Assembly (NCBI GenBank): GCA_903866605.1
Contig: CAIPOF010000001.1
Span: forward strand, 1 to 41,801
From: an uncultured bacterium
GTDB taxonomy: Bacteria > Patescibacteriota > Saccharimonadia > Saccharimonadales > Saccharimonadaceae
Direction of reading: 5' to 3'
Length of the DNA: 41,801 bases
Every line of letters starts with the position of its first letter. The stretch's first letter is position 1. Positions 1 through 41,801 of the stretch are shown here, in pieces. The notes under the pieces are model-generated. The model was given only the letters and a program-made list of their open reading frames with translations, did no database searches and had not been told where the DNA came from. The position numbers and the translations under genes are program-made.

Positions 1-75
1 ATGGATGATAATACTGGTTGCTGGATAATTGTTTTATTAGTAGTAGTAGCAATTTTAATAAAATGGATAATTTAG
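1..75 (+). CDS. 24-aa single-TM microprotein MDDNTGCWIIVLLVVVAILIKWII
   Basis: Manual translation; follows gaggagtaaa SD at 41650s across the circular junction; hydrophobic core. Confidence 0.5.
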   Translation: MDDNTGCWIIVLLVVVAILIKWII

Positions 76-128
76 AAACACTATGTCTTAGATGTCACGG
101 TTTAATACACGGTAATAAGTTAGTTTAA
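63..128 (+). CDS. 21-aa mini-ORF MDNLETLCLRCHGLIHGNKLV (CxxC)
   Basis: Manual translation; overlaps previous ORF; CxxC...GLIHG resembles the next ORF. Confidence 0.3.
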   Translation: MDNLETLCLRCHGLIHGNKLV

Positions 129-170
129 CAATCAATAAGTATGTTTAGAGATGTCTTGAGAGGAGACACG

Positions 171-350
171 ATGATAGACGGTAAGCAACGAATAGTCGCA
201 CCAGAGCAAGGTGAATGGGTGGATATAGACAAGAATTTTGAGATTCAATGTTGTGATTGCGGTTTAATTCATGGCTGGGAGTTACGGGTTCATAAAAATA
301 AAGTTCAATTAAGAGGTTGGAGGTTACAAGATGGACGAAAAAGCGATTGA
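171..350 (+). CDS. Small zinc-binding-like phage protein (CCDCGLIHGWELRV)
   Basis: ORF 141..350; the internal ATG at 171 has a better SD (gaggagacacg). Confidence 0.6.
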   Translation: MIDGKQRIVAPEQGEWVDIDKNFEIQCCDCGLIHGWELRVHKNKVQLRGWRLQDGRKSD

Positions 351-453
351 AGAATTTATTGGTGTTTGCAAAGTATGCGACAAAGAATTAGACAAAGATG
401 AACAATCGGTTCTGCCAAGATTAAATAACAATTTTAAACTTGACAAGCGGTAG
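331..453 (+). CDS. 40-aa CxxC protein MDEKAIEEFIGVCKVCDKELDK...
   Basis: Manual translation; overlaps upstream ORF, SD-like gaggtt upstream. Confidence 0.5.
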   Translation: MDEKAIEEFIGVCKVCDKELDKDEQSVLPRLNNNFKLDKR

Positions 454-498
454 GCTAAGTCTTTAAATAGAAATACCTATTCCTGCCAGTCTGTAACT

Positions 499-1029
499 AT
501 GTTGTCGGCTGGCAAAGAATGGAGGTTGTATCTAAAGATTTTATTACCCATCATGGTACTGGCCATCTCAAAACAGTTGTTATTCACGCCAGTTATGGGG
601 GCAGCAAAAACCGATAATACACCTACAGTAACAGACCAAGGAGATAATTACATCACAGCAAATCTAATAGTGGATACGGCAATCACTCCGCCAGACCCAC
701 CAATGGAAGTTGCTGATACTCGTTTCCCGTGGGGCTGGTGCACGTACTACGTGGCTTCTAGAACCAACGTACCGTGGACTGGCAACGCTGGAGAGTGGCT
801 TACTCAAGCCGAAGACTATCATTACAACACTGGTGGTGAACCTCAGACTGGGGCTATCCTCGTAGAAAACGTAGGACGTCTTGGTCACGTAGCCCTTGTT
901 GAAAGCGTTAATCGTTCTAATCATACCTTCACTATTTCAGAAATGAATTACAAAGGTTTTGGAATTGTTTCCGAGAGAACCTTACCTTTCAACTATGGGG
1001 CTATTAAAGGCTTCATTTACCAGAGTTAG
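499..1029 (+). CDS. Secreted/membrane-anchored CHAP-domain peptidoglycan hydrolase
   Basis: N-terminal hydrophobic segment; FPWGWCTYYVASR...GNAGEW...GAILVENVGRLGHVALVESV is CHAP-like with catalytic C and H. Confidence 0.8.
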   Translation: MLSAGKEWRLYLKILLPIMVLAISKQLLFTPVMGAAKTDNTPTVTDQGDNYITANLIVDTAITPPDPPMEVADTRFPWGWCTYYVASRTNVPWTGNAGEWLTQAEDYHYNTGGEPQTGAILVENVGRLGHVALVESVNRSNHTFTISEMNYKGFGIVSERTLPFNYGAIKGFIYQS

Positions 1030-1084
1030 ACAGCACCTTATAATAAAATTACAATCTAGGGAAAATTGTTTTTTGCATAATCCG

Positions 1085-1165
1085 AATCACCAAACGGGAT
1101 ATTTGGTGGTTCTCGCCTAGGCCGTCAAGTTTTGTTTACCCCTTTCCTGGCGGTCCAAGCGAGAA
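1085..1165 (+). promoter_or_regulatory. Structured leader: hairpin AATCACCAAA/TTTGGTGGTT and long stem TTCTCGC/GCGAGAA
   Basis: Complementary arms 1085-1094/1102-1111 and 1110-1116/1159-1165, just upstream of an AAGGAGG SD. Confidence 0.45.
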
Positions 1166-1186
1166 TAAATTAAAAAGGAGGTTTCA

Positions 1187-1423
1187 TTGAAGATTGTAGA
1201 CGAGTGTTTATTAATGAGACAGTGCTCACGCTTTGATAGTTGCTCGGCCCCGAAGTGTCCATTAGATTTTAAATACAAAAAGCGTGTTCGCTACACGGAA
1301 GACGATTATTGCACAATGCGTAAGAGCGTACTAAAAAGAATTGCTGGCGAATATTTACCAAAACTGCCTTGGATAGAGACTTTAGATAAAGTAAACACAC
1401 GAAAAGACATAAATAACAGGTAG
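1187..1423 (+). CDS. Hypothetical Cys-rich protein, TTG start
   Basis: ORF track; strong SD aaaaaggaggtttcaTTG. Confidence 0.6.
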   Translation: MKIVDECLLMRQCSRFDSCSAPKCPLDFKYKKRVRYTEDDYCTMRKSVLKRIAGEYLPKLPWIETLDKVNTRKDINNR

Positions 1424-1492
1424 AGAACCGCTGGATAAAATGACTAACCTGAGGAATATAATCTAATTTTAAAAGACGCAAAAGAGGTAAAC

Positions 1493-1729
1493 TTGGATTT
1501 GATTAGAGACCTTCTACAACAGAAATTTAGTAAAAAGAAGACTAATAAAGTCTATTTGATTGCGTGCGACATAGCTAAGGCGACTGGAACCGCCCCGAAC
1601 CGCTGGCTGAGAATGGTTAAGAAAAACGAACACGCAGTCCAACGTGCTATGAATGATTTAAAAGAATCAGAAAATATTAGAAATAGAGCTGCGTATTTTT
1701 CGTGGCTCTACAAACACTATGACGTATGA
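1493..1729 (+). CDS. Hypothetical protein, TTG start
   Basis: ORF track; agaggtaaac SD. Confidence 0.55.
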   Translation: MDLIRDLLQQKFSKKKTNKVYLIACDIAKATGTAPNRWLRMVKKNEHAVQRAMNDLKESENIRNRAAYFSWLYKHYDV

Positions 1730-1886
1730 TTATATTTGTAAAACCTGTGGTAAAGAGTTAGAAGTAAATCTAACAGTAGAACAATATCTTGAGTCAGAGA
1801 AACCAGTTTGTTGTGGCAAGGAAATGAAAAGAGTTTGGACAATATTAAAACTATTCACTGAGACTGGCAGTGGTATGATTAAGTGA
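1719..1886 (+). CDS. FmdB-like zinc-ribbon protein MTYDYICKTCGKELEV...CCGKEMKRVW
   Basis: Manual translation; CxxC...CC pattern. Confidence 0.6.
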   Translation: MTYDYICKTCGKELEVNLTVEQYLESEKPVCCGKEMKRVWTILKLFTETGSGMIK

Positions 1887-1887
1887 T

Positions 1888-4800
1888 TTAGTTCTTTGGT
1901 TTATAGTTCTTCCAAATATCTTTAAAATATTCTGTCGACTGTTCTGTAATTAAATTATTGTCTTGGACATATTTATAATATGCCTGTCTCTTGTTCTCTG
2001 GCATATCATTTATAATATTATATAGAGTGAAGGCTTTAGTCATATCATTAATGCCTAAATCTTTGACCGCACTATTTATATCTGCAGCTTTTTCATCATC
2101 ATTCTCTCCGCTATACTTTGGGTTATTCATTGCATCACTAATAGCTTTTTTCACAGACGGACCAGCGTTCCTAGTTATAATATCAATTTGGGATGGTGTT
2201 AATGTAGACTTCCTCATTTCCGTACCAGAACCTATAGTTTGGTTTTTACTAACTAAGCCTAAAGATATTTTCGCTCCACTATCTTTTAGCCTTTGGAGTT
2301 CTCTTGTCCCTGGGCTTGAACGGTCATCAGACGGATAAGTCGGGTCAAGTAGAGCAGCCACCGTGCCAGTCGCTTTTGGTATAGGCTCACCAGTAAAATC
2401 AACTTTCTGTGGCAGATGATTTCTTAAACCTGGAATTTTACTTTTAATCTCATCTAAAACAGTATTTGTTTCTCTTTGCCAATGGTCTATACCGCTAGCG
2501 ATATTAGAAACTGCGACTGGGACCAATGAACCAGCATACTGTTTTAATAGTCCTTCCTGTTTCCCAGACGGGTCTTGTAAGGCGGCTATAATAGCGTTCA
2601 CATCTTGGACATATGGTGCGTTAGTAACACCTTGTTCGGCTGAGATACTGGCAGAACCTAGACCCTTTAGAATATTACCAGCGTTTTGTTTAGTCCCTTG
2701 CATACCACTGGCGAAGTTGGCCCCGATAAGCATAATATCACCAATGTAGCCGATAGAGTTTAACTGTCTCCAATGACCTCCGATTTTAATAGAGTTTTCT
2801 GTTCGACCTTCTTTGGCCCAAAGTGCTCGTTCTGTCGGGTCTGTCGGGTAACCTAAACTAATATTATTCTTCATAAACGCTTCATAGCCAAGAACTGCTA
2901 CACCAATTCCAGTTATACTTCTAGCCTCTTTCTGAGTGAAGTCTCTAGTATCAAAAGTACCAGTTCTAACTTTATCCATTGCTGATTCGAATATAGCTTT
3001 CGGTATACCTATCGGAGAGTAGTCAATAATCTTCATAGCAATAGATGATGGTATCTGAGAGAAAGGTATAGCGTACCCACCTGCGTTACCAGCTGGTTTA
3101 AAACCACGTTTAATACCAGATAGGATTTTAGATAAAACTGTCTGGTTCTGGAAAGTAGTATATCTTGCTTCGACATTAGCCCTCAGAGCCGCACCCTCTG
3201 GCGTGTTTCTACCATACTTAAATAAGTTCTCATCATCATCTGGGTGTTCGGCTGCGTACTTAGAAGCTTTACCGACAAAGTCAGTGATAAAGTTTTCTCT
3301 TTCAGCACCTTTTAAGCTTTGGTTTATGGCTTCAGTTGAAGCCATATCAAATAAGCTATTAAGATGTTGCGAGCCGAAGAATGGTTTGTATAGAGAACCG
3401 TGGAGTCTTTGGACACCTTTGGTATAAGCGTCGAATATCTTACCAGCGAAACTATCTCCGTAGTTAGTTCTATTCATAAAGTCCTGAGCATAACCGCCTG
3501 AGCCAGGGGCATTGTATCCGTGCAAAAAGTTATCAACAGCATCTCCGACACCCTTCATAGCACCGCCCCACATACCACGTAATGTAAAAGATATAGTTCT
3601 CTTTTTTTCTCCTATATTTAAAAAGTCTGGCATAACTTTGTTATAACCGACCCTAGTTATATCAAGTCCAGTGGCTACTACATCTTTAGTCTTTTCCATT
3701 ACGTTACTGGCAGTATGAGATACGATAATTTTTCCTGGAGTTCTAAGAGCGGTAAGTAATCCCGTTTTCCATACATCAAAAGCCCTGTCGCTGAAAGAGC
3801 TAGGGATTAATTTTGCGATATATTCTTTTAACTTATCTTGGGCTACGCTTTTATCACGTCCAGCGGCCATATTTTGTACTCTTTCAGCTTCTTCACTAAT
3901 ATATTTGGAATCAGATTCATTTAGATGTGGAATACGGAGTTTGGCTGCGGCTAAGTCTCTATAATCTTTATCGTTTAAAGCACCAGTGTTAACCAACTTA
4001 TATACTTTCTCCATAAATGTATCTTGAGTTTTACCTTTAGGGGCCTTAGAGGCGAGTTGTCTTAGCACTGAAGCCTTAGCCTCGTTCATCTGAGTTTTTA
4101 ACTCGTCAGCAGCTAATTTAGAGAAATGGTCAGCAGCCTCGGGAGTGAACCCTTCTTGAACCATTTTCTGGACAATATCAGAAGCAGCAGTCTTTTGCTC
4201 AGCAATACTGCGAGTCACAATGTCTCTAAGCTTCACTCCTTGGCTAGCGAGTTCCTGTTTCACAGCCTTAGTCACAGTGCTAGATGAGACGGGTGGATTA
4301 GCTTCGCTCTTTTCGTATTCTTCCAAGGCGTCTAGTATCTCAGGATTATCAGCAAACTTTTCTTGGACTACGCCTTTAGCCATCTCGTAAACACTTTTAG
4401 CGGTTTCATCTTTGCTGAACATATCTTTGATAAGTGATAGAGCTGATTTAGGAATAGATGTTACTTTCCCTTTTTCTGGTAAACTCTGCTTGGCAATCTT
4501 AAATAACTCATTTACTAAATCATTTACTTTGGCTTTCTTCTTGGCTGGCGACATCTCATTAATAACTTTAGAACCCAGTTTATTAGCGTCTTTAGCAGTT
4601 TGGTCAGCCTCACTCACAACCTTTTCTGAAGTTACCCTGGCACCGCCCTTAATCTTCTCCCCAGCTTTAGCAACAGCCTCAGCTATCTTATCAGTGACAT
4701 TTTTTACTACTTCACTTGGTTTAACTGTTGGTTTACCGTCAAGACTTATCTCGGTAGGCAGTGTCGGATGTTCGATAGAACCCTTAATATCTGAGACAAC

Positions 4801-6072
4801 TTTATCTATTTGGTCTGCCCTGGTATCCTGGGCTTTGTTAATTAGCTTTGTACTATATGCTAATATACCCTCAGGTGAGAGTGCGTTTAGAATAGTGGCG
4901 GCCTGTATAGCTCTACCATGCTCAGTTAGGTTTTGGGCTACCATATCAGCGACTTGGGCGGCACTATCAAATCGTTTGTTCTTTTGGAAAAAGTCTATTA
5001 AATGTATTCCAGTGGCTATGCCTTTATCATCTAACATACTTTTAAACCCACTCCAACCACTAGTTTTAGAGATTATACTATTAAATGCTTTCTCAGGGTC
5101 ATCATTTACAAACTTAGCAGCTTCATCAGAAAGCTTCTGAGTGTCTCGTGGCATATACTTAGAGTTAGGGTTCTGGTTAATAATATTTTTAAGTTCATCC
5201 TCAATATTTTGAGAGCTTTTTAGTGTGTCTACAAAACCTCTGTTTTTAAGTAATGGGTACTTAGCTAGTATATCAGCAACCTCTTTTGGTTTATTAGCAT
5301 ATTGGCTAAGAACCTTACTCATAATCGGTAAATCTTCTTGTTTGACTAACTTACCCATTTCGAGTAGCTTTGAAACATCTTCTAGTGATTTACTCTTAGA
5401 TATTTGATTGATTATAGTTTTGAGGCTAGACGCCTCTTCCTCAGGGTTTATCTTTCCCTCTGAACCAATAACAAATGGGAAAGCTAAATTAGCAGCGGCA
5501 CTAGCGATTGGATTTTTTATATTTAAGGCTTTACCTATATTAGAATTACCAGACTCAAAGTTCTTAACAGTTTGATTAAGTTGATTAACATTTGGATTAG
5601 TTATCTTCTCAGCAGAACCCATAGCCAAAGCAGAAGCAGCGTTGAAACCAACTCCAACTGGTGTTGCGTTAAAAGCTGCCTGAGCACCTCCCAATAAACT
5701 CTCTAGTTTACCAGTAGGTTTAGGAGGCAAGTCTCCGACAATACCACTTTGCTCATCTCCTTTTTTTGGCAGAAGAAACTTCCCAAGTGGGCTAGTAATA
5801 TTTTTGTTTATATACTTAGGGACAATATTGGCAGCGTTATAAGCAATGTTACCTGGTTTATTAAATGATGTATTTGTTTTATCAGCAAGACCCCTAGCTA
5901 TTTGGTTAGGTACTTCTTCTAGTCTCTGTAATGGTCCTGGATTATATTGGCTTATTGTTCCCCCTGGGACCATCTTCCCATTAACATTCACCATAGGAAA
6001 ACTAGGAGCAGCTGGTTTGGGCTTATTAGTTTTACCTCTAAGATTATTAAGCCAATCTTGGATAACTGACAT
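1888..6072 (-). CDS. Large (1394 aa) internal virion / polyvalent-type structural protein
   Basis: Long ORF at the end of the late operon; coiled-coil and Ala-rich segments; no family recognised with confidence. Confidence 0.65.
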   Translation of the reverse strand: MSVIQDWLNNLRGKTNKPKPAAPSFPMVNVNGKMVPGGTISQYNPGPLQRLEEVPNQIARGLADKTNTSFNKPGNIAYNAANIVPKYINKNITSPLGKFLLPKKGDEQSGIVGDLPPKPTGKLESLLGGAQAAFNATPVGVGFNAASALAMGSAEKITNPNVNQLNQTVKNFESGNSNIGKALNIKNPIASAAANLAFPFVIGSEGKINPEEEASSLKTIINQISKSKSLEDVSKLLEMGKLVKQEDLPIMSKVLSQYANKPKEVADILAKYPLLKNRGFVDTLKSSQNIEDELKNIINQNPNSKYMPRDTQKLSDEAAKFVNDDPEKAFNSIISKTSGWSGFKSMLDDKGIATGIHLIDFFQKNKRFDSAAQVADMVAQNLTEHGRAIQAATILNALSPEGILAYSTKLINKAQDTRADQIDKVVSDIKGSIEHPTLPTEISLDGKPTVKPSEVVKNVTDKIAEAVAKAGEKIKGGARVTSEKVVSEADQTAKDANKLGSKVINEMSPAKKKAKVNDLVNELFKIAKQSLPEKGKVTSIPKSALSLIKDMFSKDETAKSVYEMAKGVVQEKFADNPEILDALEEYEKSEANPPVSSSTVTKAVKQELASQGVKLRDIVTRSIAEQKTAASDIVQKMVQEGFTPEAADHFSKLAADELKTQMNEAKASVLRQLASKAPKGKTQDTFMEKVYKLVNTGALNDKDYRDLAAAKLRIPHLNESDSKYISEEAERVQNMAAGRDKSVAQDKLKEYIAKLIPSSFSDRAFDVWKTGLLTALRTPGKIIVSHTASNVMEKTKDVVATGLDITRVGYNKVMPDFLNIGEKKRTISFTLRGMWGGAMKGVGDAVDNFLHGYNAPGSGGYAQDFMNRTNYGDSFAGKIFDAYTKGVQRLHGSLYKPFFGSQHLNSLFDMASTEAINQSLKGAERENFITDFVGKASKYAAEHPDDDENLFKYGRNTPEGAALRANVEARYTTFQNQTVLSKILSGIKRGFKPAGNAGGYAIPFSQIPSSIAMKIIDYSPIGIPKAIFESAMDKVRTGTFDTRDFTQKEARSITGIGVAVLGYEAFMKNNISLGYPTDPTERALWAKEGRTENSIKIGGHWRQLNSIGYIGDIMLIGANFASGMQGTKQNAGNILKGLGSASISAEQGVTNAPYVQDVNAIIAALQDPSGKQEGLLKQYAGSLVPVAVSNIASGIDHWQRETNTVLDEIKSKIPGLRNHLPQKVDFTGEPIPKATGTVAALLDPTYPSDDRSSPGTRELQRLKDSGAKISLGLVSKNQTIGSGTEMRKSTLTPSQIDIITRNAGPSVKKAISDAMNNPKYSGENDDEKAADINSAVKDLGINDMTKAFTLYNIINDMPENKRQAYYKYVQDNNLITEQSTEYFKDIWKNYKPKN

Positions 6073-6090
6073 TGGTTACTCCTCTATACT

Positions 6091-7137
6091 TTAATTGGTT
6101 TTGTTAGGGTCGAATTTGTCAGCGGAAGAACTGCTAGTAGAACTACTGTACTTATTTCTATATTGACTTTGTAACGTAGCCCAACCACCATTAACACCTA
6201 GGTAATTATCAATATCTTCATTAGACATAACTGTTACAGGGAAGATAGCTCTAATCTTATTCCAAGAATTAGCCCACGATTGTCGCAAATCTGCTTCATT
6301 AAGTTTTGGGTTATTAAATATATTAGTTATATCTGCTGAGGCTTTAGTCGTTAAAGAATTTAGTGTAGTTACTTGTGATTTGTCTATTGTGGCACCAGTC
6401 CCAGGTACGGTAATAGACCCAGCAGCTGTCCCACCACCACTCGCAGTCTGAGCCTTATACATAGCCATCTGTTCGTCAAACTGTTGCTGTTGGACAGTAG
6501 CCTGTTTTTCTGCTAAGTCTTGGTTCTGTTGATACTGGATACCTGCCTCACCTATTTGGGCGATTTGTTGTTGAGCAGATTGTTGAGCAGCAGCCTGTTG
6601 AGAAATAATACTAGCAATAGAATTTTGGATTTGGTTTTCCTCAGAACTCTCATTAGAGGCTAATACATTCTGTTGTTGAGCTAAATATTGATTAGATTGG
6701 TTGGTTATATTTTGTTGAGCGGCCATCTCTGGAGTACCTTGAGCTGAAGCGACACCAGCGGCAGCGGCTTGTGCCTTGGATTGGCCCAGAGAACCTTTTA
6801 GCTGAGTAGTAACCTGGTCATTAAGATTCTGAAGTAGACTAGCATATCTTTGTTGAATTTGAGGTAGTTCAGAGTTTAACGTCTTTAACTCTGGAGCATA
6901 AGTATCAGGTATATTCTTTAATGCTTTTTCTTGCTGGGCCATTAAATCGGCAGTAGGGCCATATTGAGAATTACTAGACCCACTTGAAGCTGGTTTAGTT
7001 AGACTATTTTGAGCGGTCATGCCACCGCTAGTCACACCGTAAGCAGATGCTAGACCAGGATTTTTGGCTAATGCTCTTTGGTTATAGGCTGATAATCCTG
7101 ATGCTTGACCATTAGTTGATTTTGGAAGTGTTGCCAT
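6091..7137 (-). CDS. Gln/Ala-rich probable internal virion protein
   Basis: Composition (QQ-rich coiled coil) and position. Confidence 0.6.
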   Translation of the reverse strand: MATLPKSTNGQASGLSAYNQRALAKNPGLASAYGVTSGGMTAQNSLTKPASSGSSNSQYGPTADLMAQQEKALKNIPDTYAPELKTLNSELPQIQQRYASLLQNLNDQVTTQLKGSLGQSKAQAAAAGVASAQGTPEMAAQQNITNQSNQYLAQQQNVLASNESSEENQIQNSIASIISQQAAAQQSAQQQIAQIGEAGIQYQQNQDLAEKQATVQQQQFDEQMAMYKAQTASGGGTAAGSITVPGTGATIDKSQVTTLNSLTTKASADITNIFNNPKLNEADLRQSWANSWNKIRAIFPVTVMSNEDIDNYLGVNGGWATLQSQYRNKYSSSTSSSSADKFDPNKTN

Positions 7138-7147
7138 AGTTATTCTC

Positions 7148-7411
7148 CTAGGTGGCCTGGGTTATCCCGACCACTACTCCGTTTTGAATTGATATTGTGC
7201 CTGTCTGACCGCCAGGGTTTATCGGACCACCTACATTATATGAACCATCTTGGAATCCACCAGTAATCATTGAACTTGGGATACTTTCAATTACATTCGC
7301 TACATTATTAGCAGGTATAACATATGTCATTGTTTTTAATGGGTTTCGGCAGTATTGGTCATACCCATAATCTGTATAAGTTTTAGGAGATTGCTGCTGA
7401 TTCTGGTTCAT
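7148..7411 (-). CDS. Hypothetical structural protein
   Basis: ORF track, tight spacing. Confidence 0.5.
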   Translation of the reverse strand: MNQNQQQSPKTYTDYGYDQYCRNPLKTMTYVIPANNVANVIESIPSSMITGGFQDGSYNVGGPINPGGQTGTISIQNGVVVGITQAT

Positions 7412-8877
7412 TTATTACCTCCAAAAACCTCGTAGTAGTAGATTAGTCTCCTCAACTCTGGTCTTCCATCTAGTGAAGTGTCAGATATTTGGAACTGTAT
7501 ATTCCTTGAATATGAACCAGTGTTCTTCGGGCTGAAGTAGTTTTTAGTAATAGGAGAATATAAGTCTCCGACACTAATCCATTCGCCACCATCTATACTG
7601 ACCTTGGATTCACATGAATCGTATGGGCTAGCTTCTACGTACATCTTGTTATACTTCTTGTCAATCTCGGGGGCACCTTCATCGAATACAGGAGTTCTCA
7701 AAATCATAGAGATTGGGATACCGTTATCATTATTGCCAGTGAACATCGTGAAAGTATTTCCTTTATCATCTCCGAACAATAGCTGAGAGTCTCCGTTCTT
7801 ATCAATATAATCTCCCCATGCAGTCGGTTTGTTAGCAAATGTATGAGTATAAAACTGAGATTTATCAAAGTCTAAATCTACAATCATGTTCTTCAGACTC
7901 AAATCATCTAACTGCATATCTCCAATAGAGCAATAATAATGCTTCTTGTATACCTTACCCTGGGCGTCGGCTATATCTTGTCCAGAAATATTATCTATTA
8001 CATCGTCTAAAGGACTAGATAGAATATCAGGGGTAGAACCTGAGTAACCCCAGATACCATCAGTGTTTAGCCAGAATGTATAGTCTTTGTATGAGTCTAC
8101 GGAACCGTTAGATGTTGTAGTAATTAAGTTCAAGTCTTCTACTGACCAAGATAAGTTATTACTTTGGAATCTATAACTAGCACCTTCTTTGAAGACTAGG
8201 AGTCTATTATATGCTTTGTTTAGGCCATTAATAACACCGTTATAATCAGGGTCTACATATTTGTACCCTGCCGTAGATGGGTCTGCCAAATCAATAGTCC
8301 AATCAGTTCCGTCATTGACAGTTGACCAGTATAGAGAGCTAGGACCAGTCCCACTGGTTTGGCCAGATAGTTCATTTGTAGAACCAGCAGCGTAAAGTCT
8401 ACTTAGATATACAGCTAAATATTTACATCTAGGAGGAACTGAGGTTGACGTAGTCGGAACGTCAGTACACGTCACACCGTCAGACGTATAGAACATTGCG
8501 TTCTGACCATTAGAGAAGAACATCTTACCAGATAATACCGCCACACTTAAACGACTGACTAAGCTTAAACCAGTTTTAATTGGAGTTCCCCAGTGCAGTC
8601 CATCTCCAGTCATAACATTATAGCAATAAATGTTACCGCCAGAGACCCTAAATAATAATTTCTTTTGTACTCCTAAGTTATTCCAATAAATAATCTTGTC
8701 TACTTTTCCATTGTCTGGGTTGTCTAAGAATTTTGTGTAACCTAGACGTTTCGTTTTAGAACCAACTTTCTCTGAGGTAGCGTTTAATAACATCACAAAT
8801 TCAGACGGTTTCATAACTGGTTGAGAAACGTCACGGTTTAAACCTTCGAAAAATGATAAGTAAACTGGGGTGGCCAT
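7408..8877 (-). CDS. Tail protein, beta-propeller-like (probable tail tube/nozzle)
   Basis: Repeated YWN/FVS beta motifs; overlaps connector gene. Confidence 0.55.
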   Translation of the reverse strand: MATPVYLSFFEGLNRDVSQPVMKPSEFVMLLNATSEKVGSKTKRLGYTKFLDNPDNGKVDKIIYWNNLGVQKKLLFRVSGGNIYCYNVMTGDGLHWGTPIKTGLSLVSRLSVAVLSGKMFFSNGQNAMFYTSDGVTCTDVPTTSTSVPPRCKYLAVYLSRLYAAGSTNELSGQTSGTGPSSLYWSTVNDGTDWTIDLADPSTAGYKYVDPDYNGVINGLNKAYNRLLVFKEGASYRFQSNNLSWSVEDLNLITTTSNGSVDSYKDYTFWLNTDGIWGYSGSTPDILSSPLDDVIDNISGQDIADAQGKVYKKHYYCSIGDMQLDDLSLKNMIVDLDFDKSQFYTHTFANKPTAWGDYIDKNGDSQLLFGDDKGNTFTMFTGNNDNGIPISMILRTPVFDEGAPEIDKKYNKMYVEASPYDSCESKVSIDGGEWISVGDLYSPITKNYFSPKNTGSYSRNIQFQISDTSLDGRPELRRLIYYYEVFGGNK

Positions 8878-10022
8878 TAGACTACATCCTCATCTCTTGT
8901 CATTAATAATGCTGGGTCAATAATTCTTACGAAGTCTGGATATTGAATCTGACGATTAACAATATCATCTTTGAATTCATTCATCCTTTTTTCTACTAAA
9001 CCTTGATACATATCAGTCTCGGTTGGTTTGTGAATCTGGCTAAATCTGAACATCAGATAGTCTACAATCATATCCGTGTAATCTTGGTATGGATAAATAA
9101 GAGTGTCACTAGCAGAGACTAACTTAACTGGTGCAGCATAATATAATATCTTATATGTTCCCGACACTGGTGTTGGTTTAAAACCTATAGAAGTATCTTG
9201 GAAATAGTATCTTGGAGAATATGATGAATATGTATAATTAGGGTCATCATCTCGTAAATCTAGTGGGAAAGCTTCTTGGTACTTGGCACCATTACCAGCT
9301 ACCCAAACTCTAAATATTTGAGCTGGATTAGTTAGAACCTTAGTCAAATCATATGTTTCAACGCCACTTGTTAAGTTCAATGCACCAGAATCTTTAAGGC
9401 CATATTGAATATCAGCTTTTCGAACCTCTTGTTGCATTTTACGGTAAATTTCATTAACCCATTTAACTGCTAGGACTCTGTCTATTCTTTGCTCATTAGG
9501 GTCATTAGCTTGTTTAACAAACCTATCAATTATACCTTTAAGAGACTCATCGGCTATCCCAGCCGCCTGGAAAGAATCTGACACAACTGACTCAACGCTG
9601 TTGATTGAATTGAAATATGTGAACCTATACCAAGCAGTAGCAGAGCCAGTAGAGTCATCATAGAAAGTCCCATCGGGATAATTAACTGCCATGGGGACTG
9701 TAGCTAACAATGTATAAGTTCCAGTCTGAGTAGCTGAACTATAAAAATTAACAGTATCGTATTTTATATATGTAAGTTGTGTGTCAACAGAATGAGGAAA
9801 TTTGTATGCAGTATTAGTTATAGAATTATTACCAGTGACCCCAGTAACATTTATAATTTCGGCTTTTTCATTCCCATAGTTTTCAACTAAAAAATTATAA
9901 CCAGCGACTATGCCATAGTTATTAGATACTAAAGTTGTTACATCACCGATGTTTATATCATCAGACGATAGCGTCTGAACAAAATTGTCTAGATTCGGGG
10001 GCGATGCCCAGATTAAAGCCAT
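8877..10022 (-). CDS. Head-tail connector/adaptor-like protein
   Basis: Helical C-terminal part (DYTDMIVDYLMFRFSQIHKPTETDMYQGLVEKRMNEFK) typical of podoviral adaptors; position. Confidence 0.5.
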   Translation of the reverse strand: MALIWASPPNLDNFVQTLSSDDINIGDVTTLVSNNYGIVAGYNFLVENYGNEKAEIINVTGVTGNNSITNTAYKFPHSVDTQLTYIKYDTVNFYSSATQTGTYTLLATVPMAVNYPDGTFYDDSTGSATAWYRFTYFNSINSVESVVSDSFQAAGIADESLKGIIDRFVKQANDPNEQRIDRVLAVKWVNEIYRKMQQEVRKADIQYGLKDSGALNLTSGVETYDLTKVLTNPAQIFRVWVAGNGAKYQEAFPLDLRDDDPNYTYSSYSPRYYFQDTSIGFKPTPVSGTYKILYYAAPVKLVSASDTLIYPYQDYTDMIVDYLMFRFSQIHKPTETDMYQGLVEKRMNEFKDDIVNRQIQYPDFVRIIDPALLMTRDEDVV

Positions 10023-10029
10023 GGTTCTC

Positions 10030-10230
10030 CTATTCTGGTTTAGTTGGCCAAGTTACATTTTTTATATCGGGTGTATTTTCTGGTAAATCTCTAAGAGCTT
10101 GACGATATGTTGCCCACTCTGTTTTTAATTCATCACTCAAAGGGCTGTCAGACAACTGAGTATAATCACATTTAGCCAAGACTGCATTTCTGACTGTTCT
10201 TAAATCTTCATAGTTTGTAAAATTATTCAT
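10030..10230 (-). CDS. Tail-fibre assembly-like small protein
   Basis: AKCDYTQLSDSPL...EWATYRQALRDLPENTPDIKNVTWPTKPE matches the widespread phage tail-assembly chaperone pattern. Confidence 0.75.
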   Translation of the reverse strand: MNNFTNYEDLRTVRNAVLAKCDYTQLSDSPLSDELKTEWATYRQALRDLPENTPDIKNVTWPTKPE

Positions 10231-10239
10231 ATTTTCTCC

Positions 10240-11184
10240 TTATAAGTAAGCACAAGTCCAATTAATTACCGTATTTGACCAATTCGAACCATAAATAGCA
10301 ATGGAATTTGTCCCACTATATGTTGTTCTATAATCCAAACTTATTGTTGTTTGAGTTGTAATAGCGTAACAATTTAATTTGGTAACCGTAGAAGATTTAT
10401 CATCACTAACATTATCATATGTAGAAGTTACACTTTCTGGTTCAATTTGACCACTGTATATTACTAACCCAGTTTGGACGCTACCTCCTCCAGACCTTTT
10501 GAAATATGAGTTGCAAGAATACCAAGCATTCCAAACACCAACTGGCACTACCATCGTTTCGGCGGCGTACCAAGTATTAGCAGTTGGTGAGTTGGTGATT
10601 CTATTAGATGTAGAATTTACTTGAATTGTCCAACTACTTGGGTTTATATCAAATCCTGCAGGGGTTTTAGCCGTTGAATAATGTGTGTTAGTAATAGCTA
10701 CATTTGTTAACTGATAGATTTGTCCCGACCAAAGAGTCAAAGTGGTTTGCGTAGTTCCGTCATAACTGACTGCCATAATAAAACCATCAATATTGCCGCC
10801 GTTGTATAACCAAAACTTCATACCTGCCCAATATTTAGTTGTTTGGTCTCCAGGTATTGTTACTGTAGAATAATAGTTTGTATTCTGTCCACCAGTACCA
10901 CCGACAGTAGCTGATGAAGCATAAGACCATGTGTCACCAGTCGCAATCCAACCGTCTACCGTACCAGTAAATAGTGGAGAGGTAATAGTCTTCTGACCTG
11001 TGATAGCCTGAGCAGATATTAAATCTACCACACCAGAGCCACTTAGAGCACGGCTATTAGCACCATCATGGTTGTGACCAGTAGTAATATTAGCTACTTC
11101 AGTCTCCAATGTTTGAAGCTCAGTTCTGATTGTAGAAGAAGTTAAATTTGAATTAGACGCTGGATTTGTAATGGTTCTTGCCAT
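10240..11184 (-). CDS. Tail fibre/appendage protein
   Basis: MARTITNPASNSNL...NHDGANSRAL; start at 11184 preceded by AAAGGAGAAC SD. Confidence 0.6.
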   Translation of the reverse strand: MARTITNPASNSNLTSSTIRTELQTLETEVANITTGHNHDGANSRALSGSGVVDLISAQAITGQKTITSPLFTGTVDGWIATGDTWSYASSATVGGTGGQNTNYYSTVTIPGDQTTKYWAGMKFWLYNGGNIDGFIMAVSYDGTTQTTLTLWSGQIYQLTNVAITNTHYSTAKTPAGFDINPSSWTIQVNSTSNRITNSPTANTWYAAETMVVPVGVWNAWYSCNSYFKRSGGGSVQTGLVIYSGQIEPESVTSTYDNVSDDKSSTVTKLNCYAITTQTTISLDYRTTYSGTNSIAIYGSNWSNTVINWTCAYL

Positions 11185-11194
11185 ATGTTCTCCT

Positions 11195-11389
11195 TTAAGG
11201 TGTTGGTGTTTTTTGGTCCCATTTAACACCAGACTGGTCCCACTTTACGCCAGACTGGTCCCACTTAGTATTTGTATAACTTTGTTCGTTAGAACTAAGA
11301 GGTTTTTCAAGTCTTATATCATCCCAATGTGGTTTCTCTAGTTTTATATCTGTTAATTCCATTTGTTCCTTATAAGTTAGCGTTGGCAA
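11195..11389 (-). CDS. 64-aa protein with WDQSGVK tandem repeats
   Basis: ORF track; 21-bp period repeat. Confidence 0.5.
   Translation of the reverse strand: MPTLTYKEQMELTDIKLEKPHWDDIRLEKPLSSNEQSYTNTKWDQSGVKWDQSGVKWDQKTPTP
11215..11269 (-). repeat. 21-bp tandem repeat (about 2.6 copies)
   Basis: GGTCCC..CCAGACT units at 11215, 11236, 11257. Confidence 0.85.
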
Positions 11390-11543
11390 GTGCCGCTCGA
11401 ATAGCAGCTAAAGCACTAGCACCGAATAATAAATTAATACAATCCGATGGGCTTATTTTACCTAAGACTACGCCAATAATAGCGTAGATTGCAGCTAAGA
11501 TGGCGATAATAAAACTCTTTTTTCCTCTGAGATAATTAATCAT
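11370..11543 (-). CDS. 57-aa two-TM protein, candidate holin
   Basis: Manual translation MINYLRGKKSFIIAILAAIYAIIGVVLGKISPSDCINLLFGASALAAIRAALANANL; lysis region. Confidence 0.55.
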   Translation of the reverse strand: MINYLRGKKSFIIAILAAIYAIIGVVLGKISPSDCINLLFGASALAAIRAALANANL

Positions 11544-11705
11544 AATATATCCTTTCTTATTTTTAGTTTGAGGGGGAGTAATTTTTCAACTCCCCCGTAA
11601 GCTCGACTAGTAAGCCGAGTTAATAATTGTTACCACACGATGTGGCATGTTATGAAGATGTTGCCCTCGGACGCCAGCAGCTCAAGCTACATTAATTGGG
11701 CCTCC

Positions 11706-11891
11706 TTATCCCCGAACTTGTAACTCCTCATCTTGGGGTGTGAAAGATGAAATGTGGTCATTGACTGTCGTGATGAACATTTTGCCATCGCCATAAATCT
11801 TTTGATGGCCTTGGTTGTCGTATAGGATAAAGTTTATGCGAAACATATCCTGAAAAGTCATCTTATCTCCCAACTTCATTCCTTGGTACAA
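11706..11891 (-). CDS. Hypothetical 61-aa protein
   Basis: ORF track. Confidence 0.4.
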   Translation of the reverse strand: MYQGMKLGDKMTFQDMFRINFILYDNQGHQKIYGDGKMFITTVNDHISSFTPQDEELQVRG

Positions 11892-11892
11892 T

Positions 11893-12024
11893 TCAAGTTA
11901 CCTCCTCAAGTTCGCAATAAAGTATTCTGTAATAACGGCCGCAGGCTGGGCATCTAAACAAATCTCCATCTTGGTCTTTGCTCCACCACACTAGGTGGCA
12001 GTCGCAGAAGTAACACTTAACCAT
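11893..12024 (-). CDS. 43-aa zinc-ribbon protein MVKCYFCDCHLVWWSKDQDGDLFRCPACGRYYRILYCELEEVT
   Basis: Manual translation; two CxxC knuckles; AGGGGGTGGAG SD. Confidence 0.55.
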   Translation of the reverse strand: MVKCYFCDCHLVWWSKDQDGDLFRCPACGRYYRILYCELEEVT

Positions 12025-12049
12025 ACTCCACCCCCTAGATTGTAAGGTA

Positions 12050-12127
12050 CTAACGTGTCACGCAACTTACCATTTTACATATGGCATAAAGTATAACTAA
12101 GATTATTAATACTAATAAAAACTGCAT
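12050..12127 (-). CDS. 25-aa TM microprotein MQFLLVLIILVILYAICKMVSCVTR
   Basis: Manual translation; start overlaps the stop of the CHAP endolysin gene. Confidence 0.45.
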   Translation of the reverse strand: MQFLLVLIILVILYAICKMVSCVTR

Positions 12128-12915
12128 TATTTTATTCCTAAGGCTTTTTCAATAGCTACTAGTATTTCTTTAATCATACTGTTCTTAACCTCTGGTGTGA
12201 CTGGCACAGTATTACCAGTTGTAGCTGGTGACACTGGGACAAATTCAACCGTGGAATTTTGGTTGACATCCTTGTTGACATCAGGCGTTTTTTGGTTGAC
12301 ATTAACCTGTTGGCAAGGTGGACAAATAGTCGGTTTACAATCAGTTTTCTTCATTAAGATTGAAACCTTTTCGTAATTGTTTAGAATGTTTTTAGCTGTG
12401 TTGTCATCGCCATTTAAAATTGCGTTGACATCAGAGTTTAGCCCATCTACATCAACTGTTCCAAGTGTGTATTTTCTAAGTTCAGTGTACAAATTTATGA
12501 GTCCTTGTTTTGTAATCACATTAGCTCCTTTAGGTCTTAACCAGCCCATAACGTGCTGGTAATTAAAATTATTTATTTGAGCAGGGTTTGTATCGTTTCC
12601 TTTGGGAAAATTCTGGTTGAAAAGCACAATATTGTTGGCGTCAGCAGACTCGCAGATTCCGATATGTCCGTAAGGTGCGTAATCAAATACGACTAAATCA
12701 CCTTGAATCGGGACTCCACTTTTTGTTATCCAAGTATAAAAGTCATCTCCATAATTCCATTGATTAGCATTTCCGTGGCGTGGTGGCCAGCCATTCCAAG
12801 CTAACCATTGTTTAGCAAGACTTACGCACTCTCCTGGATAACTTCCATCCGGTGCAGTGACTTCTTGACCAATATATTTTTGTTTAAATCCATCGTAGTT
12901 CATTTTTACTTCCAA
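12127..12915 (-). CDS. CHAP-domain endolysin
   Basis: GECVSLAKQWLAWNGWPPRHGNANQWNY...GDLVVFDYAPYGHIGICES. Confidence 0.8.
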   Translation of the reverse strand: MEVKMNYDGFKQKYIGQEVTAPDGSYPGECVSLAKQWLAWNGWPPRHGNANQWNYGDDFYTWITKSGVPIQGDLVVFDYAPYGHIGICESADANNIVLFNQNFPKGNDTNPAQINNFNYQHVMGWLRPKGANVITKQGLINLYTELRKYTLGTVDVDGLNSDVNAILNGDDNTAKNILNNYEKVSILMKKTDCKPTICPPCQQVNVNQKTPDVNKDVNQNSTVEFVPVSPATTGNTVPVTPEVKNSMIKEILVAIEKALGIK

Positions 12916-13262
12916 TTATGAAATATTTGTATTGCTCCCCAAACGATAGCGATAACCGCCGCAATGACTCCTATTACTTTGACAACCAATTTACCTATTT
13001 CTTGGTTTACCTGATTGTCCAAGACTATCTTCTTCATCGTATTCTTAATCTCTGGGTCTGCAAGCCACATAATCGAATCTATTTTGGCGTTCATAGTTTT
13101 ATCACTTTTCTCATTTTGAATACAATGGTTATAAAAGTCTTTCTTCAAATCACTTACCTGAGCCATCTCTGACTCCTGAGCCAAATCTCTTAGATGAATA
13201 TCATCATCGTGTATCTCAGTTCGGCTGGGTTCAACTATATTTCGGCTATTTAATTCAGGCAT
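12906..13262 (-). CDS. C-terminal-TM protein, candidate holin/haemolysin XhlA-like
   Basis: C-terminal GKLVVKVIGVIAAVIAIVWGAIQIFHNWK; next to endolysin. Confidence 0.5.
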   Translation of the reverse strand: MPELNSRNIVEPSRTEIHDDDIHLRDLAQESEMAQVSDLKKDFYNHCIQNEKSDKTMNAKIDSIMWLADPEIKNTMKKIVLDNQVNQEIGKLVVKVIGVIAAVIAIVWGAIQIFHNWK

Positions 13263-13268
13263 CAGACT

Positions 13269-13667
13269 TTAAACCTCAGTTGCACCAGCAAATTCATTCA
13301 TTTCAACGATATGTGTAACAGCTTCAACAGCTTCAACCGCCGGTACTATTACACCATTCGGGTCAGTCCACTGCGGACGAGCTAATACTTCAGGAGTGTC
13401 GATAATTGTTTGAGGGGTAGGAGTTGTTAAAGCGGTGTAAATCTCTGCAAAAGTTAAATCAATGCCATCTACAAATCTGATAAACGAATAATCAATCTGA
13501 TTGTTAGCTGGGATAAAGTTCCTTAAATCAGCGGTACGAGCGTCTTTGTCTAGGTACGAACCGATTAAGACTTTGGTTCGGTTTAAAACCTTATCAGCTT
13601 CCGCTTTTAAGATGATGTGGTAGGTTGTTTCTACTCCTCTTAGAGTAATTTTTGTGTTAAGTGCCAT
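13269..13667 (-). CDS. Hypothetical tail-associated protein
   Basis: ORF track; GAAAGGAAAC SD. Confidence 0.5.
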   Translation of the reverse strand: MALNTKITLRGVETTYHIILKAEADKVLNRTKVLIGSYLDKDARTADLRNFIPANNQIDYSFIRFVDGIDLTFAEIYTALTTPTPQTIIDTPEVLARPQWTDPNGVIVPAVEAVEAVTHIVEMNEFAGATEV

Positions 13668-13681
13668 TTTGTTTCCTTTCT

Positions 13682-14695
13682 TTAAAATATTTGTAATGTA
13701 TTCTTTTTAGTTATCGGTGGTGGAGCAGCAACATAGCCTTGCAATTCTGCCAAAGTTCCGCCTATATTGTAGTCTTGGAAAACAACCCAAATATTGTTGT
13801 TGGCGTCACAAACCATTCCGATAGGTTCGTAATATGGTGAATTGAATGTTGTTCTTTGTACCATTCCAACCGTATTAAAACAATAAAATATTCCACTGCT
13901 TCCTGGTTCATCAAACCAAACATTTCCTGAATTATCAGTCGCTATATTATTAACTTCCCATGGATTGAATTGATGTGTTCCGACAATTGCGTGAGTCGTT
14001 GCGTTGATTTTATAAGCATAGCCGTTGCCGTTATCTCCAACCCAGGCAAATCCGTTTGAGTCGAAAGCAATACAACAAGGTGAAACGTAACCATAGGTCG
14101 CAGATGGAATGTTGATGGTGGCTAACACACTTCCTGTCGGGCTTATAACCATTACATTGCTATCTAGCCACATTCCCTGTCCACTATCCCAATTACTTGA
14201 ATTTGGCATAACTAACCAGAGATTTCCCGAAGCGTCAAAAGCCATATCTATAATATTGCAACCAGAGTTTCCTCCTGCTGGATAGAACTCAATATAAGTA
14301 AAGTTAGTCGAGTCGTCTACCTTCATACTTTGAACATAATTTCCAACAGTAACAAAAGCCCAATCTCCTGCGGCGCTAACAGCCATTACACCAGCTCCAG
14401 GACCTCCATAACGAGCGTTTAAAAGCGTACCACTCAGATTATATTTCTGAAACTGAGAACCGCCGATACCAATTGAAATATATACAAAGTCGTTTATCCT
14501 ATCGACTGCCAGTCCACCGACATAAGTATATCCAAGGTTGATATTGACAATGACCGCTCCGCTTGGCGTGACACATTCAAGATGTGGTGCGCTGTCTCTA
14601 TTTATAATCCAAAAGTTGCCAAGTCTGTCCATTCTAATAAGGTTTGGTTGATTTTCAGGAAGTGCAATTGTTTTTAATAAATCACCTAAAGCCAT
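13682..14695 (-). CDS. NHL/Vgb-like beta-propeller protein, probable receptor binding
   Basis: Repeated DxxGNxW(V/L) motifs. Confidence 0.65.
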   Translation of the reverse strand: MALGDLLKTIALPENQPNLIRMDRLGNFWIINRDSAPHLECVTPSGAVIVNINLGYTYVGGLAVDRINDFVYISIGIGGSQFQKYNLSGTLLNARYGGPGAGVMAVSAAGDWAFVTVGNYVQSMKVDDSTNFTYIEFYPAGGNSGCNIIDMAFDASGNLWLVMPNSSNWDSGQGMWLDSNVMVISPTGSVLATINIPSATYGYVSPCCIAFDSNGFAWVGDNGNGYAYKINATTHAIVGTHQFNPWEVNNIATDNSGNVWFDEPGSSGIFYCFNTVGMVQRTTFNSPYYEPIGMVCDANNNIWVVFQDYNIGGTLAELQGYVAAPPPITKKNTLQIF

Positions 14696-14703
14696 AATTT
14701 CCT

Positions 14704-17409
14704 TTATTTAATTAACAGTGTTACAGTCAAGTAATTTACAGTCGGTGTCGGACTAGCATTAACGGCTACTTGAATAACATCATTGTCGGCGAAGACTATG
14801 CTATTCCAGTTGGTAAAAGTCACATCTTTGAGGTATGAAGCACCCGAAAGAGCAGGATAAGAACCTGAACCAGAACCAGAAGGGTTGATTATCGAATAAG
14901 TATTTGAAGCAGGGACTGCAGCATTTCGGCGAAAAATATCAATCGCCACATTCCCTGTTACTCCATCAGGAGCAGTTAAGTAAACCCCGACCAAAGTTCC
15001 ACCCTTCGCCAAAGCGGGGGCAATATCAGCCAAACCAGCTACTAAGGCCGAACCACCGTTTTGAAAAGTAAATGTTACTTCTCTGATTAAGTTAGCGGCG
15101 ATTGCGTTATGTGTACCTAAGTCCATATCAGCTGTTGCGCCAGTGTAGGGTACTTTTAATGAAATACCTGGGTCTTCACCATACATATTCACACTGTCAA
15201 AACTCGGAGTTAATGCTCCTGTACCAGTCAAGACAATACAAAATTGAGCGTATCTTCCCAGTGACGGAGTAGCTGAAAAGTCTGATAAGTTTACACTTTT
15301 GTCAGTAGAAGTTTTAGCATTACGATATAAGACAGTGATCGCACAACCAGTCGGCAAGACTTGATTTAATACTTCGCAAACACCAACTTTATTATTTGCA
15401 CCCCAATCTTGTACTGGTGTATAAATGTAACCTGTTGTCTGATAGGTAAGAACAGGCGGAGTATTAGCAGGTGTAATACAGTTATCTGAAATACGAATCT
15501 CATCAACTGTACCGTCCCAATATCCTGCGGTGTTATCCGAACCTAAATAAATCGGGACATTGTTTAGAGTATCAATCGTATAAGCGAAAGCGGTACTGTT
15601 AATAAGCGAACCATTTAGGTAAAAATAGATGTTAGTATGGTCGCAAGTAATTGCAATTCTATATTTTGTGCCGTCAGCTAATAAGGTTATAGGGCTTGAG
15701 TTGACATTATGGGTCGCTCCACCCGAAGTAACTCCTAAGTTTATTCTGTAACTATTCGAACCTAAAGGAGATAACCAAAGAAGAAAGTGATGTAACCCAG
15801 TACCACCGTCATAACACCAGGGCGATCTTGTGCCACTTGTGAAAGCACTAGCCAGGGTAATAGCCATTTCGATAGAGAAAGTAGTGGTGATAGCTTTTAA
15901 AGCAGTATCTAATATCGTGCCAGTAGTTTTACCATAGGAAGAAAATTCAGTCTTGGCCGCAGTAAATTGAGCGCCGTTGGTGGCATTAATGCCAGTAATT
16001 TGACCTCCTAAGTTATAACCATTTCCTGAAATATCTCTAGTATCACCTGTTAAGGACGGATACCATAAAGCCTTAGTATGAGTGCTACCATTTGCTAATT
16101 TATAAACTGGCGCCGCTGACGGAATGTCAGAAACTACATTAACTGTTGAAGAACCATTTAAAGTTTTATCCCAAATGAACGGAACCATTACAAAGTTATC
16201 AACTCCAGCCCTAACTGAACCAATTAAAACTACATCGTTACCAGTTATGGTCGAGGTAGCTACATTTCGAGTAATATCATCGGTGATAATACGAGGAGTA
16301 TCACAACCGCTTGAATCAACCAACATACCTGATAAGTATTTGTCGTTAGTATTAGTTTTAAATAGTTTTCCGATATATGTTCGATTAGCTTTAGTCATTA
16401 CGACATTATCAGACACAAAGACATCATAACTCGGTAAAGTATTTACTCCTGAGTAATGAGGTACAATATGAACAAATCTTGAGGAGCCATCTTCTCTTGG
16501 CCAATAAACAATATCTCCACAGAAAAAGCCCTGCTTAAGGTCAGTAGTTCCAGCATAATTTTTATCTGGACCTTGAGTCGATGAATCTACATTCACAACA
16601 CCACTAAATAAAGCTGAACCACTATATCCAACTTTTGTTGGGTCAGTTGAAGTACGGCCATACTTAACCCAAGTAACTAAATCTTTTGAACTAGCAACAC
16701 CTGTTAATCTTTGAGCGACATAAATAGTATCATAGTAAATATAATAAGTATCTCCGACTTTGATAACACCACCAAAGTCGATAGAACCTTGGTCCCACGC
16801 TCCCACTACACCCGAAGTAATTACAGGAGTAGTTAAGACATTACCTTGAGTATCTTTACGCTCCCAAACTGGTGCGCCACTTAAATTTTGAACAGCAGTA
16901 GCTAAGAAAATTTGAGAAGTTCCACCAGATGTAGGAGAACCACGATAAATCATTCTCCAAGGTCTTCCAGCTACCTCAGAAGCTTCATACCAAACAAAAG
17001 GCACATCTAGTTTAGCATCTAAAGAACCACCTGGGCCAAGAGCCAAATCAACATTAAAAAATGACTTAGGACTTGGGGTTACAGAATTGCTAGTCATTAC
17101 TCTAACTGAGTCGACACCATCACCAAAAAACATTCTAAAAACAGAATTGTCAGCGTCCCAGACTACATTACCGAATTGCGCGCCTTGATACTTTCCTGCA
17201 TTATATCCATTTTGGTTTAGGTTATAAGGGTCAAATCTAAAGTTCAGAAGTTGACTGTCAACAGGGTTGGCTACAACTTGACCAAGAGGAGTATTTAAAA
17301 TATCCGAAACAGACTCAATAACATTAACTCCACCCTGTAAGGCTACAATTAAATCTGAATCAATTGGTGTTACTTGTGTTAGGTCTGAAAATTTTTCTGG
17401 TGTTGGCAT
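14704..17409 (-). CDS. Tail spike with GH43/32-like propeller and LamG-like domain
   Basis: YYIYYDTI...ASSKDLVTWVKYGR propeller motif; FSIEMAITL...YRIAITCDHTNIYFYLNGSLINSTAF LamG motif. Confidence 0.7.
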   Translation of the reverse strand: MPTPEKFSDLTQVTPIDSDLIVALQGGVNVIESVSDILNTPLGQVVANPVDSQLLNFRFDPYNLNQNGYNAGKYQGAQFGNVVWDADNSVFRMFFGDGVDSVRVMTSNSVTPSPKSFFNVDLALGPGGSLDAKLDVPFVWYEASEVAGRPWRMIYRGSPTSGGTSQIFLATAVQNLSGAPVWERKDTQGNVLTTPVITSGVVGAWDQGSIDFGGVIKVGDTYYIYYDTIYVAQRLTGVASSKDLVTWVKYGRTSTDPTKVGYSGSALFSGVVNVDSSTQGPDKNYAGTTDLKQGFFCGDIVYWPREDGSSRFVHIVPHYSGVNTLPSYDVFVSDNVVMTKANRTYIGKLFKTNTNDKYLSGMLVDSSGCDTPRIITDDITRNVATSTITGNDVVLIGSVRAGVDNFVMVPFIWDKTLNGSSTVNVVSDIPSAAPVYKLANGSTHTKALWYPSLTGDTRDISGNGYNLGGQITGINATNGAQFTAAKTEFSSYGKTTGTILDTALKAITTTFSIEMAITLASAFTSGTRSPWCYDGGTGLHHFLLWLSPLGSNSYRINLGVTSGGATHNVNSSPITLLADGTKYRIAITCDHTNIYFYLNGSLINSTAFAYTIDTLNNVPIYLGSDNTAGYWDGTVDEIRISDNCITPANTPPVLTYQTTGYIYTPVQDWGANNKVGVCEVLNQVLPTGCAITVLYRNAKTSTDKSVNLSDFSATPSLGRYAQFCIVLTGTGALTPSFDSVNMYGEDPGISLKVPYTGATADMDLGTHNAIAANLIREVTFTFQNGGSALVAGLADIAPALAKGGTLVGVYLTAPDGVTGNVAIDIFRRNAAVPASNTYSIINPSGSGSGSYPALSGASYLKDVTFTNWNSIVFADNDVIQVAVNASPTPTVNYLTVTLLIK

Positions 17410-17418
17410 AGTTCTCCT

Positions 17419-17775
17419 TTATTCTTGTTGAAAATAATTTAATCCATCTTCTGATGTGAAATAATATAGTCCGTCCTCGGAAATAAAACTGTCTGTTAGG
17501 CTGGAAGGTGATACACCTTTGAAGAAACTATCAATATCATCATTCAAATTCCCAGTAGTATATCCTTTTATTACTAAAAATGAACGCCACAAATCATTGT
17601 AAGTATCTCCAGTGGCACCGTTGGCCTTTAAATAAATAATTGTACTGTCTTGAAATGTAGTGAAACTACCGTTCTGTTGAGTTAAAAACCCTATCCATTT
17701 ATCATTTAATGAACCGCTGACAACAGGAGAACTATTACTATCGCAGAAACTAATCCAATCATCGTTAAACGACAT
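17419..17775 (-). CDS. Hypothetical structural protein
   Basis: ORF track; SEDGLYYFTSEDGLNYF internal repeat. Confidence 0.5.
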   Translation of the reverse strand: MSFNDDWISFCDSNSSPVVSGSLNDKWIGFLTQQNGSFTTFQDSTIIYLKANGATGDTYNDLWRSFLVIKGYTTGNLNDDIDSFFKGVSPSSLTDSFISEDGLYYFTSEDGLNYFQQE

Positions 17776-17776
17776 A

Positions 17777-18001
17777 CTATCTCCTAAGCTTTCTAGCTAA
17801 TTCTGTTACACCTTGCATTATACCCTCTTTAAATTCATCGCTAGACCTTGATTCTTTTTCCTTGGAATACGCATCATTGTGTTTTAAATTAGTTAATAAA
17901 ACCTCATTATTAAAGTTCCTCAAATTTCTCTCAGGAACTCTACCATTTTTGGCCAACCAATTTAATTTTTCTAATTGATACTTATATTCTTTTGAAGTCA
18001 T
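17777..18001 (-). CDS. Hypothetical small protein
   Basis: ORF track. Confidence 0.5.
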   Translation of the reverse strand: MTSKEYKYQLEKLNWLAKNGRVPERNLRNFNNEVLLTNLKHNDAYSKEKESRSSDEFKEGIMQGVTELARKLRR

Positions 18002-18069
18002 ATTTTAAGTCATATTTATCCTAGGAGAGGAGAGCCAGTCGGAACCAGCTCTCCCTCTATTTACAGTCT

Positions 18070-19368
18070 CTAGGAAGTTGCTTGAGCAGTCATCTTAGCA
18101 TTGGAACGAACATTCTTACAAATCATGTTACCATACCAAGCAAGCACAGCCTGCCAGCCATCGTAATCCATGCGTCGAAGAACATTTCCGCTGCCTTGGT
18201 CGATGAAGTGGGTTGGCTTTAATTGGCCAAGACTGATTGAAGTCGGGTCAATAAAGTATACCTCTGTGTCAGGAACATCATAGTCCACGACCACAGTTAC
18301 ATCACCACCACCTGCTGCGAAGTCTAATCCAGTGAAACCACCAGTAAGAGCTTCATGGGTTGTTGCTGATTTCTTGTAGGAAAGTAGCAAGTCACCATAC
18401 TTTTTGTAAAGTAGGTAGTTCATGAAGATTAAGGTTGGGTCACCGTATTGCTTGGCTTGCAAGTAAACAGTTTCCATGTTTGATTCAGTTAAAGCACCAC
18501 CAGTAGAGAAAACGTTAGATTGCCAGTAACTATTGCTTGAACGAACAATACCTTCAAATGTTGAAACAGATGCAGGAGTCGAACTGTTAATAGTCATGGT
18601 TCCATCGTCTACGATACCAGAAGCACCCATCGGCTCATCAGCAGCAGCACCATCACCGTCAGCGAAGACAATAGATTGACCATTAGTCCAAGTGGTTGTA
18701 CCAGTTGATTTAAAGGTAATCTGAGTATCTCCGACTTGACCTGTGACTGTAGCGAGTGAAGAACCAATAAGAATATCACGGCCGATAGGAAGATAGCGGT
18801 TCGGTTGAATCGCATATTTGGTCGTGTCAGTAGTAGTCAAACCCATTCTGTTCTTCAAGGTAATAGTACCAGTGGTACCAGAACCAGAACCAGAAGTGAT
18901 AGCGACGACGCCATCAGAAGCACCCCAGAAGATACGATTCAAATCACGAGCAAAATCTTGGCGTAGGGAATCTGACGCCTCAACTAAAGAACGAACGATT
19001 GAACCTTCAGGAGATTCAGTAGCCGCCATAGTAGGACCTAGGATATCAAAGACACCATAGACATACTTGGAAGGGATGACCGCTTGGTCGTATTGTGCAT
19101 TACCAGAGCCGAGTTTATTACCAGCCGTTGTGGAAGTAATACCTGAGTGACGACTCTTTCTCAGGGTGATGTAGTAGTTATTGTTAGGCATCGCAATTTG
19201 TGGTTCTTTTTGTACCATCTTGAACCATTTAAGAGCTTTTTCTTGTGTAAGCTGTTCTTCGATGCGAGGAGCAATAACTTTCTTTAAGAAATTACTAACA
19301 GAACCTTGAGTACCTGCGGCACTTAGGTTGTAGTTATCTACTGGGTATCCAGCCATGTTACACCTCAC
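18070..19368 (-). CDS. Major capsid protein (HK97-like fold presumed)
   Basis: Position after scaffold; N-terminal helix plus beta-rich core; ends just before tail genes. Confidence 0.8.
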   Translation of the reverse strand: MRCNMAGYPVDNYNLSAAGTQGSVSNFLKKVIAPRIEEQLTQEKALKWFKMVQKEPQIAMPNNNYYITLRKSRHSGITSTTAGNKLGSGNAQYDQAVIPSKYVYGVFDILGPTMAATESPEGSIVRSLVEASDSLRQDFARDLNRIFWGASDGVVAITSGSGSGTTGTITLKNRMGLTTTDTTKYAIQPNRYLPIGRDILIGSSLATVTGQVGDTQITFKSTGTTTWTNGQSIVFADGDGAAADEPMGASGIVDDGTMTINSSTPASVSTFEGIVRSSNSYWQSNVFSTGGALTESNMETVYLQAKQYGDPTLIFMNYLLYKKYGDLLLSYKKSATTHEALTGGFTGLDFAAGGGDVTVVVDYDVPDTEVYFIDPTSISLGQLKPTHFIDQGSGNVLRRMDYDGWQAVLAWYGNMICKNVRSNAKMTAQATS

Positions 19369-19408
19369 TTAATTAATGTTTTTCTATATTAAGCGAGTTT
19401 GAGATAGT

Positions 19409-20110
19409 CTAGAATGTCATATTAACATTCTTAAACTGTTCAATCATTTCTTCAGCATTCATTTGGCCAAAAGTTTTTTCACCAGCTGGTTTGGTCGGAA
19501 CTCCACCCGTGGAAGAACCATTCAAATCATTTGGATTAGAATTTCTGGCGTTACTAAGTTCATTTATATTTGCCTGTTTAATCTTGTCTTCGTTTTTCAA
19601 CTTGAACCAAATTATTGGGTCAAATACTTTTCCGTACAATGGGTCATTTGGATTGTTCATCTCATTTAACACAGATGCACGTTCGAACTTCGGACCGCCA
19701 TTAGCACCATTAAAAGTATTCTCACCTGATTTAAGAGTTTCTTCAAAACTTAATTCACGTCGTACTTTGCTGGTGGCTTCTTCCATTAACTGGCTTTTAA
19801 CAGTCTCCAATTCATCTTTAGTCACAACCCCATATTTCTCCTTCAACTCACTCAGGACAGGGTCGACTTCAAACTTTGTTTGTGAAGGTAATGATTTCTC
19901 AAGTTCGCTTAGCCTTCCAGTTTTGACTGTGTAGTCTTGCTGGAGTTTTCTAGCCTCGTCGTGAAGTTCTTGTGCGGTTAATTGTCTGCCACTCCATTCA
20001 AAGGTCTCAGGTACTTGCTGGTTGTTAGCATCATCAGCTCCGCCTGTTGCGTCTTTTGACTGTGGTGTTTGGTCAGTAGCGAAAATGTCCACTTGGTCAT
20101 TATCGGCCAT
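19409..20110 (-). CDS. Scaffolding protein
   Basis: Acidic, coiled-coil, upstream of the capsid gene. Confidence 0.75.
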   Translation of the reverse strand: MADNDQVDIFATDQTPQSKDATGGADDANNQQVPETFEWSGRQLTAQELHDEARKLQQDYTVKTGRLSELEKSLPSQTKFEVDPVLSELKEKYGVVTKDELETVKSQLMEEATSKVRRELSFEETLKSGENTFNGANGGPKFERASVLNEMNNPNDPLYGKVFDPIIWFKLKNEDKIKQANINELSNARNSNPNDLNGSSTGGVPTKPAGEKTFGQMNAEEMIEQFKNVNMTF

Positions 20111-20237
20111 ATTGTTCTCCTTTTGACTGCCGAACCTTAACTTGGCATTTCTGCTGTTGTGTGGGGCTTGGTCTAATCAGATTTATTACTTAATTAATTC
20201 TTAGATACTTTTTCCTATCTTGTCAATACCTATAAGG

Positions 20238-20402
20238 TTATTTGAACTTAGGAACTTTAGCGTTTTTGTATTTAGCCATCTTAACGTTGATAGCTTTTGG
20301 TACTTTAACTTTGACATTTGTTGTTTTAACGATTGGAGCCTTAATTGATGAAACAACTTTTGGTTTTGCCACAGTAGGTTTGGAAACTTTTATTTTAGCC
20401 AT
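20238..20402 (-). CDS. 54-aa Lys-rich polycationic peptide MAKIKVSKPTVAKPKVV...KVPKFK
   Basis: Manual translation: 16 Lys, no acidic residues; overlaps the ATP-grasp gene end. Confidence 0.6.
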   Translation of the reverse strand: MAKIKVSKPTVAKPKVVSSIKAPIVKTTNVKVKVPKAINVKMAKYKNAKVPKFK

Positions 20403-21759
20403 TTTTGACCTTTCTAGGTTCTATTACTAATATATCCTGCGATTGTAAATCCACAATCATCTTCTCTACACCTTCTCCAATGGTCTCTGAGTAGAACAAA
20501 TCTGGGATTACTAGGTTGTTCTTTTTCGGGTCGATGATTGAATAAGCACCTGCGACTGCTTCTGCCACACTATCAGCACAGTAAGTTACACACCCTACCA
20601 TATTGGCAGTTACTTCGTGGCCAGCATCAGTTCTTTTAATTGAATACCACCAGAAGTTATCTTTGTACTTATCATCCCAGAACACTGGTTTTCCTTCTAC
20701 ATCTTCACAGTGTTCTCCGATAGAACCACTGTATAGTCTAACTGTGCAACTATATCTTCCGTATGGGAAATAATCCTTAGGGAACGGTTTACCAAAAGCA
20801 ATCATTTCAAAGTATTCACCAATCTTATGACCAGCATCTTTTAATAATGCCAGCTCACCAAGAGTAGAATCCCAACCGAAACGGCTTGTGAACTCTAAAA
20901 AGTACGGGTCTCCATTGCTGACTATATTATTGATAGCCCATTCATTCGGTGTTGCGTTTACTTTTCTTAACTCTGGGACTAGTTTGGCAAGATATTTCTT
21001 GAAGTATGGTTGTTTAGTTGGGTCTAACATAACTTCTATCTGACCTAGACACCCAACAGCTTTGCCAAGACCGTGGATACGTTTTTGTTCGAAGTCTACA
21101 AACATAGATGGGGCAAATTGTTTCCCATTCCACCATCCAGCAAAGTCTACTTCTATACCATCAATAATCTTTTGGAATCTAAACTTCTCCATCTTGCAAC
21201 CATATAGTTGTTGTTTATCAACCCATTCAATATACTTTATCATCTCATCTACAGTATTAGCCAAGTATGTGAATGAACTACCAGCGGCGTCGGCCCCGTC
21301 ACCTTTAAACACTAATTTAACATCATTGTTCTTGGCTTTTAGTTTCTCTAGATACATAGTAGCTTTAGAGAAATCTGTGAACTCTATCGCTGGTGGGATA
21401 TTAAGTCCAAGTTTTGACGCTAAGTCATTACCAGAACCACGGTCGTGCTCGATATGTTCGCTATAAGAACTTGAACCTATAACGTGCCAACCCTCGCTTC
21501 TAAGATAATCGAACTCATCACCATCGTAGTTCCCATCAACTAAGATAATAAGTTCATCTTTCTTATCTTTGAACTCACAAAGAGTATCGTACATATCGTC
21601 GACTACTGTAATCATATTTTTTCCGACATCTTTGCCAGAGTATTTCTCAGCAGACTTCTCGTAGAAAGAATATGTTTTATATCCTTCTTCCTCAAGTCTT
21701 TGAGCAACACCCAGGAAACAACCATCAGTATTATCCAATAAGAAACTTATCTTACTCAT
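20395..21759 (-). CDS. PurD-like ATP-grasp ligase
   Basis: GSSSYSEHIEHDRGSGNDLASKLGLNIPPAIEF, KLVFKGDGADAAGSS, FLEFTSRFGWDSTLGELALL resemble GARS/ATP-grasp motifs. Confidence 0.7.
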   Translation of the reverse strand: MSKISFLLDNTDGCFLGVAQRLEEEGYKTYSFYEKSAEKYSGKDVGKNMITVVDDMYDTLCEFKDKKDELIILVDGNYDGDEFDYLRSEGWHVIGSSSYSEHIEHDRGSGNDLASKLGLNIPPAIEFTDFSKATMYLEKLKAKNNDVKLVFKGDGADAAGSSFTYLANTVDEMIKYIEWVDKQQLYGCKMEKFRFQKIIDGIEVDFAGWWNGKQFAPSMFVDFEQKRIHGLGKAVGCLGQIEVMLDPTKQPYFKKYLAKLVPELRKVNATPNEWAINNIVSNGDPYFLEFTSRFGWDSTLGELALLKDAGHKIGEYFEMIAFGKPFPKDYFPYGRYSCTVRLYSGSIGEHCEDVEGKPVFWDDKYKDNFWWYSIKRTDAGHEVTANMVGCVTYCADSVAEAVAGAYSIIDPKKNNLVIPDLFYSETIGEGVEKMIVDLQSQDILVIEPRKVKNG

Positions 21760-22157
21760 TTTATTCTCCTTAGTGTCTCATAATCTACAATCCCTGAAGT
21801 ATTTTTTATGTCTTTATCTTTTACATCAAAAGAACTTTTTACAAAGTCATATACTTTTTTATAACTATATGGTTTGCAACTGAACACTTCGAAACATAAT
21901 GTATTTTCTTCTGGCCAGGTATGAATAATAATATCTGAAAAGTCTATGATTACAGTACCAGTTATGCCTGGGAACTCTGGGTTACCATACTTTATTCTGG
22001 GTCCGTCTAGTATATTCATATCAACAAGTTTAACCACATCTAATAAGAATTTTTTAATGAAACCTTTGTCGTTGAGAACTGAACAACATCTAAAAATTCC
22101 GCAGGTTTCTTTTATTACATTTTTGCAATCATATATTGCATGGTATCTTTTATTCAT
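21756..22157 (-). CDS. S-adenosylmethionine decarboxylase-like (SpeD/AdoMetDC family)
   Basis: FSDIIIHTWPEENTLCFEVFSCKP versus family ESHISIHTWPE...DVFTCG; pyruvoyl Ser, His and Cys positions kept. Confidence 0.75.
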   Translation of the reverse strand: MNKRYHAIYDCKNVIKETCGIFRCCSVLNDKGFIKKFLLDVVKLVDMNILDGPRIKYGNPEFPGITGTVIIDFSDIIIHTWPEENTLCFEVFSCKPYSYKKVYDFVKSSFDVKDKDIKNTSGIVDYETLRRIK

Positions 22158-22518
22158 GGAATAGTTCTCCTACTGTACCATCGTAGTCTTGCCATTTAAT
22201 CCCAAGTTCGCTACACATCAAACGCTCTATACCCGTGGCGAAGTTATGTTCTTTCTGGTATGGGGCCTCTGGGTCATCTCCTGGTTCGCCCTTGCCATCA
22301 AACTTAATATCAAAATCAGTTATAGACTGTTCGTTGATACCACGTTTTTTAACCAGCCAATATTCTACCATCTCGTGAAGACCAACTAAGAAAGCATAGT
22401 CATCATTTCCCATATCAGATACAACAATCTTTATACGACCTTCACTGTCCGTCCAATAATCTCCGCACGTTTCATAACGCTGTTTATCATGAGGTATGGT
22501 TCTAATATTTATCTTCAT
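22150..22518 (-). CDS. Metal-dependent peptidase-like phage protein (HEMVE)
   Basis: GLHEMVEYWLVKKRGI...GDDPEAPYQKEHNFATGIER. Confidence 0.55.
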   Translation of the reverse strand: MKINIRTIPHDKQRYETCGDYWTDSEGRIKIVVSDMGNDDYAFLVGLHEMVEYWLVKKRGINEQSITDFDIKFDGKGEPGDDPEAPYQKEHNFATGIERLMCSELGIKWQDYDGTVGELFHE

Positions 22519-23732
22519 CTCTTAAATATCTCCTTCCATTTTAAACCAATCTTTTCCCAGCTAAGTTCATTTACTACCCAGCTGTGGGCACGACCAACAG
22601 TCTTATTTATCATACTTGGGTTGTCTTTTACAAACTGAATCTTTTTAACAAACTCATTTACATCTGCGGTTGGTCTGACCCTGTTATGGTCTTCTAGACC
22701 GAAGCAAGAGTGCCCAGCAGTACTAACTAAAATACCACGTCCATTATTGTCGCAAATCTCTCTGAACGAAGTATGGTTCGGTACCACTACTGGAGTCTTA
22801 GTAGCCATTGCTTCAGTTATAGATAAACCCCAACCTTCACCAGTGCTGGTAGAAATAACTACGTCACTAACATTATAAATCATATTTATCATCTCAACCG
22901 AGAATCCCTTGTTCTCATCATAGTTGTCAGGATTACCATCTGGGCCAGTTGGGACTAGGAAGTCAGCACCGTACTCAAGTCCAAACTGTTTAGCTACATC
23001 AATAACATTACAGAATGGCCCATTGTTTTTTAGATGCAGATATAGAAAGCTGTCAGGATTAAGAATCTTAAACTTACTAAATATCTCTAGAGTTCTAGGT
23101 ATATCTTTTCTTAACCAGTTAGTATTAACATTAGTTATTAAGAATTTACCATCAGCAAGTCCGTGAAAGAAATCGTGTCTAAAACTTTTCTTAGTCTTAA
23201 CATCAACTGGGTAAAACTCTTTTAAATTAGTACCGTGATATACTACATCTAACTTTAATTTAGGATTTACCTTATTAATTTCTTTAGACGCATAATTAGT
23301 ATAGGTAACAGGTATCTCTATGTTATTAACTACCTTAGTAGTCCACTCATCTGGTTGCCATCCATCTACTGGAAAATAATGAATGTACTTAAATACTTTC
23401 ATATCTCTTTTCTTGAGTTCTTCTTGCATTTTCTTAATCACATCACCTATTTGAATGAAATGGAAAGTGTCTTGAATCACGAAGAAAATATCGTATTTTC
23501 CATCCATCAACATATCGAGTGCTCGTTCACGACCATATCTGTCATCAAATCTATATGGGACCATCGCTGGGTAAATCTTATAAGGAAACTCGTGTGGGTC
23601 ACCAAAATAGTTAATGGCCACAACATCAAACTCGTACTCACCAGTTTTGTTTAATTGCTCTAGGATATTCCTAGATACATTAGCGAAACCAGTAGTGCAA
23701 ACGAAATCAGATAATACTAAAACTTTTTTCAT
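22515..23732 (-). CDS. Glycosyltransferase (GT-B, GT4-like)
   Basis: STGEGWGLSITEAMATKTPVVVPNHTSFREI motif. Confidence 0.85.
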   Translation of the reverse strand: MKKVLVLSDFVCTTGFANVSRNILEQLNKTGEYEFDVVAINYFGDPHEFPYKIYPAMVPYRFDDRYGRERALDMLMDGKYDIFFVIQDTFHFIQIGDVIKKMQEELKKRDMKVFKYIHYFPVDGWQPDEWTTKVVNNIEIPVTYTNYASKEINKVNPKLKLDVVYHGTNLKEFYPVDVKTKKSFRHDFFHGLADGKFLITNVNTNWLRKDIPRTLEIFSKFKILNPDSFLYLHLKNNGPFCNVIDVAKQFGLEYGADFLVPTGPDGNPDNYDENKGFSVEMINMIYNVSDVVISTSTGEGWGLSITEAMATKTPVVVPNHTSFREICDNNGRGILVSTAGHSCFGLEDHNRVRPTADVNEFVKKIQFVKDNPSMINKTVGRAHSWVVNELSWEKIGLKWKEIFKR

Positions 23733-24169
23733 ATCTTCCTCAAAATAAATCTTACATTCTCGCCTTCTGCTTCGGCATATACCTTCTCAAACTTACATTT
23801 GGAATACTCGTATTTATCGTGCCAGAATGTTCCAGGTACAAAATAATCCATGCTATCTTTGTGGAATGATTTAAAGTGTGACGGGTCCCGTGATAGACTA
23901 TCATTCAATCCGCAAGTTCTAATCTCAACAGTTCCACCTGGTTTCAATAGTCTCCAGCATTCTTCTACGAACTCAATATATATTCGTGAACGAATTGGTG
24001 CAATGTGTTCGATAATATCGTGTGCTATTATCTCATCATAGTCTGTACCTAAGTCCCAAGGCATATCTGATAAGTCACAAACAATATCTACTCCAGGGAA
24101 ATCAATTATATCTACATTCGTAGCACCAGGTAATATATCTTTTCCACAACCAAGATTCAATATTCTCAT
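23729..24169 (-). CDS. SAM-dependent methyltransferase
   Basis: MRILNLGCGKDILPGATNVDII...AHDIIEHI...LLKPGGTVEI. Confidence 0.85.
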   Translation of the reverse strand: MRILNLGCGKDILPGATNVDIIDFPGVDIVCDLSDMPWDLGTDYDEIIAHDIIEHIAPIRSRIYIEFVEECWRLLKPGGTVEIRTCGLNDSLSRDPSHFKSFHKDSMDYFVPGTFWHDKYEYSKCKFEKVYAEAEGENVRFILRKI

Positions 24170-25944
24170 TAGCTTTTCTTCATACTCTTTCGTGACTGTT
24201 TCCGATTTTTATTTATAACCTCAGCACGGGCCAATGGGTTAGTGAGAGCCACATCTGGTTGTGCTAAATATTGGACAATAGTCTGTTGAAGTTCTGGTGG
24301 CAAGATACCAAAGTCAGGAGTATCAATCATACTGACTCCGGACTCAGCATTGGTCCTATCCATTAATTCTTCGATATTACCAAACTTAAATCCTTCAAGT
24401 AATGTTCTCTTATCAATAATACCACCCTGGAACAGTTCACGAAGTGTATCACGTTTACCTTCCTCGGTATAAGATAGTCCGTTCTCGATGGTGCATTTAA
24501 TTCTGTAAGATTGTTTCAGGACTGTTGGTGCATTTTCACCTTTCATCATATCTTGGTTAGCCATAAGGCCAGCACCCTTTTCACCAATAACTTGGAAGTT
24601 ATTAGGTTTACCATCTTGTTGCTTATAAACTGTCTTTGGAAGGATATAGTTGTCGGCTGCCACGTCAATAATCTTTTCTGTGAGCTTCTGGAGGCAGTCT
24701 TGTAAATTGCTGACTGGAACTCTTAGGTTAGAATAGTCAGATTGCTTTAGAGACTCGATAGCTTTATAAGCTCTGATGCCTTTTGGAGCTTTCCCCAATG
24801 CTGAAGTAGAGACCCCAGCTTCTTCAATCCATTTCTCATAACTCTGAATCTGAGCGAATAAGTAGTTAGGTATTGGTTGAATCTCCATCTGTTCAATCGG
24901 AGCAGTAGTATACTCGATGAACTCGCCCTGTTCGTTAGTCACACGGCTGGTAAAGTTAGTCTTCTGTTTTTGGAATCTTCCCTTAACCATTGTATCAGTA
25001 TAGTTTTCAATATGACTTACCATCATATCCAAAGCTTTGTTAACAGCAATAAATTCTTCTATAGCGGCTGGTTGCCAGAATGTTCCAGTCCCAGTTTGAT
25101 ATGGAACATATGGGTAAGTATTAGCTTCATATTCTGTGTAGTCTAAGAGAACACTAGTACCTTTACCAGCGACAGTAGTTCTCTTAATTATATTCTTTTG
25201 GCCCTGGCGTTTTTGTTTTTCAGATAAAATCTTTACTACTACAGTTTGAAATTCCCTATCAACTGACATCTGCTTCTCTTGGACCTTCTCATTCAAACGA
25301 TAGTCCTTGAAATCATTTCCAGCCAAACGATTATCTGGTTGAACATCTTTGACTTTAGTAATACCGAATATATCTTCTAACTCTCCGATAGTCTTAATTG
25401 TATACTCAATTATAAATGGACTATCTTCAAAGTTATCAGAGTTAATCCAACTTGGTGCCATAATATCAAAAGCATCTTTGTTGTCTATAAATATTTCATC
25501 TTTAAACTTATCAAACCCAACCTTTAAGAAACCCACAGGCATAACCAAGGCATTCTCGACCAAAGTATCTAACTTTTTTCTGACATTAATCTTCTGCCAA
25601 AGTTCTTGTAAGTAGTTATTAACTTGGCTCACAGTCTTCTCGGCATCTTGTTCATCTCCAATATCATCTGGCAAAACTGACCAACGAGGTTCATTCGATA
25701 GAATCATATTCTGCATAGCTTTAATCTGTCGTCTAGCTTTTGGGATGGCTCTCATAACTCGTCCTGGTGGAGCTGATATTTTATCAATTACCCGTGACTG
25801 AGTATTCCACATTACAAAATGATTATTCTCGAAGAAGGCAATATTTCCATACCATTTAGAAGTATACCGAAAACGAGAATCTTCTAAATTCTTACAGATA
25901 GTATCTACTCTTGCCGACCTCTCGTCGTTAGATGTTCTGGCCAT
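24169..25944 (-). CDS. Portal protein
   Basis: 591 aa after terminase; helical central part and GIRAYKAIESLKQSDYSNLRVPVSNLQDCLQKL typical of podoviral portals. Confidence 0.8.
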   Translation of the reverse strand: MARTSNDERSARVDTICKNLEDSRFRYTSKWYGNIAFFENNHFVMWNTQSRVIDKISAPPGRVMRAIPKARRQIKAMQNMILSNEPRWSVLPDDIGDEQDAEKTVSQVNNYLQELWQKINVRKKLDTLVENALVMPVGFLKVGFDKFKDEIFIDNKDAFDIMAPSWINSDNFEDSPFIIEYTIKTIGELEDIFGITKVKDVQPDNRLAGNDFKDYRLNEKVQEKQMSVDREFQTVVVKILSEKQKRQGQKNIIKRTTVAGKGTSVLLDYTEYEANTYPYVPYQTGTGTFWQPAAIEEFIAVNKALDMMVSHIENYTDTMVKGRFQKQKTNFTSRVTNEQGEFIEYTTAPIEQMEIQPIPNYLFAQIQSYEKWIEEAGVSTSALGKAPKGIRAYKAIESLKQSDYSNLRVPVSNLQDCLQKLTEKIIDVAADNYILPKTVYKQQDGKPNNFQVIGEKGAGLMANQDMMKGENAPTVLKQSYRIKCTIENGLSYTEEGKRDTLRELFQGGIIDKRTLLEGFKFGNIEELMDRTNAESGVSMIDTPDFGILPPELQQTIVQYLAQPDVALTNPLARAEVINKNRKQSRKSMKKS

Positions 25945-25948
25945 TTAA

Positions 25949-26182
25949 TTATTCCTCTTTATTAAATATCTTCCTAAGTTCATCTTCTTCAACATCATCT
26001 AGACCAACTAAGGGATTCACATAAACAGGTTCAGCTGGTTTAGGACTAGCGATGTCTTGATATTCATACAAATTTCTGGCCATCAGTTTGGTGGTCAAGT
26101 CAGTAATTTGTTTGTTAGTTATATACTCTTTATAGATACAAAATACGAGAGTTGTCAAGACTATAACGGTTAAGTAAACCAT
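25949..26182 (-). CDS. N-terminal TM-anchored small protein
   Basis: MVYLTVIVLTTLVFCIYKEY. Confidence 0.5.
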   Translation of the reverse strand: MVYLTVIVLTTLVFCIYKEYITNKQITDLTTKLMARNLYEYQDIASPKPAEPVYVNPLVGLDDVEEDELRKIFNKEE

Positions 26183-26186
26183 ATAA

Positions 26187-26450
26187 TTATTCCTCTACGA
26201 TGGCTAAAATATCATCAGAAGATAAAATCATATATTTGTCTTTGCCATCTTTTATCGGGGTCCCTGCAAATGGATTAAACATTGCAAGTTCTCCAATGTT
26301 AATACCTTCAACTAGTTCACCAATACTAACCACTTCCCCATACTTTTTATCTTCTACAGTGGCCGCTGGAGTAATGATTCCAGACTTGCTAACCTCGTCA
26401 TCCTTATCAAGAAGTTTTACCACAACATTATTGTTAATAGCTCTAATCAT
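26187..26450 (-). CDS. groES-like: GroES-like co-chaperonin (Cpn10)
   Basis: IRAINNNVVVKLLDKDDEVSKSGIITPAA...YGEVVSIGE...AGTPIKDGKDKYMILSSDDILAIVEE; ATG at 26450 with AGGA SD. Confidence 0.85.
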   Translation of the reverse strand: MIRAINNNVVVKLLDKDDEVSKSGIITPAATVEDKKYGEVVSIGELVEGINIGELAMFNPFAGTPIKDGKDKYMILSSDDILAIVEE

Positions 26451-26655
26451 TTTCCTCCAATTTGTTACCATGACATTTACTGGTAGTGGAATAAGCGTTG
26501 GTCCAAGTTGACCCGTTATAATTGAATGGTGTCCAACTTACGCTGATACCATTCTCTTTAAACTCCATACCACAATCTTTGCAATAAACTACCTGGCATT
26601 TTTTGCAGAACTCTATATCTGCATGGTCGCACTCTCTATGATTATGAACCTTCAT
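26443..26655 (-). CDS. Small zinc-binding protein
   Basis: CDHADIEFCKKCQVVYCKDCG. Confidence 0.5.
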   Translation of the reverse strand: MKVHNHRECDHADIEFCKKCQVVYCKDCGMEFKENGISVSWTPFNYNGSTWTNAYSTTSKCHGNKLEEND

Positions 26656-26656
26656 T

Positions 26657-26785
26657 TTATTTCCTTTCTGTTAACTGTTCTTCTAAGACATCAATGATGT
26701 CATATATATCTCCAAGGTGGTCTTCGATATCCTCGGTTAATTCGTGTAAGTTATTTAATTGTTCTTCGACTACATCGTCTTCCAT
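26657..26785 (-). CDS. 42-aa acidic coiled-coil protein
   Basis: Manual translation MEDDVVEEQLNNLHELTEDIEDHLGDIYDIIDVLEEQLTERK. Confidence 0.45.
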   Translation of the reverse strand: MEDDVVEEQLNNLHELTEDIEDHLGDIYDIIDVLEEQLTERK

Positions 26786-26794
26786 GGTGCCCCT

Positions 26795-28162
26795 CTAAAT
26801 AATATCATCGTTAATTGAATCATAGAACTCGTCCGTATTGTATCCGCCATTGTTCGCTTGAGTTCTAGTCTCTTGGATATCCTGTTCGACCAACTGCCAG
26901 AATCTAACAGTCTCAGGGTCCTTTTCTTCAACCTTATCAAGGTACTGACGTTGCTGTAGAATCATCGGGATGGCTGGGTGGCTGGCTAAAGCATATCGGA
27001 TTGCGTCCATCGCATGGTTATTTTCATCTAATGGTTTTTCTGATTGGTTATTCTCATCACCAGTATACTGATAAGTTCTAAATTCATCCATAGTGTTTAT
27101 GCACGATGAATGGATATGGAGTTTATCTAGCATAATTAATCCACGAACCACGCCAGTTCCCCAGTCAATATCATTGTTTGCTTTGTTACACGCCACACCA
27201 TGAGTCTGTAAGTATTTGATATTACCTGGTTGGTCTTTACCAGCATAATAGTATCCGACTTTATACTTAGTCATATAACTACCAGCTACTTCCCTAATTT
27301 GTTCTAGCGGAGTCTTAGACTTATAAAACTCAGTCAGTAAATACACATCATCAGTAGCCGTCACTCCAACTGGTATAACTACGGCTGGGTCATTCCAACC
27401 CCAGTCAACTCCACCTAATACATATTCAAACTCTGGTAGAGTATCAACTACTACACCTGGTTTAATATCTCCTGAGAAATCGAATAAGTCAGCGTAGACC
27501 TGTCCTTCTAATTTAGTAAACGAACCATTATATCTACGAGCAAACTCAGCTGGAGATAACATTCTTTGTCCATCTGTGTAAGCTTGTTTGTTAAAATACT
27601 TATTGTCTATAGAACTATACTGGAATACATCAATCTCATCAAAGCCCTTTTGCTTGTCTTTCCACGGCTTAAAAAGATTCGTGTAAACAAAATTTAAAGC
27701 ATATGGGGTAGTGGTTAGAAGTATTCTTCCATTAGTAGCGGATACACGACCCATAGCATTGACCCAAGCCTTGCGTTTCATCTTACCAGCTTCATCTAAC
27801 CATACAGCTTTAGCCGAGATACCCTCAATAGAATCTGGGTCATCAAGACTTCTAAACCAAATCTTGAAACCACTCTTACCAGTTAAAACCATTCTCTGTT
27901 TATCAAAATGCCCAAGTGTTTTTACTGGGAATAAATCGAAGAACTTTTGCATAGTAGATTGTTCGAGTGTCTTGTAGTTTGGAGCTCCGATAATAAATTC
28001 AGCAGTAGGGTTTTTATTTATCTGTAAGTATAGCCAGATAGCACCAGTAACAGTTTTGCCAGTCTGGACTCCAGCGACCATTAAAATATATCTCTTAGTA
28101 GAATTTAGAACCTTCATCTGATGAGGTTGAGGTACAATTTTCTTAACTGTTTTAGTTGCCAT
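26795..28162 (-). CDS. terL: Terminase large subunit
   Basis: Walker A AGVQTGKT, Walker B VWLDEAGK, nuclease GGVDWGWND. Confidence 0.95.
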   Translation of the reverse strand: MATKTVKKIVPQPHQMKVLNSTKRYILMVAGVQTGKTVTGAIWLYLQINKNPTAEFIIGAPNYKTLEQSTMQKFFDLFPVKTLGHFDKQRMVLTGKSGFKIWFRSLDDPDSIEGISAKAVWLDEAGKMKRKAWVNAMGRVSATNGRILLTTTPYALNFVYTNLFKPWKDKQKGFDEIDVFQYSSIDNKYFNKQAYTDGQRMLSPAEFARRYNGSFTKLEGQVYADLFDFSGDIKPGVVVDTLPEFEYVLGGVDWGWNDPAVVIPVGVTATDDVYLLTEFYKSKTPLEQIREVAGSYMTKYKVGYYYAGKDQPGNIKYLQTHGVACNKANNDIDWGTGVVRGLIMLDKLHIHSSCINTMDEFRTYQYTGDENNQSEKPLDENNHAMDAIRYALASHPAIPMILQQRQYLDKVEEKDPETVRFWQLVEQDIQETRTQANNGGYNTDEFYDSINDDII

Positions 28163-28670
28163 CTAATCTTTCTAATGGTTCAACACTATTCATATTTTCT
28201 AACATTGTTAAGTCTACACTCGGTTCTTCTGGTTCTTCTTCGTTAGCTTCTTCCTGGCTCATAACAATACGAATAGGAATATCAGTATCCTTAGCAATGT
28301 TCTTATCATCGAATAATCCAAGCATTTTACTTACCATCTCAATCGCTTTTAATCTAACTGTTCGTTCCTGGCTGGTGGCTGATGGCTTCTCAAATATTTC
28401 CTCGGCTAAAGCGTGACTAATAGATTGAACTGATACTTTCTCAACAGCTAATATCTGGGTGATAGCACCACGGATAGTTTCATTTTTAGCTAACATAGCC
28501 TGTCCAGTATGAGACATATCGGCACGGTCCTTAAACTGTTTGTTAATCTTAGCGGCCTTGGCAGATTCTAATGGACTACCAGTTTTTAAATATGCTTTAA
28601 TATATCTAAGTTCTTCTGGATTAGCTTTATCTAAATAACTTAATTCAATCTTATTTTTTTTCTTTATCAT
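28152..28670 (-). CDS. terS: Terminase small subunit
   Basis: Position directly before terL; helical DNA-binding-like sequence. Confidence 0.75.
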   Translation of the reverse strand: MIKKKNKIELSYLDKANPEELRYIKAYLKTGSPLESAKAAKINKQFKDRADMSHTGQAMLAKNETIRGAITQILAVEKVSVQSISHALAEEIFEKPSATSQERTVRLKAIEMVSKMLGLFDDKNIAKDTDIPIRIVMSQEEANEEEPEEPSVDLTMLENMNSVEPLERLDGN

Positions 28671-28676
28671 AATTAA

Positions 28677-28705
28677 TCTATAAGTCTTTACAGACGAGCT
28701 GTCAA
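28677..28705 (-). promoter_or_regulatory. Late leftward sigma70-like promoter TTGACA-N17-TATAGA
   Basis: Exact -35 (28705-28700), 17-nt spacer, -10 (28682-28677), 6 nt before the terS ATG. Confidence 0.7.
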
Positions 28706-28756
28706 ATACTAATATACAAATATGATATACAACATAATAATATGTAAAGATAAAAG

Positions 28757-28779
28757 CATAGCTACACAGTACTGCTATG
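28757..28779. promoter_or_regulatory. Inverted repeat CATAGC-N11-GCTATG in the divergent control region
   Basis: Perfect 6-bp arms. Confidence 0.45.
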
Positions 28780-28897
28780 ACAACAATATTTTACCTTACA
28801 CATTGTTTTGGTGCGATAATAAAACTAAAGCATCTAAGTTAGAAAAAGTCTGGGAGAAAAATTTTCCACAGCTAAAATATAAAATAACGGAGCTCAA

Positions 28898-29128
28898 ATG
28901 AACGAAGAAATCAATTATGATGAACTAACTAGCGAACAAGTTAAGAAGATGATTATACATAATATCATGTCAGAATTAGGTAAGCGTGGTGGGGCCGCCA
29001 CACTAAAGAAATACGGTAAGAAACATTTCAGAAAGTGCAATGAAATATCAACCGCTTCTAAAAACAAAGTTAGGAATCAACCTATTATAGACGAGATATT
29101 AGACCAGGTAATGAAGGACTGCTCTTGA
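28898..29128 (+). CDS. Small KGG-like protein (LGKRGGAATLKKYGKKHFRK)
   Basis: ORF track; first rightward gene. Confidence 0.6.
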   Translation: MNEEINYDELTSEQVKKMIIHNIMSELGKRGGAATLKKYGKKHFRKCNEISTASKNKVRNQPIIDEILDQVMKDCS

Positions 29129-29153
29129 CAAAACCATTAAAATAGTCTATAGT
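29125..29153 (+). promoter_or_regulatory. Rightward sigma70-like promoter TTGACA-N17-TATAGT
   Basis: Exact -35, 17-nt spacer, near-consensus -10. Confidence 0.75.
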
Positions 29154-29159
29154 TTATAT

Positions 29160-29236
29160 ATGCATATTATTAATGAGAATTTTCATAATTCATCTGCATC
29201 TAGAGAGGTCGGCCAAGTAATTGGTTGGCTTTTTTA
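29160..29236 (+). ncRNA. Candidate about 76-nt sRNA with intrinsic terminator
   Basis: Lies between promoter 29125-29153 and GCCAA/TTGGC-TTTTTT terminator. Confidence 0.5.
29212..29235 (+). terminator. Intrinsic terminator GCCAA-N8-TTGGC-T6
   Basis: Stem 29212-29216/29225-29229 followed by six T. Confidence 0.6.
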
Positions 29237-29239
29237 GTT

Positions 29240-29326
29240 ATGTATAACTATCTATATAACAACCCTGTAATACTTGTAATTATAATAATAGCTATTATAT
29301 ATTTGAGTTATAAATATAATGATTAA
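29240..29326 (+). CDS. 28-aa TM microprotein MYNYLYNNPVILVIIIIAIIYLSYKYND
   Basis: Manual translation; no obvious SD. Confidence 0.3.
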   Translation: MYNYLYNNPVILVIIIIAIIYLSYKYND

Positions 29327-29328
29327 AT

Positions 29329-29493
29329 CCAAGCTGAGATAAACTTGGTGAGGTGTCGCAGACCAACACTATAACAGTCTCTAGGCTCTGGCAAATAAAC
29401 ACCTTACTTAAAGAAATAGAGAAGACTTCTACCCATACAACCAGCAGGTAGCATCCTTGAACAAGATGGGGTAGCGAGTAGAAACAAACCTGC
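29329..29493 (+). ncRNA. Structured RNA candidate with H-type pseudoknot
   Basis: Helices CCAAG/CTTGG, TGAGGTGT/ACACCTTA, CTACCCAT/ATGGGGTAG interleaved with GCAGGT/ACCTGC. Confidence 0.4.
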
Positions 29494-29526
29494 GAGTGAA
29501 TACATTCAACAATTAAATATAAATTT

Positions 29527-29671
29527 CTTATAGCACTCATGCGGTGTTAGTTAAATTCTTTGTACTCAAAAACAGAAAAAGTTTAAAATTGAATTTTCTC
29601 ACGGGGAGACATAGGGAAATCATCTACCCTCCGCGTGGGCCAGTGGCTATTATCTTACTGAGTGCTATAAG
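29527..29671. repeat. 13-bp perfect inverted repeat bounding a 145-bp element
   Basis: CTTATAGCACTCA (29527-29539) and TGAGTGCTATAAG (29659-29671). Confidence 0.75.
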
Positions 29672-29689
29672 TCTATATGGTTATTCTGT

Positions 29690-29754
29690 ACGTTATAACG
29701 ACGTTATAAAGAAGTATGTATTATATAGTATACAGTATACAGTATATAGTATAC
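29690..29754. repeat. ACGTTATAA x2 and AGTATAC x4 tandem repeats (iteron-like)
   Basis: ACGTTATAA at 29690 and 29701; AGTATAC/T at 29727, 29734, 29741, 29748. Confidence 0.7.
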
Positions 29755-29838
29755 TAGTAGATTCGAGTGTAACTAAAACATACTAAACATAAAAAGTTGG
29801 AGGAATATATAACTATTAAATAAAAATGCGTTGTAGGG

Positions 29839-29909
29839 GCTTACAAAGGCTTAACAGGTTAAAAAAACTGCAGTCACCTGTTACAGTGCCACCTGATAGC
29901 CTTTCAAGC
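29839..29909. ncRNA. Structured element with stacked helices GCTT/AAGC, AAAGGCT/AGCCTTT, TAACAGGT/ACCTGTTA
   Basis: Nested complementarity of 4+7+8 bp. Confidence 0.45.
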
Positions 29910-29997
29910 TATAACCACGACATACAATAATACACTAAAATTCATATACTACTTACAACAGTTGCCGGTCGTCTTTACTATATATATAAAACGCCTA

Positions 29998-30026
29998 TTG
30001 ACAAGCCGCTTGTGATAGTGTATTAT
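29998..30026 (+). promoter_or_regulatory. Sigma70-like promoter TTGACA-N17-TATTAT
   Basis: Exact -35, 17-nt spacer. Confidence 0.7.
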
Positions 30027-30091
30027 ATAGATATAACAGATTAAACCCTGTCGCAAATCATAACAGTTTAAGCATACAATAACATTATACG

Positions 30092-30105
30092 GGTCGTTCA
30101 CGACC
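30092..30105. promoter_or_regulatory. Operator-like inverted repeat GGTCGT-TC-ACGACC
   Basis: Perfect 6-bp arms, downstream of the promoter. Confidence 0.5.
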
Positions 30106-30194
30106 ATCAGCATATAGTATTGAAAGGTTTAAAATATAATGATTTAATTTAAAAATATATATACAATTTACAGGTTATGGACTAAAAAGGGCAA

Positions 30195-30386
30195 ATGATA
30201 AAAAATTACTTGATTAAAGAAAAAGAAACTGGTTTAATTTTAGGCTTATGCAAGAGTAAAAAACAGGCTCTAAAAGAAGTTAATCAGTACAATTATGGTG
30301 TGAAAGCTAGAAACATTTTAGACAATGCTTTCGAACCATTATGGAAAGAGTTGACAGTTGAGGAGGAGTCAATAAATGAATTATGA
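30195..30386 (+). CDS. Hypothetical protein
   Basis: ORF track. Confidence 0.5.
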   Translation: MIKNYLIKEKETGLILGLCKSKKQALKEVNQYNYGVKARNILDNAFEPLWKELTVEEESINEL

Positions 30387-30666
30387 TAATATCGCTTTAA
30401 AGATAGCCAATAACCAACCATTTAAGCATAATAGTAATTTTACAGGTGAATTTGACAGAATCCACTGTCCACGTTGTAATGATACTAAAGAATATTACAC
30501 TATATACAGCTATACCACACTTATCTATAGCGAGTGTTTGACTTGTGGCAATCAATGGTTTAACCCTGAAAAATACAGTGTTACAACCACCAGACAAATA
30601 AATATGATTAAAAAAGTCAAAAACTATATAGAGCCAAAAAAAACAAAAAGTATCTATAAAAAATAG
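30376..30666 (+). CDS. Zinc-ribbon protein (CPRC...CLTC)
   Basis: ORF track; two CxxC motifs. Confidence 0.55.
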   Translation: MNYDNIALKIANNQPFKHNSNFTGEFDRIHCPRCNDTKEYYTIYSYTTLIYSECLTCGNQWFNPEKYSVTTTRQINMIKKVKNYIEPKKTKSIYKK

Positions 30667-30768
30667 AATTTTAATAGAATTGAAGATTAAAATATAATTA
30701 AATTCTGTAACCTGTAATATTGTATATATATTAAAACACTTGCGGACCGGCGACAGTCCCACGTATCA

Positions 30769-30799
30769 TTTTTGAGGTTATAGGTCGAGAACTCAAAAA
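30769..30799. promoter_or_regulatory. Hairpin TTTTTGAG/CTCAAAAA in 5' leader
   Basis: Perfect 8-bp arms. Confidence 0.45.
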
Positions 30800-30833
30800 A
30801 AGAAAAAAAAATAATAAAAAAGAGGTAAAAAAA

Positions 30834-31127
30834 ATGGTTATAAACAACTACAAACAACTAAAAGAAAAAATACAAGTTGGGAACTCGGTACTTTTGACTT
30901 ATTACGTTTTCACAAATGGAAATACAAACGATACAATAGCCAAAAGATTAAATAAAATGAGACTTGTAGTTAAAAAACAGTCAAACGGCATCAAATTTGA
31001 TGATGAAAGTTGGCTTGGATTTGGTATGTTTGGCGAAAAAGTAAGTAACTTTCTATTTTTTGGCAATAATAAATTTACTTTCAGAAATGACTGGTGCGTA
31101 CTTGACTATCAAGTTATGGATAACTAA
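30834..31127 (+). CDS. Hypothetical protein
   Basis: ORF track; aaaaaagaggtaaa SD. Confidence 0.55.
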   Translation: MVINNYKQLKEKIQVGNSVLLTYYVFTNGNTNDTIAKRLNKMRLVVKKQSNGIKFDDESWLGFGMFGEKVSNFLFFGNNKFTFRNDWCVLDYQVMDN

Positions 31128-31162
31128 AAAAATAATAAAACTAGAAAAAAAGATGATACATG

Positions 31163-31198
31163 GACCGTCTATAAAATAAAAGTTGTTTGTAGACGGTC
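31163..31198. promoter_or_regulatory. Intergenic hairpin GACCGTCTA-N18-TAGACGGTC
   Basis: Perfect 9-bp arms; no U-tract. Confidence 0.6.
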
Positions 31199-31232
31199 AC
31201 AGCGGTGGCAAACCAAGTAGAAAGAGGTAAAA

Positions 31233-31400
31233 GTGGAGTATAAACCAGAATATTATCAAGAATATAGAAAAAAGAATAAAAAAAAGTTACACGACTATTA
31301 TTTAGAATATTATGATAAAAATAGAGAGGAGGTTTTAGAAAAAAAGAATAAAAGACGAACCATTAAAAAAGAAGAAAAAGAAGAGTTTGGTTTAAATTAA
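31233..31400 (+). CDS. 55-aa Lys/Tyr-rich protein, GTG start
   Basis: Manual translation MEYKPEYYQEYRKKNKKKLHDYYLEYYDKNREEVLEKKNKRRTIKKEEKEEFGLN; agaggtaaaa SD. Confidence 0.5.
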   Translation: MEYKPEYYQEYRKKNKKKLHDYYLEYYDKNREEVLEKKNKRRTIKKEEKEEFGLN

Positions 31401-31414
31401 AAAGGAGTAAAACT

Positions 31415-31567
31415 ATGGCAAATGACGACTTATTTAATGCCGATATGGCAACCACCACAAAAAAGGTCGAGGAGTGGCGTAAAGAGGTAAAAATTAAAGA
31501 TTTAAAGGAGGTAAAAAAAGACGATTATGATGTTAATGCCGATATATTTAATACAATGTATCTATAA
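31415..31567 (+). CDS. 50-aa protein with repeated FNAD/NADIFN motif
   Basis: Manual translation MANDDLFNADMATTTKKVEEWRKEVKIKDLKEVKKDDYDVNADIFNTMYL; aaaggag SD. Confidence 0.5.
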   Translation: MANDDLFNADMATTTKKVEEWRKEVKIKDLKEVKKDDYDVNADIFNTMYL

Positions 31568-31595
31568 TAAAAAAAGGTAAAAAAGGAGGTAACGA

Positions 31596-31787
31596 ATGAC
31601 TAACAAAGACTACGATTTAATCGCTTTAACAATAAAAAAGGCGATTGGTGGCTACCTAGACAATAACAGCAATATCGAGCAATATGCGATAGCCAGAAGA
31701 ATTATAGACGAATTATGCGAAGAATTCGAGCTTGAGGACAGCACATTTAGAAAACAGAATTTTGTTTTAACTTGCGGATTAAATTAA
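31596..31787 (+). CDS. Hypothetical protein
   Basis: ORF track; aaaggaggtaacg SD. Confidence 0.55.
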   Translation: MTNKDYDLIALTIKKAIGGYLDNNSNIEQYAIARRIIDELCEEFELEDSTFRKQNFVLTCGLN

Positions 31788-31819
31788 ATTAAAAAAAAGG
31801 TAAAAAAAAGAGGTAAATT

Positions 31820-33331
31820 ATGATTATGATTGGTTCAGACCCCGAATTTACAATTAAAAAAGGAAACTCGTTTATTAGTGCCTATGATATTATCAAAGGC
31901 GGTACAAGTGCCAAGTTTGGTACAGACGGAAACAGTAGTACAGGCGAAATTAGACCAGAAGCCAGTGATAGTCCCGAAGGTCATTTTAAGAATATCGAAA
32001 GTTTACTCAAAGAAAATTTAAGTAAAATGTCAGATATTTATAAAATTGATTTAACTAACGATTATCAAACTATTGGTGGTCATTTACATATATCAGGAGT
32101 TGACCAAGCGAAAATTAGAAAGCTAGTCAAAAACCTTGATAATTTTCTTGGCTTACCATTTATGCTTATCGAGCCAAAAGAAGTGTTTAATCGCCATTTA
32201 GGCGGTGGCTATGGCGTACTAGGCGACTACCGAACGGAGGGTTGTAGTAATGGTACAAAGGTCGAATATCGAACCTTGCCGAGTTGGCTTAGCGACCCGA
32301 AACTAACCAAAATGACCTTAGCGGTGGCGTACGTGATAGCAGACGAGACACAAAACGGAAAATTGGATAGCGATTTACTGCCCACATTTTTCCAAAGTAC
32401 AGCTATTTTAGAAACCTTAGAACAGCCAAATGCTTGGATTAATATGGAAAATATCTGTAAACAGACCGAGCAATTAAAAACTTTTAAACTATACCCGAAG
32501 TACAAAGAAGATATTGATATGTTTGTGGATATGGTTAAAAATCATCAAAAGTTTGATTTAGACTTTCAGAAGAATTGGAAAATCCAAATGCTTAAAACAG
32601 TCCAATTGAATGAAGAATATTACAAAAAGGTTATGGCTAAAAAGTTTTTTATAGGTAAAACAGACACTTTCTTAGATAATAGATTTATTAGTATCACAGG
32701 TGATTTGAATTTAGCCAGAATTAGTAATTGTATTGGTAAAATATTAGACCAAGTGGAAAATAATCTAAGCAGATATCAATTATGCGGTTTAGCCGAAGCC
32801 AGAGGTCAAAAATGGCTTACAAACAATTATGAGGTAACTTATAAACTACACCAGTTAGGTGTACCGGTCAGAATTACACCTCTTGAAAATAACTATGTTA
32901 GTCAGGTTGATAATAGTAGTTTTAGAGATAATTATAGAGGTGGTGGCGGTAGTTACAAAATTTGGATACCGTTCAAAGACCGAGCCGAAGAAAATCTAGC
33001 CAGTACAGCCAAGATACTTTTTAATCTGATTTATAAATTAGAGACCGAGCCAAGGGTTAGTTATTCAAATTGCCAAGAAGTATTTGACAAACTATTATTC
33101 TCTGATTTACAAGATAAAAACAATGTTGAAACCAGAGCCGAGATAGTCCAAAATTATCAAGCCAAATCAAACGGATATACAGATTATCTGGTGGCGGGTT
33201 TAGACAATATTTACAGAAGTGCCTTAAGTGGTACAAGGTATACTCAAGACGAATTAAGATATATGGCGGAGTCTATGCCTGAGTATTTTGAAAATATGTT
33301 TCCGAATATCGACCCGAATATAATAAATTAA
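31820..33331 (+). CDS. COOH-NH2 amidoligase (phiEco32-like type 2 family)
   Basis: IGSDPEFTI...FGTDGNSSTGEIRPEAS...GGHLHISG...KVEYRTLPSWL motif set. Confidence 0.85.
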   Translation: MIMIGSDPEFTIKKGNSFISAYDIIKGGTSAKFGTDGNSSTGEIRPEASDSPEGHFKNIESLLKENLSKMSDIYKIDLTNDYQTIGGHLHISGVDQAKIRKLVKNLDNFLGLPFMLIEPKEVFNRHLGGGYGVLGDYRTEGCSNGTKVEYRTLPSWLSDPKLTKMTLAVAYVIADETQNGKLDSDLLPTFFQSTAILETLEQPNAWINMENICKQTEQLKTFKLYPKYKEDIDMFVDMVKNHQKFDLDFQKNWKIQMLKTVQLNEEYYKKVMAKKFFIGKTDTFLDNRFISITGDLNLARISNCIGKILDQVENNLSRYQLCGLAEARGQKWLTNNYEVTYKLHQLGVPVRITPLENNYVSQVDNSSFRDNYRGGGGSYKIWIPFKDRAEENLASTAKILFNLIYKLETEPRVSYSNCQEVFDKLLFSDLQDKNNVETRAEIVQNYQAKSNGYTDYLVAGLDNIYRSALSGTRYTQDELRYMAESMPEYFENMFPNIDPNIIN

Positions 33332-33360
33332 AATAATATAACTAGAAAAAGAGGTAAAAT

Positions 33361-34485
33361 ATGTGTGGTATTTGCGGTGGTATGAAAGTACCGAAAGAAT
33401 TTATTAAAAATTTAATGTTAGAAAGTGAGGATAGGGGTAAAGATGCCACTGGTATTGCTTACTTTAATCAAGACAAGGTTAAAGTATTTAAACAGGCGAT
33501 ACCCTCAAGCGAGTTTGTGGAGACACCAGAGTTTAATAGTTTCTTGGAGGGCGAAAACACAGGATTGTTTATAGGGCATACGAGACAAAAAACTCAGGGA
33601 GACGCTTCAAACAATAACAATAACCACCCTTTGTATGATGAGGGTGTGGCGGTCATACACAATGGCGTAATTTCAAATGACAAGGAGTTGATAACCAGAT
33701 TTAAACTTAAAACCAAAGCGGAAGTGGATAGCGAGGTCATACTCCGTATGTATCTGTTATTCAAGAAAAAACTCAAACCAGAAGAAGCCTTTAATAAAGT
33801 TATGGAGAAACTCAGGTCGGGTGCGGTGGCAATTATTGACCGAGACTTGCCGAATAAGATTATGGTCGGTGCGACTAGCTCTAGTTTGATATTCGCTTAC
33901 ATACCCAAGACCGACAGTATCGTGTTTGCCAGTTCGGAAAGTATCATTAAAGATAGTCTAGTTACAAAAACCATTGTCAAAAACTGGTTTGTGTTAGCCA
34001 CGACAGCCGAATTGTATTATACGCAAGACCCGAAAGTTGACCGAACCTTTACCATAGATGAAAATGGTATAACAGAATTTAAAGTAACTACCGAACCATA
34101 TTATTACAATGACGACAAAGAAGATTATGACGACTATGGCGGTTATGGTAGTTGGCACAAAAACCAAGTAGCCGAGACCGACAAAGAGACCAAGCTACTG
34201 ACAGGCGATACTAACGAAACGGAAACTTCTCTTGAGCGAGACGAAAAATTAGACAAAGCCGAAGCCGAAGCAGACGACAAAGTGGACCAACAAATCCAAG
34301 ATTGGACAGACGAATTAGAATATGAGTGGTCGCAAGTATCGCCAGAAATTAGACGACAGTTAAATATAGATTTGAACTGGGATTGTCGTGAGCAAAAGAA
34401 AGCCGACCCGAATTTCCAATACCCAAATAAAACCGAGCGAGAAGAAATTTTAAAGGAGATGTTTTATGACCAATACTTATCTTAA
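33361..34485 (+). CDS. Class-II glutamine amidotransferase (Ntn hydrolase)
   Basis: MCGICGG with Cys2; GHTRQKTQGDASNNNNNHPL...VAVIHNGVISN. Confidence 0.9.
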   Translation: MCGICGGMKVPKEFIKNLMLESEDRGKDATGIAYFNQDKVKVFKQAIPSSEFVETPEFNSFLEGENTGLFIGHTRQKTQGDASNNNNNHPLYDEGVAVIHNGVISNDKELITRFKLKTKAEVDSEVILRMYLLFKKKLKPEEAFNKVMEKLRSGAVAIIDRDLPNKIMVGATSSSLIFAYIPKTDSIVFASSESIIKDSLVTKTIVKNWFVLATTAELYYTQDPKVDRTFTIDENGITEFKVTTEPYYYNDDKEDYDDYGGYGSWHKNQVAETDKETKLLTGDTNETETSLERDEKLDKAEAEADDKVDQQIQDWTDELEYEWSQVSPEIRRQLNIDLNWDCREQKKADPNFQYPNKTEREEILKEMFYDQYLS

Positions 34486-34921
34486 TTTACACAAACCAGA
34501 AGCAATTAGACTATTAAGGGAGTTAATCAAAGCTAAGAAGTTTTTTAGGCAGACCGAAGCCGACAAGAAAGTTTTACTAGCCGAGACCCTGATACACTTA
34601 AATAGAATTTATGGTATTGAAACAGGCTTGAGCTTTCAAAGACAGTTTTTCGACTTCAGTGGTTACGGTAGTTATAGTATAAACGATAGAGTTATACACT
34701 TGCCAAGAGTCAGTCTAGTAACTTTCTTACACGAATTTAGCCACGCCCTGTTTAATCAGAAAAATCGCAAAAATACCGAGCCACAAGCCAGAAGTTGGAG
34801 TTTAGAGCTATTTAAGAAAGCCAGTCCCAAAAGTTATGACAGGGCAGTCGAAAAAGGTATATTGTTATATACCCTAGAAAGCGAGACCGACAATGCCAAT
34901 GTATCGAGCGAGAACAAGTGA
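34466..34921 (+). CDS. Zincin-like metallopeptidase (HEFSH)
   Basis: VSLVTFLHEFSHALFN; overlaps the GAT gene. Confidence 0.7.
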   Translation: MTNTYLNLHKPEAIRLLRELIKAKKFFRQTEADKKVLLAETLIHLNRIYGIETGLSFQRQFFDFSGYGSYSINDRVIHLPRVSLVTFLHEFSHALFNQKNRKNTEPQARSWSLELFKKASPKSYDRAVEKGILLYTLESETDNANVSSENK

Positions 34922-35444
34922 GACACACTGGGAAACCTTTGAATTTGAAGCAGATAGCGAAGAAGAAGCAGAAGAAATGTTAAATGACGGAAATTGTGGC
35001 GATAGTATAGCTTCAGATTATGAGGACTGGGAGGTTGATAGTTTAGAGGAGATTAGCGGAGAAGAAAACACCAGAAACACGCCACAACCACAGACAAGCG
35101 ACCGACTATATCCGAGAATTGTTAATGATAATCTTAGACCCCGAAACAGCCACAGTGTATATGACGGTCAGCCAGAGGTGTCACTTATAGACGAAATGGT
35201 CGAAGATAGGGGACGAGCGATTAGACAAGAGGAAATGCTAAATATGAGGAAGATGACCCAAATCACTAAAAACCTCGGTGGGCGTGAGCCGATACAAGAC
35301 GAATTTACTCATTTGCCAGTCTCACGCCAGCGTAAGTGGGCTTTACGCCACAGAGACAAGCAAAACGCCTTTCAAAGAAAATATGACAGGCGAAGAAGAT
35401 TAAAATTAAAACTAGAAAAAGAGCAAAATCTTATTGACTCTTGA
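34893..35444 (+). CDS. Hypothetical protein, acidic N-term / basic C-term
   Basis: ORF track; overlaps the zincin gene. Confidence 0.55.
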   Translation: MPMYRARTSETHWETFEFEADSEEEAEEMLNDGNCGDSIASDYEDWEVDSLEEISGEENTRNTPQPQTSDRLYPRIVNDNLRPRNSHSVYDGQPEVSLIDEMVEDRGRAIRQEEMLNMRKMTQITKNLGGREPIQDEFTHLPVSRQRKWALRHRDKQNAFQRKYDRRRRLKLKLEKEQNLIDS

Positions 35445-35514
35445 CAAGAATTTAAAAATACTCTAAGTTTTGATTATATTGGTAACGCAATACCGTTAAA
35501 TATTTGACAGAAAC

Positions 35515-35558
35515 AACGAAAAAATACACTTTGCGTTACCAAAGTGTATTTTTTCGTT
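35515..35558. terminator. Bidirectional intrinsic terminator, 19-bp perfect stem
   Basis: AACGAAAAAATACACTTTG cgttac CAAAGTGTATTTTTTCGTT. Confidence 0.85.
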
Positions 35559-35561
35559 TAG

Positions 35562-35753
35562 TCTAGGGTAACTTAAATTGAGGGATAGACTTTAAAGAAT
35601 TGCCCTCTACCTCACTTAGCGAGAACTCACTTTTGCTTGGTGTGAAAATGGACACATAAACCTGATAAAAGGTCGTGTCCCCTCAAGGTGAAAAAGACTT
35701 GAGCTGAAGTTTATCAAACCTTATTACTCCTTCTAGGGGGGGTAAGGGGGGGG
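35562..35753 (+). ncRNA. Structured RNA candidate with pseudoknots, followed by G7-TAA-G8
   Basis: GGACAC/GTGTCC interleaved with TGATAAA/TTTATCA, internal hairpin CTCAAG/CTTGAG. Confidence 0.4.
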
Positions 35754-35832
35754 TAACACCTTCTAGTTCAAATCTTCATTTGCTTAGCAGGTAGTTAGGT
35801 TAGTTTAATCAGGTTAAAGAATAGGGATAATT

Positions 35833-36024
35833 ATGTCCAAAGAGGCTAACAAAAGAAAACAAGATTTTTTACTCACTTTTTTTAATGGCAGTCCCGAATA
35901 TCAAACAAAAGAAGTCAATGGATTTCTTTTAGTAAAGCATATAAACGGAGACACAAAGAATTGGGAGGTTGCTATTTTTACACCTGAAAGTTATAAGAAG
36001 TCTCAAGAAAATAAACTGTTTTGA
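35833..36024 (+). CDS. Hypothetical protein
   Basis: ORF track. Confidence 0.5.
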   Translation: MSKEANKRKQDFLLTFFNGSPEYQTKEVNGFLLVKHINGDTKNWEVAIFTPESYKKSQENKLF

Positions 36025-36039
36025 CATAGGTACAATCTC

Positions 36040-36068
36040 TTGACAATCCGACTGTCAAAGCCTATAAT
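36040..36068 (+). promoter_or_regulatory. Perfect consensus promoter TTGACA-N17-TATAAT
   Basis: Exact consensus; TTGACA-N7-TGTCAA inverted repeat overlaps the -35. Confidence 0.85.
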
Positions 36069-36095
36069 GGTAGTACAAGTAAAAAAGAGGTAAAT

Positions 36096-36284
36096 ATGGC
36101 TAACATCTATGAAGAAGATAAAAAGTATGTTTGTGATAATTGCGGTCAGCATATTAGTTTGGAAGAAGTCCAAAGCTCTGGCGACCACGAAGATACTTTG
36201 TGCGTAGGTTGTTATTCTGATATGGTTAATGAGCAAGAATATATATACGAACTCCAAAAAGACTTAGAAAAGGCAGGTAACTAA
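36096..36284 (+). CDS. Zinc-binding protein (CDNC...CVGC)
   Basis: ORF track; aaaaaagaggtaaat SD. Confidence 0.6.
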   Translation: MANIYEEDKKYVCDNCGQHISLEEVQSSGDHEDTLCVGCYSDMVNEQEYIYELQKDLEKAGN

Positions 36285-36293
36285 ATTTTGGTC

Positions 36294-36452
36294 TTTTTTT
36301 GTACGCTGGTTTTAAAGTGGTTGTAGCTTAGTTGACGATAGACATATTCATAATTTAAGTTGGTTTATCCCTCTTAGATTGTTTCCCCTCCTTTTCAAAT
36401 GTTTCTAAATAAAAAGCAGATACCATTTACCTTTTTCCAGCGTACTAAAAAA
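36294..36452. repeat. 16-bp inverted repeat (1 mismatch) bounding a 159-bp intergenic element
   Basis: TTTTTTTGTACGCTGG / CCAGCGTACTAAAAAA. Confidence 0.75.
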
Positions 36453-36476
36453 TATCAAAATAAAGAGGAGGTTAAG

Positions 36477-36689
36477 TTGGCAGACTTAAAAAAACAAACC
36501 GAGCATACGTACGCAGATATTCTGGCTAAAAATCCTAAGATAAAAGAACGTATGGAAACTAGAAAAAAGAATTTAGAAGGTCCATATAAGCCTGTGGTCG
36601 AAAGCCACAGTTGGAGAGACGCCAGAGATATGGCTCGTAAGATAAGGGAAGAAAGGAAAAAAAGGGAAATAGAGAATAATATGACATAA
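36477..36689 (+). CDS. Small basic protein, probable TTG start
   Basis: SD aaagaggaggttaagTTG within ORF 36399..36689. Confidence 0.5.
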   Translation: MADLKKQTEHTYADILAKNPKIKERMETRKKNLEGPYKPVVESHSWRDARDMARKIREERKKREIENNMT

Positions 36690-36738
36690 AAAAGATATGG
36701 TACAAAAAAGAGGGTTAAATATTAAAAAAGGAAAAATT

Positions 36739-37536
36739 ATGAAAATTCAAGTTATGACTATCACGCCACAAATGGCAGTTGATATGTTAAAAAAGAACAC
36801 CGAGAACAGAAAATTAAGAGAAAGTACAATCGAAACTTACGCTACCGATATGCGTAATGGAGACTGGGTTTTAACTCATCAGGGTATCGCCTTTGACAAT
36901 GACGGTAAACTTATTGACGGTCAGCACAGACTCTATGCTATTATTAGAGCCAACGTGCCAGTCGAAACATTGGTGACCACGGGCAGTCAAGGTCATATGA
37001 ATATTGATACTCAAATTAAACGAACACCGACTGATATTCTAGGCATAGAAAAGAATAAAGTAGCCATTGTTAAGATGTGGAAAGAGGGTACGGTTAGATT
37101 TTTATCTGGTCGAAAATCAATGTTATCTATCGCAGAGATTAAGGGCTGGTATGATATTCACAAAGAAGCGATTGATTTTGCGGTTGAATCAACTCACACA
37201 CATAAGCTATATCTTCGTATGAACGCTATCAAGGCGGCAGTCGCCACAGCTTATTACCACGTGGACCACGAAAAGTTAAAAAGATTTTGTGAGGTTTTAA
37301 TTAGTGGCGAAGCGGTTAATGAGTTAGACAAAGACCCTTTGAAGCTGAGAGAGTGGGTAATATTTAACAAAGACGCTAAGTCCAGCTCGAATAGATTAGT
37401 TTATTTAAGAGTCCAACAAGTAATTAAAAAATATATGGAGGGTGTAGTTATCCAAAGTGTTAGCTTCAAAGGTCCAAAAGTTAATGACCCTTTATATTAT
37501 TTACCAGAAGATGAGGAGAAATTAGAAAATGTTTAA
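36739..37536 (+). CDS. ParB-N-like protein
   Basis: DNDGKLIDGQHRLYAIIRANVPVETLVTTG; internal ATG preferred. Confidence 0.75.
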   Translation: MKIQVMTITPQMAVDMLKKNTENRKLRESTIETYATDMRNGDWVLTHQGIAFDNDGKLIDGQHRLYAIIRANVPVETLVTTGSQGHMNIDTQIKRTPTDILGIEKNKVAIVKMWKEGTVRFLSGRKSMLSIAEIKGWYDIHKEAIDFAVESTHTHKLYLRMNAIKAAVATAYYHVDHEKLKRFCEVLISGEAVNELDKDPLKLREWVIFNKDAKSSSNRLVYLRVQQVIKKYMEGVVIQSVSFKGPKVNDPLYYLPEDEEKLENV

Positions 37537-37735
37537 TAAAAAAGATGATGACGGTTTCAAAGTAGTTCAAGTTCAGATATTCGCCTTAGCCATTAAAATG
37601 GGTTTGAGCCCGAGAGAGTTTTTAGATTTAACTGGCAGTGCCGAAGCCTTAGATAAAATAGATAAGTTCGTAGTAGACTGTAACGAGTTAATGGCAGAAA
37701 CGAAAGATTTGAGGGAAAAGAATAAAAATGGCTAG
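37529..37735 (+). CDS. Hypothetical protein
   Basis: ORF track, overlaps previous. Confidence 0.5.
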   Translation: MFNKKDDDGFKVVQVQIFALAIKMGLSPREFLDLTGSAEALDKIDKFVVDCNELMAETKDLREKNKNG

Positions 37736-37907
37736 GAGTATACAAGAAATTGGTGGAGATATGTCTAAGATAAATGCTAGGCTCAAGGAGATAAACCAAG
37801 AGCTTAGCAATCTCCACAAAGAAAGAGACAAAATCGTGGCTGAGATTAGCCAGTTAATAGACGAGTATCATATAAATAACAGAAAGGAACAAAATGGGTT
37901 ACATTGA
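37728..37907 (+). CDS. 59-aa coiled-coil protein
   Basis: Manual translation MARSIQEIGGDMSKINARLKEINQELSNLHKERDKIVAEISQLIDEYHINNRKEQNGLH. Confidence 0.5.
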   Translation: MARSIQEIGGDMSKINARLKEINQELSNLHKERDKIVAEISQLIDEYHINNRKEQNGLH

Positions 37908-38502
37908 CGACAAGACGTACGAACCAGAAAGCACAGGTGGAAACTTTATGAAGTTAGTTGACGGAGAAAACAAGATTAGAATTGTTACCCCGACTTACTA
38001 TTTCAGAAAACACAACAGCCAAGAGGGTGGTAAATTCAAATCAGTTATCTGTATTGGCGAGAATTGCCCACTATGTGCCGAGGGCGACAGAGCAAAGAGC
38101 AGGTATGCTTGGGTTATAATTGATAGAAAAGATGGTCAGGCTAAAATTTTAGAGGTCGGTTGGTCTGTCTATGAACAAATGTTAAGCCTAGCCAAAGACG
38201 AGGAGTACGGAGACTTAAATACCTATGACTTGAAGATTAAAAAGTCAGGCGAGGGATTAGGCACTTCGTATGCGGTTGTAGCCAGTCCGAAGAAAACTGA
38301 TATCACCAAAGCTGAGTTAGATTTAGTTGGTAAAGCCGATATTGATTTAGACAAAGTCTTTGGCGGTGGCAAGTATACTAAGAAAGAAGAACCGGAAGTC
38401 AAAGAACCTTTTAAGGTCAGTCTGGCTTGGTCGGAGAAACAAGCGGACTTGGGTGACGAAAGCGATATGCCAGATGATTTCTTAACAGGTAAAGAAGATT
38501 AA
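37894..38502 (+). CDS. ssDNA-binding-like protein
   Basis: CIGENCPLCAEGDRAKSRYAWVIIDR and acidic C-tail, gp32/SSB-like pattern. Confidence 0.6.
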   Translation: MGYIDDKTYEPESTGGNFMKLVDGENKIRIVTPTYYFRKHNSQEGGKFKSVICIGENCPLCAEGDRAKSRYAWVIIDRKDGQAKILEVGWSVYEQMLSLAKDEEYGDLNTYDLKIKKSGEGLGTSYAVVASPKKTDITKAELDLVGKADIDLDKVFGGGKYTKKEEPEVKEPFKVSLAWSEKQADLGDESDMPDDFLTGKED

Positions 38503-38514
38503 AAAGGAGAACAA

Positions 38515-38730
38515 ATGTTAAAAGAAAAAGCAGAAGAATTAATTAAAGAAGAAGAAAAAACCAGAGCATTGTTGTTAATCAAAGACAGATTGCAGACTAT
38601 CAAGAGACTTAAAGAACAGGTAAAGACCTGTAAGGCAGAGATTGAACAGTTGGAAGAATTAGATTTCTCTTGTATGGAGTCTAGTTGTATGATGAGTGGG
38701 TTACAAAGTTTAATGAGTAGACCTTTTTAG
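38515..38730 (+). CDS. Coiled-coil hypothetical protein
   Basis: ORF track; aaaaaggag SD. Confidence 0.5.
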   Translation: MLKEKAEELIKEEEKTRALLLIKDRLQTIKRLKEQVKTCKAEIEQLEELDFSCMESSCMMSGLQSLMSRPF

Positions 38731-38747
38731 AACATAGATAACAGTTG

Positions 38748-38839
38748 AACCGTTAAGATGACTGAAGCGGTTACCCTTGATACGGCCCCTGGATTTATTT
38801 TCAGGGGTGAGCACCATAATCTACGTCGGTGTGGTGCTC
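38748..38839 (+). promoter_or_regulatory. Three-hairpin structured leader
   Basis: AACCG/CGGTT, CCCCTG/CAGGGG, GAGCACCA/TGGTGCTC followed by AAAGGAGG SD. Confidence 0.5.
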
Positions 38840-38857
38840 GCTCTTGAAAGGAGGTTA

Positions 38858-39166
38858 ATGAGGGATGATAATATTAGTAAAGAGTGGCGTCTGAATACTT
38901 TAAACCACGCTATGGAAAGATACAGCGAGAGGTATAGTAAAAAGATAACAGCAAAACAGCACCGATATTTAAGTGACAAGTGTGCTAAACAAGACGCAAT
39001 CAATATTGGCTCGATAGATAGATTCGCTAAAGTAAAAATAATAGTCTATAAAGGTAGTCCAATGCCAGTCCTGTACGATACTAGGCTGCATATGATAGCT
39101 ACTTTTTTCCCTCCAAATGGGGTAACTCTATATGACTATATATATCGTAAAAGGAATGGAAAATAA
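38858..39166 (+). CDS. Hypothetical protein
   Basis: ATG at 38858 with AAAGGAGG SD, preferred over ORF start 38777. Confidence 0.6.
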   Translation: MRDDNISKEWRLNTLNHAMERYSERYSKKITAKQHRYLSDKCAKQDAINIGSIDRFAKVKIIVYKGSPMPVLYDTRLHMIATFFPPNGVTLYDYIYRKRNGK

Positions 39167-39270
39167 TGGAATTTACGGATGATGAAATGGCCCTGTGGGG
39201 CCTGGACCAGAACGACTTAAATAAAATTGCGTATGAGGAATTAGAAAGAGAGCGAGATGAAGATAGATGA
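39166..39270 (+). CDS. 34-aa acidic protein
   Basis: Manual translation MEFTDDEMALWGLDQNDLNKIAYEELERERDEDR. Confidence 0.45.
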   Translation: MEFTDDEMALWGLDQNDLNKIAYEELERERDEDR

Positions 39271-39409
39271 AAATATAGCTGAAATTAGAAAATATGTTGA
39301 AAAGAACTTTGGGCCAAAATGTAAAGATTATGCTCCACTTTGTGCTTCTTGCGAAGTATATCGAGCGTTAGAAGCGTTAGAGTGGCTGATTAAGGATAAT
39401 AATGATTAA
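39257..39409 (+). CDS. 50-aa Cys-containing protein
   Basis: Manual translation MKIDENIAEIRKYVEKNFGPKCKDYAPLCASCEVYRALEALEWLIKDNND. Confidence 0.45.
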   Translation: MKIDENIAEIRKYVEKNFGPKCKDYAPLCASCEVYRALEALEWLIKDNND

Positions 39410-39587
39410 ACAAATTAACTGTGAGGGTTGCCTATCGTGCGTAAGAGCTTTACCATCAGTCTTTAGTGAAAGTATGGGGTCGGTCCGAATAGACCAGGCA
39501 GAGGGCGACAAAGTTATTAAGAGGTTGGGCAAGGAAGCGATAGAAGCGTGTTGCCCGAATGGTGCGATAAGTGTAGATAAGGAATAA
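39402..39587 (+). CDS. Single-cluster bacterial-type ferredoxin
   Basis: INCEGCLSCVRALPSVF...EAIEACCPNGAISVDKE: CxxCxxCxxxP and C-terminal CP motif. Confidence 0.75.
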   Translation: MIKQINCEGCLSCVRALPSVFSESMGSVRIDQAEGDKVIKRLGKEAIEACCPNGAISVDKE

Positions 39588-39589
39588 AT

Positions 39590-40141
39590 ATGTTTGTTAA
39601 AAATCAAGCTACAAAAGGTTTTACAGGAAGACACCATACTTTAGAAACAAAGGAAAAGTTAAGATTGAAAAATATTGGAAGAACCTTTAGCGAAGAATCA
39701 ATCCAAAAGATTAAAAATGCTAAAGATGGTAATAAAAATCCAAATTGGAAAGGTGGAATTTACCCAAAACATATGTTGATTAGACAAAGTATTGAAAACA
39801 GAAATTGGATAAAACAAATTTTTGAAAGAGATAAATATACTTGTCAAGAGTGTGGTAAAGTTGGTGGATTCTTAAACGCACATCATATAAAGCAATTTGC
39901 ATATTATCCAACGTTAAGATTTGATTTGAGTAATGGTATAACACTTTGCAGAGAATGTCATAATAAACCAGGAAGACATGAAAGAAAAACAAAAATGCCA
40001 GAAGTTGAATTTGTAGATGTTACCCCCACAGATACTCAAAAATGTAAGTGTCGCTGTCACCTGCCTTTAGTAACTACGCATCTTTGCCCTGACTGTTTTA
40101 ATGGATGCCCCACAGATACTCAAACAGAAGGTGAAGAATGA
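39590..40141 (+). CDS. NUMOD3-HNH endonuclease with C-terminal Cys-rich tail
   Basis: GFTGRHHTLETKEKL...FSEESIQKIKNAKDGNKNPNW; CQECG...NAHHIKQF...LSNGITLCRECHNK. Confidence 0.85.
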   Translation: MFVKNQATKGFTGRHHTLETKEKLRLKNIGRTFSEESIQKIKNAKDGNKNPNWKGGIYPKHMLIRQSIENRNWIKQIFERDKYTCQECGKVGGFLNAHHIKQFAYYPTLRFDLSNGITLCRECHNKPGRHERKTKMPEVEFVDVTPTDTQKCKCRCHLPLVTTHLCPDCFNGCPTDTQTEGEE

Positions 40142-40887
40142 ATGAATATCTTAACAAAATAATCTGTGGCGACTGTCTAGAGGTAATGAAGAAACTACCC
40201 GATAAATGTGTTGATATGGTTTTATGCGATTTACCTTATGGAACTACTGCTTGTAAGTGGGACACAATAATCCCCTTTGAGCCACTTTGGAAAGAATACA
40301 AAAGGATAATCAAAGATAACGGGGCAATAGTTTTAACCGCCTCACAGCCGTTTACAAGTGCTTTAGTGATGAGTAATCCTGATATGTTTAAGTATGAGTG
40401 GATATGGATAAAAAACAGGGGAAGTAATTTTGCATCTGTAAAAAGAACTCCAATAAAAGAACACGAAAGCATTTTGATTTTTTATAAAAACTCACCCACA
40501 TATAATCCACAAATGCAAGAAAGAACAGGAGGAGGTATTGATAGAGTAAAAAAACCATTCAAGCAGACAAGAGATAAAATAAGCGAACACGGAGTTGAAG
40601 TAAAAGGTGCTGAGTGGCTTGACGAATTACGATACCCTTCAAGTTGGCAAAAGTTTAATTGTGAAGTCGGTATACACCCCACCCAAAAACCAGTAGCACT
40701 TTTTGAATACCTTATTAAGACTTACACCAACGAAGGAGATTTAGTTTTAGACAACTGTATAGGTTCAGGAACTACCGCTGTCGCCTGTATCAACCTTAAA
40801 AGAAATTTTATCGGAATCGAAAAAGAACAAAAGTATTGTGATATAGCCAATAAAAGAATAAGTGAAGTACCAGAAAGGTTAATATGA
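40138..40887 (+). CDS. DNA N6/N4 methyltransferase
   Basis: CDLPYG catalytic motif and LDNCIGSGTTAVAC SAM motif. Confidence 0.9.
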   Translation: MNEYLNKIICGDCLEVMKKLPDKCVDMVLCDLPYGTTACKWDTIIPFEPLWKEYKRIIKDNGAIVLTASQPFTSALVMSNPDMFKYEWIWIKNRGSNFASVKRTPIKEHESILIFYKNSPTYNPQMQERTGGGIDRVKKPFKQTRDKISEHGVEVKGAEWLDELRYPSSWQKFNCEVGIHPTQKPVALFEYLIKTYTNEGDLVLDNCIGSGTTAVACINLKRNFIGIEKEQKYCDIANKRISEVPERLI

Positions 40888-40919
40888 AAAATAATACTCA
40901 AACAGAAGGAGAAAAATGA
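40884..40919 (+). CDS. 11-aa leader ORF MKNNTQTEGEK
   Basis: ATGA-coupled on both sides. Confidence 0.4.
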   Translation: MKNNTQTEGEK

Positions 40920-41140
40920 AAATAAAAGAAATGACAACTCTACACATAGAAAATAGAATCAAGTGGCTTGGACGCCAAGAGGTTGACGAGTGGGATTTAC
41001 ACGGAAACGAATACGAAGATATTTGTGTTTTATCAACCGCCCACATCAGAGATTTCAATGAGAAAATAGAGAAGGAAATTGAATTGTTGAAGAAAGAACT
41101 AGATTTGAGAAAGGAAACTCCCAATGACCCAACCAAATGA
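40916..41140 (+). CDS. Hypothetical protein
   Basis: ORF track; SD AGAAGGAG. Confidence 0.55.
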   Translation: MKIKEMTTLHIENRIKWLGRQEVDEWDLHGNEYEDICVLSTAHIRDFNEKIEKEIELLKKELDLRKETPNDPTK

Positions 41141-41211
41141 AAAATAATACTCAAACAGAATATAAAAAAGGCAGTGGCAGATTGACACCCCCCCCTAGGA
41201 AGATAAAATGA
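41137..41211 (+). CDS. 24-aa ORF MKNNTQTEYKKGSGRLTPPPRKIK
   Basis: ATGA-coupled on both sides. Confidence 0.35.
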   Translation: MKNNTQTEYKKGSGRLTPPPRKIK

Positions 41212-41303
41212 CAAATTTAACTAAACGAGAGTTATTTGGGTTAATGATTATGGCGATTGCAACTTATAATTTAATGATTTTAATTATTAAGGCGATATTA
41301 TGA
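41208..41303 (+). CDS. 31-aa TM microprotein MTNLTKRELFGLMIMAIATYNLMILIIKAIL
   Basis: Manual translation, ATGA coupled. Confidence 0.45.
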   Translation: MTNLTKRELFGLMIMAIATYNLMILIIKAIL

Positions 41304-41659
41304 AAAATAATACTCAAACAGAACCCACCGATAAGATGAACAATAAGTGGGAAGACCATTCAGACGAACCAGAGTGGGGAGGCTGGAAAATAGTTAGTGA
41401 TATGCTTGATAATCCAGACGAAGTTGGAATTTATCCTACGAGTGATTGCTACTATAAGTTATATTTATTCGTCAAATCCCAACGCCTAGAGGCACAGAGA
41501 GAGTTGCTGGAGGAGATGCCGATAATGAAGTTACCGATGTCTGCGTTTCCAAAAGATGAGAAGACTAACGAAAGAATATTTGGTCATAATCAAGCAGTAG
41601 AGGTTTTAGAGTGTTGGCGTGATTCCAAACTATCACAACTAGAACCTAGAGAGGAGTAA
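41300..41659 (+). CDS. Hypothetical protein beginning MKNNTQTEPTDK
   Basis: ORF track. Confidence 0.6.
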   Translation: MKNNTQTEPTDKMNNKWEDHSDEPEWGGWKIVSDMLDNPDEVGIYPTSDCYYKLYLFVKSQRLEAQRELLEEMPIMKLPMSAFPKDEKTNERIFGHNQAVEVLECWRDSKLSQLEPREE

Positions 41660-41660
41660 A

Positions 41661-41801
41661 ATGGATGATAATACTGGTTGCTGGATAATTGTTTTATTAG
41701 TAGTAGTAGCAATTTTAATAAAATGGATAATTTAGAAACACTATGTCTTAGATGTCACGGTTTAATACACGGTAATAAGTTAGTTTAACAATCAATAAGT
41801 A
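41661..41801. repeat. Direct terminal repeat, copy 2 (circular-contig overlap)
   Basis: Exact 141-bp identity with 1-141. Confidence 0.98.

Follow-up and report, generated by a model that had tools for sequence, protein, structure and literature searches.

What might a phage do with an amidoligase, a glutamine amidotransferase and a small metallopeptidase encoded by three adjacent genes? The pair of ligase and class-II glutamine amidotransferase (GAT-II) is already known as such, and the zincin is the new part. Iyer et al. 2009 reportedly predicted this pair by computational means, and it is present in LUZ24-, PaP3- and CW02-like phages.

The window, i.e. the whole 41,801-nt stretch that was analysed, is a complete phage genome. 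Nucleotides 1-141 are identical to 41661-41801, which gives a circle of 41,660 bp. The minus strand carries the late genes (terminase, portal, major capsid protein, and endolysin), and the plus strand the early or accessory region. The original prediction placed three adjacent genes at 31820-34921, and the open reading frames are confirmed as head to tail on the plus strand, in the order ligase, GAT, and zincin. There is an overlap of 20 nt between the GAT and zincin genes and one of 29 nt between the zincin gene and the next ORF (34893-35444), and AGGT-type intergenic ribosome-binding sites precede the triad ORFs. The triad and its neighbours probably form one transcription unit, which would run from the promoter-like site at 29998-30026 to the hairpin at 35515-35558 (Table 1). 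The ORFs at 31233-31400 and 31596-31787 have a common Gly-Leu-Asn end that is not repeated near other triads, and this may be due to chance in AT-rich DNA. No recurrent small substrate peptide is found near triads. A defence-system reading is rejected, as PADLOC gives no convincing match.

Table 1. Features of the predicted triad unit and its surroundings (positions in the window)
Feature	Position	Strand	Remarks
Sigma-70-like promoter candidate, TTGACA-17-TATTAT	29998..30026	+	Upstream of operon; consensus match only
55-aa ORF	31233-31400		In operon; C-terminal Gly-Leu-Asn
50-aa ORF	31415..31567	+	Putative peptide substrate; no homologue in related loci
63-aa ORF	31596..31787	+	Immediately 5' of ligase; C-terminal Gly-Leu-Asn
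COOH-NH2 ligase, PF14395, 503 aa	31820..33331	+	Profile and fold match
Ligase C-terminal extension, residues 256-503	32585..33331	+	Matches no family; low model confidence
Stand-alone class-II glutamine amidotransferase, Ntn hydrolase, Cys2, 374 aa	33361..34485	+	Profile and residues
Zincin, HEFSH x11 E, 151 aa	34466..34921	+	Family without Pfam/PHROG model
183-aa ORF	34893..35444	+	Final gene of unit; similarity of N-terminal ~45 aa to small PHROGs (E about 4e-3)
19-bp hairpin	35515..35558		Likely terminator of triad unit
Promoter candidate, perfect consensus	36040..36068	+	Next unit; consensus match only

The first gene was proposed to encode a COOH-NH2 ligase, and the profile search agrees. 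Over residues 4-255, the protein aligns with the whole of PF14395 (positions 1-254 of 254; E-value 2.9e-31), and its score of 109 bits compares with a cut-off of 25. The catalytic domain is mostly modelled by AF2 with pLDDT 80-98. This model matches glutamine synthetase (2e-5), the YbdK-type ligase 1tt4 (3e-5), gamma-glutamylcysteine synthetase (GCS, 1e-3), and the depupylase Dop (8e-3) in the PDB, and the predicted fold is thus of the glutamine-synthetase (GS)/GCS/Dop type. Ten columns, namely G5, D7, P8, E9, E43, H88, H90, Y131, E149, and R151, are invariant in all 27 ligase sequences. Seven of them (D7, E9, E43, H88, H90, E149, and R151) would comprise the Mg/ATP-binding set by analogy with GCS, and none of these putative active-site residues is lost. 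ATP-dependent amide formation is predicted for the ligase from its family. The C-terminal ~250 residues have a poor AF2 model and no family. However, they contain the motif G-L-x-E-x-R-G (ligase residues 323-329), which is common, with variations, to the long ligases of the loci L016, L040, L042, L017, and L043. A single-sequence IMG/VR scan and a tblastn search against phage isolates found no relatives of the ligase, which are detectable only with alignments as the query. The 751-aa ligase of L016 has a long Cys-rich C-terminal tail (3100-3760) that looks zinc-binding.

The second gene product was described as an Ntn-type GAT with Cys2. It matches PF13522 (5e-13) and the N-domain of GlmS (2e-23; PDB 1xff), and the glutamine-site residues C2, R75, T78, N101, G102, and D123 are all present, in line with that description. 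Glutaminase activity is expected for such a protein. The C-terminal tail is acidic and without family. An identity with GlmS itself is rejected, since the 374-aa protein matches the N-domain only and has no SIS synthase domains. The GAT matches in records named as Staphylococcus/Listeria/Enterococcus phage, and in one faecal record, are also discarded, as they are ~600-aa GlmS-like proteins. In the GAT tree, the window GAT is nearest to those of L040 and L016, a grouping without strong support; these two GATs are likewise located behind a long PF14395 ligase. The GATs from the main lineage that combines PF12224 with the zincin, of which eight are included in the tree, form a separate 100/100 clade.

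The third gene product, read as an HEFSH metallopeptidase, has H89, E90, H93, and E105, and its AF2 model is a confident one (pLDDT 85.5). The model comprises an HExxH helix and a downstream Glu in a zincin fold, as in a gluzincin. There is no passing match to the zincin in Pfam, PHROG, or NCBIfam. Neither IrrE/ImmA (PF06114) nor another Pfam/PHROG zincin family is above the cut-off, the best being DUF3920 with an E-value of 3e-3 in two of the 21 family members. A relative is found in Geobacillus phage GR1 (35% over 133 aa, 3e-21), together with about 20 further relatives in metagenomes. The metal-site residues H89-E90-x-x-H93 and E105 are kept in 19 of the 21 members in the alignment. In BFVD, the top match of the model (4.7e-7) is to a phage protein that is uncharacterised, and the following ones include several IrrE- or SprT-like proteins; the matches in the PDB are weak, with PprI/IrrE first. 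The modelled zincin resembles cytosolic gluzincins of the IrrE/SprT-like type and not wall hydrolases, and it therefore gives no support for an action on assembled peptidoglycan. The libraries and papers searched appear to contain no description of the family or of its partnership with amidoligases, although Iyer 2009 may mention it. In L060, the zincin homologue (5449-5973) keeps the first ligand but has neither the HExxH nor the third one (HAFTA, Lys), within an amidoligase-GAT operon that looks intact; this may point to decay or a non-catalytic role. The zincin of L061 is disrupted, and that of L054 is present in two tandem paralogous copies (3034-4035).

The original prediction treats the zincin as a genuine partner of the ligase and GAT, and its genomic distribution bears this out. 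A scan of IMG/VR with the zincin alone as query gives 16 contigs, and the PF12224 amidoligase (Pfam) is present in 15 of them, compared to one of 50 contigs drawn with a random 14-mer (Fisher p 9e-13; 1.7e-6 with five lineages each counted once). In the sixteenth, L056, a custom amidoligase model matches weakly, without confirmation by Pfam. The gene adjoining the zincin in most of the 16 contigs is an amidoligase, a GAT-II, or the gamma-glutamyl-amine cyclotransferase GGACT. An Amidoligase_2-type gene and/or GAT-II adjoins the zincin in L047, L049, L050/51, L052, L056-L061, and L065, and an amidoligase only in L062 and L064, while GGACT is directly beside it in L053 and nearby in L063 and L064. 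Eleven contigs (ten distinct) contain the zincin, amidoligase, and GAT-II in one cluster and in several gene orders; nine or ten of the triad loci represent a single phage lineage. Zincin matches in bacterial bins come from four Planctomycetota MAGs and one Ignavibacteriales MAG, with an amidoligase beside the zincin in three of the five.

The association is found repeatedly, in several phage lineages and with both classes of ligase, and the window is the only member found where this zincin family meets a PF14395 ligase. The slot after the PF14395 ligase and GAT is taken in L017 and L043 by another small zincin (HEAAH), whose homology to the window zincin is rejected (hhalign probability 1.2%). 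Since the same zincin occurs with both ligase classes and an unrelated zincin fills its slot in L017 and L043, the zincin is a recurrent third component that was assembled more than once. Either partner can be replaced, the ligase by class and the zincin by type, which argues for a shared function over a frozen neighbourhood. The zincin is nevertheless optional, as none is near the pair in PaP3, CW02, L016, L040, and L042.

The window system shares features with several known ones. Operons of the phiEco32/LUZ24/PaP3/CW02 type comprise PF14395, GAT-II, PF12224, a RimK-like ATP-grasp, and GGCT, and they resemble the window in having a PF14395 ligase near or next to a stand-alone GAT-II in the early or accessory region. 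In contrast, the window lacks PF12224 and GGCT and its operon lacks the ATP-grasp, its ligase has 503 aa rather than about 270, and it has a zincin, with the order ligase-GAT-zincin. In LUZ24/PaP3/CW02-like phages, the ligase and GAT-II pair is found in other gene orders. The PF12224 Amidoligase_2 cassettes (L047, L049, L050, L052, L057-L061, and L065, with a weaker amidoligase match in L056) have the same zincin family as the window and likewise carry the three functions in adjacent, often overlapping genes, but their amidoligase is of the other class and the GATs of their main lineage fall in the separate clade. The adjacency of ligase and GAT expected from a conserved neighbourhood is found in L016, L040, L042, L017, and L043, which have the order of the window and the GLxExRG-like extension; four of them have long C-terminally extended ligases. 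They differ from the window in the third gene, as L016, L040, and L042 have no zincin beside the pair and L017 and L043 have the unrelated HEAAH zincin. In L044, PF14395 ligases and GAT-II genes, two of each, are present in one phage region (3-6954), with a 574-aa ORF (1021-2745) in between. The Pup ligase PafA and the depupylase Dop are similar in having a GS fold and modifying proteins, and Dop is among the fold matches of the window ligase. However, they use no GAT-II or zincin, and the surroundings of the triads contain no conserved Pup-like peptide.

The phage genome is a closed circle, yet the contig is binned with a bacterium. The bin contigs have small-genome, CPR-like features, and no 16S match is found in the bin. 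The tetranucleotide profile compares at 0.28-0.55 between the phage and the bin contigs and at 0.68-0.83 among the bin contigs. As the profile of the phage is unlike that of the bin, the bin may not be the phage host. PF14395 is absent from the relatives of the bin (150 family genomes and 379 phylum genomes). A profile search for PF12224 and PF06094 (GGCT/GGACT) gives no match in the phage or its bin; the PF12224 search matched other records. On the minus strand, a metabolic cluster at 20395-24169 sits between the portal and capsid genes. It comprises a methyltransferase-like ORF, a GT4 glycosyltransferase (phrog_2170, 3e-47), a 122-aa ORF with an HEMVE motif, a SpeD/AdoMetDC homologue (TIGR03330, 7.5e-13), and a PurD-like ATP-grasp (TIGR00877, 4e-10). 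The pyruvoyl Ser and HTWPE are conserved in the SpeD homologue (21756-22157, minus strand), which nevertheless has DF-S-D in place of the canonical AE-S-H and may therefore not be an AdoMet decarboxylase. Ornithine/arginine decarboxylase activity is reported for phage SpeD homologues (PMC10407285). The late region (minus strand, 13682-17409) also encodes beta-propeller-like and Laminin_G/ConA-like proteins, which are possible receptor-binding or carbohydrate-binding virion proteins.

For the triad, the reading preferred here is a cytosolic module for glutamine-dependent amidation, in which the zincin processes a peptide or protein partner; its probability is judged to be about even. The GAT-II would hydrolyse glutamine and pass the ammonia, or less likely another amine, to the GS-fold ligase, which would activate a carboxylate as the acyl phosphate, using ATP, and convert it to an amide. 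The zincin would be a small site-specific gluzincin that makes a single cut in the peptide or protein partner; the cut could come first and uncover the acceptor, or follow the modification. As for the substrate, the carboxylate of a peptide or protein has a slight edge over a wall precursor or a small metabolite, since a peptidase and, in relatives, GGACT recur as partners. GGACT acts on gamma-glutamyl amines and, as it is found close to the zincin in relatives, suggests gamma-glutamyl-amine or isopeptide chemistry. A bolder form of the idea is a phage protein-tagging or amidation system, in which the GAT-II-fed ligase would modify carboxylates of host or phage proteins, the gluzincin would cut the modified or tagged protein, and, in relatives, GGACT would clear the gamma-glutamyl amines; this is quite unlikely.

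Other readings place the same genes in the cell wall, in small-molecule metabolism, or only side by side. MurT-GatD and LtsA/AsnB amidate D-iGlu or mDAP, and the ligase and GAT could similarly amidate such a carboxylate of a cytosolic peptidoglycan precursor, with the zincin as accessory peptidase. The outcome would be altered cross-linking or endolysin sensitivity, leading to the exclusion of other phages. Glutamine-dependent wall amidation does exist, and MurT-GatD resembles the proposed window pair as a two-component system for carboxylate amidation (PMC3267633, PMC5871853), but MurT belongs to the Mur ligases and GatD to the class-I GATs, and the window pair is homologous to neither. The bin holding the phage encodes Mur ligases, and wall modification is proposed for the phiEco32 amidoligase in the literature (cited in PMC10580990 and PMC11318856). 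Superinfection exclusion is a suggestion of one computational paper, Iyer 2009, which PMC10580990, PMC11318856, and PMC11253131 all repeat. No experiment on phage amidoligase/GAT-II function or superinfection exclusion is found in the literature searched, the zincin is IrrE/SprT-like and of no known wall-hydrolase type, the GGACT of relatives is directed to gamma-glutamyl amines and not wall peptides, and the bin with the Mur ligases may not be the phage host. Wall modification is hence considered unlikely. An equally low probability is given to a role in making and breaking gamma-glutamyl compounds (gamma-Glu-amines, glutathione- or polyamine-like), which would serve auxiliary nitrogen metabolism or provide DNA or virion modification with counter-ions or donors. 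The YbdK/GCS-like relatives of the GS fold are consistent with it, as are GGACT/GGCT and glutathione-synthase-like ATP-grasps in relatives and the SpeD homologue and PurD-like ATP-grasp of the phage, and a similar gene set in phage ZRK32 is taken as nitrogen-metabolism genes (PMC10945688). This reading leaves the recurrent peptidase partner unexplained, and both PF12224 and GGACT are absent from the phage and bin. None of 26 other amidoligase phage records contains SpeD, and a SpeD/polyamine link to the triad is therefore rejected.

The zincin could also be a neighbour by operon packing, such as an anti-host or regulatory protease, with no part in the ligase-GAT reaction. Unrelated small genes are common in early-region phage operons, and many ligase-GAT phages have no zincin. 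The zincin is at least about 10 kb from the amidoligase in L046, L048, L054/55, and GR1, the only named isolate with the zincin, whose amidoligase-GGCT pair is 11 kb away; in L066, there is no amidoligase within 6 kb. Against these stand the enrichment in zincin contigs over random ones, the adjacency in several gene orders, and the unrelated zincin that L017 and L043 have in its place, which make mere packing very improbable.

Amidoligase/GAT-II operons are widespread among phages, and a recurrent peptidase partner narrows their substrate towards peptides or proteins and offers a third handle for knock-outs. The zincin of the window defines an apparently undescribed zincin family of 21 members, and the window itself represents a minimal three-gene version that can be expressed and assayed whole. 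The occurrence of two non-orthologous ligases and two unrelated zincins in the same context is a convergent association, which usually indicates a shared pathway. If the protein-tagging idea were true, a writer-processor pair would have been assembled independently at least two times, from non-orthologous ligases and zincins.
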